Origin: Coprinopsis marcescibilis
Lineage: Eukaryota; Basidiomycota; Agaricomycetes; Agaricales; Psathyrellaceae
Length of the DNA: 64,000 nt
Assembly (NCBI GenBank): GCA_004369085.1
Contig: ML210196.1
Span: forward strand, 62,001 to 126,000
Reading direction: 5' to 3'
Position numbers and translations under genes: made by a program. The notes below the pieces were generated by a model that was given only the letters and a program-made list of their open reading frames with translations, searched no databases and was not told the origin of the DNA. Below are positions 1 to 64,000 of the stretch, one piece after another (position 1 is the stretch's first letter; every line of letters begins with the position of its first letter).

Positions 1-3000
1 ACAGTCGGTTGGGCCTGTGCCTCCCCTTCGGATGTAGCCACAACAGCAGTTGCAGCGTCCTTCACCTCCTCCTCTTTCTCCTCTGGCTTGGCTGCACCAG
101 CATCGTCAGCCTCCTTTGAGGCTTCGGCTTCAGCAACCTTCTCCACAGTCACCACTTCCGCTGCGTCCTTCTTCCCGTCCCGATCCTTCTTGAACACGTC
201 ACCAATCCTCGAGCTCAACCTCCGTCCAAGCTTCTGCACCTTCTCCTTGGGCTTTGCGACGAAGCTCGAAGGAGGGGGTGTAGGGAGAGATTTGTCAACA
301 TCCGCCGGAGGTGTGGCGGGGCTGGCTTCTGGTACAGCAGCAGCTTCGGCGGCAGCGGTGGTAGCCTCGGGTTGCTCAACGATGGCGGCGGCGATAGCCG
401 CGTCAACAGGCGCGGTATTGCCCTCTTCAACGGGCGCGGTTTCAACAGCCGCAGTAGGCTTGCCCGAAGCCTCGTCGACCTTCGCAGCCGTATCTGTTTC
501 GCTCTTCACCTCTTCAGCGACAGCCGCAACACCCGCCGCCTCGACGTCCTTCTTCTCCTCACCACTTGCGTCGGGTGCCACAGCCTCTTTAGCGTCCTCG
601 CCCGCCACATCCGCCTTCTTCACCTCCCTCTCCTTGTCCTTCTTGAACAGATCTCCGACTCGCGCGCTCAGCCTCCGCCCGAGCTTCTGCACCCTTTCCT
701 TGGGCTTGGCGAAACTCGAGGGAGGGGGCGAGGGAACAGGCGTGGAGGTCGACGCTGATTTCTCTGCGGTGTCAGCGACAGCTGGGACATCGGTGGTAGG
801 AGCGGGTGCGGGGACTTCGGCGGGGGTATCCTTTGCCTCATCCGCCTTCGAATCAGAATCAGCTGGTGTGGCTTGAGGTTCGGCGGGAGCAGGCTGCTCG
901 CTGGTTACTGCCTCTTTAGGCTCCTCGTCTTTCGCCGGTGCAGCAGCAGCAGCAGCAGGGACGGCAGCCTCGCCCTCCTTCACCTCAGCCTCAGCCTCCG
1001 GCTCGTTCTTGGGAGGGACAACAGGGGCCGCTTCGCCCTCTTTCTCTACTTCCACTGCCTTCTCCTTCCCGCGTGCTTTCACCTTGGCCTTGCCAAATAG
1101 ATCGCCCACGCGCGCTGAGAGCCTTCGTCCTAGCTTTTGTGCGCCTTGGGTGCGGGAGTGTGACGATGGTGCGGTGGATTGGACGGGAGCGGGGACGGGG
1201 ACGGCTGCAGCAGCGGGAGCGGGAGCAGAGGGGGCGTCTGGTTCCGTTTCCTCGGTTTTGGGTTTGGTAGCGGCTGCCTCGCCTTCGGGGGATGGTTTGG
1301 CTTCGGATTCGGCATCGACTGGAGGCTTGGTTTCGTCGGCAGGGGTTTCGGTGGCTGCTTCGTCCTTCTTGTCCTCAGCGACGGGCTCGACCTTCGTATC
1401 TGCAACAATCTCGTCCTGCGTATTTGCAACGACCTCGTCCTTCGTATTTGTAACGGCCTCGTCCTTCGTATCTGCAACGACCTCGTCCTTCTTATCTGCA
1501 ACAACGTCATCCTTCTTATCCTCAGCAGCCTCCTTCGCCACTTCACCCTCATCCGCCACAACCTTCTTCCCACCCTCCGCCTCCTCGACCTTATCCGAGT
1601 CCTTGGGCGGGAGAGTAGGGGGCAACGGCTTCTCCCCCTCACTACCACCGCTGGTACTTCCTCGGACGATGGAGCCAAAAGCACCCAGCCTGCGCCCCAG
1701 GCCAGCCAAACCCCCTCCTACGGCAGCCACCAAGCCAGATGAGGTAGGTTCGGGCTTGATCGTCGTCGTCGGGGCATCCGCGACTTCAGCTTCTGATTTC
1801 TCGGCAACCTTGGCCTCTGCAGACTCGCTGATGGGTTGGGTCACGTCGGCGTTCGTGGGTTCTGCAACGACAGGGGCGGCGGATGCTGCGTCAAGGTCCG
1901 GTTTCACCTCTTCAGCGATGGGTTCGTTGGCCTTGATTTCGGCTTCGGGTACAGCAGCAGGGGGCTGAGGTTCATCGGGTTTGGAATCGGTGGCATCCGT
2001 GCTCTTGGACGACTCTTTCTTTGGACCTTTCAGATCGGTCTTCAAGAACGTGCCGACCTTGCTCGAGATCCGTGCGGTGAGCTTGGGCCGTGTGGGGGAG
2101 CTCGGAGCGTCCTTGGTCGCGGTGGATGGACCTGCATCAGCGGATGATTCTGCACCTGCGACGAGGACGAATTCGTCGTTGCTCTTGTCTGTCTTTGCTT
2201 CCTCCCCCACTGGGGATTTGAGGTCTGTCTTGAGGAACGCTCCGACTTTGGAGGAGAGACGGGTGGTGAGCTTGGGTTTGCTAGGTGTCTCCGTAGTCGT
2301 AGCCGCAGCTGTAGTGGTCGTACCGTCTGTCTCTGTTGAGCCATCCGATTTGTCTTTAGGGTGTTTATTGAAAATGTCCCCTACGCGTGTGGATAGTAAG
2401 CGTGTGAGAGGCTTGTTGGGAGTGGTTGGGAGAGGTTTGTCTGCTGTGGCTGGGGGCGATGCGGAATCAGCCTCAGGCGTCTTGTCCTGCTCGATGAACT
2501 TGGACCCTTCTGCTGGTTTTGCAGGTGCGGAAGCTGGTTCCTCGGTCCGTGGCTCTTCCTCAATCTTGGTCTCCTTTGGTTCTCCTACAACCGCCCTGAG
2601 AACCTTTCCGGCCTTTGTCGAGACCTGTCGCGCGAGACTGGTCTTGGGAACGGGAGAAGGAGAAGTGGCACCGTTGGTGGGTGAAGGCGGGGTGGCAGCT
2701 TCGCCTGCTTCTGCATCGTTGAGAACTGGTTTGTCGTCGTTGTCAACAGCAGATTTCGACGGCTCGACGGCTTCGACCGCTGCTGCTGCTGCTTCTGCTA
2801 CTGTTGCGGAAGCTTCGACCTCAGTGGCCTTGACTGGGTCTTCGACCTCGACAGCGGTCTGGGGAGTAGACATTGCGGGTCAGCCTACTGCGTCGTGGTG
2901 GTGGTGGTGGTGGTAGAAAAAGAAAGGAATGCGAAATAGGGGGCTGGTTACGTTAACTACGCACCTTGTGGTTCACCTCATCAGACGCCGGGTTTTCGGT

Positions 3001-3318
3001 TTTAACAGCGTTGGCATCATCCACTGCCGTGTTGGGCGTTTCATCCGACTCTCTTGGAGTCACACCATCAGGGCTTGGGGTTTTGCTCCGTAAAGAAGCG
3101 TATTTGCGGTAGAGAGGGACGTGGAGGTGGTCTGAATACGGTTTTCAGAGGTGAAATCCAGTGTAATTGACGAGTTTTTACTTACCTGACTTTGCTTCTG
3201 GATCTTCCTTGGGCACTTGCTCTACGGATTTCTTGGATTTGGGCCTCAGAAAGCCGCTCATTCGACCACTAAACCCATGTCCACCGACAGACGTGGGTGC
3301 TTGGACCTCGACAGACAT
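1..3318 (-). CDS. Disordered Ala/Glu/Lys/Pro-rich protein with nine basic amphipathic modules (partial)
   Basis: Partial gene: three exons visible (3318-3186, 3131-2965, 2858-1) and the frame is still open at the window edge, giving at least 1,052 residues. Splice phases agree (133 + 167 nt = phase 0; exon 3 enters at phase 0 after CCCCAG). The protein is low-complexity, rich in A, E, K, P, T and V, without signal peptide or membrane segment. A module of about 20 residues, consensus (K)xLxxRLSxxVGxxxKxxxK, recurs near residues 15, 170, 247, 292, 356, 483, 674, 821 and 973. An 8-residue acidic repeat (24 bp in DNA, 1389-1515) lies between copies. Each module could form a basic amphipathic helix, but binding to membrane or a partner is inference. 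I recognise no named family. The start at 3318 gives a clean first exon ending in G|GTAAG. Confidence 0.75.
1389..1515. repeat. 24-bp in-frame tandem repeat, about five copies
   Basis: A 24-bp unit encoding an 8-residue period (read as ADTKDEVV on the minus strand) is repeated about five times with a few substitutions per unit. It lies inside exon 3 of the module-repeat gene and keeps frame. It is a coding minisatellite and probably varies in copy number between strains (inference). Confidence 0.8.
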
Positions 3319-3897
3319 TACAACGTAATGATTCAATCAGAATAAAATGAAGGAGCGACTTTGGTGTGAAAGGAACTGTAAGGTCGTCGGCGTCGTCGAG
3401 ATTCGTAAGTTGCTGGTCGTGGTCGCGGAACAAGGATCGAAGAACGCAGGAAGCTGCTGCTCTGCGAGCCTAAATTGTGCTTGTTTATTTGAAAACGAAA
3501 GACCGCGGCCCTTATCATCTCGGTGCTTGATTCATCTGAATTTCGGTGGTCATAGCATAGCAACGGTCTTGTTGGGATGCAGATGGCGTGTCAACCAGCG
3601 CTTCCGTTGATCAATCAAAGTGGTGATAACCGTCGTGCACCCACGGCCTTGAGAAATTGAGGGAGATAGAGCTGCTGATAGTGAATAGGAAGTCGGGTAC
3701 GCTTCAATTAGATCCGGACTCTGCCATGGCGTAATGTGTGACCGGAGTAAGATAATTTGGTCGGCTACGAGGAATGAACGGGCGCTAAATGACTATGCTG
3801 GTGAGCCCGCTTCGCGGTTCCACGTTTGTTTCTACTTGGGATGACATGCATCTCAGGGTACAAATACTGTTATTTCCAGGCTACCAGGTATAATATA
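3319..3897. other. Intergenic, upstream of the module-repeat gene
   Basis: This stretch holds the 5' flank of the gene ending at 3318 and the 3' flank of the F-box gene. I see no supportable ORF, tRNA or repeat in it. Confidence 0.5.
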
Positions 3898-5532
3898 CTA
3901 CACAACTTCAAACGACAGCTCGATCCCCCCTTCCACACACTTGGCCTCAAACTCAGCTTTACCCACCTGGAACAGCTCATTCACCTCCTCGAACGACAAC
4001 CTCCAAAACCCAGGAGTCTGTTGCAGCTGATTGCTGAGAAGAACCTTCAGATCTCTTATCCCCGCCGCTCTGACAATTCCCATTCCCAACTTCTCTCTGC
4101 CACGCTTAAATTCCTTCTTCTGCGATCTTATCTCCATCGCACGCCGGACAAACTCCGTAAACCTCGGGTAGGACTGTAGGTAGCTCACGTCCCGGGATGC
4201 CGCGTTTAGGTGGCAGCTCGGTCTCAGTGCCAATTCCAAGTGCTCAAGTCCTTGAGGGAGGTGCTCGACGAGGTCTTGATGCACGTAAGAGGTGTACCCG
4301 AACGATTGCAGTCGTGGACAGCGCTTTACGATCCGCGTCACCATTTCGGGCTTCCAGATGCTGAAGGTGTCTCGTTTACTGAGGACACCTGGTTCGATGA
4401 AGAGCTCTGTGAGGCTGTCTGCGATGTTGTTGATCTCGAGCAGCTCATAGAACTCTGTGTCTGTAAGTGGGATGGTCGGACCAGGGGGGCTCTCGTGGAG
4501 GACGAACAGCTGAACGATGGAGAGCCGTTCGAGGGAAGAGCTTCGAGAGCCATGCGGGGTGGCCGAGCCGATTCTGGAGAAGACATCTCGAAACTCGATG
4601 ATGTTGGCTGCGACGTTGACCAGTCGGAGGGTGGTGAGGTATGGGATGCCAAGGGGAAGGTGGATTCGAGAGGCTGGATTCCCGACATAGTCGTTGTCGG
4701 AGAGCCTTGAGCGGTTCCTGATCTCCAAGCTCTTGATGAAAGGTCCGAGGTTGAGCAGTGCGAGGGATATCGTCCGACGATCCACAGCGTCGAAGGACAA
4801 GCTCTCCAATGTGCGCGGGAGATGAGGTAGACATTCTTCGACCCAGGAACGGGACGGAAAGGCGTATGTCTCCTTTCCGTAGCTGTGTAAGCTCCTGATA
4901 TCCGAGTTGGCGAACTTTTTGATGATGGAGTTTATCAGTCCTCGGTCTTCAGCGTAGTTGTTCGGTCCAAAGGGATGGCAAAAGTCGTAGAGAACGAGAG
5001 AGCGGGTGTGCTCCGTCACAAAGTTCTCCGACTCTGAGCCAGGTGTGTCGATGTGCTGGAGAAAATGTATCAATCTACTGATCGGAAGCTCGGGGTTGGT
5101 GATTCGTGTGTTGATGGTTGGAACAGAGCTAAAGTATTTCTTGATCCCACTTGACGAAGTCGCGCTTACACCACCCTGTAGTCCTTCGGAGGAGTCGTGC
5201 ATGACAGGATACCGTGTGGGTACGACAACCTCCCTGTAGGCAATGGAACCCACGACGGCGTTCCACATCCTAGAGACTAGCCTCAGAGCAAGGAAAAACC
5301 TCATTCCGCAGAGATAAAGGGAGAAGTCTGTCTGTCTTGCGGTGAAAACCCAGGCTCCGACGCTGGACGAGTGGTGGATGTTGAACGAGGGTCGGACGAG
5401 GAGGAGAATTTTGTGAACAATCTCGTGAGGAGCACGCCGTGCCGCTGGCTCCAGAACCCTGAGTTGTGCCGTGCCAGCGACAGTCATGTTGGGTAGGTAC
5501 TGGGGGTAGGAAGGAACGGATGTGATTGGCAC
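3898..5532 (-). CDS. F-box-like protein with LRR-like C-terminal part
   Basis: Single-exon frame of 544 residues. Residues about 30-110 have the pattern of a fungal F-box-like motif: APHEIVHKILLLV, then FFLALRLVSRMWNAVV followed by a hydrophobic stretch. The rest shows irregular leucine-rich segments (for example HLPRTLESLSF and GIPYLTTLRLVNVAAN), the usual arrangement of Agaricomycete F-box/LRR proteins. These are generally expected to act as substrate receptors of SCF ubiquitin ligases; no substrate can be inferred. The first ATG at 5532 is used; a second at residue 16 would also keep the F-box. A 65-bp dispersed repeat lies just upstream (5571-5635). No intron is needed. Confidence 0.75.
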   Translation of the reverse strand: MPITSVPSYPQYLPNMTVAGTAQLRVLEPAARRAPHEIVHKILLLVRPSFNIHHSSSVGAWVFTARQTDFSLYLCGMRFFLALRLVSRMWNAVVGSIAYREVVVPTRYPVMHDSSEGLQGGVSATSSSGIKKYFSSVPTINTRITNPELPISRLIHFLQHIDTPGSESENFVTEHTRSLVLYDFCHPFGPNNYAEDRGLINSIIKKFANSDIRSLHSYGKETYAFPSRSWVEECLPHLPRTLESLSFDAVDRRTISLALLNLGPFIKSLEIRNRSRLSDNDYVGNPASRIHLPLGIPYLTTLRLVNVAANIIEFRDVFSRIGSATPHGSRSSSLERLSIVQLFVLHESPPGPTIPLTDTEFYELLEINNIADSLTELFIEPGVLSKRDTFSIWKPEMVTRIVKRCPRLQSFGYTSYVHQDLVEHLPQGLEHLELALRPSCHLNAASRDVSYLQSYPRFTEFVRRAMEIRSQKKEFKRGREKLGMGIVRAAGIRDLKVLLSNQLQQTPGFWRLSFEEVNELFQVGKAEFEAKCVEGGIELSFEVV

Positions 5533-5902
5533 CTCCTATGTTTCTTGAGGATGACTGGCAGGCAATTCGTTCTTCGCCCGGGCTGAGCCATGGTCGTCAT
5601 AAAACACAAATAATTCTTCGATTGGCTGTCAAAAGAGATAGGTTCATGACACCTTCATCACTCCTGGCTCCTGTACATTGAATATTTGATTTATTCTTTT
5701 CCTTTCATGCTAGCTGGAGTTTGCAAAGGCCTTGCTTGTGGGGTGCGAGCAGAGCCAATTTTCCAATGCAAAGTGTAAGAGATAATCGTACATTGATCGT
5801 ATATGCTACATTCTTGGTACATTTGGTTTCATGGGTGACGGTTTATATGGAAAATTAAATAGGTACGTACGTACAACAGTCCAATATCATTTACAATCCG
5901 TT
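5533..5902. other. Intergenic between F-box and NACHT-TPR genes
   Basis: Apart from the dispersed repeat at 5571-5635, this AT-rich stretch shows nothing recognisable. It is the 3' flank of the NACHT-TPR gene and the promoter side of the F-box gene. Confidence 0.5.
5571..5635. repeat. Dispersed repeat, copy 1
   Basis: About 65 bp beginning CTTCGCCCGGGCTGAG and ending near TTGGCTGTCAAA. It recurs in the same orientation at 10729-10792 with roughly 85% identity by eye. Both copies lie upstream of minus-strand genes. No coding potential and no terminal repeats are visible. Confidence 0.7.
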
Positions 5903-8900
5903 TTAACTGGCACCCGCGAGTAGCTCTGACAACTGGCGACATTCCTGCAGCTCCAGACTGTACCGTAATGCCTTTTGAGGCTGAGATGCCACTAGGCGCT
6001 CGTATATGATGATCGCGCTTTTGAGGGGGACGCTAGCTTCATCGTTGCGACCGAGGCCTATGAGTGATTCGGCATAGGTTTTATGCAGCGAACTAGACTG
6101 GTGGTCAGAAATTTCGTGGGCCTGCCCTTCGATAGCCCCATGGTATATTTCTAGGCCCTCCAGAACAGGCGGAAGGGCATCCTCGTATCGCCCGGAATGG
6201 TTGAGAGAGTATGCCATGGTATCCAGCGACGCTGCGAGGCCATTTGAAAATGCTTTTGGGTCCTCTAGGACCAGTCGATGAAATATCTTGACCGACTCTT
6301 CTGCTGACTTGACAGCTTCTGGTTCTCGACCGGGAATTTGAGCAAGGTACCACGCTTGGTTATTCAATGCGCCTGCCAAAAGAGGCTCATACATGGCACA
6401 ATCACGGGCTGTAAGCCCACGGCGGGTCTCCACACATTCCTTCATAATCGAGACAGCTTCACTGTAGCGACTGAATTTGACCAGGCCACCCGCCAGGTTG
6501 TTGAGCGACTGCGCCAGACCTGCTTCGAAGCTCTGTGGGTCCTCGCGTGCCAAACGGCGCCAGATCTCCACAGCCTCCTGACCACGCTCTATAGACTCCG
6601 CCAATGTGGTGCCAGGTGACTTGGAAAGGTACAAGGCATAACTGTGGAGGGAGCTGGTTAGTGACACTTTGTGAGCTGCTGGATCTTCTTCTGCTAGCCT
6701 ATGGCGGATGTTCACACATTCCTTTGCAATTGGGACAGCTTCGCTGTAGCGGCTGCAATTGCCCAGGTCACAGGCCAGGTTGAAGAGCGACTGTGCCAGA
6801 TCTGCGTCGTGGTTCTGTGGGTCCTCGCGTGCCAAACAGCGTCGGATCTCCACAGCCTCCTGGCCATGCTCTATAGACTCCGCCAATGTGGTGGGTGACT
6901 TGGAAAGGTACAAGGCATAACTGTGGAGGGAGCTGGCTAGTGACACTTTGTGAGCTGCTGGATCTTCTTCTGTCAGCCTACGGCGGATGTCCACACATTC
7001 CTTTGCAATCGGCACAGCTTCGCTGTAGCGGCTGCATTTGTACAGGTTACAGGCCAGGTTGAAGAGCGACCATGCCAGATCTGCATTGAAGCTCTGTGGG
7101 TCCTCGCATGCCAAACGGCGTCGGATCTCCACAGCCTTTTGACCCTGCTCTATTGACTCCGCCAATGTGATGGGTGAATTGGAAAGGTAAAAGGCATAGT
7201 TGTGGAGGGAGTCGGCTAGTGACGTTTCGTGTGCTGCTGGATCTCCTTCTGTCAGCCTACGGCGGATGTCCACGCATTCCTTTGCGATCAGGACAGCTTC
7301 GCTCTGTTGGCCACATTCGGAGAGGCACCAAGCAAGGATGTAAAGTGAGCATCCAAGATATGGACTGAAGTGGGAAGGGTCTTTCTCTACAAGCCGACGT
7401 CGAATCATCACAGCCTCCTCTCCTAAAGCCACTGCTTCTGTTGCTTTCCCAACCTGAGTAAAACAGATCCCACGCTGCAAGAGGACATCGGCCATAAAGC
7501 TCTCATGCTTGTCTGGATTACTGGCCACCAGTAAACGGCGAAGTTTCGTGCTTTCCTCAAGGTAGGTAATCGCCTCGCTATGGCGTCGCCGCTCCATCAA
7601 AATTGACCCCGCCAAGGATAGTGCCATAGCCAAGTGAACGCGAAAGGTTTCAGGCTGAGCAGCTTCCAGCTCACGAAAGGTATCGATGGCCTTCAGGTCC
7701 AATTCGTGACATTCCTCGCAGCGGTCTAGCCTGTGCAGGATTTGGATCTGTAATAAAATCGCATGTCCTAATACTGGACTTTCCATATTCTGACTGGTTG
7801 AGGTCAGTCGGCGTGTAATAGTAAGGGCTTCTTCAGCAATCCTAAGTCCTTCCCTTGAACGAAGGCGGGCATAGAGTAACTGGGCAAGCCTGCATAGGCC
7901 CGTAGCGTACTCAAGCTCCGTAGACGGGTCTGGGGAGCTCGGAATAGATTGTCGATAAAGTCGGACTGCCTCCTCCATCAGGCCCAAGGACTGTTCTTGT
8001 GGGTATAAACAGCACGCCATCGCGAAATACGCTTTCATCGTCATCCTTGTGTTTTTCGATGTATAGTCAACACTGTGGAGGGTCTGTTAAGAGAATATGA
8101 TGAACGGTTCAATGTCGCCTAGAGGTTGAAAGCTTACCACTGTTTTCTTTCGCAAGGAGACTATATCAATGAGGGCGCCCATGGAAGCACTGGCTTCAAG
8201 TAGGTAGCGAGGATTTTCAACGACGATTTCATAGAGAAGCGCGCCACGGGATTGATCCGCAATGTCCTTTAACACCGAAAGCTCATGCTGGCCCAAGTGG
8301 CAACATGCGTACCACAGGTGTTCAAGGACCACATCTTTGGATAGTCTTGGGATCCCTGGCGGTAATTCTGTGAAATCCCATACCCAGTCCCCTTCAGTGA
8401 ACCCAAGGGTCGGGACATTTGTAGGCATGAGCTCTGTCTTGATGGTGAGGAGTGAGAGACGCGAGAGGAACAGGTGGTGGACATTGCTATCTATATGATA
8501 GGGCGCCGGGGCGTTTTGTGTCAGGAACTCCTGGACAGAAAGGTGGAGAAGTTGAACGGGCTTTTGAGGTGTGTGTCGAGAATAATCCTGAAGCAACGGT
8601 CGGATGAAAGCACAAATCCTATGGATATCCTCTTCTGTGACTCCATCTGGCGCATAAAGGGCGGCTAACCCACGGACAGACAATGGCGCCATCAACGTGA
8701 CAAAGGCCCCCATCACAACGTTGTACTTCTCCACAAATCTACGATCCGTCCACGGCATCTTTGATAGGATGTGCGCATAGAGCGACTCCAGCTTCTTCGT
8801 GGACGTTTCTGACTCCATCCAATGGCTGCTTGCCCCTTTCACGATGTCGGCGAGCTCTGCGGGAGGATCGTAGGAGTTATCGATATGGTTGAGAACCGTT

Positions 8901-10193
8901 TCGGCCCACATAAATAAGCCCTCGCTCTTGGAAATGAATTCGTCGAGCAACTTGGGAGAGACCCTTGGATGGTAGTTTGTTTTAGATAGTCTGAGTTGGG
9001 CGTATGTCCGGACATCTTGAAAGCTCGATTCACCTGTCAGCAAACGGGAGAATATATGGATATGGGGCTGGCCTTCCAGGTGCTCCATTACTTGGGGAAC
9101 TGGGCGAGTAGTCAGGACGAACTTGAAGGTGGCAGGGAGGCGGTGCACATAGTCTCGAAGGAATGCCACCAGCACTTTGTCTGCTTGTTCATCCAGAGCG
9201 TCAATGCCGACAACGAACGTGCGATCGGTGGGGAGTAGAGGAATGATAGGAATGACAAGGCCTTCGAACTGTGCGATGGCCGACGAGGAGGCCAACGCAG
9301 GTTTTTCAACGATTATTCGCCCGATGCGTTGTTCGATCTGTCGATCGATGTTGCATAGGCCACGGATGAACACGGCCATAAAGCTTTCAGACGTATGATG
9401 TTGGCCCATCTGTCTGAAGAAGAACGATGCCACAAGGAGACCGCTGTCGTCCATCCTTTTGCAGATCGTATTTGCCAATGCGGATTTGCCACTCCCAGCC
9501 GGTCCCCCGACCACCAGCACCCGTTCAGCTTGCTCGGATGGGACATTGTTGTCGACGAATCTGGTTGCCCAAGATGATATCTCCTCGAGGTGCGCGGTAC
9601 GTGTTCCCTCTGAACAAACGTTCATCACATCCCAATAGCACCGTTTTGGGTCTGGTAAACGTCCTAGAGCTTCGTGGATCTTGATGCCAGTAGCAGAGTC
9701 TGCATCTAAATGGACTTAGCTCGAGTAAAAAAATCAATCGAAGAAAGCTCACTATGATAGTGGATTTCCAGCCTATCTGCAGCATGCGCATTGATAGAAA
9801 CATCGTTCAAGATGACATGGGACGATTTAGAGAAGATATCCACGCCTAGCACACGGAAATGGTTACTAGTTATAACAAGGCTATCTCATTGCTGCTTACC
9901 CGCTTTCGCCGATCCTTGGCCGCGCAAACTGCCTTTGAAAGACTTCCAGAGTCGTCTGCTCGGCTTCGTATTCGACGAGCCGGGGGTAGCATCTGCGTAC
10001 AGCCAAACAATTAGTCATTTTGGTCCACAATTTCTTGGAGGAGGGCCATACCGGTGCTCTTGGTATCTGCGGTGTGGCGGTCAGCATTCCAGTTGAAGCT
10101 CGGAAGAATATAAACACACTTACCTCCAATTCCAGTACGAGCACTACTAGCTCGACCGTCGTCTCGCGGGCTTGCTAGTATCGTCTTCAACAT
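5903..10193 (-). CDS. NACHT-TPR NLR-like protein
   Basis: Six exons: 10193-10124, 10066-10052 (15-nt micro-exon), 9992-9900, 9845-9753, 9705-8138, 8083-5903. Phases close perfectly, giving 1,339 residues. The N-terminal region (about 1-110) is of unknown type. A NACHT NTPase follows with P-loop GGPAGSGKS at about 157-165, Walker B FVVGIDALDEQ, and FVLTTRP as a sensor-like motif. From residue about 614 to the end come TPR repeats of the kind ending EDP..(A/S)LA.SL.NLA. Three consecutive TPR pairs of 93-94 residues are nearly identical. Fungal NACHT-TPR proteins are NLR-like STAND ATPases proposed to act in non-self recognition; the ligand and role here are inference. The NACHT and TPR halves look like separate frames until the 54-bp intron 8137-8084 is removed. 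Confidence 0.88.
6450..7310. repeat. In-frame tandem TPR repeats, period 279-282 bp
   Basis: The landmark CTGTGGGTCCTCGC recurs at 6533, 6815 and 7094, giving periods of 282 and 279 bp. Each unit encodes a TPR pair (AKECVDIRRRL ... GQEAVEIRRRLAREDPQ ...). Identity between units is very high for a TPR array, and one unit has an extra codon. This points to recent unit duplication or gene conversion in the sensor domain. Confidence 0.85.
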
Positions 10194-11109
10194 GTGGCAG
10201 GTAATCGATTATCGGGTTGCAAGCTTCCGAGGGCCTCAAATGCGAGGAGCAAGTGAAGAGTATACGGAGTGGATCAGTCTCAAGCAGGTCAAAAGGAAGT
10301 TCGAACGGAGGGAACTGAAAGCTTTATGTATCGCATTTGAGATGAATGGTGAGAAGTGGTGAACAGCAGAAGTGGATCGAGGATCATGCCAAGCACTGAG
10401 AATTCTTTTACTGTTTCATAGCCTCCTTGATTCCCAAAATACAATTTGCATGTATCAATTGCAAACAAATTCGTGGCATAATAATTCAAGTAAGTAGCTG
10501 TTGTTCCATAATCATGCAAAATTTAACTTTAGTAATAGACGTGGCACCCGTCGAAAGACAGTGTACCAACGCTCACAAGCATTCTCAAAGTTTTTTCTGA
10601 AATCACCACAGCCTTGGGTTTAATTTTTCCGCAAAGCCGTGTTCTTCCATAAGAGTTTCCTGCAGCATACACACCACAGCCGACCACTTCTCCACCGATT
10701 CCACCACACTGTTTGTTGTCGGCCCGCAACTTCGCCCGGGCTGAGGCATGGCCTTCGTAAGACAGAAATAATTCTACGATTGACTGTCAAAGGGCTCAAT
10801 TACTGGAGGCCGATAGGTCTCCATGTTTTATAACTGCTCATCCATCCGGAGAATCTTGATGATGGAAGCTGCGACTCTTTATCAAACTTCTTTGACTGTG
10901 ATTTCGCCGTTGAATCATGTAGTCGGGAGCTCAGGTCTCTATATGCTCGGAGGGCTCTACTTTTGCCAACGATGGGCCCCTCCCTTGACACAACACCCTC
11001 TTCCAACCGCACCGGGCGCTTAACGAGCCTTTGATTCGAATTTAGGCGGAGCTTGAATATCAGCCGCGAAATCCCGGCCTGATGCCAGCACGCTCAGCCA
11101 AGCGCGCTC
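10194..11109. other. Divergent intergenic region
   Basis: Region between the divergently transcribed NACHT-TPR and methionyl-tRNA synthetase genes; both promoters should lie here. It contains dispersed-repeat copy 2 (10729-10792). No supportable ORF. Confidence 0.5.
10729..10792. repeat. Dispersed repeat, copy 2
   Basis: Same-orientation copy of the 5571-5635 element. The core CTTCGCCCGGGCTGAG is identical; the rest carries scattered substitutions and small indels. Confidence 0.7.
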
Positions 11110-13184
11110 ATGTTCAACCTTTTCCTCCGCCACCGCTGTCCTCGCTGTCCCGCATCATGGGGCACTCACCGTGGCACACAGCTATCAGTACGGCTGGAAC
11201 GATGGACGCGGACCTACTCCAGCGAATCCGACTTAACGCGTAGCCAGGACACGAAAAAGCCATATTACATCACGACGCCAATTTTCTACCCGAACGCTGT
11301 TCCTCATATTGGACATCTGTATACGCTTGTCCTTGGGGACATTTTCGCCCGGTATCAGAGGCTGCAGGATCCTGGCCGGCCCGTTAAATTATTGGTTGGT
11401 ACGGATGAGCATGGGATGAAGATTCAGCAGGCTGCGGCCAAGGCGAGGGGATGTTCCGAACAGGCCGAGGTGTTGGCGTTTTGTGACGAGCTGAGCGAGG
11501 TATTCCAAGTGAGCAGGAAATTTCGTGTGCAGGAGCCTGGCACTGATACACCTGCTGCAGAACCTGTCGAAAAAAGCCAACATTAGCTACACCGTCTACG
11601 CCAGGACGACTCGCCAGGAGCATAGAAATGCTGTCGAACACGTTTGGGTACGTGGCCGAGTCGTCTACACATTTACTGCCATCCTCAAATTCTGATCCAC
11701 AGCGAAATCTATGGGAGAAAGGCTTCATTTACAAGGGAGACTACGAGGGGTGGTATTCAATCACGGACGAATGTTTCTACACCACAACGCAAGTGACCGA
11801 ATCGGCTTTGTCGACGCCAGAAACTCCCGAATACATCTCGAAAGAAACTGGCTCCAAAGTTGAATGGTCGAAGGAATACAACTATATGTTCCGTCTTTCA
11901 GCGTTCCGCGACGCGCTTCTCCAACATTACTCCACCAACAAACCCTCAGATGCAATCGTAACGCCTTCACAGTACAATTCTGTCGCCCTCCAGATGCTTG
12001 CAGCTGGCGAAACTCAAGTCTCAGGGGAACCACCACTACTGGCAGACATATCCATTTCTCGACCTCGGTCCCGCCTAAACTGGGGTATCCCAGTTCCTAA
12101 TGATCCCGAGCACACCGTCTATGTGTGGTTCGACGCCTTGCTGATATACCTTTCCGGTGTGGGTTACCCCGGGCTGCAAGCGAAGGACAACAGTGGCTGG
12201 GCACCGAATCTCCAGATCATAGGGAAGGATATTCTCAGGTATTTTCACTCGAATGGTCCTCCTTTCCGAGATTAATGGTTGCGTTTCAGGTTCCATTCGT
12301 TGTACCTACCGGCGATATTGATGGCCCTCGGAGCTCCTAAATATGCTGAATTCGGGACACAAACGGCCTCGGAGACGATCGCCAATTCATATCCTCTCCC
12401 ACACCGGCTTCTCACGCACGCACACTGGACTGTCTCGCACCAGAAGATGTCAAAGTCTGTTGGAAACGTTGTTGACCCAGTACACTCGCTGGAGAAGTAT
12501 GGCATTGATATCGTCCGATTCTACCTTGCTCGTGTCGGTGGGAGGTTCAGGGACGATGTTGGTATGTGCCCTGTCATATTCATGATTGAATGCGGTTTTG
12601 ACGTTCCCTTTAGACTGGTCCTTCGAACAACTCGAGAAGCATTCCAAAGAACTTCAGTCGTACCTTGGAAACTACTTCCTTCGTAATACCTCTGCCCGAC
12701 TTACAGCGAATGCGGAATTGGGGTACCAGGAAGTTGGGCACCAGCATGCTACATCCCATCCATCAAATGTAGAACTGTCTCGTCGCGTGTACGAGCTGCC
12801 AACTGTCGTCAAAACATTTATGGACAATCTCGAAATCGCTGAAGCAGTAGGGGAAATGATCGAAGTTCTGGGTTTGGTTCGTATCCATTTTCCGCACGCG
12901 ACTCTTTGTGACATGAGGGCTCATTGTGCTCCTAGGCTAACAAGGCTATTACCGACATCGCCCCATGGTCAAAGACCTGCTCCCCCGTCCTCGTTTACGA
13001 AACTCGGAGGACAGCCTTGGACACACTTCGTACCGCAGGTATATGTTTACGGCCTTTCGTTCCGGAGACTTCAGAACGCCTCTTGGATGCACTTGCCCTG
13101 CCTCAGGAAGAAAGGACTTGGGAGAGCCTGTCAAAAAATGTGCCTTGGCATGAACGCAAAGTCCAAGGTGTCAGATTGTTTTGA
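11110..13184 (+). CDS. MSM1: Methionyl-tRNA synthetase, mitochondrial type
   Basis: Charges mitochondrial tRNA-Met. Six exons: 11110-11508, 11561-11647, 11703-12238, 12290-12561, 12614-12876, 12936-13184. All phases agree and give 601 residues, close to yeast MSM1. The first 40 residues are Arg-rich with almost no acidic residues ([13 protein letters not shown]...), consistent with a mitochondrial targeting peptide. The class I signature is PHIGHLYT; the signature lysine loop is [32 protein letters not shown] and [10 protein letters not shown] are characteristic MetRS segments, and [11 protein letters not shown] marks the anticodon-binding helical bundle. The intron before the last exon uses donor GTTCGT. 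A degenerate copy of the last exon and 3' flank follows immediately downstream. Confidence 0.93.
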
Positions 13185-13472
13185 CCGCTAGGCACTCCTC
13201 GCGAATCTTTTACATTTCCTGTGCTGAATATATTCGAGCGTTCACTTTTCCCTAGATTTAATGCTTCGGATCCTACACGAGACGGTCTAAATTATCCCTC
13301 GCTATGACGTGAAAGCTTCCCAACGGCAGCTACCTGGTAATGTGACCCTTTGGCGCCTCAGTCAGGCCCGTTATCTAAAGTTAGATCATGGCGACACCAA
13401 TTCCCTTCCCCACTGCCCTTGGCATCAATTGGACTGACCATATCTCGTGAAGTCAGAGAGAACTTATTTTGG
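12921..13472. repeat. Tandem duplication, unit A (MetRS last exon plus 3' flank)
   Basis: Source unit of a direct duplication: the final MetRS exon, its stop codon and about 290 bp of 3' flank. Unit B follows at 13514-14046. The stop codons of the two units are 581 bp apart. Confidence 0.85.
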
Positions 13473-13513
13473 TACCTTCTTTGGCATTGCGGATTTGGAA
13501 AATCCGATGATGC

Positions 13514-13765
13514 GCTCATTTCAGCCAGCAAAGCCAATCTTGAACGTTAACATATACCTGCTCCCGCGTCCTCGTGTACACTCGGAGGACAGCCTTGGAT
13601 GCACTTCGTTCCGCAGGTATATGCTTACGGCCTTTTGTTCCGGGCATATTAGAACGCCTCTTGGACGCACTCGCCGGGCGCCCTGCCTCAAGAAGAAGGA
13701 CATGGAGCCTGTCAAAGAACGCTCCTTGGCATGAACGTAAAGTCCAAGGCGTCGGATTGTTTTGA
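13514..13765 (+). pseudogene. Decayed duplicate of the MetRS last exon
   Basis: Copies the final MetRS exon, including the segments [18 protein letters not shown] and [11 protein letters not shown], and ends in the same TTG-TTT-TGA context. It has no exons 1-5, an in-frame TAA near its start, and small indels in the first third and the middle. It cannot encode a synthetase; it is a duplication relic (frames and indels read by eye). Confidence 0.85.
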
Positions 13766-14046
13766 CCGCTAGGTACTACTCGCAAATCTTTTACATTTTC
13801 CGTGCTGAAGATATTCGAGCTTTAACTCTAGATTCAATCCTTCGGATCTACGCGAGACGATCTAATTTATCCTCTCTGTGACATGAAGGTTCCCGACGTC
13901 AGCTGCCTCCTCGTGTGACCCTGACGCCTCAGTCAGGCTGTGTCCGTTATCTAAAATTAGATCATGGCAACACCCCCCATCGACCCATTCCCTTCCACAG
14001 CCATTGTCATCAATTGGGCCCATATCTTGTGAAATCAGAGAGAAAT
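13514..14046. repeat. Tandem duplication, unit B
   Basis: Second copy of 12921-13472, with many substitutions and short indels. The flank downstream of the stop is also duplicated (CCGCTAGG..., then GTTATCTAAA.TTAGATCATGGC, then the GTGAA.TCAGAGAGAA end), so the duplicated segment was genomic, not an mRNA copy. Confidence 0.85.
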
Positions 14047-14595
14047 TTAACTCGATGATTCTGCCCTAGCTCTCTGTCCACGCGGCTCATTCCAAGAATC
14101 CAAGTACATATTAACAGCGGCTTAACATTTCTCATTTCGCTGACTGAGCAGATTGATATGACGATTCTCCCATGTAGGCCGTCCTATTTCTCCGAGCGTC
14201 GGGAGCTCATCTCAGGCAGCTTATGACAATTCCAATCTTGATTATTTACCAAGCTCGCTTCTGCACAACTTCAGCATCTTGATTCCGCGATATTGGCTAG
14301 CGGCGTTCAGAGATATCACAGATAAAGATAAAGAACAATGTTTAAGGCTCTTCCTTGCATTTAATAGAACAGCATCTAGGTTTGGTTCCCACATTGGTAT
14401 GCATCGAGATCAGTGGGGCTTAGGGGAGTCGCTAGGTCGGAATTCCGCAGGAGGCCTAAAAGCGCAATCGTATTGTCCTTCCTCGGGTTGCGATGCATAC
14501 ATATGTGTGGTTGGGGAAGGTCAATGCTTCCCTTTTACCTTTGTCTTCTTGATCCATGTATTCACGCTGACAACCCCATCCGTCGACATAGCGGA
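14047..14595. other. Intergenic upstream of membrane-protein gene
   Basis: No supportable gene. Open frame upstream of 14596 in the same phase lacks a convincing protein signature and is taken as 5' UTR. Confidence 0.4.
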
Positions 14596-15712
14596 ATGCT
14601 TTGCCCCTACCTTTCGCTTCCTTGGGCTTTTAATCTCGAGCTCAGGCTGCTGATACTGTGCTGGCTATCTTTGGCGCCTGTTGTCAACAGCCTAGTTAAT
14701 GTGACGGTGGAGAGGGGTGACGAAGAAATCTCGTACAAGCCGAGGGATGGATGGAAGGATGTCGCGCCTGGCATGGCAATCTCAGAGATTAGTGGTGCTA
14801 CCGCCACCTTGAACTTCACAGGTCTGTACCGTGCACCAACCTTCTGTCTTCACAAGCTCCTGACACCTGTGCACCGATATTAGGTGTGGCTATCTACTAT
14901 CAAGGCTGGTTATGGAGCCAACAGATACGTCTCGTCGCCAATATTGACGGTAGACCCACCAGGAGGACGTTAAATCTGCAGGACCTCTCCGCGGATAACG
15001 CTTCTTCAGATCCCACTGAGCCTGTGACGTTGCTCATTGCGGAAGGTCTGCCCGACGTTGCACATACGCTGGTCATGACCCATGTAGACAACCCTGATTG
15101 GAATCGAGGGCTCATCATCGGCAGTTTCATGTAAGTGTCCCGTCGTTGGCGATGCAGTATGCATTTGTTCTCTCAAGTGATACTCATCAATCTTCTTCGT
15201 CTTTCCATGTCCTTCCAAACAGATACTCCACCGATAGACCCCCCGTTGATTCTTCGAGGAACGCTTCCAGCACATCCACAGAAGATTCGGGGTCATCATC
15301 TACCACAAACACTACGACGCCTATTTCGCCTTCTTCATCAACGCCGCCGGGAATGAACTTCGCCGTGGTGCTGCCATCTGTCCTCGCGGGCCTGATATTC
15401 ATCGTGGCAATCGTCGTGCTGTCCATGTACATCGTGGAAAGGAGACGAAGGAAAGCGCATGGGCACGGACATGAAAAGATCCCGAGTACGCTTTCCAAAA
15501 AATCGTTCTCGAGTTCGACGACGACATTGGGTTGGAAGAGCGGACATTCTAGGCGAAGCTCAGACTCAAGTTCGCGGATGCCGTTTTTGACTGTGTTCAA
15601 GACGAATGAAAGGCGGACACTGGCGGTGCATGAACAATTGAACCTTGAGCCTCATATCGCAGTTTTGGTGCCTGTGCATGGGGACGAATTGGATTCTTGG
15701 ACAATCGAGTAG
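14596..15712 (+). CDS. Single-pass membrane protein with secreted-side domain (paralogue of 35724-36823)
   Basis: Three exons, 14596-14821, 14884-15130, 15223-15712, with phases 1 and 2; 320 residues. An N-terminal hydrophobic signal peptide (about 1-33) precedes an ectodomain with N-glycosylation sequons (NVT, NFT). The ectodomain includes IDGRPTRRTLNLQD and GLPDVAHTLVMTH, a pattern suggesting a beta-sandwich, possibly galactose-binding-like (inference). A Ser/Thr/Pro-rich stalk leads to a transmembrane helix (FAVVLPSVLAGLIFIVAIVV), then a basic, Ser-rich cytoplasmic tail. Start chosen because the signal peptide begins there. The gene at 35724 has the same exon number, intron phases, length and domain order. 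Many Agaricomycetes carry such genes in families; the role is unknown. Confidence 0.8.
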
Positions 15713-16003
15713 GTTCATGATCTTTTGTAGAAAACATTTCAACTGTACATCCTTATTTTCGATTTCCCCCTCGTGAACGCTTATCTCATGGACGTATTTT
15801 GCCACATTGCATATTCTTTGGTTAATCGTTATTGTATTGGTCAGATCTTCATTCCTAACTAGCATTCCCGTCGTAAGTAGTTGTGCGTGGATGTAAGAGA
15901 AAGTCGCCCTTGGTTAGTAGATAGTGGGCCATAAGTTATATCTATCGATATTAGAACGTGTATTGTCGTGAAGATTCGTCGCGCAGGTCACCGACGAGCG
16001 CCA
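15713..16003. other. Convergent intergenic region
   Basis: 3' flanks of two convergent genes. Nothing else is visible. Confidence 0.5.
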
Positions 16004-18008
16004 TTATTGCAACTTTTCATAACACCTCCCGAAGTCCCCATTTCCGTTATTCCTCGCGTAAGCCTGACTTTCCACGAACGCCTCCAACGCGCAAAGACCA
16101 TGCTTATCTCCACCGCAGAACTCCAAAGGTTGAACGGCATCATTCACCAATATCCTCACGTACGTCTTCCCTTTCCGTTTCAGCTTCCCTTTAAAGCGAC
16201 CAACCGATCCTTCCCAGACCTCTTCGTCTATGCCATGCGCAACTTTACACTGCATCCTCTCTACAACCATTCGCGCAGAAAACGGAACTAGCTTGTTCGT
16301 GAACCACGTTCTGTCCTTGCTCGGCATTGTGGGGTCCAGGTGTGTCGGTTGTCTGAAGAGCCCCATGGCAGCGAACACGGCAACCATGAGATTGTCGTGT
16401 GAGAAATCGGCGTAGATGGATCGGTCGAGGGGGAAAGTCAATGGCGAGGCATCGAGTGTACGGTTCGTCTGGGTTTCGTCCTTGACTTGCTTTCTCGTCA
16501 GCCGAGCGAGAAGTTCGTTGATGTATCCCACTCCTTGGACTGGTCCGAGGGGTTGCCCATATCTTCCATGCCAAGTCAGTTGGACGCGCATGCACCAAAT
16601 GCGACCCTAACAACTCACCCTCGGTTATAATATTTCTCGATATCGGACAAATATTGGAACTGTGTAAACTCTGCAGGCGTGAACAGTTCGCAAAAGCGAC
16701 TTAGGGTTTCGAGAGCGACGGACTCGAACGCGCAGAGGGGTATCAATGCCGCCACGTCGGATGGTGTGAGATTAGCGCCCGGCGCCTGGGCATTGAGTCG
16801 TTGAGCAATCGGTGTCGCAAAAATGCTAGTCCAAACTTCAGTTTGTTCTTCTGGATTGCCAGCTGAAGGGCACATCGCATCTTCCAGTGTGTCATTGAGC
16901 TACTGTAATGTCAGCCTCGAGTCGTGCGTACTCGGCTACTACCTACATGTTCGGGAAGAATCAGGGCGAGTTTTGGCCGGTAGATGTTGTTCGCGGCCTC
17001 GGTAAACCCTATCCAGGCGAGACATCAGCCCAGCCCAAGTTTGTCCCTTACGTCAATATATATTCACCTGCAGTCCAATTGGTCGCGGAATCTATGACTC
17101 TGACAGATCCTGACGCCCTGACAAAAGGTACATTCCCTTTTGAGACAAGTTTTCTGTACCTCTCATACATCTTTGCGCCTGACTCCGCTGACCTATCCAC
17201 AGTTACTCCAAGGGAGTCGTGATGTAAATGTGGAGACTCACTGGAAGGCTCCAAAAGGCACCAGGTCATCCAGCCCCAATTGATACCGGTAATCTTTCAG
17301 GAATGAAAGCCGGGGGTCCAGATAAGCGTTCGCAGACTGGAGCTTCTCTAATGCCCCACGAATCCTTGAATCAGACCCAGATGTCGGGAAGCGTGCGCCA
17401 TGCCGCTGAATCTGAAAAGCACGCCCTTGATAAACGCCATGAGTCACTCGGGAAAAGGAAATGAACCTACAACGTTGACCTAAATCGCATGTCCGATTGT
17501 CGTGAGTGAGCCGAGTTTCGCTTGACAGCCAGGATGATCGCCTGACAGAAAACACCTACCTGATTGATCTTACAGTCCTTGGGTGGTCGTCTGTAGATCT
17601 CCGCAGGAAAATAGGGCGTATAAGCACCCCATGAGCTCGGAGACTCCCAAGGCACTGGCGAGGCTGTCCAAGATGCTGGGAGTGTTGAAAATTGTGCGAT
17701 GGGGCCGTAAATAATGCACGTGTAGAGGGTGAGGGTGAAAATGAAAACCAGCGTCGCAAAGGCCATGAAGAACGGAGGCGTCGAGGTTGGCCTATTAAGC
17801 AATTCAGATAAGCCATATGAAGAGCTAAAGAAGAGCATGAGATTACATACCCATCCAACCGTCGGGAAAACCATGTACCCCTATCGTGACTAGGTTCTCC
17901 ATCTATACTCCTCCTTTCATGCTGGGCCAGTTTGTCTTCCCGCCTTGCGGTTGGAAGGAGTGCCGATAACTCATTGGCGTATAGTACACTTCCTCGATAC
18001 ACGCTCAT
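16004..18008 (-). CDS. Histidine-acid phosphatase / phytase-like, N-terminally membrane anchored
   Basis: Eight exons: 18008-17851, 17791-17560, 17479-17471 (9-nt micro-exon), 17411-17242, 17192-17068, 17008-16947, 16899-16619, 16562-16004; 531 residues with every phase closing. The histidine-acid phosphatase signature RHGARFPTSG is restored by splicing the 9-nt exon (VNV) between NQ and IQRHGARFP. The C-terminal proton-donor motif is ADFSHDN, and LEFCGGDKHGLC is the conserved Cys-containing end. Expected reaction: hydrolysis of phosphomonoesters, possibly phytate. A hydrophobic helix (FFMAFATLVFIFTLTLYTCII) near residues 57-77 after a basic stretch suggests a type II anchor rather than a cleaved signal peptide. 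The ATG at 18008 is the first in frame. Confidence 0.9.
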
Positions 18009-18883
18009 CGTTGATATCGCCCAGCTTCGAGATTCAAACAAAGGGGGCTATGAGAGGAGAGAGAAAGTGGGGGATTACGATTGTGGTCTGCTCATGTCAA
18101 ATGGTCTGACAGTCTTATCCGTGAAGGAATAGGCTGTAACGAGGCTTCGGAGAGCATTATAGCATGTATAAGGAGCAAGCATCGCACGAGAGTTATATGA
18201 GAATGGCCATGGATTACGCACCCGGAAAACGTGTGCGTCGGACCTTGTACCGAAAACGTTTGTTTCAATGAGGCGTCGACAGGCGGCTATAGTGCAACGT
18301 GCGTGCGTCACCGCATAATCCTATTTCGTTTCAGTATACAGCAGCTGGCGCGAGGGCGATACATATGGCGGGGGGTCTCATCAGCAGTAGTGTTAATCTT
18401 CTTTGGCACACAAGATTAACTTTGTCAATTGGGCGTTAGGAGGGCGGCCGCGTCGAAGATCCCAGGACCCCGTTACTGGAGCCTAACTGGTCAAACCCGG
18501 GTTATGTGATAGGTAGCACTCTTCACTGTGAAGTGGTTCTTGTCGCTAGAAGATTGGATGAGTCTACAATTGTGACAATTCACACTCAAAACTCATCACG
18601 AAGGCTTCAGAAGCCTGAATGATTCTATAGAGATTGGGCGCGAGATTTTCTCAGTGGAATGTTGATAGCTGATTCAAAACAGTCATTGGTGTTGAATATT
18701 GAATGATCATGGGAACAAATGAGACGCTGCCCAGGCATAAGTATCAGAATTGGGCGGTATCAAGAGACAAGTCACGAGTGTATTAAATGCTAGGAATGTA
18801 GCTCCCGTTAAACGCTAGAACGTACTCTTTGTAAACTCTCGCCTGTAATCGTAATCCAAGGGAAAGGGTCTATCCGGGGTTAC
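18009..18883. other. Intergenic
   Basis: No supportable ORF, RNA gene or repeat seen. Confidence 0.45.
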
Positions 18884-19508
18884 TCAGTAACCTATCTGGT
18901 ATCGCGTGGAATAGTTGTGGTTGCAGCTATTCCATCTATTGGTAAATTTGGCATGCTCGGTGAGTGCGAGTATGTTGTATGGACCCTCCCTTTTGTCAGG
19001 GCGCTCGATACATTGCTGTTGGTACCCAGCGTCCAAGAGTCGCTTTAGATCTGCCTCAGTAGATTGCGTCATAAGTTCATCCTGGTGAATACAAGTACGA
19101 TAAGTGGGAATTTGCCACTGTCAGCTGAGGAGTACCTTGATAAAGTACATCATTGTTACTTACGCGGTACCCCTGATTGTGGTTTCCATCCAAGTTCAAA
19201 AGGGAGACCGACGTTCTTCCGAGCCTGTAGTAGTGCTGCTGGATCCTTTCATCTTCTAATTTCCAGAGTCGTAAACACTCCAAGTAGACACTTTCGGCCA
19301 ATGCGCTCTCCTTCATTGAGCCGGCATGCACCTTCTCACACAGCGGCAATATCGCGGAGTTCCAGCAATCTTTGACATACAGATCTAGAGCGAAGAAGAG
19401 AGCAAGCTTGGCTCCAGATAGCTTTTTCGGCATGGCTAGCTTTGAGAATGGGAGGAACGATCGAGTGGTGGAAAGGAAACTATCGTAACTGGAAGATACT
19501 GAGTTCAT
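18884..19508 (-). CDS. Small hypothetical protein
   Basis: Two exons, 19508-19164 and 19081-18884, joined at phase 0 by a GTAAGT...CAG intron; 180 residues. No signal peptide or membrane segment. It contains a helical-looking segment with two cysteines (LALFFALDLYVKDCWNSAIL) and an acidic/aromatic middle part. I recognise no family. Support is the intact spliced frame and clean splice sites only. Confidence 0.5.
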
Positions 19509-20401
19509 CGCTAACGATTGAACACCTTAAGTAGTCAAATCGATAGCGCTCAGAAGCCACTGGTAGGGGTTTTAGCCTTGTACTCCTCGAACAACGCGCG
19601 AAGTTCGACCAGTGGCCCAGGCCACTGATGTGCTCGAGGCTCAACTTGGCGCGCGTCAATTAACGGAATGCAGGCGCCAGATATTCAGTGTATGGTAAAA
19701 GGTTTCTCGCACATAACAATGAGCCGCAAGTGTGCAACTAACGCATGCTGGAGCAACATACCGACTTTCATGCTTGGATCATAATCGAAGGGCACGATGT
19801 GATGAGGAACGAATACGGACAAAACATTGCTCTCCTCACAAGGTATTATCTCCGTAAGTTACTTCCATGTTGTTGGCGAGCAAGAAATCATCAATGAAAC
19901 ACAGTTTACATTGATATGCACGTATAACAGCGTGACAGCCTACTCTACCGAGATTGTCAACGTGATAACGCGAAGCGGTGTACTTTAAGACAAGGCGTGC
20001 TGTGAATGTTGCCTTGTATTATATGGATAGAATGAAGGGCAAAGCAGACGTGAAGAATCGTGAAGAAAGTCGTAGAACCGTCCATATCGGTATGTAATGG
20101 CCACTATACTACTCGTAAAATTGAATGCAAGAAGGAGATAGATATTGAAGCGTGAGGGGGGGCATAAGGGATAATGCAAAACGTGAAGAGAGAATTAATA
20201 GATTGACTATAGATGCAATGGCGTAATGATTGAACGTGAATTTGCCGTGAATGCGCGTAGAATATGCCGAAGGGGGCGTCATAGAAAGAGAAAAAAAGCA
20301 GCCAACACGAAACCCGAAGAGATCATAAAGTCTAGATGATCCGTTAAATACGTCAACCGCTGAAGAATATCCATAACCAACCACACAATGCAACTAACCA
20401 A
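19509..20401. other. Intergenic
   Basis: AT-rich, no supportable gene. It holds the promoter of the small gene ending at 19508 and the 3' flank of the gene at 20402. Confidence 0.45.
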
Positions 20402-22372
20402 CTATCGATCAAAGAAAATAACAGGGGCAACGAGTCGGTGAAGACCATCCACTTCGTCATCACCCCCTCCAGCCTCAAGTTGATGATCTGATTCGGTGTC
20501 ACCCGGAGTCCTTGAGGCAGAAGGTTCCCTCCTAATCGAATCAAAATCATATACCACCCCGCCATGCCCGCTTGGTAGCTCAGACAGCAGGTTGAAGGTA
20601 GTCCTCCAAGGAGATGTCGCAAGGGCTGGAGCAGGGGTCAACGGTGCCCTCAATATCACAGACCTCGTCAACTGGATCTCGTCCGGCCATTCCGAGCCCG
20701 AAGTGTTCTGTCTTGATGATGCTGCAACTTCGGTCGTGCGCCCTGTAGTACCACTTTCCCGTTCCTGTTGACGTTCCCAGGCCCCTAGAACTTGCTGCTC
20801 GTAGAATGACATTGGCTGGGGCTGGGGCTGTGGAGGCCTTTGACTGGCGTCGTCGTCCAAAGTCAGTCCCCGGGTGTCGTGGCGGAGGGATGACATCAAC
20901 TGCTCGAAAGCAATCACCTGTCTCTCCGAATTCTGACCAACAATGAAAGACGATGGTTCTGAAGCGTTTGTGTGTCGGTCTAGAGGCTCAGGCGAAGACG
21001 TGATTTGCCGGTCAAACAGGGGTGGCGCGATGGAAACACGTTCTTCGGTTCCCACATCTGTCATTGATCGTCGTCGGATGTGCTGGGGTGACTCGGGTTG
21101 AACGAATTGGGCAAACTGGGGCATGCCAAACTCGATGCTGACCTCTTGGCCTTCTCCGATAGATGTATCTAGGTTGACAAACTCGAAACCCGTCTCCGAG
21201 TCCGAGTCATTAGTAGCGTTGCGCCACGCAGCTCGAGGGGATGATGGGGCGAATGTTGGTGATGAGAGCGGAGAGTTTGGTTCCGTTGGGGGATTTGGTG
21301 CAGATGATGGCTTTGGAGGGCTTGAAGTGGGGTCGGCGTAGGCAGTAACAGCATCGGAGAAGAACGTGTAGAGTTCGAGTTGAGATTCAGTTGTTTCTGG
21401 TTGTTCAGGTTCTGTGAACGACGACGACGGGCAGGGAGCGTGGTTAGGCTGATGATTTCTTGTTCGGGAGGATGACCGTGACGGTGAGCCGCCCCAGTAT
21501 CTTGGTCCCTCAGGACGTAGAGGGCCTTGATGGCGTCGAGCATTACTCGAAGGCCCCTTCCTCCTCGCTTCCGCCATCCGCTCACAGAATTTCCAACGTG
21601 TCCCCAATGGATTACCGCACACCGCACATCCAACGCCCTCCTTCACACACCCACAGGGGCTCATTTCAAACCTTACTCCGACATACTGAGTGAAGTACTC
21701 CGCCGAAAGCGGAACCACCGCCTCTGTCGCAGCCGAACGCGCAGTGTAGACTTTGGTCGGTGATGACGAGGCAAAGAGGTGAATGATAGTGCCGCAGCCG
21801 TTGCTGACTGGTTTCCGAATGACGGAGCTGGACGTCGAGGAAACCTTTGGTGGAGGAATGGGGAGCGCAGACGGCTTAAACGGGGTTGGGTCGACGAAGG
21901 TGTCCTCCACTTCAGCTCCACATACGAGAATGTATGACATATTCTCTTCGTCAAATTCGTGGTCGATGTCTGGATGCGGCACCCAGCGGGAGTAGGAGGG
22001 GTGTTGGTACTGGTGGGCTCCGAGGGTTCTGTGGCGGCGGTCTAGGTTTTCGAGGCGGTTGCTTTCGCTGTAAGCGAAGCTATACGGTCGATTCTCCTCG
22101 TCCGAGTCTGAATCGTCCAAAGATGGCGGTCGACGAGGGACTCCATGTATCGAGTTCCGGTCTAGGCGCATTGCACCTCGACGTCGTAGCCTCGACGCCT
22201 CGCCCGTCCGCACCAAATCCGAGAGCACAATAGCGTCGTCGGCATCTGTAATAGTTGGTCGCGACATGGTTGAAGATGAAGTTGAGGAGGCAGACGACCG
22301 TCGCCTGCGCCTATGAACCACCTGAGGCGATGACTCAAGGGCTCCAGATTGCGAAACCATGTCTACGGACAT
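20402..22372 (-). CDS. Ser/Pro-rich protein with a conserved Cys motif
   Basis: Single exon, 656 residues from the ATG at 22372; the codons immediately upstream contain only a GTG. The protein is mostly disordered: an Arg/Ser N-terminus, acidic patches, and long Ser/Pro stretches. One compact region (about residues 215-275) contains CGCVKEGVGCAVCGNPLG followed by W and C, a CxCx6CxxC arrangement that could bind zinc (inference). I know no named function. The central motif and the upstream VRFEMSPCGC context are the parts most useful for a homology search. Unusually long for an intronless gene in this window. Confidence 0.7.
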   Translation of the reverse strand: MSVDMVSQSGALESSPQVVHRRRRRSSASSTSSSTMSRPTITDADDAIVLSDLVRTGEASRLRRRGAMRLDRNSIHGVPRRPPSLDDSDSDEENRPYSFAYSESNRLENLDRRHRTLGAHQYQHPSYSRWVPHPDIDHEFDEENMSYILVCGAEVEDTFVDPTPFKPSALPIPPPKVSSTSSSVIRKPVSNGCGTIIHLFASSSPTKVYTARSAATEAVVPLSAEYFTQYVGVRFEMSPCGCVKEGVGCAVCGNPLGTRWKFCERMAEARRKGPSSNARRHQGPLRPEGPRYWGGSPSRSSSRTRNHQPNHAPCPSSSFTEPEQPETTESQLELYTFFSDAVTAYADPTSSPPKPSSAPNPPTEPNSPLSSPTFAPSSPRAAWRNATNDSDSETGFEFVNLDTSIGEGQEVSIEFGMPQFAQFVQPESPQHIRRRSMTDVGTEERVSIAPPLFDRQITSSPEPLDRHTNASEPSSFIVGQNSERQVIAFEQLMSSLRHDTRGLTLDDDASQRPPQPQPQPMSFYEQQVLGAWERQQERESGTTGRTTEVAASSRQNTSGSEWPDEIQLTRSVILRAPLTPAPALATSPWRTTFNLLSELPSGHGGVVYDFDSIRREPSASRTPGDTESDHQLEAGGGDDEVDGLHRLVAPVIFFDR

Positions 22373-22402
22373 TAATCTGATCACTGTTTCGATATGAAAC
22401 CC

Positions 22403-22624
22403 TTAACAGTAATCCACGTTGTTCGAGGTTGCTTGTTGGGCTTCGTTTCGGTCGTAATGTTGACGCTGTAAACCTATCAGACATGCACCCGCGAATAGTC
22501 CGACAGCTAGCTTACTGGAGTCGTATAGTAAACGAATATCTTCTCCAGCTGCCCTGTAATGCCGGTCGACGTGCTGGGTAGAGAAGTGGATGGCACCAAG
22601 GCTTCGAACATGCGGGGACGGCAT
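22403..22624 (-). CDS. Tiny ORF, doubtful gene
   Basis: A 73-residue frame (MPSPHVRSLGAIHF...) directly upstream of, and in the same direction as, the Cys-motif gene. A possible 42-bp GTAAGC...TAG intron inside it keeps frame, giving a shorter version. It could be a small protein, an upstream ORF or chance. No family recognised. Confidence 0.25.
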   Translation of the reverse strand: MPSPHVRSLGAIHFSTQHVDRHYRAAGEDIRLLYDSSKLAVGLFAGACLIGLQRQHYDRNEAQQATSNNVDYC

Positions 22625-22794
22625 GGTTCAGTACTTTGTCAGCAAGTGGCGGTGCGCCGCGTTGATCGGGATATTCAGAGTCGATGGTTCGAGTCCCAGA
22701 CAGAGAGATGTTTTAAATTAAAGGCACCTGGATAATAATAGAAGAAACGAACCAAAAAACAGTACACGACTTGGAATAATAGCCCGTCTCAGCA

Positions 22795-24560
22795 TCAGCC
22801 ATCTGAGCCATTCCAAGAGCCTCCCTCAGAATTTACGTCTTGGGGGTGCGCCTCATGTACCCAGTCCCAATCTACATGCCCATCTCCAAGTACCTGTACA
22901 AAGCGCCTATAATCTCCGTCTGACACGTTATAGCACCTGCGCAGCCCTAAATAGCCAATAGGTCTATTGAGACTGATCCTCATCTTCAGGAAATCCAACA
23001 GATCGTCAATGGACATCATGTCATCATCCCCAGTAAAGTCCGTCTCTGTCACGGAAATGTGTCGCAAGCTCGGGAGGTAGGTTGGAGTAGTCTCGGATCC
23101 CGCCGCACCCTCTTTGTTCCATCTCGGGTCTGCTGCCATGTATTCCACGAAAGTCTTTGTCGCATACTCCCCTCGTAGATAGATAGATTCCAACTCCTCC
23201 AACTGACCGAGAGCGGAAAACTCTGTCTTCAATAGTGGAACTTGAACATGAAGATGCCGAAGGTGCTCGAAAGGCAGAATGCGGAGAAGAGGTTCTCGAA
23301 TGTTGAACGATATCTTTAAGTTCGGGGGGATGATGTCGCTTTGGCCCTCATTTAGTGTCTTGAACCAACCCTGAATGACCTCCGGGCTGCCTATGTCCGC
23401 CCCGATTTTGCACGTTTGAAATGTAGGGGCAGAGTCAGAGGGGGAAGACGGTTGCCACAAGGATTTGAGGGCGCTTCCAAGCTCGGATGCTTGTTGTAAC
23501 AATCTGCCCTCCGACTCCGTAACTGAGACTTCGCCGTTGAGCTCAAGGGTGGTAACTGAGGGAAGTGTAAGATGGTTGAGGAGAGTGACGATATTGAGCA
23601 AATCGCTGGTTAATGTCAAATCTTGAAGTAGGGGAAGGGTAATTGGCTTCGATTTAAGGCGGGCGAAGTCGAGGAATGTTATGTTGAGGTTGAGGTGTAC
23701 TAGTTTCCCCATATTACTCAGTCCTTGCAAGAGCCCTTGAGCAGAGGGCAGAGTACTGGGTGTGTCGTCTTGACTATAACCTTCCGCTAGATATTGAAAG
23801 CGGTTTAGGCTTGCGAAGATGGGGGAAGTCCAGGAGAACTGGCACCCTCTTACGGAGAACTCTCGCAAGTTGGGCGCACCTCCTTCATCCAGCAGTTGCT
23901 CGGGAATCTTGAGCAGATTATGTGGGTCGCAATGGTCGATCCGAAGGTCACGAAGAGTTGGGGCCACTGGCTTAAGCGGCGTCGTCAGGATTGCGTCCAG
24001 AATGTTGGAGTCACTGCTTGTTAGGCGGAGTGTTTTCAGGCGATGCATCTCCTTCACCAAGATGTCATGAAGCGCTTTCTTGCTTGCGGCAGTGTCGGAG
24101 AAAGTGCACCACGCCTCCACCGAAATTGGGACCTGTTTGGAGCGTTCCACCATCATCTGGGTCAACGGTGTACCGGTGAGGTATATCTCTGTCCATAGCT
24201 CGGGGCAGGCGATAGCCACAGCCCTCCAGTGGCGCGAGACGTGCGTTACGCGGAACCAAGGCAGGTCTCGCTTTGTGGTCCAGGCGTATCCCTTCCAGGG
24301 CTCGTGCTGCGCGCAGAAGGCGAAGATCCTACAAAGAATCTCCCCGGGCATCTGCGATATATCAGAGAGTGCATTTCGCTGGCTCCATAAGTCTCGAATC
24401 CCCCCTTCTAATTCAGCGATGCGGTCTTCGATGGCTCTGCGCAACTCCGCTCGGCGCAATCGATCTGAAGCAATGTCAATGAGTATCACGGTGTAAGATC
24501 GGTATAGAACTAACCTTCTGGTATCTCAGCGCTAAGCTCTCCCTTTATCGTACCAGCCAT
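22795..24560 (-). CDS. F-box protein with LRR-like region
   Basis: Two exons, 24560-24515 and 24464-22795, joined at phase 1; 571 residues. The short first exon supplies the ATG (MAGTIKGELSAEIPE). It is followed by a coiled-coil-like segment (ELRRAIEDRIAELEGGIRDL) and the F-box: LSDISQMPGEILCRIFAFC, then WFRVTHVSRHWRAVAI and CPELWTEIYL. This arrangement, coiled coil then F-box, is standard in Agaricomycete F-box families. The remainder has leucine-rich segments and ends in an acidic, His-containing tail. Predicted SCF substrate receptor; the substrate is unknown. Confidence 0.88.
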
Positions 24561-26052
24561 CGTTGAGGTGTAGAAACAGCAGACAGAGGACGACGATGGG
24601 CGCTCACTAAACCCCACATGTTATGGCTTTGTGACTAATCTTGGAACCCCACACATCATTCGTCGACCGACAACACCTAAACCAGCGCTTCCAAGCTTCA
24701 TCAGTATGACGGTATCTGCCTTGCATGGAATTTTTACCTAGTCATATTTATGATCGACACGGTGTCAATCCAACCCAATATACTCCCGGTACATAATAGT
24801 AGAGGAATTCATATTATTAAGCGCGAATCTTGAGAGCGTTAAGGTGCGCTCTGAAACAGATAGGGTAATGTCCCAGCTTTTAGTGTTTCTCCTGCGCCCT
24901 GTCCCATTACAAAACAGATACTTCAAACTTGAAAGGACGTCTTTGACGCATTACAAATCATTTTCCATTGAAATTTAACGTTTAACACTTTCGCAGCTCC
25001 TGTTCGCCTCTGCTCAAGGTACCGAATCTCTAACAATCCACAAGTCATTGACGCACACATTTCCTGTCCTTCATAAGAATCCAAAAAAGATCTCAAGAAG
25101 GCATGATCTCGGCCGTCGCCATGTAGCCCAGGAACGCATTGCTACTAGTGGAGATTTTAATGTCTTCACGAGGATATTCCGTCCAATTTAACTCCTCCAA
25201 CCGCCAAGCTAGAGAGCCCTAGAAGACTTTATGAGTTCTCGGACAGTAATAGACGCCGAAATGTCACGTTTCTGGACGCCCCACCTGATGCATCCCCTTT
25301 ACAGCATTCTCAAGTCATTTTAGGAACCTTGTGGGGAATCGCAAGGCTTCCATTTCGGAGGGGCCACATTGTCTCCATCAAATATTTGAATGTAGGCCTT
25401 TATTGGGCGGACTTACCTAGTAGGCTAGATCCGAGATCGAGGCGTTTCCCGAGACTCGTATGCATCATGTTGTGCAGTCTTTGCAAAGAGTCTCGACGCG
25501 CACGAGACTCCCCAAGAAAAAGAAGACGACCTGAAATTTGAGGCTGAAAGGGCTGTACCTTTCACCGAGTTTTGAAGAGTTTTGAACCTTTTACTATGCT
25601 GTGTGTCACATTGTGCTTCTTTTTTTTAAGACATTCCGTATGTGCTTAGCTGACTTCTGGACGAGGGCCACAGGCCAGATTGAAGAGGACAAGACGCCTA
25701 ATATTGAAGCCCAGACTCCAGTAGATATTATGGCCTCTGTACACTAACCATGGATGACGGTATAGATCGCGTGGTTTGTCTTGGTTCGATTTTCTGGGCT
25801 TCAATTGTTCTCCATTCCATCAACCAATTTTGCCGACAAAATCGAAATTTGCTACCACTCGCCTACACGTTCCGTCTTATGACCCCTTTTATTGCCGTTC
25901 TCTCTACCAATGAACGCATCGTGACCGCCAAGGGCATTTTTGAATCTTGTGGTACGAGGAAGTATACTATATAAAGATGGCGGATGGCACCGACTCTTGT
26001 GGACTCCCATTTCTTCATTTCTACCCGCTTTACCACCCCACCTCATATCACC
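24561..26052. other. Intergenic, promoter side of secreted-protein gene
   Basis: No supportable ORF or repeat. The 3' end carries the TATA box of the secreted-protein gene at 25968-25975. Confidence 0.45.
25968..25975 (+). promoter_or_regulatory. TATA box of the secreted Cys-rich protein gene
   Basis: TATATAAA located 78 bp upstream of the ATG at 26053, a normal distance for a fungal TATA promoter. Suggests a strongly regulated gene (inference). Confidence 0.7.
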
Positions 26053-26434
26053 ATGAAGCTCGTCTCACTCTTCGCACTCGTCCTGGGTGCCGTCTATACT
26101 CAAGCCGCCCTCAACGGACCCTGCACGGTCGCCAAGGCGGGTTATCACCCTGGTGCTTGCCTTAGGACTGCCGACTGCGACGCTGGTGGAGGCCAACATT
26201 TTGCTGGCTACTGCCCCAACGATCCGACCAACGTTCGATGCTGCATCAAGTCTTGTGGAGACTTTGGTGCTTCTATCTGCCGTCCTGTTTCGGACTGCCC
26301 AAGTGGAAGGACCAAGAGCGGTGGGTTCCATTTCCACAGTAGTCTCAGACTCGAGTTATCCAAGCGATCCTGACTTGGTGTGACTCGCAGGTCTTTGCCC
26401 TGGCCCTGCTTCCGTCAAGTGCTGCCTACTATAG
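26053..26434 (+). CDS. Small secreted cysteine-rich protein with duplicated six-Cys module
   Basis: Two exons, 26053-26320 and 26391-26434, joined at phase 1; 103 residues. A typical signal peptide (MKLVSLFALVLGAVYTQAA) precedes a mature part of about 84 residues with 12 cysteines. The cysteines form two tandem copies of the same pattern: C-x10-C-x5-C-x11-C-x8-CC and C-x7-C-x5-C-x9-C-x7-CC. Modules with this spacing occur, to my knowledge, in fungal small secreted proteins and at the N-terminus of some fungal lytic enzymes; here they stand alone. Likely extracellular and disulfide-bonded. Role (effector-like, antimicrobial, wall-binding) unknown. The second module is completed only by the last short exon. 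Confidence 0.85.
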
Positions 26435-27877
26435 CCTGCGATGCACATAGAGTACACAAATGATACATTCATCGTAAAATGGACGTTGCAGTGACGGTTG
26501 CACCGGAATGTCGGAAAAATATTGTTGTGGTGATTCGGTCGCTAATTTACAGCCATATGTATCTCGCGCGCTAAACCTACAATATTATGTACTCGAAAGC
26601 AGAATAAGAGTGAAGTGTATGTAACGAAACATATCAATATCAATGATAGACATGTAATCATGTGTGGGTGATGTTTGACATATTCTGTAGTGCAGGCTCA
26701 TAGAGCGCTAAAGAGGGCTTGCTTATAGCCATGCGTTAAGTGACACCATGCGTTCTACCTCGACTCTGTCGCTAAAATTGGCGATTGAGGGGCTACTTGG
26801 CGAGTACTCGGTAATGGTACCCGCACATGGTAGTACATACATTACAACTTCCCATCAGTCAAACTCCATGACCGTTAACACTCGGAATACGAACGGAGAT
26901 ATGACTCAAGTGTGACATGAGAAAACCCTTCCTTTCTTCTCAAAACAATAAGGAATGACTGTATCAGAGGTAATTAGAGTCACTCAATGACTGTGTCGAA
27001 TATCGCTGCACTGAAGTCTGATAAGTAAATGTCGTGGTCCTGGCTGCGCTTCTGCACACTTAATCTAGCCAAACGAGGGGGCTTGCTGCGAAGGACTGAC
27101 TCGGCCCCCAGAAAATAATCCCGACACGGTCTTAAGACTTAGACGCGCGCCCACGGAACGCTTCAATGTTCAACACCCCTTCGCATGAGAGTCTTTATGA
27201 CTCGTGTCTTGAAGTCCTCGCAAGGAGGTAGCCTTACTCCGACGTACTATGATATGAATATACTGTTCTTTTATTCTTTCGTTGTCCCTTTTGAAGCAGC
27301 TAATCGACCGACTTCCATATGCCTGTTTTTGACCGAATGCGGTGCTCGGCGAACTTTGATCGCAATCCTACTGTGGCGCAAGACGCCATCATTCAAGTTG
27401 CGCCTGGCATGCTTCAAATCCTTACACTTGAAGGGCATCCCATGCTACCTAGCCATTGCCAGTACCAAATTGCGATAAAATTTTACGACTTTTGGAGTGC
27501 ATGCCGCAGTTAGTGGGTTGCAGAATCTTTGTGGTGATATGTTACACACTTATCTCGCAGCGGACGAGGTCCGAGTCCGAAAAGCTATACCACGTGTCGC
27601 ATAATTGGATGTGATGGGGATCTTCGAAATCATGTCCCAAGGGTGGAAATCGAAACGAAGCCGGCATATTACTCCTGTGTTGGGTATTTGTGGGCAGCTC
27701 TATGTACAGTAGTACTTGAAAAAAAGTACAAGTCCTGATAATCGGTGTCTATTCACAGCTAGTCGCGCATATGGTTAGCCAGGATGAAAATTCATATAAA
27801 TTGGAGCTGCTTGAGCATAGATATCCCTACAAACAATTTCTCCTCTCCTCCTCACAGTGACCCACTACTAGCGCAAT
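26435..27877. other. Intergenic
   Basis: 1.4 kb with several small open frames, none resembling a protein. The TATA box of the next gene is at 27795-27800. Confidence 0.45.
27795..27800 (+). promoter_or_regulatory. TATA box of the HMG-like gene
   Basis: TATAAA 78 bp upstream of the ATG at 27878, followed by a pyrimidine-rich stretch typical of fungal transcription starts. Confidence 0.6.
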
Positions 27878-28755
27878 ATGTCTACACGGAGCTTTGCACG
27901 ACAAACTGCAGACCAATGGCTCAAGGAGCCCGAAGAAACTCGAGAGGGCTACGGGGAAAGGGCACGTCGTAATGCGGCAGAGCGCCATACACCATACCAC
28001 CAACAATACCTTCGCCAAACCGCACAACGAGAAGGAGCTGTGGTTGATTCTTTCTCGGGTAACATTCCAACGTCGCAGAGCTATGCCTCACACGACCATT
28101 ACACAACGGTGATTTTCTAGCTCGGAACTTGGTGTCTTCGGCCAGAACATTGACGAACCAATCTTCTTGCTTAGCAGAGACAGCCTTCGCAAGCCGTGTA
28201 TACGATTCGTCATCCTGGATACATGGGGCAGGTGAGTTGGAAATCTTATCCCTGATACTCCGATGGCTCACCACTAGACTTGCACAGGGAGAATCCAATG
28301 CTTCTCGCTGCCAACAGCTTAGTTTCACCCCTCCCTCCTCCTCATTTGGTACTCAGCCTCCTTCACACGCAACGTATGGGTATGGGGTGTATCCCAGCAC
28401 AGAGCCCTTCCAGCAACATCGCACAGGCGGCCAAGGGCTAACCAACCAATATCCGTACACCGGATATCCGGCACTATCCACAGTTGACGGGGATCCCTTT
28501 GTGGCCTCGACCACGCATACACCGTCGCAGGCTCTCAGTCAAGGTCAATCACTCACGAACCGAACGAATTCTGGCGGCAGAGGTCATCGCGGCCTATCGG
28601 AATTCGAAGGGACTTTCAGTGCTATGCCGGAAGAGTTTGTCCAAGGGTCTTCTGAAGCAGCCGCAGATGCTCAATGGGAAGCTTGGGTATCCTCGATGAG
28701 CTCCGAGGAAATGGAAGAGCTGCGTACCCACATGGAGCTGTTTCCAAGAACTTAG
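27878..28755 (+). CDS. Possible HMG-box-derived protein, box truncated at the N-terminus
   Basis: Two exons, 27878-28058 and 28121-28755, joined at phase 1; 271 residues. Residues about 5-47 read ARQTADQWLKEP..TR..Y..RAR....H.PYHQQY. They match the last two helices of fungal HMG boxes (W-x-x-EP-x-E...Y...A......H...Y). The first helix (usual RPPNAF start) is missing, and I find no upstream exon for it. The rest is Gln/Ser/Gly/Tyr-rich and ends in an acidic segment (FSAMPEEFVQGSSEAAADA...), as in transcription activators. Role as a transcription factor is inference. A GTGAGT at 28228 looks like a donor, but no acceptor keeps the downstream frame, so exon 2 is kept whole. Confidence 0.5.
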
Positions 28756-29328
28756 AAACAACTACCAGTAGGCGTTTAAATTTACTTGCATAGCCTGAGC
28801 ATCTTGATTTCTCCCTGTTGCTCAGGATCATTTGCTTGTATAAGTTTGAGGCTCTTCACAGCTCCATTAACTATATTCACAGTCTATACACACAACCTAT
28901 GCTTGCTTTCATTGTATCTTTATGGGTATATATTTTCCCCTTGGCCCTTTCACCACATCATCAGGTTTAAGCTCAGATCTTTCACTATATTCCCGCTTGT
29001 ATCATATTGCCATTTAATGTAGACTCTATACTGTCTCTCCCGGCTCCAGTGGATTCCAGTGATATGTATGCTGCGGCTTCGCTAATCAAACTGTCAGTGC
29101 AACTGGTGCACAATAAGCGCTCATGCTCTTCAACTTTGCCACTGTGCAAAAGACATCGAAAGAGAGCATTGTTGTTGTTTATTGTTTCTCTACCACAGCG
29201 GTTCCAAGAGGCGGTCAGCAGAGTGGTTCTCCACCCGCCAGTCTGAGGGGTTTTTCATGAAGCAGTGTTCCTCCAGCCCCAGGTTGAACCGGTTTACGCG
29301 ACAGTTTGAGATTGAATCTTTCCATTGG
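28756..29328. other. Intergenic, left flank of the transposon
   Basis: No supportable gene. Ends with the left copy of the CATTGG target-site duplication. Confidence 0.5.
29323..29328. repeat. Target-site duplication, left (CATTGG)
   Basis: Six bases directly abutting the left terminal inverted repeat. An identical hexamer abuts the right repeat at 35052-35057. Confidence 0.92.
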
Positions 29329-29506
29329 TACGGTGTTCGAGAAGGACATGGTTTGTTTTCGCGCGCGAGCACCCTCCACAGCCACGAGTGGCTGTGACTT
29401 TGATGGCTGCGGCGCCTTACAGTTGATGCTCGATATTCGTTATCTTCCTGCGTCCTATGAATTAGGACACTCGATATGCAAGCAATTTGAGATACCCTAC
29501 CATATA
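29329..29506 (+). repeat. Left terminal inverted repeat, 178 bp
   Basis: Begins TACGGTGTTCGAGAAGG and ends ...CTACCATATA. Contains a perfect internal palindrome of nine-base arms, CACAGCCAC-GA-GTGGCTGTG, a possible transposase-binding site (inference). Confidence 0.93.
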
Positions 29507-29635
29507 TATAATGACTATGTATAAAGAAGACCCAAATTAAAATTGATCTACTTCACAAAATGCGATCCCCAGATGCCACTGTCCCATTGCGCGGCAGTAT
29601 ACTAGGCTACTAGTAGGAGTACTACATACTCGGGA

Positions 29636-31280
29636 CTACGCATACTCAGCCTCCTCAACCTCATCCAAACGAGAAAGATGCAAGGATACCATGTCCGTAA
29701 ATATTGCCCATCCGTTGGCTGGAACTAACTCCGGAGTCCCTATAGCCTGATACAGATCAGTGTACAGGGTAACCTCTTCCTCAGTACCAAACCGGAAGAG
29801 TGCTGGGTCGTCATACTCTGCGGAAAGCCAATCAAGATCTGTTGCAGGAACCGAAATAAGCATATTCTTCCCGCCATACTCTTCAGGAGACTCGAAAAGA
29901 TCAATCCTTCGTGCACCTGATGGCAAGAGAATCTTCTTCTGCTTTCGGATGCGGTGGTACTTGTTTTCCTCAAGAAGTGCATCCAACCGAACCTGGACTA
30001 TCTTGGCCCAGACCCAGCGAGCAAGTCCACTATAAATTTGCACCTGTGTTAGCCATATCATCTAAAATTTGGTGTCAAGGGAAGAGCTTACGCATGAAAA
30101 TCATCGTGAGGGTTGAACCCAGCGTCACCTTGGCCAATGCGATAGGTGTGAAGGATATTTGTCAAGTCCCTGGAGTAGAGTGGACGCCATGCTCGCTCTC
30201 TAGTAATGTTCTTAGTTGACTTCACAGCTGCATGAGAGGGAATTTCAGCCTCCGAAATAAATGGCTGGTACTTTGCACTAGTTTGAAATGAGTGCGTACC
30301 AAAGTGGGAATCATAATCAACTTACCGAAGAGCTCTAACCAGAGATATAAGCTTCCCAACCTCAGATCCCTTGTCACTGGTGGTGGTAAGCGGGATTCCT
30401 GGTTCAAGTTAATCAGCTCACTAGAGTACAAGAATGCAAGTAGAAGCCATCACAGTACCTCCAAGCTTTTGAGCAATTCTAAGATACACTGCCGGAGGCA
30501 GCATACTATCCCGTGCATTTGGAACTGCAATTAATGCGAGTTCCATGCGGCTGAACTTGTCGTTCACTCCGTAGATACCAATGCCCATCTGAAGTAAGAT
30601 CTTCTTGTGCCCATCGAAGCATTGCTCCTCGTTTGGGCCTGCAGATGTAAGGCCACTGGAATGAACCTTACGAGTGGCTGGGTGACGAGACTTGGCAGTA
30701 TCTGGGTTATCAAGTTGGCGATAACGCATAATAAAATCTCTGAACAATGTAAGCAGTATCAGAGATGCGAATGAGATGTACAGGGATATAAAGACACACA
30801 TACCGATTTACATGAGTCCCTTGCAAGGCAAGCTTCTCCTGAATTGACCGACACCCCCAGCGTCCAAGAGGATCATCTTCGGTGACCTTCAGAATTTCCA
30901 TCCCTTTCTCGATGTCGGACAGAGCAGACTTTCGGACTGTTTTGACATCACACTTCTTCATGATCTTCTTTATGCTTGACAAGCTAGTGTAAAGAAGCCG
31001 TCAGATAAGTAGTGAGAGCTTAAAAGAGCTGTTCCCATGCCATACCTGACTTCTACACCGAGATCTCTCAGAATTATACCGGGAATATTTTTCTGGAGTA
31101 CTCCTTTGTTAACATAGTCCTGAAGACGGTCAGGAAGATCAGGGATGTCTTCGACTGTAGCAAAGAAAGAAAGATGGCGTTTAGAAGATAGGGCTCGGGA
31201 CATAGCAAATTGACACCTACGGATTGGGCGCTTGTTCCACTGGTTATGGCCAGTGGGATTTTCACAGTGGTTCGGGCCAT
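29636..31280 (-). CDS. DDE integrase-type transposase
   Basis: Seven exons: 31280-31217, 31154-31046, 30983-30804, 30739-30459, 30398-30326, 30277-30092, 30029-29636; phases close to give an intact 428-residue protein. The N-terminal 115 residues look helical and DNA-binding, with the segment GCRSIQEKLALQGTHVNR as in IS3/integrase helix-turn-helix regions. The integrase core follows: FDGHKK (D160), ...IYGVNDKFSR, TSDKGSE (D220), then H..VKSTKNITRERAW (E263), a full D-D-E set. The C-terminal part (GLARWVWAKIVQVRLD ... ILLPSGARRIDLF ... PEEYGG) matches the integrase core family widespread in Agaricomycetes. The usual WH before the first Asp is replaced by EEQC. Expected to excise and insert this element via the TIRs. 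Confidence 0.88.
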
Positions 31281-31368
31281 GATGGTATAGAAAAGGAGGC
31301 AGAATGGGACGAGTGGGTAAGAAGATTAACTTGCTTGAGTTGTTCTGTTATTGAAAAAATATCCTCAG

Positions 31369-31375
31369 CTTTTAT
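31369..31375 (-). promoter_or_regulatory. TATA box of the transposase gene
   Basis: TATAAAA on the minus strand about 90 bp upstream of the transposase ATG at 31280. Confidence 0.65.
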
Positions 31376-31761
31376 ACTCACAATAGAGCTGGCAATGAAA
31401 CCGGTAATTTGAGAGATGTTGCAATTGCCAATGCGGCATCTTGGACCTTGGTATGCCCATGGACTCGCTAAAGAGTTGGTCCAGGGTTTGGGCATCTGCA
31501 TGCCTTCTTCTGCGTTTCAAGTAGCAAAGTCGTTGATGATATGCAGGATTATGATATTTAGACGCGCACAAGGCATCAATTTGCACAATGGACTGATGCA
31601 AAAGCAGTGCGTTTCGGCACGCCCTAACCTACCCCTGTATATATGTTATACTCAGTGCATGTTGTTCCGAGGCTTTATGATGACACATGCTGGGGTTTTG
31701 AATGCCTTGCGCACGGGAGAATAGAGGGCATGCGCTAATTTCCCGATCCCGGGGTAAGCGT

Positions 31762-31885
31762 GTCGGGACGCTGAGAACGCCTCAAGGCATAATTCCGACG
31801 CTTAGAGCACTTTATGGTATTACTGGAGCTCACTGAAAGCCTGAGACCCGCTGGGGCACAAAACAGCAAGGAGGAGCACTAACCT
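31762..31885. repeat. Internal direct repeat, copy 1
   Basis: Shares the block TCGGGACGCTGAxAAxGCCTC and, further on, CTGGGGC...CAAGGA.GAG.GCTAA with 31979-32062. Non-coding; a possible regulatory or transposase-binding repeat (inference). Confidence 0.65.
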
Positions 31886-31978
31886 CCGGATTCCAAGACC
31901 CACACAATTTGCACACAATGCGCACAAAAGAATGGAGAGGACGCTTCAATTTATGGATTCGGGAGTAGATATTAACAA

Positions 31979-32062
31979 TCGGGACGCTGAAAATGCCTCA
32001 AGGCCTAATTACAGCTCGCGAAAACTCACTGGGGCGGGAATCGGCAAGGATGAGTGCTAATT
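31979..32062. repeat. Internal direct repeat, copy 2
   Basis: Second copy of the repeat at 31762-31885, shorter because of small deletions, in the same orientation. Confidence 0.65.
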
Positions 32063-32205
32063 GTCGCAGTTGGAGACTTGCAATGAGTCACACAGAGCAT
32101 GCAGCCCGCCTGAATTTCAAAGTTGGTATCTGGAGCCGGGTTCCGGAACATGCTCACACCATGTAAGCCTCAGAGCTCTGTGTACTTAGCCACGCACAGA
32201 ATATG

Positions 32206-32211
32206 TATAAA
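32206..32211 (+). promoter_or_regulatory. TATA box of the alpha-kinase gene
   Basis: TATAAA 84 bp upstream of the alpha-kinase ATG at 32290. Confidence 0.65.
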
Positions 32212-32289
32212 GTCTACAGAGAGAATACAACAGTTTCGCACCCCCATAATCACGTTCTTCTCAATACTTCTCAAGCTTCCATCATCATC

Positions 32290-34736
32290 ATGGCTCATCG
32301 TTGCTCAGGTTGCTCGCGTGCTTTTCCCTGCCTTGAAGAAGAGCGTTGCGGCCGTTGTGCTCGCAAGCAACGTCTTCCTGAGGATGAGTGGGGCATGTGC
32401 ACAAACTGTGGAAAGGTGTATGAGTTTCTTGACCGAGATAGCTGCTTTGCCTGTGAATATTACAAGTCTGGTACGTTGTTTATTGCTGCCAGTAAGGGAA
32501 CCTTGTATCTGACTCGATAAAGCAAGTGGAGTTCAACAAGTCGCTGCTAATGCAATGGCTAATCCAGTCAACCCAAGGGCTCCAGCGAATGAGGGACAGG
32601 ACGATGTAGGTTCAATTGCGCCATGTCCCATTAGATCCAGTACTAACTGTCTGATTAGCTCCGTGAACGTGCAATGGACACTATATCGCAGATGCACTCA
32701 AGTTACTCCCGTGCCATGTCCCGTGCAGCCCCGGGAACACACCTTGCACCGTCTAAGCTTCGGACGGCCATGCCCTCTGGGGGAACTCAGCTTCGAGCAC
32801 TGCCTGCAAAAGCGAAGCGCAATATAAATGTGAAGGTATGTAAGGCCTTTTGCAATGCTTTGTCCACTTATCACTCAATGGTATCGCACAGGTGTCTAAG
32901 ATGCTGCATTGGGACAAGGGAAAGCATAGTCCAGCCTCAAGGTTCAATGTCACGAACACTACATACGATGAGGACACCCTACTCTGCGATGTATTGGCTG
33001 CTCTTCGTGGGATTGCAGACAACACCTACTCCAAGGAGTATAATCATCGTGTGTATGAAATGTGAGTGCTTATTCTGCATGATTCCTCTGTTTTGTGACT
33101 TACCGTTACTAGGGAAGAGATTGACCTCCTTTGGAGCGCCTCAAAGGCAGAGGTCGACAAGACATGGTTCGATGGAACCAAAACCTTGCGGGATCTATGG
33201 TCCAGCTGTGCCAATAACAAGCTTTACATCCCTCTTCAAGACGTGAAACGGGTTGTTGTTGACTTGCATATTCTTGTTAAGACCTTCGACCCGGATTGTC
33301 AAAACGAGAACCTGGAGACCACACTTGAGATTTCGGATGACTCTGTCCATGAGACCAAGGTGAGTCTAGCTTCCAGCTATTGTTAATCCAGTACTCACGG
33401 CTTTTGCGCTCCGAATACTAGATTGAGAACACTGGAAGGTCCAAGCGTGGTCTTAGCATTGGTGAAGGTGACCACACCCAAGAAGGCACGCAGCTACTCT
33501 TAAAAAAGCCTAGTACGTGTTCATTTTACCGATCTCAGTGGTCTACTAATGCGGTGTATGCAAGAGCTTGCTCCTGCGGGAAACAAGCTATACATGACAC
33601 GGATTCCCTCAACCGCAAATGTATCAAGCGTGTCTTATCGCGGGGTTAAGGGTCAGTGGATTGTCGAAGGGGATGGTATACCATTTTGGCTCGAAGATGA
33701 GGAGATGATGGTTGCTGCAGTCGAACGCAAGCCGTTTGAGTCTGGAGTCACGAAGCAGGCATTTAAGGTAAGTTTTGAACTCTCTACATTGGTTTTGCAT
33801 TGTAACATCGACTTAGATGCGCGCAAACAATGCTCTTTACGCTGCAAAGTGCCACTACAATGTGGGCTCCGGACCTCATGTTTCGAGCGAGGAAAATCAG
33901 CAACATCTCAAAGAAGAACTGCATCGACAGTCCGTCGTCCGTGAGGCAGTCAATCGCTTCATTGAAAATGCGAAGAGTTTAAAGGTCTCTGTATACGGTA
34001 TGTATTTATAATGTTCTTCAACTTGTTATAGGCTTTAACCGTCTGTGGGATAGATATCAAGGTTGCCGATGCATTCCTCTTTATCGTGTCAGATGGAATG
34101 CGTAAGGGCCACTCATGGCTTGTGGATCCTTTGGTTGAGGGCGGGAAATTCCGCAAATTCTCTGGCACGAACGAGGCAGGGTCCAACGGAGCGGACTTAG
34201 CTGGTAGAACCTGTGACGCCTTCGCACATTTCTCTTACTTTGACTCTCAAGGAACAGTTGTCTTTGTGGACCTGCAAGGTTGGTTTCCTTTCGTTTGCTT
34301 GCTCCGTTTACTGTTTACTGATATCTGGATGCTCAGGCATTGACTCAATGTCTCTTCCATTCTCTCAGAAGCGAACTTCATCCCACTATCTGACCCTCTA
34401 TGACACCATGATTCACAGGTACGCCGTGTGCTGTACATAATTTGGCTAAACTTGTGCATCATTGTTTCTTTCGATAGTTCTCAAGTTCTTTTCGGATTAG
34501 GAGACCAGGGTCAGCTCGGAGTCGACGAGTTTGTGTCTCAACACACCTGTAACTCGATCTGCCGAGCTTTGGGTCTTACCGACGTCACAGAAATGTCCCT
34601 CAAGTTCTCATCTGGCCCTGACCCGGATGACAAAGACAAGCAGAGTCCACCAGCATCTCGGGGCCCAAGCCGTGCATCGACTGCACCCTCTGAGCCTGAA
34701 AATTCCCCCAACTCTCTCGATAGTGTAGACATTTAG
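32290..34736 (+). CDS. Alpha-type protein kinase with N-terminal zinc-knuckle region
   Basis: Eleven exons: 32290-32470, 32523-32605, 32659-32835, 32892-33061, 33113-33359, 33422-33512, 33565-33767, 33817-33997, 34054-34278, 34337-34418, 34478-34736. All ten junctions keep phase; 632 residues, no internal stop. Residues 5-55 hold Cys pairs (RCSGCSRAFPC, CGRC, CTNC, CFAC), likely two zinc knuckles. The alpha-kinase domain spans about 317-580. It has the nucleotide-binding lysine in YAAKCHY (K395), AFAHFSYFDSQG, catalytic-loop VDLQG (D517), YDTMIH, a glycine loop FGLGDQG, and the zinc module QHTCNSICRALGL (H569, C571, C575). The C-terminus is Ser/Pro-rich. Expected to phosphorylate Ser/Thr in helical substrates. 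It lies wholly inside the transposon and is divergent to the transposase, so it travels as cargo or as a transposition factor. Confidence 0.92.
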
Positions 34737-34873
34737 GCTTGGGTATATAATTGGTGTAAGTTACGCGCCTATCTGAGATCAGACTGTCCCTCAATGCCAT
34801 CTTTGCATCCTCTTTGATTATTCTTTGGGATATTCAATTTTAATTGCATTATGCCTTATCTAGTACTCTTGCT

Positions 34874-35051
34874 TATATGGTAGGGTATCTCAAATTGCTC
34901 GCATATCGAGTGTCCTAATTCATAGGACACAGGAAGGTAACGAATATCGAGCGTCAACTGTAAGGCGCCGCAGCCATCAAAGTCACAGCCACTCGTGGCT
35001 GTGGAGGGTGCTCGCGCGTGAAAACAAACCATGTCCTTCTCGAACACCGTA
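34874..35051 (-). repeat. Right terminal inverted repeat, 178 bp
   Basis: Inverted copy of 29329-29506 with about five substitutions, the same length and the same internal palindrome. Confidence 0.93.
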
Positions 35052-35057
35052 CATTGG
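35052..35057. repeat. Target-site duplication, right (CATTGG)
   Basis: Perfect copy of the left duplication at 29323-29328. Confidence 0.92.
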
Positions 35058-35279
35058 GGTGACCATTACTGTCGCTTTCTGGTACTTATCCAACCGATAA
35101 CCGTGTTCACAACTCACTTATAGAGTGACGACAGTGAGCAATGGATCGAATTTCAGAACATAAACGAAAAATGATGAGAAGGGGTTCATGAACCATTCAG
35201 GTGTTTGCGAGCACTTCTTGAAGTGCTACAGTGTGGGGCCGTGTCGTGTCGAGTATGGTACGTTGAGCTGTCATATCAT

Positions 35280-35365
35280 GGCCGTGTGGCGAAATGGCAT
35301 CGCGTCTGACTACGACTCAGAGCATCGCGATCAGGAGATTGTAGGTTCGACCCCTACCTCGGTCA
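35280..35365 (+). tRNA. tRNA-Arg (anticodon ACG), with a 14-nt intron
   Basis: Folds as a tRNA: acceptor GGCCGTG / CTCGGTC (one U-U mismatch), D arm, anticodon stem TCTGA / TCAGG with loop CT-ACG-A, T arm GTAGG-TTCGACC-CCTAC. The intron CTCAGAGCATCGCG sits at the canonical 37/38 position. A TTTTT pol III terminator follows at 35369-35373. The second copy of this gene is at 54042-54127. The transposon ends about 230 bp upstream. Confidence 0.93.
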
Positions 35366-35723
35366 ATCTTTTTGTTGTTCAAACTTCAGGCGACTATTTT
35401 TGTGGTGGCGCAACAATAGATTGTTCCAACAGTCACTCTCCCGTTATTTTTTGCCTTTTGACATCCCGCCTTCACCATTCCATCTCGGCACCGATAGTAA
35501 TAAACGCCCAAACCGTATTTTGCGCCACTTCTCGTCCGCGAAGGACTACTTTGGTTTCATTGCCAGCCCAATATGGTCAGCAATTATGGAGTGGGAAGTC
35601 TTATCTGTCTTCTCTCTGGTAAATTTAGACCTGACCGTATTCGGTAGATCGTTACACGTTGGATGATTGGCTTTGACAGATATTATGGGGCGATTTGTCC
35701 TTTCTGGAGTCCTTCAGACTGTC
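35366..35723. other. Intergenic between tRNA-Arg and membrane-protein gene
   Basis: No supportable gene. Upstream in-phase ATG at 35685 is a possible alternative start for the next gene. Confidence 0.4.
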
Positions 35724-36823
35724 ATGAAGACGGTCATCCCCTTCTGCAGTTTCATGGTACCATCGGCTCCATTTCTCCTCCTTATAGCTTTACTCGGCCT
35801 GTACTCCATCGAAAACGTGGCCGGTGTAAGGAACGTGTCGGCTGGGTACGATGATCGGCGAGTGGGATATGAACAGTCCAGGCTAAGGGTTGTGAACGGT
35901 CAACATCTAGGCGAAGCCTGTGGAGGATGTTATCCATGTCTGTCGTCGAGATTTGAGGGCGCTGTATCTTTTACCTTCAATGGTGAGTAGCTTAGTCCAT
36001 TGGCCACCCCCTCGTCAGATTAAGCTTCGTGGTGTGTGATTCTGGGCGCTTATCCTGAGTTTCATTTACAGGAGTTGCTGTGCATGCATCTGTACCGACG
36101 ATGTTAAGTCGAGCAGGCTGTCACCTGCGCTACGAGTTGGACGGCCAGGGAGGCGTAGTTAGTCTGGAAGAAGAAGGTGGTTCTGAGCCGATGCTGTCAT
36201 GGACTGGACTCGGAGATGGGCAACATATCCTTCGAATCTCGCCCTGGGTGAAGGACCGGCGCTCGTCGTTTATGTGAGTTCAAGCTTAGTTGCGATATTG
36301 TCTGGAACTAAAGGGTGAGTGTAGTTACACAACTCTCGAGAACGAAGTCGTCCCAGGCGCGACGCCAGAAGCGACCCTTCGCGATCAAGGCGGCGAAATT
36401 GGCGCCAGGAGCGAATTGGCAAAGCGAGCTGAAACGATAACGGGAGAAGCTGCAGCAGCTCAGACGGATGCCGAGAAGAAACGAGTAATCGGGTTTGCGG
36501 TGGGATTCGGCGTCACGGGCGGAATCATCTTGCTCCTCTTCGCCATCGGGGTGAAGATGTGGTTTATCAGGGAGAAGGAAAGACAGATGATGAATGAGGG
36601 AGGGGCGAATGTATTCGAAAACGGAGTCCCGCTTCCTCAGACAAGCTTGTCCGCTGGGCCCAGAAGCGATGGAGCTGGGCTGGAGGCGGGTGCCACTAGG
36701 ACGAGCACGAGTCCGAAAAGGGAGAAGTTTAGCCTTTCGTCCGATGCTAGTGATTCGTTTAACCAGTCGTATTTGAGGTTTCATACGCAACCTGAACCGT
36801 TTGCTGACTCAGGATTCCGGTAA
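35724..36823 (+). CDS. Single-pass membrane protein (paralogue of 14596-15712)
   Basis: Three exons, 35724-35982, 36072-36273, 36325-36823, with phases 1 and 2; 319 residues. A signal peptide begins MKTVIPFCSFMV. An ectodomain with four Cys (ACGGCYPC, AGCH) contains YELDGQGGVVSLEEEG and GLGDGQHILRIS and ends in SSFIYTT. A transmembrane helix (VIGFAVGFGVTGGIILLLFAIG) and a Ser/Thr-rich cytoplasmic tail follow. Ectodomain segments align with the gene at 14596 (GLPDVAHTLVMTH and GSFIYST), and the two share exon number, intron phases and length. Start could also be the ATG at 35685. Function unknown. Confidence 0.82.
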
Positions 36824-36996
36824 TAATGAGAGATCGTGTATGGTAATATTTTCAGCGTGTAATCATTATACCTAGTATCCATTTCTTGAACATTTCTGCG
36901 CGTTGTGAATTTGGAAGACCAGATAACCTGGTCACTCCTGGTGACCCTCCGTTGGCGACGCCCGGCGGAGTCGAACGCCCGCACCACGACATACAT

Positions 36997-37083
36997 GGCG
37001 CTATAGTGTAGTGGTTATCACTCGGGATTTTGAAGATAGACTTCTGATTTCCCGAAACCCAGGTTCGAACCCTGGTAGCACCT
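36997..37083 (+). tRNA. tRNA-Gln (anticodon TTG), intron-containing
   Basis: Acceptor GGCGCTA / TAGCACC (one C-A mismatch), D arm AGTGTAGTGGTTATCACT, anticodon stem TCGGG / CCCGA with anticodon TTG, an intron of about 15 nt after position 37, and T arm CCAGG-TTCGAAC-CCTGG. The D-arm sequence matches the eukaryotic tRNA-Gln/Glu class. Confidence 0.9.
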
Positions 37084-38682
37084 CGACGAGGAACAGTGCA
37101 GCTTTCTTTTTCGCATAAACGTCCATATGTTTGAAGATGAAGATAATTCCAGATCAGGAGGGCTCTGCTTGTAATTTTGGGCCTGTGAAGAAGTAGTTTG
37201 TGCTATCGAGGCTCTTATTTATGACAGAACGCTGTCGCATCTGTGTTACCATTGCAACCATTTTGCATGTCTTCCCTGAATATAACCTTATAACCTTTAA
37301 CTATCCGTCTATCCACTTTAACAGGTCTAGTCTCAGACTCTCAGGCAACTTTCAGGTCTCCATAGACGCGAATGCTTCCGTGGCATACTCCACTTTGTCG
37401 CGTGTATCATTCACATAGGCCAATCTCCGAAATGTCCGTCAGGCCTGAAGCAAAGGGTCGCTTCAAGTTGAAGCAAAGACATATCAGTGTTGGTCTCCTT
37501 CACGTCTGCGACGGTTATCTGCTCGTAATTCTCCCACAGCTTGGGACAGACGCACAGCTGGTGTCTTGTACATGCTGATTGTCTGACGTCCTCAGCCCAT
37601 TTCGACGGAGAACTCATTTGGATGAGAGCTGCAGTATGCTGAAAGGGTTGAACTCCCAGTCAGAAAGACACCCAGGACTGTCTGATTACCAAGGGCTGTG
37701 TACGAACGTGGCTTCCTTATCGGACTTTCTCCATTCCAATGCGCAGATTGCAGTCCAACGTGAATTCTCCGTTCGTCCTCGAGGTAGCCAATAGGTGCCT
37801 TATAATTCCCTCTCGAACGACTTTGTGGGGTGTCTTACGAAGGCATGTGGCGTTCGTTAAACAAATCCTACCTCGTGTCGCTTCAATATATCAGTTTTGG
37901 CAGGTTCAAAGGACGTATGTGTACGCACTCAAGCCATAGATATGCGAGGTCCGACAGGTAAACGTGGTCGAAAAGCCGTGTACAGCGGGAGGTAGGAGGA
38001 GGCAGAATGCCATGCGCTGCCACCGCCACGCGATGTATGGACGCTAATCTTTCCTGAACAAAAGACGCGTCAGTTGGGTCAGAGATAGGGCTCAACTGGA
38101 GGCTAGAGCTGGTAAGTGCTTACTGCGCCTTCTACCTCGGTCCCAAGGGCGGATGGGCCCGTCTATGCCGTTGAAGCTGTATAGGTCGCGTAAGCCCCGC
38201 CCCCAATACTTGTTGGCATCTGCAAAACCGCATGGTAAACCTTGTTATCAGGGGTAACTCCTGCGGTATTGGCGTTAGCGACCATCTCATGTTGTATACA
38301 TTTATCAAGCCACTATTCGTTTGGAACATTGGAGGATTTAAATAAGGTCGCGGCTATCAGTTCTGATGATGGGCGTTTCTTCTGAATTTGAGGCTCCGGT
38401 GTTCAATTTGCCAGTCGCCATGATGGCGCGTCGTGGCTCTTGAGCCAAGGTTCTTGACCTCCAACCTCTATGTTCTCCGTTCTTCCCTGCTAGTTTTCTT
38501 TATTTCTTAACGAACCCAGCGCTTCCGTGTGTATCTACTTGATTTCACTTCAAAATTTGGGGTTCTCAATTGTCAGATATCAGACCACAAATTATAAGGA
38601 CCGACACCCTTTTTAACGAAACGCCCAACGACTTTTCTTACGACCGACATTATATTCGAAATCTGCCAGAATAACTGGGGAA
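37084..38682. other. Intergenic upstream of the RhoGAP gene
   Basis: 1.6 kb with only short unrelated open frames. The last several hundred bases are pyrimidine-rich and probably hold the promoter and 5' UTR of the BEM2-like gene. Confidence 0.45.
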
Positions 38683-41600
38683 ATGGCGCCTAAGCGCGGT
38701 CAGTCGTCGAACGCGCTTTCGCCGCAGATTTCTCTATCACCGAATACCCCACCGTCGCCAAGTGCCATTCGATCCACGTCACCCTCAGGCTTTACCCAGT
38801 TCCTTGCAAAACCTTCCAAATGGTTCAGTCGCAGTGTATCGGCCAGCAAGATTCCTTCTTCGACGGCGGAATCGCGACCGAGCCTCAGCTCTTCAGCGAG
38901 GAAAACCAAGATATCAAGACCCACAGATCCACGACCAATATTAGGCGGTTATTCCAACAGTCAGAGCAGCAAGTGCGTATCCTGGTTCCTTTTGACGCCT
39001 TCGAATAGCTTATATCGATATAGATCTGTTCTTGACCTGTCCTCGAGACCACAAGCTTCCTTTGACTTGCCTCCAAATATGCCTCCGAGCCCCACGATTC
39101 CGTCCAATCATCCAAATGCGCTCGGTGACCTCCGAAACATTTCCAAACGAGCATGGTCGAGATCTGCTGATGATTTGAGCAAGATAACAAGCCCAATTGC
39201 ATTCTCACCTCTCAAATCCAATTTTCAGGACCGAGTCGCGCAATATCGTGGAAGGAGCGACAGCAGCGCTAGCGCTATTTCGAGTAATGCTAGTACCTCG
39301 TCGCCCGTGCATGCGGGGAGACACCCATTTCCCTCTCTCGCGGGATCGCCTCCGACGTCTTCTCCACCACCCGTGCTTCGTACTGGCCCAGCACCGCGAA
39401 GCTCGACCTTACCTACTCTCTCGGTGTCAGTGTCAACACCTACCCTTGAGGATAACAATTCGGGAAGGAACCTTACGCCCACACACGTTCACACACGATC
39501 CCATTCTTTTACCCCCAAACTCCCATCGAAGCTCGCCACACCAATCTCACCTGCGAGTAGCAGTCCGAAGAACCAGGGTCCTCCAAAACCAGACGAAAGT
39601 TCCACGGTTGACAACGATAAACCCATTCAAGCACCTCGGGGGTTTGGCTTTGGGTTCGGGAATCACAGCAAGGATTCTGCCAGTCCTTTACACACCCCTG
39701 TCTCTGCGACTCCCTTTGGCGGACCCTCTTCGCTTCCAACTTCAGGAACACTTTCTTCACCGATAAATCACCGTCCTACTACCCTTCTGCCCCCTCCTAC
39801 CATTATTGAGCCCCACGAGGAGCAAACAGAGAAGCCCGACCCCGACTCAAAGCGCACTTCCCAAATTCTTTTGCACAATGGCCTCATCAACCGCTTAACG
39901 GACGTCCCCGCCAACCTACAACACGCGAATCTGCAACTCTCGAAGGGATGGAAGCCGTACAAGATGGAACTGAAGGGGTCGAAGCTGTACTTCTACAAAC
40001 CTCCTTCAGACCGAGCCAACGCAATCAAGGATCTGTTCCCGACAGGCCTGGTCCCGCCTTCGCAGGAGGATGTTGAAGAGGTTGTTTCGGATCCTGACAC
40101 TTATGGGGAAGATAGTAGGAGATTGAAAGGCAGGGAAGAGAGCATTGCTGCTGGCGCGAGGCGGAAAAGGGCGTACTGGGGAAGGCGTACGCACCCAGAC
40201 CTTATTCTCGATGCGGATGGACACATTGTGAAGGGCACATTCGAGGCTTTGATTCACGAAGCTGTATTCGCCACCACGTTTGACCATCCACCCCCAGCAC
40301 CCCGCAGCGCGAACGCCAACGGTGATCAAGAAGCAAGCCGTCTTGCACCCAGCGAGCAATTTTCCACGGTGTGGAAAGACTTTGCTTCCTCAACCCTCCT
40401 CTCTCTCCCCAGCCTCATCGATCGTTTGACTTTCGAACCCGAATTCCTTCGATGCTGCTCGTATCTGATTAGTGGTGTGGAAGATGACGCGAGAGAAACA
40501 GAAAGGACAGGTGTGTCGTGGCTGGCCAACGAGTACCTTCGCCACTATGGAAAGCCTGTTGACTGGTCAGCATGGAGGGATTGGAAGGAGGAAACACTCC
40601 CCGGAGTGGATCTCAGCGCAGAGGCGGTCAATTCGTCCTCTGGGATGCCCACCTCTGCCTCGACTCAGGCTATGTACCCTGCCTCACCCATCAACTCTAG
40701 TACAGCGGAATTTACGACATTCTCACCGAGACCGGACAACGGCCAAGTTCGCATGGTTCCACTCCTCGATGCACTCAACAATTTATCACCCTCTGGTCTA
40801 ACCCGGAGTTATGAACACCCTTACCCTGCGGCCGGCGTTCCACCTCACCTTAGCCGGGTCCCGTGGAATGTACTGCATGAAGAAGGTCTCACAAAGGATC
40901 TCCTTGTCCAACTCGATCCTCATCTCTTGGCTCGCAGTCTTATCCTTTTCCACCGTTCGATCCTTGAACAGTTGCCAGAAAACCTTACTGCGGACTATTT
41001 ACTTCCGCCCTTCGATGCGACCAAGAAAGGATCTTTGGCGACACCGTTAGCAACTCTGTGTGGCACGGAGGAGCAACCGCACTGGTTGACAAAGCTTTTG
41101 TTGGTGCAGATCTTTGGTGTGGACGGGCAGGTATTGACTACGGGGTATGCGGCTGGTCAGCAGGCCCAGGGCTTGCAGTCACCTGGACGCCGATCAGAAG
41201 ATGGCAGGTCTCAGCAGGCTGCTGCGGCGACGCAGACCTCTCGAACGCACAATCGCTCAGAGATCATTTCGGTGTGGGCAAAGGTTGGAGAGCTGTGCAG
41301 GCGAGCTGGTGATGAATGCTCGTGGCGGGCTATATGTGCTGCGCTCTGCTCTCGGCCTGTTGCTAGGCTTGACAAGGCATGGAGGAGGGTGGATCCTCAG
41401 GCTCTGGCCATTGTTGAAATGTGGTCGTACCCTTCGAGTGAGGGCCAGCTCTTGACGGTTAATGACCCACAGGTAACACCATGGGGTGGAGATCTCAAGG
41501 AGCAGCTGGCACATGAGTTGGCCAAGGCGAAGGGAGAGAGTGGGACTGATCAGATGCTTGCTGTGTCTGCGTTCCACAAGGCGAAGAGCATCTTTGAAGG

Positions 41601-44600
41601 CTTCAGGGCCGTGTTCTCCCTGTGTCCGAGGAACATTGTTGTTGCTGAAGATGAGCTTGGGGAGGATCTAAAAAGGATGGTGGCGTTTTGGAAGGAGGTG
41701 GCAGAAGGCGGGAGGACTAGCGGGTTGGCGATCAAGTTCCAGCGGTAAGTACTCGTTTTTCATCCAGAAACTAGCGCTAATGAGTCTGAATTAGAGTGGA
41801 ACAATTCATCTCACTGTCGTTGGCGGCTGAATCTCGACGCAAGGGTCTTTTCGAACCGCATTTTTGGCAGCGGTATCCGCAGACCCAACCCCCTACTTCC
41901 GTCCTGATACCCCTGCTTTTCCCAGAGCCGCTGGCCGCCCAGACCCTTGTCGACAGAACACATATTGTTCGTGGTCGTGTTGAAAGCGATACCGCTGAGA
42001 TGCATCAATACCTTCGCGGTAATGCTCACCCATTGCAGCGTCTCGACTTCAACCCCGACTTTACCAAACTTCACATCTTCGGCAAGGCGGGGCCTGTGAT
42101 TTCGCTGAACAACGGGGAGCTTCTGCTCATGGTCCAGGCTGGTGGTACAGATTCATTGCCCCCCTCTCGTGCACCATCAAGGCCTACTAGCTCCGCGCAT
42201 GATGCTAGCGAGCAGAAGACAATGAGTCGCGCACCCTCAATACGCGTCAAGCCTAGCACATCTCACGACCTCAACCGCAAGACCAGCATCGCTCGAAGAA
42301 GCTCACTACCCTCTGTTTCCCATCGTCAGAACTACACTATCGCAGAGACGTCCACAGAGCCTCCTCTCCGTGTCATCGTCCAAGCAGGAACTCTTGACCA
42401 TCTCGTCTCCATCCTTGTCCACGGATTGGGTCATATTTCTGTTTCGGTGGCGGACGATAACGGCGAGATGGCTCTCCTTGAAGGCAAATCCCGTGAGCTA
42501 GTCGTTGACCGGGTGGAGTTTTCCACAAACTGGTGGAATACATTCCGAAGCTTTGTAACTCCTTACGTTTTCTTCGAGGTAAAGTTTTGGCTACGCGTTT
42601 AAAAGCATAAGACAAAAGGCTGACGGATTTTCATCTCAGTTACTGCGCAAGCTTTACATTACATCGCAGCCTGTCGGCTCTTCACCGCCGGTTGGGGAAT
42701 ACATTGATGTGGCCACGAGGCGCAACGAAGTTTTGACGACAATGAAGGAATGGTTGACAATTGGTGGCGGTGCCCAGGATGTGTTGGACGATTCCCAGTT
42801 GTATAACTCGGTTCAATCATTCTTGAATGGTCCTTCTGACCACCTCGTGCACAAAGCGGATGCCTTTGATGGCCCTACTGTTCGTCAAGTGTGGGCTGGG
42901 CTGCAGGAAAACCACAAGATTCTGAAAGCATGCTTTTCCTCCCAAACGATGAGACCTACGCTTAATCGCCTCAATAACCAGAAACGTGTGCCTGGGACGA
43001 ATGCGGTCAGGACCAAGCATACTGCGCCAAGGGAACCCCCTGACTTTGATCGAATGGACCCCGAGGATTTCGTTGATAACCTGGACGGCATGGCATATGC
43101 GGCGTTCAATAATGTTACCGAAGAGGTATGGTTCCTTGTATGTTACGCTTTCATTCATTTTAGCTCATCTCTTCGCCTTATATAGGACCTCTACATCACC
43201 GCCGACCTACTAGAGGTGCAGACTTCGGATAAGACTGGTTGGTTCTCAACCAAAGAACCGGCTTCAGCAGAGGAGGTCGTCGAAATTCAATCTATCTACA
43301 GTCACCTGCAAGAAGTCGAAGCATCCCCTCTTATATCGGAGCTGGGGCAAGACGCTCTATATCGCCAGCTACCTCCCGGGATTCGGAGCTGTATCCGAGC
43401 ATTTGGGATCATACGTAAATGGCTCATTTCGAGGATTGTAACTCCTAGGCTCGGGCTCCGAGCTCGACAGGTACGGATGGAGCTTCTTGTCCAGGCCATC
43501 GAGGTAGCCAGACTTCGAAATGCAGAGAACACACGATCAACACCCGCTCTACTGCAGCCATCTGTCCGCTCTTTCGTTGAGGCCGTTATCACCTCAGCCA
43601 TTCTCAGCATTGAGAGTCGCATGCATCATCGCTCATGGCAAACGGTCGCTCTCAATCGTGGATGTCAATGCGACTCGGTAGCGTCTTTATTGCTGAGGCC
43701 TTTTGTTCAGTCGACGTCTTCGACTGATTGCCTGACGGTGGATATTGGATGGTTATTGGAAAGGATGCTAGAAGTCATTGCTAGCCCGGATGTTCTGGAC
43801 CCCCCTTCAGGCGAAGGTCAAAGCCTGATTAACTTCGATAAACGAAGGTATGCAGCCTTGCTATTTGAGATCCACTGGATGTAACTAACAATGTCCTCCC
43901 ACTAGACACCTCTGCAACCTGATCAACAAGGCGTGGTCTCTACCTGCCACGCGGAAGCATCAACCATCGGACGAGGCAAACAGACGTGGCTTTGAAAGGC
44001 TGAACAACATCGAAAAGGAGGTATACCATTTGCAGTTCGACCACCGGTATATCAGAGAAGAGGCCTCACGGGAGTCAGTTCAAGTCGGTCCAAACGGCCC
44101 TCCGTCGGTCAAGAAAGCAGTCCGTCCTTTCTACAAAACCATCGCTCAACAGCTGGAGAAGAACCGTCGTGACAAGACCCTCCGCTCTCGAATGCATCGC
44201 GAGAAAACCATGGAACAGTCACGCAATGAACGTCGGGACGATCTCCTCAACCGCGCTATGAAAGGACCCCGTGGCAAGCCTGGCAGTGCTTCTGCTTCAT
44301 CTTCCACCCAGGCTCAGCAGAAACAGCACCGCAACAAGAAGAGCATGTCGGCGTTCTTGAATTTCATGCGGCCCATTTCCAGCGCGTTCGGTGCCGACTT
44401 TTCCCTTGCAAATGGCAATGCTCATAGCGCTGCTGCTGTAAAGAAGACGCCCGCCGAACTCGACTTTACTCCCTCTGGTAAACCTGCATTGGTCCTCAGT
44501 ATCCTGGATGCACGCGCCGCTCAATTTATCAACAACGAGAGGTCGTACATGTTTCAGCTTGAGACAGAGGACGGGGGGAACTACCTGCTTCAGTCTTATT

Positions 44601-45904
44601 CCAAAAAGGACCTTAGCAAGTGGCTCGACACGATCTCGAAAGTCACTCAGAGCGTTGCTCAACGGAGGCTTACATACATTGGATCATCGCCCAAGCCCCA
44701 AATCGCGGATCACATCCACGATCGGCCTATCATTGCATCCCAGGATCCTCGTGCAGGTGTGTAGACCAGCGATTTTCATTATTCTGCGACTAATCGAGTT
44801 CAACAGTATTTGGAGTGGAGCTAGAGTTCCTTCTCACCCGCGAGGCAATGGGAGGAGATGTCGCACCCGGAACTGTTCCCCGTGTCATTGAGGAGTGTCT
44901 AAACGAAGTTGAAAGACGTGGGCTCCAGGAAGTTGGGATCTGTGAGTCGACTAGTATAACTGTCGTGTGGCAAATGACTGATGCTCATCCTTTGATAGAC
45001 CGTATTGCAGGAGCTGCTCTCGAGATCGCAGCTTTGAAGGATGCTTACAATCGTGGTGAATCTCCAGTCAAAGAAACCACAGATATACACGCCGTCTGCG
45101 ACATAATCAAGTCTTGGTTCCGGGTCCTGCCAGAACCAGTGTTCCCTGCCCCATCGTACTATCAGATAATGGAAGCCATGAGTATGTATCAGCTGATCTC
45201 GCCCGTCATTTCTAGATGCTCATCCAGTGTCTTTATAGGGATTGAAAACTTTGATGAGCGACTTTTGGCGATCCGAAGTGTTGTGCAGGACCTTCCACAA
45301 GCCAATTTCGATCTTCTTCGTCGAGTAGCTGAACATCTGGACAAGTAAACTCGAGTATCTCAATACGCCCCACTTATGCTGACGTCCACTCTAGGGTCAC
45401 CGAGAATGAAGAAGATAACCACATGACAGCGGACGCACTTGCCATCGTCTTCAGCCCCAATCTGCTCCGCGCTCCCCAGAATAATTTTGCCATGATCCTG
45501 AGCAACATGGGCCTTTCTCATAAGCTCGTCAAGGCGTTCGTTACTCACGTAGGTTTGATTTCAGTTTCACTATTCATGACGTGGCTGAAACCCTTCCGCA
45601 GTTCCATGCTATCTTCGATGAAAACGACGCTGAGGTTGAGGCTCAGTCTGATGACGAATATGAAGCACCTATACCCGAAGAAGACGAGGATGACTTGGAT
45701 CAAGACGACCAAGGCGATCACCCCCGCGGCCATGAAGATGTTGGTGACAGATCCTATAACCACATATCCTTGTCTTCGTCAGAGCTCGCAGACCAAAACT
45801 ACAACTGCCATCATCACCACGCACCACCTATGCAATCGCATATTTCTACATCGAGTTCCAACTCTATTGGAAGCTATCGGCAACAGCAATATACCCATGG
45901 CTAA
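38683..45904 (+). CDS. BEM2: BEM2-type Rho GTPase-activating protein (RasGEF-like, PH and RhoGAP domains)
   Basis: Eleven exons: 38683-38972, 39024-41744, 41795-42578, 42640-43125, 43186-43847, 43906-44756, 44807-44941, 44999-45181, 45239-45344, 45395-45548, 45602-45904; phases close to give 2,224 residues, near yeast Bem2. After a Ser/Pro-rich N-terminus comes a RasGEF-N-like region (from about 499) and a RasGEF-like catalytic fold (about 707 onward: VPWNVLHEEGLTKDLL...DPHLLARSL). A long conserved middle leads to a PH domain (about 1800-1910, ending in KKDLSKWLDTISKV). The RhoGAP domain (about 1931-2125) has the arginine finger in GIYRIAG and the segment ADALAIVFSPNLLR. The tail is acidic and His-rich. 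Expected to switch off Rho1-type GTPases in polarity and wall growth. The 51-bp first intron is a multiple of 3 without stops, so its removal rests on splice sites alone. Confidence 0.93.
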
Positions 45905-46209
45905 TACCCTTCCATTTCGCTTTCTTTCACCACTGCATACTCCTTAATTCGTGTTTTTCGGACCCTTGCCAATCAACAAACGACATTCTACTCCACGCCA
46001 TATTTTATTTTCATTGATTTGTTTCTTTTACGCATTGCTACATTCGTCTCGGTCTCTGTATCACACTCACAGTACCGTACTGTAACCTTATTAATATGAC
46101 TTGCCACGATTGACTCTATATGACTTCTCGCAAAATGATCACCTTGTTACAATTCAAAGCCATTGAATGCGTTTACAAGGTATAGGATATACCCTGCTGT
46201 GGAACAAAA
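45905..46209. other. Intergenic
   Basis: 3' flank of the RhoGAP gene, pyrimidine-rich; includes the minus-strand tRNA terminator (AAAA at 46206-46209). Confidence 0.5.
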
Positions 46210-46302
46210 TGACCACCGCAGGACTCGAACCTGCAACCTTTTGGTGCCTAAGGAGCCGTTGAGCCATCGAAGCCAAACGCGCTACCATTGCGCTAGGTAG
46301 CC
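46210..46302 (-). tRNA. tRNA-Arg (anticodon TCG), with a 21-nt intron
   Basis: Acceptor GGCTACC / GGTGGTC pairs fully. The D stem GCGC / GCGC, anticodon stem TTTGG / CCAAA and T arm GCAGG-TTCGAGT-CCTGC all pair. With the intron at the canonical 37/38 position, the loop reads CT-TCG-A, so the anticodon is TCG (Arg, CGA codon). The intron is about 21 nt. A run of T follows as terminator. Isotype depends on the intron being placed correctly. Confidence 0.82.
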
Positions 46303-47479
46303 ATGTTGCACTTGGCGCGTGCCAACAGAGATTTCGGCAGACATTAAGGAATGTTCCTACGTTTTGAACGAACGATTTCACGGTATACCTATCGAGTTGA
46401 TATGCGACCAAAGGGTGGCACGTTCGTGTCGAAAATGGCTTTGCTAAAATAAGTGCATATATGATTTTGCGAATCTGGAATACAAAAGAATCTACCAAAA
46501 AAAGGAAGGGAAGGTTTGAAGAACATTTTTCGGAAGACGACATGGTCACCCCGCTATTGTCCCGGAGGCTTTAAGAAGAAACACAGGCAAAGCCAGGCGC
46601 GCGAAGATCGATTACCTCGCGGTATTCTTCAACCCGACTCACTCGAACCCCATCCCAGCCTCTAGCGAAGAGAGGGTCCAAACCACAACGACGGTCAGGC
46701 CATGACAGTAAATCACTCAGCCGCTCCCAATTGGGTCTTTTGGTCTCGATATTGTGGACGCTGGGACTGATTCATTGGATTGCGCTTCTGGCCACGTTTT
46801 CAGGGACCAGACGCTTTGTTCGAGCTGTCGGGAATCGGGAAAGTCAATCTGCTGCTGGACGTGAAACAATGTATATAGACAATCTGAGGTCAATGCAATA
46901 CTTTGCTAATCTGTGTATCTTCCGATATGGTATTAAGGGTCCGGATCTATCTGTTGTTAATATTAATCGGCGATAATGTAAAGTGGTTTGTCCCCAGAAA
47001 TTTCGACCCCGCAGTTCATCAGTCAACAGTGCCCACCTCCATCTGGCAGACGGTGCGTAGGTTGAGCCCTGGATGGGAAAGATAGAGATAATTCCCATGG
47101 GCTGTCTAGTGAGAAACAAACTCCTGGATCTCCTCCTTCGTCGAAATGACTCGAGCTTTTAGCACACAACGCGAAGAGAGGCGTTGTATAATAGTTCTTG
47201 GCGCAAAAAGTTGCTACATATATCTGGGATCACAAAGCTGTGGGACAACGTCTATCCCGCCACAAGATATCGGACTGGCTCCCCACGACACGAGGTTCGT
47301 AGATGACGTCACCACCCTGTTCTAAGCGCCCACTTAACAACCGTTCTGCGTTGCAGCTGTAAGGCATGACACTCCAACAAGCCACTTAATGTCAAAGTTA
47401 TGTCAATCTATTATCCAAGCACAAGCCCCGGCAGCACCCTGCGGCCCCTCTGTAAAGAAACCCCTTGAGCGATAATTTG
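46303..47479. other. Intergenic
   Basis: No supportable gene or repeat. Confidence 0.45.
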
Positions 47480-47745
47480 TGCCCCGCTGTCTCCTTGCAT
47501 GGCCCTAGAAACTGTCAGGCTCAGACTTGAGTCAATGACTCGAATTTTCTCCCATGACCCATGGGATGAAATCAAAAACAATGCTCCGAGCCGCAATACA
47601 GAGTCCAGGGACTGGACGCACGCTTAAAGCACGTACTGGCAATGTTTCCTTCAACTCCATGTTCATTCAAGGGCCTTGGATATATGTACATCGCCCATAT
47701 TTATTCCTCTTGAGCCATGCACCCAGCTTGATGTGCTTCGATTAC
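47480..47745 (+). pseudogene. Fragment of an F-box gene related to 48173-49911
   Basis: Blocks align in order with 48908-49230 of the neighbouring F-box gene: CCCCGCTGTCT.CTTG.ATGG, then AAGCACGT, then a run with CCCATAT.TA.TCCT.TTG. and ACGCAGCTTGAT-like sequence. Between blocks there are deletions and stops. No open frame survives. Confidence 0.7.
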
Positions 47746-48172
47746 CTAAACTGCCTTGAAGTTTAATCATCTTCACCCCATCTAGTGTCTTAGGCCGCAT
47801 GTGTTTGGCGTATGTCAGCTTTAACTTCAAACATCAGCGTGTGTCTTCTGAATTGGGTCCCCCTCTTTTTTTACCCTATTGAGTATATTGCAAGGATATC
47901 GAAATCATCCATTTGAGCTCAAGAAAGGCACATTTGAAGCATTCCGAATCAAAATTGGGGTCTCCGAAGGTTGCAATTCTTGGGAGACATAATTACTGCG
48001 GTTGCGTCAGCAATGAACCCGAAATTGACTTCAACTTGATACGAACTACAGGCTGTGCTCTCTTGCTGTGCTCTTTCTCATGCAAACTACAATCAACAGG
48101 ACTCTTCCTTCCAACTTTCTTCATTACCCAGGGGCCAGCTCACAAAGTCCACAAATCCAACACAAACCTCCA
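47746..48172. other. Intergenic upstream of F-box gene
   Basis: Promoter side of the F-box gene. An in-frame ATG at 48080 is a possible earlier start. Nothing else seen. Confidence 0.4.
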
Positions 48173-49911
48173 ATGTATAAGCTAATCCCAACCCACACCG
48201 ACTACGATCATCGGAAGTTCACCAATGGCTTGCGCTTTGCAAACGCCTCCACGGCCCAGCTTGCCGATTTGCCTGACGAACTGTATGGAGAAATATTTAT
48301 TCTCTGCTCGTGCGATCAGCGAATTCAATTCAACGAGAAGAATACATATTACACGGACAGCTACTTCGCTCCCCATGTTCCATCAAATAGCCCAGACAAC
48401 ATTATATGGACGCTCGACAAAGTCTGTTCCCGCTGGCGGAGGGTCATCAGAGCCATCTCAGGCCTTTACACCACTCTATTTGTGCCCTTGACCAGACTTC
48501 CCCCCCAAACTGGACTCCAACCGATGATATGGCCGTCAACTACCCCGAATCCTATCAATCATCAACCATATCCATTTACCAACATACCACAGTCTGATCA
48601 AGTCAACCGGGTCTCTCAAGCAAGAATGCTTGCTTTCGTGTGCAGCTGTCAAATCATTTGCCTATCGATGTCTACTTCGAGTATTCGCGGGAAATCATGG
48701 ACTCCTGGCCGACATGGCCCTCCTGTCCGTCACAGTGGCCATTCGATGTGGAGTTGCTTGAGCGACTCTTGGAAGAGTCATACCGATGGGCCAAAGTCGC
48801 GATCCCGTTGGCTATTCTCCGTCATTCAAGGGTCAAGCTGCGGCAGCAGACGCTACCATCCAGTGGTATAATCGACCAGTTATATGCTTCTTTTGGCCAC
48901 CGGTCAAGCGCCCCGCTGTCTGCTTGTATGGCCCTAAATACTGTCTGTCTCAGAATCAGCTCTTGGGAGGAAATCGAGTCGACTGCTCTGAGCTTCATCA
49001 CAGACCCATGTCTGAAGCACGTCACCGAAATTGACCTTTTCGGTTTGGGAGAGCTAGGCACCAGCCAACTGCCTGACAATGGTTCCTCTAACACCCTGTA
49101 CATGCACGGCCGTTGGAGACACATTACCCATATATACTCCTGTGCCATGCAGTGGTCCTATCGCAGCTTAGCATGGCTGCTCCCAAGTGCACGCAGCTTG
49201 ATTTCCTTCGTTTCCGTCGGCGATTCCATCGACACCCACTATCCTAGGATGCCAGAACCACGGGCTATTCAAGTACCCCAACTTCGCTCGCTCGAAATAC
49301 GGGGCTATCCGATGACTACAAGTCGTCTCATGGGATACCTGGATGCCCCCAACATCACTCAGCTCTTGATCATGGGCCCGGAGGACCCCATCGGCCACTG
49401 GCACAGCCCACCAACTAGTATCGACCTCACAAAACCCCTACTCCCGAGCCCTCTTCCTCTACTTGAAACATATGTTTGCCATTGCATACCTCCGACAGAG
49501 ATGCTGGAAGAAAGCATCCCTAATGTGCAAACAATTGAGCTCTTGGGCGCCGTAGAGAGCCTACTTTACATCGCTGGACTGGCAGTCCGTGCCAAAAAGC
49601 TGCTTCCAAAGCTTCAGGTCATCCGTGTACCCAACGTCACTTTGTCCGAGAATCTAGCCTCTGTCGATTTCTCCGATATACTTGGGGATAGGAGCACAAC
49701 TGCGTATGGCTTGATGGACGACACAGCGGAATCAGCGGCAAGGCAACCTCGGATGTCTGGTCCAACGGTACAGATAGAAAAGTTACTTTGCACAGAAATG
49801 GCCATGGAGTCGCTAAAGTTCCAGGCGGAGAAATGGGGCATATCAATTGTCATTGGTGACTGGACGCCGTTACTACCGTACTTGAGCTACAGCGACTTCC
49901 TCCGGCAATAG
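48173..49911 (+). CDS. F-box protein, middle splice or frame unresolved
   Basis: The 5' frame (from the ATG at 48173, or 48080) encodes an F-box: LADLPDELYGEIFILCSC, then IIWTLDKVCSRWRRVIRAI and LYTTLFV. The 3' frame (about 48600-49911) carries the rest, starting FRVQLSNHLPIDVYFEYS and ending SYSDFLRQ, with LRR-like segments. The two frames are offset. One GT-AG path (donor at the GTCAAC after ATATGGCC near 48532, acceptor AAG near 48626) restores frame. Alternatively a run of seven C near 48509-48515 may mark a frameshift mutation or sequence error. The gene may therefore be intact or a young pseudogene. Confidence 0.65.
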
Positions 49912-50963
49912 TACACTCCTTGTATTATGTACGTATAACCCTGGACAGCATCCGCTGAATTAAGCCGCGGTACTGTTACGTTGATAAACCATCAATTAAC
50001 CTGAAAAGGGGAAGAGAAATAAAGGGATATAGTAAGTAACACCTAGGAGAGAATGCAAGTCTCGGAGGGAGACCAACAAAGGGGCTCGTTCAGACAAGAT
50101 ACCATCTCGTCACTTGCGTTGAGGAGTGAAGCACCAATCACACTGAGCGTATACCCTACGTGTTTGAGCGTCAGCTCCTTTCCACACTCCAGAATTATGA
50201 TGAGGATGTTCAGACTCTGGCTTCTCTGCAATGTTGTCGTAGTAAAACCGGATGTGATTGGCCAAGGCAGCTTTCGCCGTGACCTTTTTAACGCCAAAGG
50301 CTTGGAACTTGTATTTCATGGTTTGAAAAGTCTGTAGAGCTGGCTGTGGATGTGCAGATTGCCTGAGGGAAGTGTTGGTGAAGAATGGTTGAGATCAATC
50401 GGCCTGGCCCTTCGATTAAATACCATACCAAAATTAGTATGGAAACAACCTCGGCAACGCTCATAATACCAACTCCCTTTGTGCTTGCGGCAAAACGAGC
50501 GTGGTGCGTACTGTGGTGGCACGGTTAGAGGCCGTGAAGCTGCAGTAGGACTTGGGCACCCGGAACAAAGGACCGCAATGGCACAATGGCCATCCGTGTT
50601 CAGTATGCCACTGTGCTGTCTGACTTATCTTACCGACCGTTTCCACAGTCAGCTAATCGGGTCCCTTTACCTTTGAACACACCGTTCATGGAGTTCGGCA
50701 TTGTTCCAGATTAACTGAAAAGGGCGCTTATCACATTGATAATGTGATTTGCCATTCATACAAAGGACTGTGGCCACAGAGCATAAATAAATATGTAGTC
50801 GGCAAAGGCATATACACAATTCTAGCAAGTGGGCATCTGGTTTCAGCTACAAAGGCTGGGATATATCTAGTGGACTGCCGGAACGACTTGAATGGGCGGG
50901 CGCGTAAGGATAATGTACAAAGGGGCCGCACTACTCACAAGTCCCCGATCAAAGTCCATGATC
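49912..50963. other. Intergenic
   Basis: About 1 kb with short open frames on both strands, none resembling a protein. Confidence 0.45.
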
Positions 50964-52379
50964 TCAAAGCATGGTTACAACTGTCGAAACAGCACCCATC
51001 ATAGCAAGGTACATCGACGGAGACCCTCCCGCTCCCTTTCCTTTGGCGCCAATGAACTTGGCATCCAACATCCCAGCCCCGCCAGCCCTACCCTCCTTGA
51101 AGTACTCCAAGTAATTCTTGGTCGTCGCCTCTTTCATACCCATCGTGCCGCCGATATCCGCAGTGAGCCTCACCAGATTGTCTTTGAGGATCTGGTCGAG
51201 ATCTGGTTTATCAGCTGCAACTCCCGCTGAAGAAGAAGAGGCAGACGCGTTTGTTGCAGAGGATTTGGATGTGGACCCCCCAGCGTGATACTTGGCACAA
51301 AAGTGCAAAAGCAGTCCGAGGCATGTCTGATACCGCCCGTTCGCTGTCAGCTCCTTTGGACATGTAAAATAGCGGTATTTGCGGGGAAGGAAGCGGATCC
51401 GGGAGTGCGGTGGGCGAACTTTGGCACTCCCCGTTCCTGGATGGGAGAGTTCCAATCCGATTCGGGGAGAAGAGTATATCTTGGTTGCGGAGGTGGTCGT
51501 AGTCGCCGTCAGACCTAAAGCGGCTTTGTGTACTAAGCGGAGAGAAATAGAAGGTGATTCAGCGGTTACTGTTGAGGTCGAAGTTGTCGATGAGTTTGCA
51601 TTAGGGAAGGCAGAGGTATCGGCGTTCCATTTGTTTTGGACCAGGTCTGGTATCTCTGGGGATCCGCTGAGCGAGAGTATTTCGTCTACGAGAAGTGACG
51701 GCCCAGAAACGACTTTTGTTTTTCCGGCGCCCGTTGAGCTGAGCACTCTGATTGAGCGCAAGAGGACGCCTCCTCTGAGTCGTGGCGGTTCTTTGGCACC
51801 ATCACCCGGATGGGCCTGAGATTCAGGTCTTCCGATGGTCAGGTCAAGTCCTTTGCGTGAGCCAGTCCGGTAGCTCGTTGTGCTAGTCAGGCTTCGATTG
51901 GAGTCTGCCGAGAAGAGAGGTGCGCGATGGAAGTACCTGGGTAGCCATGGTAAACGTATATTTAATGGTATTCTGGGAATAGACCATACTTACCACTTTC
52001 CAGCAATTTTTTGCTCCTCGCTACCGTGAGTGAAGGGATCCTCGTGGCATCCGGCTTTTTGAAGATAGAATTCGTGTTCCAGGATTTGAAGACGCGTCGT
52101 AGTACCATCGGCGCGCGTGACGACGATGAGATAGTCGTGCAGTAAGGCCTTCGCAATTGCGTCGAATCGCGTCAGGATTTCGGCTTCGTTGTTGATGCTC
52201 GTGAAGTCGATGAGTTCTTGCAGGTTGTCCACAGTCGTTGCCTCTTCGCTCATTGGTGCAGCAGCATTATCAGAAACCTCGGGGACACCAGAGCGAGCTT
52301 TCTTGGAGACTGAGAAAAATGGGTGAATTTTGGCCGCCTCGGACCCATCAGGTGCTTCCTTTCTCTTCAGGTTTTTCAT
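50964..52379 (-). CDS. Protein resembling methylpurine-DNA glycosylases
   Basis: Two exons, 52379-51994 and 51936-50964, joined at phase 2; 452 residues. Conserved segments follow the order seen in methylpurine (3-methyladenine) DNA glycosylases: EHEFYLQ...HEDPFTHG, then WYFHRA with a GLDLTIG strand, GGVLLRSIRV, GPSLLVDEILSL, and SPRIGLELS followed by RIRFLPRKYR. The fold assignment is by motif order only. The family's H/E active-site context is altered, so activity is uncertain. The N-terminus is Lys-rich with KIHPFFS. The ATG at 52379 is the first in frame; an upstream exon cannot be excluded. Confidence 0.55.
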
Positions 52380-52782
52380 GTGCGTCGATGTCGTCCTGTC
52401 CCTGTCAAGTTTACTCAAGTCCGTTGCAAGTTGGTCGAACAGTGCTTTGCTGGCAACTGCCAAGTATTAGAGTCCGAGTCATTTCTTGTCAGTTACGGCT
52501 TCCCTGGATTACGGTTATGCTTTGCGGCCTGTCGATCCATAAATAGCCATCACGAGCTAACGAAGTCACGGTGGTGGCGTCCCCTTTACTTGACTCGATA
52601 GGTACCATTTGAGAAAAACTTTCTTAGAGCCTATAGGCCGATGGATTAAAATTAGGAGAAACGGCGTACAGCGGACGCGGATACCAAACAATGATCTAGT
52701 AGACTTGACGAGTCGCGAATTAATAGTAGATACGGGTCCAAGGCCTAAAAACACGAGAGAATCTATGTGGACACAAGTGGAT

Positions 52783-53651
52783 CTAGTTATTTTTAAAAGC
52801 TAGAAATGATAAGTTAGTCAGTATGAGCGCGAGACCATGAACTAGGGAAACCCAAGTCGCGGGAAGTCCAAAGAGCTCACCAGTGGGCGCAAGTGCGATA
52901 ACGTGGACCTGACCCTCTGGAAGAGGATTCGGGAAAAGATTCGATATCTTTTCCTTGGGCGAGGAAAGCTCCTGTGCACCTTCAATAGTTCGCACATCTC
53001 GCCCTTGTTGCAGGTCGTCCGCAGAAGGCGAAACCTTGAAGAGCTGGATGTCCGAAGCAGCCATCCCTGCATACATTTGCCACTGTGCTTTGATTAAATA
53101 CTTGAGGGTGGTGATGGGTTCGTTCGAGGCGATCTCGACGGAGAATGCTTTATCCAGCCCTTCGCCAGAAAAGAGGCAGTTGATATCAACGACGGTTGCA
53201 GAACCTGGGTTAGATGAAAACAGGTAGTACAGAAAGCAACGATTCAGACGCACTATTGGCTTCTTGAACTATAGAGTATATAGGGTTAGCAGCAGTCAAC
53301 GACGGAACGTGGCTCACGCTCACCAGTAGGCTTCACCACGATAATATGGACATGGTCCTTCAGCGGTGGTTCATTGAAGACAGTTGAAATTGTCTTGAGT
53401 GGCAGCTCAATTTTCTCTGACCCCTCGACTGTTGAGGGTTCTTGTGCCTTGGGAGCCTCGTCGAGAGGTAGCGAAACCTTGACAAGCTGGATGTCGGTGA
53501 TATTGATGTTTGCGAAGTAGTGTGGGTAGTTGAGCTTGATCAACTTCTTGAGGATGCTGACGGTTTTGTTTGGAGCGATGCTGATGGGGAATACTTGCTT
53601 TGCCCTGTCGCCAGAAACGAGGCAGTTGAGAGTGATGAGTGGTTGGGTCAT
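52783..53651 (-). CDS. Double Crinkler (CRN) N-terminal header protein without effector domain
   Basis: Three exons, 53651-53324, 53268-53254 (15-nt micro-exon, VQEANS junction), 53204-52783; 254 residues. Residues 1-110 are a CRN-type ubiquitin-like header: LNCLVSGDRAKQVFPISI, ...ITDIQLVKVSLPLDE, ...VHIIVVKPTG. After the micro-exon a second header follows (INCLFSGEGLDKAFSVEI, ...SDIQLFKVSPS, ...VHVIALAPTG). The protein ends soon after in a hydrophobic tail. No C-terminal effector (kinase, nuclease or NTPase) domain follows in any frame downstream. A 39-bp GTGAGC...TAG intron near the end would keep frame and change the tail. CRN proteins are proposed intracellular effectors or conflict proteins; with only headers, its role is open. 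Confidence 0.8.
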
Positions 53652-54041
53652 TTGGTGAGAGAAGTTCCGAGAACAGTCCTCTTCTCTCGACGATTAAAAG
53701 GTTCTTGGGACGTGCCGCACCTCGACTGGTGTCTCTGCCGCTGCAGATGCCGCCAGACAGACCAAAGCCAGACGCTCCACTGGTGCTGGAGCTAAAGTTT
53801 GAGCTGGTGGCGGAGCTAAATGACACATCCAAAATAGCTCCATCAGAATTCTGGATGAGAGGCCTCCGTCGTCTTCGTAGGGCACCACCGCCGTTGCAGC
53901 GCACGGTCTGCAACACAAAGCAGGTCAGTCAATGATTGAGATCATACGAAGCACAAATCAATGACCAACCCCGACAAAATGTCCACAACGGGGCGTATGG
54001 ACAAGGCGCCTCGAGGCCGGCCGAGATATACCATATGTATC
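53652..54041. other. Intergenic between CRN gene and tRNA-Arg
   Basis: Open frames exist on both strands, but neither has a convincing protein signature. Probably the promoter of the CRN-header gene. Confidence 0.4.
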
Positions 54042-54127
54042 GGCCGTGTGGCGAAATGGCATCGCGTCTGACTACGATTCAGATCATCGCGATCAGGAGA
54101 TTGTAGGTTCGACCCCTACCTCGGTCA
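54042..54127 (+). tRNA. tRNA-Arg (anticodon ACG), with a 14-nt intron
   Basis: Mature part matches the gene at 35280-35365 base for base by eye; the intron differs at two positions (TTCAGATCATCGCG). A TTTTT terminator follows at 54130-54134. Confidence 0.93.
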
Positions 54128-55566
54128 TCTTTTTGGTCATTTATTCTATCTAATTCATGGGTGACCTTCTGTTTTTTTTGACTCTTGCTCTCAGCGGCCA
54201 TGATGTGGACCTACTCAAATAGCGATGTGTGCGTCTCGAGCCCAAAAGATTCAAGCTGCTGGGTCCGATGTCGGACCAAGTTGTGACACCTTCCATTAAT
54301 GTATGTGCATGGCCCCTGAGGCCTGAGCGCACTCTTGTTTGTTTCTGCCTTCCGACTTCTATTTTCTGTCGTTCTGTGTCTGTCGGCGACCAGTCCTAGA
54401 ATCTGTGTTGCGTACCAGGAGCTTGGTGGTTGACAGCAGGGTGACAGAATAGAAGAAGACCTTGTCTGTATTGCGAAGGAAGACGACATTCGTCCAACAT
54501 TCGCCTTATCTTCGGGTCGTTCTCTCACTACGAAGCGCAGTCGAGTAAGCATCTAGTGCTCTTCATTCCAAACTACAACGTAACTTACTAGTTCAGTCCA
54601 GCTCTAGACCTTACAAGTGGTGTCGAGGTGTCAAAATCACACCAGGCGAGGATAAGATTTGGGGTAAGTCTTGAACCTATATGTGAATCCGGTTGGGCCA
54701 CAGCACCTGACGATTATCGTTTGTTTGGTAGGCCTGCCAGTGAATACACCCTGTTGTGTATCTTTGGAGGCTCTTAGCTTTTCGTGTGGCTGCCAGTTAA
54801 GGAGACATTATATACTTCGACCAAAGCCTGCTTCCAACCAGTCGGCTAAAGCGCCCAGGCAGTGGTGTCCATTTTAATCAACGACCAGCAACCCCTTTCC
54901 ATATCTACTACCTTCCAAGACGAGACAAACAGTAACCGTAACCACGATCCCAAACCACCAACGGACGCACTGTGCATTGTCTCAGACCGTTGAGACTATC
55001 GCTTTGCGGAGCCCAACGCACTGCCCCACACCCCATACACACAGAGACGGGAGTTTCGGGGATAAGCTTTTGGTTTAGCTGAAAGCTTACTTTACCTCTT
55101 CGCTATCACATAAACAGCCGCAGCACGACTACAGAGTGACGACCAAGTGACGACAACTGAGGCAAGACAGACGGAATACGAAATTGTATTGGAGATCAGC
55201 ATCATTCTTGAGTTCGACAGGTCCGAATCCTCATCGTCATCGTCGTTATCATCCAGAGGATTTACTAGTGGGGTTATCACCAGCTGCTCAGCCTCGCGTT
55301 ACCACTGTTGCTTAATCACATCACACGAGTGCCGAAGGGCCCAGGGTATAGGACTGTGTACCTTTCTTCAACACGCTGTTGCTGTTGCGACTTTGCCCAG
55401 TGCTGATTCGCATCGAAGCTCCTCGCACTACATCAATAACCTAGAAGCATTTGACCGGTGAGCTTCTCTCTATTCAATTCGGACCATGTAGTCTAAAGTT
55501 TCAAACCCTTCAGGACCACATACGTCTGAGTAACTCTGTGAAATAAAGAGAGGAAGAAGAAGAACG
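54128..55566. other. Intergenic / 5' region of the next gene
   Basis: 1.4 kb with only small, unrelated open frames. The last 500 bp may be 5' UTR of the gene at 55567. Confidence 0.4.
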
Positions 55567-57843
55567 ATGCCAGCCCCAGTAGTCTATATCGCCTTCGCCG
55601 TTGTGGGCGTTGGAGCCCTGCTCGCTTTCAAAGAGGTAAGCACCCATTGCCGACATCATCAGATCCCTCTCGCCCCACACATAGCAAAACTCAATCACTG
55701 ATCACCCCCACAGCTCGTCTATGAACCCCACATCGCTCCTTTTATCATCGAAGTCCAAGCCAGCCGACGTCGACGCCAGGAAGAAGAGGAGGAACAGCGA
55801 CGTCTAGTGCCACCAGTGTATGCCTATTCATCCGCCCCCAGCCACCTCAACAGGAACAACCGCAGCAGTCGTCGCCATTCAGGCACAGACTCGGACCCAG
55901 ACAGTGATTCCGAACGTTACGGACGCCCATATGCCGAGTTTGAGGATCGCCAGGCGTTCAGACATCCCAAGCCAAACGATCAACAGCGTCCCCGTCCACT
56001 AAACCAACAAAGCCAGAGCGGCATAGAACTTGAAGAACTCGTTGCGCGGGAGCTTCGGGAATGGCGATCACCCCCTGCTTTTGCCAGCACAGATGGGTTG
56101 AGGCTTAGAAGGAACGCAACTGGTGCGCCTTTAGACGAGGTGCGTTTCTCTCTCGTTTCGCTCTGAATCTTCACTGACATTCGGTTTATGTAGTCCAACC
56201 ACGATATTCCATTTGCACCTCTTACCCCGAATAGGTCGGCAGCCCGCCCTGCCCACTCCAGCCCTTCAGCTACGGTGCCGTCCTTTTCAGCATTAACACC
56301 TGCTGCAAGGCCCACATCATTCCTTCCCACCCCGACATCGCCTCTTGGGCCAAGCGCGAACAATGCACCTTTTGGACGCGGGGATGCACGTCGGCAACAG
56401 AATATTGAGCCAGGATCTTCACGATCTTCGCCAGTCCCAGCGGCTAGGGCCATTTCGACCCCAACTACCCTTCCTTCCTCGCGCCCTGCAGGACTGTCTG
56501 GACCCGGGATTAGCCCCAAGCTCGAGATGTCGACGCTGTCCATCGGGCCATCTGATTCACTGCTGTTTTCCACCGGCGGACCTTTCCATCGCTCTCAGAC
56601 CTCACCCACGCCAACCTCTGGGAGCGCCCAGCGCATGTCTGCTTCCGGGTCCGACTATACAACCGACGATGAAACCGTACTCTCTTCTCTTGCCACTTCT
56701 CCTCCTCTGCCCCCGCTCCCTGCAGTGCCGCCCCAGCAGCAATCACGCTACACCCCGGAGCAACTCGCCAAGCTTCTACCTTCTCCTCCAACTGCAATCC
56801 CCATCGCCAGGACCACCCCTTCATCCTCCCATCAAGACGAATTCAACACGGGTGCAGTCTCCTCAAGCGTAGCCAGCACCCGCACCATCACACTCCAGAA
56901 CCTCAACCGCTCCCGGAACCAAACCTCTCCTCAGCAGCCAATAACCACATCCTCCTCCGATGTATCTTTGTCCTCCCCCACACCATCGTCAACGGCCACG
57001 CACTCTCCGTCTCAATCCATACCTTCCCTCTCCCAAATCTACCCCCAGGACCTCGAATATGAACGCAACGTCATCCTACTCTCGCCCCCCAGCTCGCGTA
57101 GCGAGAGCCCTTTCTCCGTCATCGGCACCAGCAACGTCAACAGCGGGAATGTCAGTCGCACCAACAGCCCCAGCCTTGGAGCTGCGGGGAACACAGGTGA
57201 ACAAGGGCAGCGCACGATATCGAGCAGTTTAGGTTCCCCATTCGTCGGGTTCGGTGCATTGGGACTCGCAGCAGGCAGCCCAGGGCCAGAAGGAGGTCAA
57301 GGCCAAGGCCAATCTCTCCCCGTGCCCTCAATCAACACTATCCAGCGATCAACCCCAACCTCACCCAACCAAGGACACTCCACAGACCTCTCAAGCTCAC
57401 GATACCTCTCCTTCCCATCCTCCCCCGCTCTCTCATCCTCGTCATCGCACCTCGGCAGAAACGTAAACCTCACAACTGCCCCGTCAACTCTCGCTGAATC
57501 CATATACTATGACGCATCGTACGCTCATGTGTCACCTTCCGTCCTATCTCGGAATCTGCAGGGTGCCAACCCATTTGCAGATCCGCCTCAGCAGACACCT
57601 ACAACCCCTAGAATGACCAACCAATCTCCGCGTTCACCCGTATTCTCGGATTCTGGAGCGGACGCGGACCTGGATGGAGATCTGGAAGTTATGTCAAACT
57701 GGAGCGACTCGGACATGATGGACGATGATCTGGATGCAGGGGCAGAGAGTGATTCCGGGAGCCATGTTTCTGGAATATCATCTTCCTCTTCCTTGTCCAA
57801 CTGGGCCAGCGTCGACGGTCGAGTTAGTGCCCAAGGCAGATGA
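55567..57843 (+). CDS. N-terminally membrane-anchored Ser/Pro-rich protein
   Basis: Three exons, 55567-55635, 55714-56139, 56194-57843, all phase 0; 714 residues. The first exon encodes a short hydrophobic helix (VVYIAFAVVGVGALLAF) as an uncleaved anchor. It is followed by a positively charged and acidic stretch (EVQASRRRRQEEEEEQRRR-like), so the bulk is probably cytosolic. The remainder is disordered: Ser/Pro/Thr-rich with a short acidic patch (WSDSDMMDDDLDAG...) near the end. No catalytic domain or family recognised. The start is fixed by the membrane helix. Function unknown. Confidence 0.75.
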
Positions 57844-58616
57844 AGGGCTGTTTAGAATGTTTCTCGGGAATATCTGTCATAACTTTCGATTTCGATTTCT
57901 GGTCAAACTTGGGTGAATAATCTAACGAATTATCTGTACTATAGCTTCAGCCACCACCGGCACCACGCTTCTCCCTGTATACGCGGGACTCTGGAGTCTG
58001 AACAATCCATCTCTTACCCAGCTCAAACACTTCTCTTAATCTGTATAACGTCGTCATACGTGCGGTTCTGCTCTGCCACATTAAAACCATTTGCATCGCT
58101 CTTCATTAGTCCTATTTAAATAAATCGACAAAAGCTCTGAATGTATACTCGTATTCGCTTCGGAATGGCTGGTTGGAATGAAAAATCATCTATCTGGAAT
58201 TGTGATTCTCAAAGTGTCATAATTTATTCGAAGGACTACACTACAAATTATATACATATAACTTAAAAAAAAACAAGCCAAACTTTGTGGTAAAGGACAC
58301 TTTAGTAGATCCACAACCACGGTATCGTCCCCCCATTATTAAATTAGTCGTAAAGTATGATGAAGAGAAGTATAATGATGAAAACGAGTGGATATCGACA
58401 ACAAGTGACGAACAACGAAACCAATTTACAATGAACAATGACAAATACAAGACACGAAAGGGACAGACAAGAGAGATATACAACGAATGCGGGTTATAGC
58501 GGCTGGACAAAGGTTGAAATTAACAGAACAAACATAGGGTGAGAACAAAGTGCTCAGAGTATCCAACGAACGATAGCGAAGAAGAATGGGTGGAAGAGAT
58601 ATTGGGAGGAAATCGA
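57844..58616. other. Convergent intergenic region
   Basis: AT-rich 3' flanks of two convergent genes; nothing else seen. Confidence 0.5.
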
Positions 58617-60589
58617 TCATTGTTGACGCGCCTTAAAGATGAGCTTGCACTCCATAGCAGCTGGGAAGATGACCTGATAACAGAAGCGAGGTCAGGAATA
58701 CCACACCAAGTCCAAAGGAACATGTTACACACGAAACTGTCCTTGATCTCCATGCTAGCTTCGTTTGTCTCCGGCGGCGCAGTTATGTTGAAATTGCGCA
58801 CAACGACGGCCACTACGATCCGCAACATGATCTGCGCGAGATTTTGGCCTCCACAGACGCGAGTACCGGTACCGAATGCCATCATATGCTGGTTCATTTG
58901 GAAGAGCAGGTCAGGAGTTGTAGAAGACTCGAGCCATCGTTCTGGGATAAAGGATTCAGGCGACGAGAAGACCTTGGGATTGCGATGCATCGACCAGGCT
59001 TGGGTAGAAACGATGGTACCAGCAGGTAAGCCATACCCCATGAGATCGAAGTCTTCAACCTGATGACTGAACTTGGCCGAAGCGGAGGGAACCACTCGCT
59101 CCAGAAGACTAGGCGCAGCAGTGTATAATCTCAACGCTAAATGGGGGGGTCATTGATCAGCAGACGGACCTAGTCGCCAGCTTTAAATGCGCACCTTCTT
59201 TAATGAGAGCATTGAAATAGGGTAGCTCTTGCAAGACGGAGATATCGGGGATGAGCCGGGCATCCGGCATCGCTTCATCCAGCTCGGTCTGGAGTTTCGA
59301 GACGATGTCTGGACGGCGGCTAAGTTCCCAGAGAATGTAGCTAATGGTGGTTGAGGACGTATCCGAACCTGCGATGCTGAAGAATATAGTGTGAGTGGTG
59401 GTAATAGTAAAGAAAGATACGTTCGACTCACAGGTGTCCCATACACTCAGAAATGATATTGCAGTCAGGAACGGGGTGTTTCGCCGAATATCGGTATTGA
59501 AGGAGCCGCTGAATCAAAGTTGGCCGCTCTGATTCTCCGAGCAACCCAGAGTTGATCTGAGCTCTCGTTTCGTATACACGTCCACTCACAAACTACAAAA
59601 TTATACTTTAAGCAACGCTGTTCGCACGAAGAAAAACCACCAACCTCGGCCATGATTTTATCAGAATCACACATTTGCCTCCATCGATTGTTGGGAATGC
59701 GACCGATAAGATTCCAGAGAGATGATGGCATAACACTTCTCTAGATACACGACAGGGTCAGCATACACATGCGTCATCTATGTCGAGAGAACTTGCCAAG
59801 ATACCGCGTTTAGGGAAGTCATTTATCGCCGTGGACAGTGGATCCTCAGCATCCATGGCCCACTTGCCCAAGGCTCCGAGGCGATAACCGAAGAGGGTTT
59901 CAGTCATTACATCAACCATGAGATTGCGGAATAGTGCCATGCATTCTAAAGAGGACTTTCCAGCAACGTTTTCGAGTAACTGGAGTATTGATTGAGAATT
60001 GTGAAAAGAACATCCCAGTGTGAGCTTACCTGGGCCAGCTCCATACAGTGTTCGTGGATGTCAGGCTGAAATTTGGCGATATTGGTTGGGGTATAATGAG
60101 ATGCGTAGCTCTTTCGGCGTATAGTATGGCTAGCATGATCTAATGTGGTCATGCTGGACTCATGTGAGCATAAACAATGCGCATATATGGACTGAAAACA
60201 TACGCGTGATCGTTTTCGTTCCTATGTGCGCCAATCAATTACCCCGCCAAGCATAAAAACAAGAATACATACGTGAGAAGACTCTTGTAGTATGTGCTCT
60301 TGTCGAATTTGTAGACGGAATAAACATTCCGCATGGAGGAGGCATCGCAAAAGGCGACTTTGTTGGGACCAATACGAACGACGGGGCCATATGTGTCGAA
60401 TAAAGTCTGGACAATCTTGCATTGTCGGAGACGGAGGACATGATAGTTGATCCAGAGGTCAGACACGGCGGCATACCAGGGTCCTGGAATCGCGCTAAGC
60501 GGGGACAAAAAGAGGTTATAGAGGACGCGATAGAGGAGGTAGATAACGCCAGATGAAAGCGCGACGGCAAGGACTGGGTGGGCGATCAT
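58617..60589 (-). CDS. Cytochrome P450
   Basis: Nine exons: 60589-60273, 60221-60204 (18-nt micro-exon), 60153-60030, 59979-59797, 59740-59645, 59592-59432, 59376-59195, 59136-58733, 58673-58617; 513 residues with phases closing. The intron 59796-59741 fits only with a GC donor (TTG|GCAAGT), a known minor GC-AG type. N-terminal membrane anchor ALSSGVIYLLYRVLYNLFL, proline hinge SAIPGPWYA. I-helix oxygen motif AGSDTS, K-helix KEALRL (ExxR), PERW region, and heme-binding FGTGTRVCGG with the axial Cys. Expected to be an ER monooxygenase needing a reductase. Substrate unknown; no biosynthetic gene cluster surrounds it. Confidence 0.93.
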
Positions 60590-63500
60590 CGCGACGATTG
60601 CGCTTGGGGGTCGTGTAGGTTAACCAAAAGCCGCTGAGGTCGCTGTGGGCAACGGCGGGAACGAAGGAAAGGGGCGAGATAGTGGGCGGAGGGAAGAAAG
60701 AAGGTGGGGAACATCTTTTGGAGGAGGGCGAGTATATATACTGTCGGAGGATGATGACAAATCCAGAAGGAATGTCTGTTGCGACGAGATAAGTGAGCGA
60801 AAGAGAGATGAGATCAGGCTGGCCAAAGGAAAACGCGTTGAAAGCAACTCTCTTATTTTCAGACTCCGCCGCCGTACGTCACTTCCGGATCGAGACATCC
60901 AGCTGCCCGTTTTGATTGCCACGCCCTTTGCCAGGTCTTTCCATTGGCCCGGCGTCTAATCAGCTATTGGAGCGCCACTAATTTGCCGACATGCTCGTAC
61001 TACATATATATTCTCTTTTTCTCTTCCTTCTATCCCAAAAACACCGTCTGAATCGTATTCCGCTACCAGTTGCCATCCCGGCTCCAGCCGCAGTCATTTC
61101 AATTTTATAGCTTCTGCCTCGCCATTAGCCGAGCATTCTTTTAGAGTCAATGCGGCAGACGAAGCTAATTCCTTACCTGCCGCAGCGTTACTAGCCTTAC
61201 GCTCTGGCTTTCGACAAACATCTGTTGACACTGTGCGATCTTGATCTAGCAATGAATCCCTGTAAAATCAACGCTATCGTTCGCTTCGCTACGCCACCCA
61301 GATTGTGTGACCAGCCTAGATCTCGCGCATGTTCGACGTGGACGTGACCTTTTATTTAATGGTTTGACAGCACGTAGCACTGGCTCGGGGAACAGAAGAA
61401 GATCGATATCTCGTGCGGCTGACTTGAAGAATCCAGCTTCGGATGGGGGTCGACCCGTCCAGGCTCCTTCTTTCGCCTTCTCAAATCCCACTATCCATAC
61501 ATCTCGACTTCTTCTCAAAGTTCTCACATTAAGAACATCTTCTTCATCCCCCATCCATGTTAGCTAGCTACGCCAATCTTTTTTTAAGTGTCAGAAACTC
61601 TCATATTACGCTCGCTACAGACTGTTACACATACAGTTTTGTCGCCCTGAGACACGTCACATATATCCTTGAGCAATCTAGATCTCAAGGCAGTCAGTTC
61701 AAATAAGCTCGTTCGAAGACAGGTCCTTGGCTAGATCCATTTGGGTTACCATCCCGTAGAATAACAAAATGACCTACCTAACACATCCAAATACCATTTC
61801 CTGGTCCTTGCTTTCAGTAGCTACATCATATACCCGCAGGGACTCATCAGCTCAAGTCCGTAATACCTCTCCGCCATGGTAACCTTGCTGCTCGACAGTA
61901 CCCAGGCTTAGAATCGAAACCCCGAAAGCTAAAATTCCAATCCCAAGTTAACTGTTCTCTATCGGAGCTCCCCAAATAAACTGTCCTTCGCTAATCCTGC
62001 CACCCAAGTCCGTTCCAAGCAAGTGCAAGCTTTCGCAAGAACGCCTCTTGACATCGTTAGCACACCGAAAGCTCTTTGTATTCTATTTTCTCCGACCTGA
62101 CCTGATTCAGTCCCGTCATCTGATCTTAGAGAGCAAACTGAGATCGAGATGTCATAACTTATTCGGTGCGTGTACCCTATAGTTCTGTTCGTCCTTCGGG
62201 AAGTCCCTGTGTAGCGAAGGATTACTCTGAAAGAAGTCTTCTAAATTCTAAATATTATCGCGGCGATAGTGGCAAAAAAGGCCACTGACAACCAAGCGCC
62301 CCGATGTGGTTCATGAAAGAAGGTGCTTATACCTGTCCCACCAATCATGGGATTTGACAAAGAGAGCGTGGACCATGTGTGTTGAAATTTGGCGTCACAT
62401 CAAGTGCCCGTGTTCCCCACACAGTGGCCACCTCCTCACCCTGTGTTTCCCCTCCCCACCCCGAGGTCGTGGAGCATTACACCCCCCCATGATCACGACG
62501 CTCGGCTCTTGACCCCCAGTCCCATTCATTAGCCCTCACGCCTCAAGGCGTCCCATCGCAGAAGTCGATGTGAAGAACGCTTCCAGAGCCTCTCCGACAA
62601 ATGCGAACCGTTCTCCCTCCATTTCCCATCCGGAGACCCAAGGCCGAAGTAGCCATATAGCTACCGTATGTCCATTTTGGTATTGAATTCTGTCCAAGAC
62701 CAGCATACCACGTCGCAGTTCTGCAGGTTCTCCAAACGCACCATACGTCCTTCACGCGGACCACCAATTCACCGTCGATTGATCTCCTGTCAATGATCTA
62801 CCTGCTCATCCACATGATTTTCGATTCACCCAGTCACAGCGCAGGAGGTTCGTGATCCCGTATTGAACTTCTGAACGATGACGGACACCCAAGCCACTCG
62901 ATCATAGTCGTATAGCACGACCCTACTTGAAACGTCGCGAACAACGTCTAACCTGTTCCTTCAAACAGCCTCTCCGACTCTTGATTGGGTTGACCCCCAA
63001 CCAACTGAGTCATCCGGATCGAACTTCGGGAGGTAGGTACAAGTTCCAACCATGCTGGACACCCGGTGACAGGACACCCATCGTTTAAACGCCCCTGCAC
63101 AACGGTCAAGCCCGTCCGAAGCCCAACAATCCCTCGAATATGCCGGTTACAGCGGGAGAACGGACTTCGCATCGATTTCTAGCGTCCGACTATGACGGAT
63201 TTAGCACACCCATCTGCCATGATGGGAACTGCTGTGACAGGATGTAAAGTCGGAAAAACGGAAGTTGAAAAGAAGAGTTGTCTGATACGATAGGTAAGGC
63301 ACATAAAGCGAGCATGAGCGGAAATTGGTCTAACCAGAAGTCAACCCCCGATAACGAGACCGTCGACGCGGAAAGTGAGAATATCGTTCGGCCGCATGCT
63401 GCGAGCGAATCTTCAATCGCTATCGAAGTGGATTTCATGGGAGGGCCCAGGCCAGAGTAACTGGATCCTGGGACACAAAGCGGTCAGTACATGCGGGTCC

Positions 63501-64000
63501 AGTTTTGAAAGCAATCCAATTGATGGGACAATTGCAAAGAACAGAGAGTATGAAGCGCCACGGTGTCGTAAAGTCATTCCAATCGAAGATGTTGTGCTTT
63601 CTGATATCCTAAAGTCAAGTAGGCGAAGTTTAGTTCCGGTCCAAGAAATTCTAGAGAGATATGATTCCAGCTGGAGTCCGTCGTAGGTGCCAAAACCATT
63701 ACAGTAACGCTTCCGAAAGCTCGTGCCCCACCACGAAGGCTATGAGATGAGGCAAAGGAAAACTTCCAGAAGCAAGATTTGCATCCCAAACGGGGTTTCA
63801 CCCGGAAGAATTGCAGAGGAAGTGAATCCTTGGTTGCAAGACTGTTCCGTTGTTCGACCACAGACCCGGAACTGAATCGCACATTATCGGCTGAGCTAGA
63901 CGCAAAGAGAGTGCGCTGTAGCAATATAACCATCCCAGGGTGATAGTAGTCGCGGATCTAAGCGAGCGACAAAGAAAGCTAAGCTTGAATATCGAGAATA
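60590..64000. other. Gene-poor right end
   Basis: About 3.4 kb with scattered short open frames on both strands (for example a 102-residue minus frame at 61246-61554), none with recognisable domains or clean splice partners. I found no tRNA, inverted repeat or tandem repeat. The first part is the promoter side of the P450 gene. Confidence 0.4.

Follow-up and report, generated by a model that had tools for sequence, protein, structure and literature searches.

The 64,000-nt stretch of Coprinopsis marcescibilis DNA analysed here (the window; located on contig C51 of a 36.3-Mb assembly in 448 contigs) carries at positions 29329-35051 one DNA transposon of 5,723 bp with the termini TACGGTG...CACCGTA (Table 1). 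Its terminal inverted repeats (TIRs) are 97% complementary in a repeat search and 97.19% identical by blastn (173 of 178 bases), and a perfect target-site duplication lies directly outside both termini. A sequence-only reading of this DNA had noted these ends together with two intact, divergent multi-exon genes with TATA boxes, and we indeed obtained open spliced models for a transposase on the minus strand (left) and an alpha-kinase on the plus strand (right), each with a TATAAA motif upstream of its start codon (at 31376 for the transposase and 32206 for the kinase). The description of the element as complete is supported. That it inserted recently, as had also been proposed, is weakly supported: the nearest relative, at C50, shows only 83% identity to the window element across 993 aligned bases, and the identity of the TIRs is no measure of age because the element is of the cut-and-paste type. 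The joined flanks, used as query against one assembly (that of its own genome), matched only the two flanks themselves.

Table 1. Positions of the element's features in the window.
Feature	Positions	Strand	Basis
Left target-site duplication, CATTGG	29323-29328		
Left terminal inverted repeat, 178 bp, begins TACGGTGTTCG	29329-29506	+	
Palindrome CACAGCCACGAGTGGCTGTG within left repeat	29377-29396		
Transposase gene, 428 aa	29636-31280	-	spliced model
Intergenic region, 1,009 bp between start codons, no TET/JBP domain	31281-32289		
Alpha-kinase gene, about 629 aa	32290-34736	+	spliced model
N-terminal cysteine module (CSGC, CGRC, CTNCG, CFAC), zinc-ribbon-like	32302-32463	+	alignment
Alpha-kinase domain PF02816, residues 380-579 of the 636-aa model, exons 7-11	33741-34562	+	
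Right terminal inverted repeat, 178 bp	34874-35051	-	
Right target-site duplication, CATTGG	35052-35057		

The palindrome in the left repeat recurs with the same letters in the relatives at C50 and C132 and is a candidate binding site. We note that a tRNA-Arg gene starts around 230 bp to the right of the element. Targeting of tRNA genes as a rule was rejected: 22 of 24 stretches around copies contain no tRNA, the other two being the window stretch and that of C111, whose two tRNA-Ile genes are more than 3 kb away from the copy.

The transposase gene has seven exons (31217-31280, 31046-31154, 30804-30983, 30459-30739, 30326-30398, 30092-30277 and 29636-30029; this and the kinase model are predicted from genomic sequence with GT-AG introns only) and its catalytic residues D160, D220 and E263 form a DD42E arrangement. 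Pfam detects an rva_4 integrase core at residues 151-329 (E = 1e-7), which is present in all 19 scanned homologues, with HTH_21 in six and rve in five of these (E up to 0.1). The D, D and E are invariant in the aligned transposases, and the catalytic domain resembles integrase-like DDE enzymes in its fold.

The kinase gene comprises 11 exons (32290-32470, 32532-32605, 32659-32835, 32892-33061, 33113-33359, 33422-33512, 33565-33767, 33817-33997, 34054-34278, 34337-34418 and 34478-34736). In a 636-aa variant, the first exon extends to 32491; the 629-aa model uses a first donor 21 bases upstream and is, as judged by eye, closer to the Coprinellus homologue. From the N-terminus, the protein is built of the cysteine module, a possible ubiquitin-like fold and the alpha-kinase domain, which Pfam recognises at E = 1.5e-29 (103.8 bits against a cut-off of 21.3). 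Alpha-kinases have a catalytic Lys, Asp and Gln, a glycine-rich loop and zinc His/Cys residues; all of these are invariant across the kinases of the window, C384, C26 and P0001 and were also aligned to myosin heavy chain kinase A. The element kinase is predicted to be catalytically active.

Judged by its ends, duplication, TIRs and transposase, the window element belongs to the IS3EU superfamily, in a two-gene form that lacks a TET/JBP gene. IS3EU elements are described in the available text of PMC10045372 as having TA..TA ends, usually 6-bp duplications and no HHCC motif before the catalytic core, and rust members bearing a TET gene as having 6-bp duplications and TAYGG..CCRTA ends (PMC12730594, available text). 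The window element has TACGGTGTTCG at both ends, 178-bp TIRs (those of the superfamily exceed 30 bp), an integrase-like DDE transposase (rva_4, invariant D/D/E, fold) and the 6-bp duplication CATTGG, with CAAAGG, CAACGG, ACTGTG, AACGTG and CACGAG (C111/C314) in its relatives. An alpha-kinase gene with the PF02816 domain and the catalytic residues of its family stands opposite the transposase, as in TET-bearing IS3EU. No TET/JBP gene separates the two, which places the element outside the TET-bearing subset and leaves its IS3EU membership unaffected; the only match of a Tet_JBP domain search of the genome, at C302, is at none of the element loci.

Loci from transposase, kinase and repeat searches were screened for copies with at least 22 identities in the 30-bp ends, a duplication not being required. 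This yielded four further full-length, TIR-bounded copies: C87:41558-46946 (5,389 bp, duplication CAAAGG), C26:168015-174323 (6,309 bp, CTCTGTC/CTCTGTT, 6/7), C384:2274-7983 (5,710 bp, CCATGTA, 7/7) and C211:12453-18102 (5,650 bp, CCCACGG, 7/7). The latter three belong to a second lineage and have a 7-bp reading of the duplication, made after inspection of the flanks and offset by one base at 6 bp; transposases of the two lineages are 25-29% identical. All five full-length copies, the window element included, carry the divergent pair of transposase and kinase, an outcome that the sequence-only reading had named as support for its proposal. The pair is also present at two further loci, at one of which no more than half of the kinase was found, and the kinase at C349:2398-7729 has one stop. 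Both genes are open in three of the full-length copies and both broken in the other two: the window element has two open genes, C26 has a defect-free transposase of seven exons and a kinase free of stops and frameshifts whose first Met was not located, and C384 has a defect-free kinase of 655 aa and a transposase that is defect-free from query residue 17, while C87 has three stops in the transposase and three stops plus two frameshifts in the kinase, and C211 has two stops in the transposase, its kinase having two stops, one frameshift and damage to the N-lobe region.

Shorter TIR-bounded derivatives retain pieces of both genes. Two lie at C62 (1,257 bp, duplication CAACGG) and C12 (954 bp, ACTGTG), and a third at C349:13751-15507 (1,757 bp, AACGTG) came from the repeat search, so that a duplication of 6-7 bp accompanies all eight copies whose two flanks are on the same contig and is perfect in seven. 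A 1,418-bp derivative lies at the ends of contigs C33 and C314 (1,414 of 1,418 bases alike). C111 was not counted as a separate locus: its flank, alike at 941 of 941 bases and with CACGAG on both outer sides, indicates that it most likely represents the opposite side of the insertion at C314. The flank at C33 is unlike that of C314/C111 (14 of 60 bases), and the 1,418-bp form therefore occupies at least two places and has moved without either intact gene, presumably mobilised in trans. Had the pair arisen by chance nesting or as an assembly artefact, with a transposase-only element capturing a kinase once, the scarcity of copies in the window subfamily (partial relatives at C50 and C132 only) would fit, and nothing further speaks for it; the duplications of all evaluable TIR-bounded copies and the same gene order in five of five full-length ones speak against it. 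Because the pair recurs, we regard this explanation as already refuted and give it next to no probability.

With C111 and C314 counted as one, the genome contains at least 15 loci with an IS3EU-type transposase (C51, C50, C87, C26, C384, C211, two on C349, C6, C34, C238, C62, C12, C33 and C314), 12 of which have kinase sequence beside it; the searches scored best candidates only, and locus counts are thus lower bounds. At C50, no kinase is visible beside the transposase and the assembly has a gap of 1,466 N; at C238, no kinase was found and the transposase match starts at base 12-15 of the contig; at C34, an 88-residue transposase relic has no kinase and no clear ends within 9 kb. C6 combines a long transposase match with kinase residues 20-203 only, the N-terminal half, of which the catalytic counterpart could be missing, unreadable or too diverged, and the kinase may therefore not be required at each copy. 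The rva_4 loci at C237, C263 and C155 were rejected as kinase-free IS3EU elements, being remote and having no IS3EU ends or kinase within about 1.5 kb on each side. PF02816 occurs in at least 14 places in the genome. No transposase was found beside the kinase at C279, C9 and C337 (the last near a contig end), and C132 carries a kinase without transposase at the contig start, with an inverted repeat. When the PF02816 sequences at C54 and C11 were compared with nine kinases, no alignment scored above 70 (shuffled controls, 37-47). Among database proteins, at least 11 kinases were found, all from Agaricales; this is a lower bound, as scoring was confined to the 7,995 candidates with most words in common. 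In Cyathus striatus, transposase P0013 and kinase P0037 are both listed with a longest contig of 44,881 bp, suggesting a single contig, with no such match in the four further species for which both proteins are listed. Viral contigs searched with the Coprinellus kinase gave no match.

By identity, the kinases fall into the same two lineages as the transposases, and the kinase evolves faster than the transposase. Nei-Gojobori estimates gave dN 0.049 and dS 0.378 for the transposases of the window and C50 (187 codons), dN 0.086 and dS 0.318 for the kinases of the window and C132 (86 codons) and dN 0.318 and dS 1.9 for the kinases of C384 and C211, several wider pairs being saturated. Fisher tests with sites split 25:75 returned 4e-14 for the transposases of the window and C50 and 4e-4 for the kinases of the window and C132, and both genes show purifying selection. 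Because the pair is present in five of five full-length copies and in two lineages, the catalytic residues are invariant, selection is purifying and the genes are open or broken jointly, these IS3EU elements seem to have the kinase as a core gene rather than as chance cargo. The sequence-only reading had left open whether the kinase helps the element or is cargo; recurrence and congruent lineages favour the former and disfavour cargo acquired by chance. Purifying selection fits a benefit to the element or to the host alike and in this respect counts against our preferred reading. A kinase that is host-benefiting cargo or a neutral captured host gene would nonetheless be improbable: two of the 14 PF02816 places (C54 and C11) are not recognisably like the element kinase, so that this genome has alpha-kinases outside this family, but the same divergent pair appears in both deep lineages, C87 and C211 have lost the two genes jointly, and the kinase loci without transposase (C279, C9, C337 and C132) are relics or lie at contig ends. 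We consider this rival already weakened.

We return to a role for the element itself and think it probable that this is an autonomous cut-and-paste IS3EU transposon with a working set of two genes, whose kinase acts for the element by promoting its transposition or expression. The DDE transposase would cut and join the inverted repeats, leaving the 6-bp duplication; the N-terminal modules of the kinase may recruit it to the element or to proteins that partner with it, where its substrate could be the transposase complex or else a chromatin or repair factor of the host, with transposition or expression promoted as a result. Its most likely role would be that of a regulator helping the element to move or to escape silencing. 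Against this count the half kinase at C6, the transposase without visible kinase at C50 (with its gap), the movement of the 1,418-bp derivative and the kinase-only loci C279, C9 and C337. The kinase might instead be purely an anti-silencing factor that acts on host chromatin or the methylation machinery and leaves the transposase untouched, for which we see a smaller, though real, chance: TET-bearing IS3EU keep the kinase next to a TET/JBP gene with a proposed role against methylation (PMC12730594, available text), and partners in chromatin could be contacted through the cysteine module and the possible ubiquitin-like fold, yet the elements studied here have no TET gene, the link of the kinase to chromatin is purely hypothetical, and the idea is a special case of the regulator role from which it is inseparable by sequence.

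It is unusual for a DNA transposase to have a protein kinase as its constant partner; the intact state of both genes and the existence of close relatives make the role of the kinase directly testable. The available text of PMC4469406, an anther smut paper, calls the alpha-kinase family "highly expanded in the rusts", and the accessible part of PMC5295586 has PF02816 in a wheat-rust domain table; a large part of the alpha-kinases counted in the genomes of mushrooms and rusts may belong to transposons and not to host signalling. More tentatively, one could imagine IS3EU elements that are governed by their own kinase, with phosphorylation being needed for transposition or derepression and aimed by the zinc-ribbon-like and ubiquitin-like modules, and a basidiomycete alpha-kinase "expansion", rusts included, that consists largely of transposon genes.

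The element kinase has its fold and conserved residues in common with alpha-kinases such as ChaK (TRPM7) and myosin heavy chain kinase A, and differs from them by the added zinc-ribbon-like module, the possible ubiquitin-like fold and its being transposon-encoded. The transposase shares the fold of its catalytic domain with IstA, TnsB and retroviral integrases, a resemblance of fold only (7-17% identity among the matches listed). Among elements covered by the available text of PMC10045372, the main text of which does not contain the word kinase, GingerRoot groups with IS3EU and has an integrase-like DDE transposase, duplications of 6 bp and, for the most part, TA..TA ends, while IS481EU also has an integrase-like DDE transposase but duplications of 4, 15 or 25 bp, unlike the window element. 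The closest known systems are the TET-bearing IS3EU elements of rusts and Tuber (PMC12730594, Kojima 2025; available text), which share 6-bp duplications, TAYGG..CCRTA ends and opposed transposase and alpha-kinase genes. All of them have a TET/JBP gene, proposed there to counter methylation, between the two; the window element and its relatives, from an Agaricales host, do not, and three copies of one lineage here have a 7-bp reading of the duplication. Among the matches listed in a search of a mostly open-access literature collection, this paper was the only one with an alpha-kinase in IS3EU, to which it gives two sentences, and there was no functional study of an IS3EU kinase. The proposal of an undescribed two-gene family is thus superseded: an alpha-kinase opposite the transposase is already in print for TET-bearing IS3EU, stated in passing in the available text of PMC12730594, and what is new is a form with two genes and no TET, here from an Agaricales genome, together with the architecture of its kinase and the evidence for selection.

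Each inverted repeat of the window element, an IS3EU transposon with divergent transposase and alpha-kinase genes, carries a 20-bp palindrome that is preserved unchanged in its partial relatives on contigs C50 and C132 of the same assembly, even though the inverted repeats there are just 79% to 84% alike. Any such palindrome arose in 14 of 1,000 shuffled repeats used as a control, and the remaining 8 elements examined contain none.

Features of the window element and of a short derivative from the second lineage
Feature	Location	Remark
20-bp palindrome CACAGCCACGAGTGGCTGTG	window 29377-29396 and 34984-35003	one per inverted repeat
tRNA-Arg gene	window 35280-35365	starts ca. 230 bp right of the window element
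1,418-bp deletion derivative	C33:1-1418; C314:23602-25019; C111:96355-97295	located exactly at contig ends

No comparably near tRNA neighbor was found in the stretches examined around other element copies, and the sole Tet_JBP match of the genome (G000, C302:18263-18682) lies apart from the IS3EU loci. In the database alpha-kinase P0001, residues ca. 152 to 271, which follow the cysteine module and precede the kinase domain, possibly adopt a ubiquitin-like (UFM1-type) fold. We note that, for one strain of Coprinopsis cinerea, a transposase of this family (P0006) bears the name "citrate synthase I", and that the C87 transposase copy, riddled with stops, is annotated as a 351-aa protein (P0022).

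Because the copies of the 1,418-bp derivative are near-identical, have unlike flanks, and sit exactly at contig ends, they suggest a short element that multiplied recently and broke the assembly. Its target-site duplication reads 6 bp at C111/C314, the length usual for IS3EU, whereas the second lineage's three full-length copies (C384:2274-7983, C211:12453-18102, and C26:168015-174323) read 7 bp, which may represent a 6-bp duplication plus one additional base.
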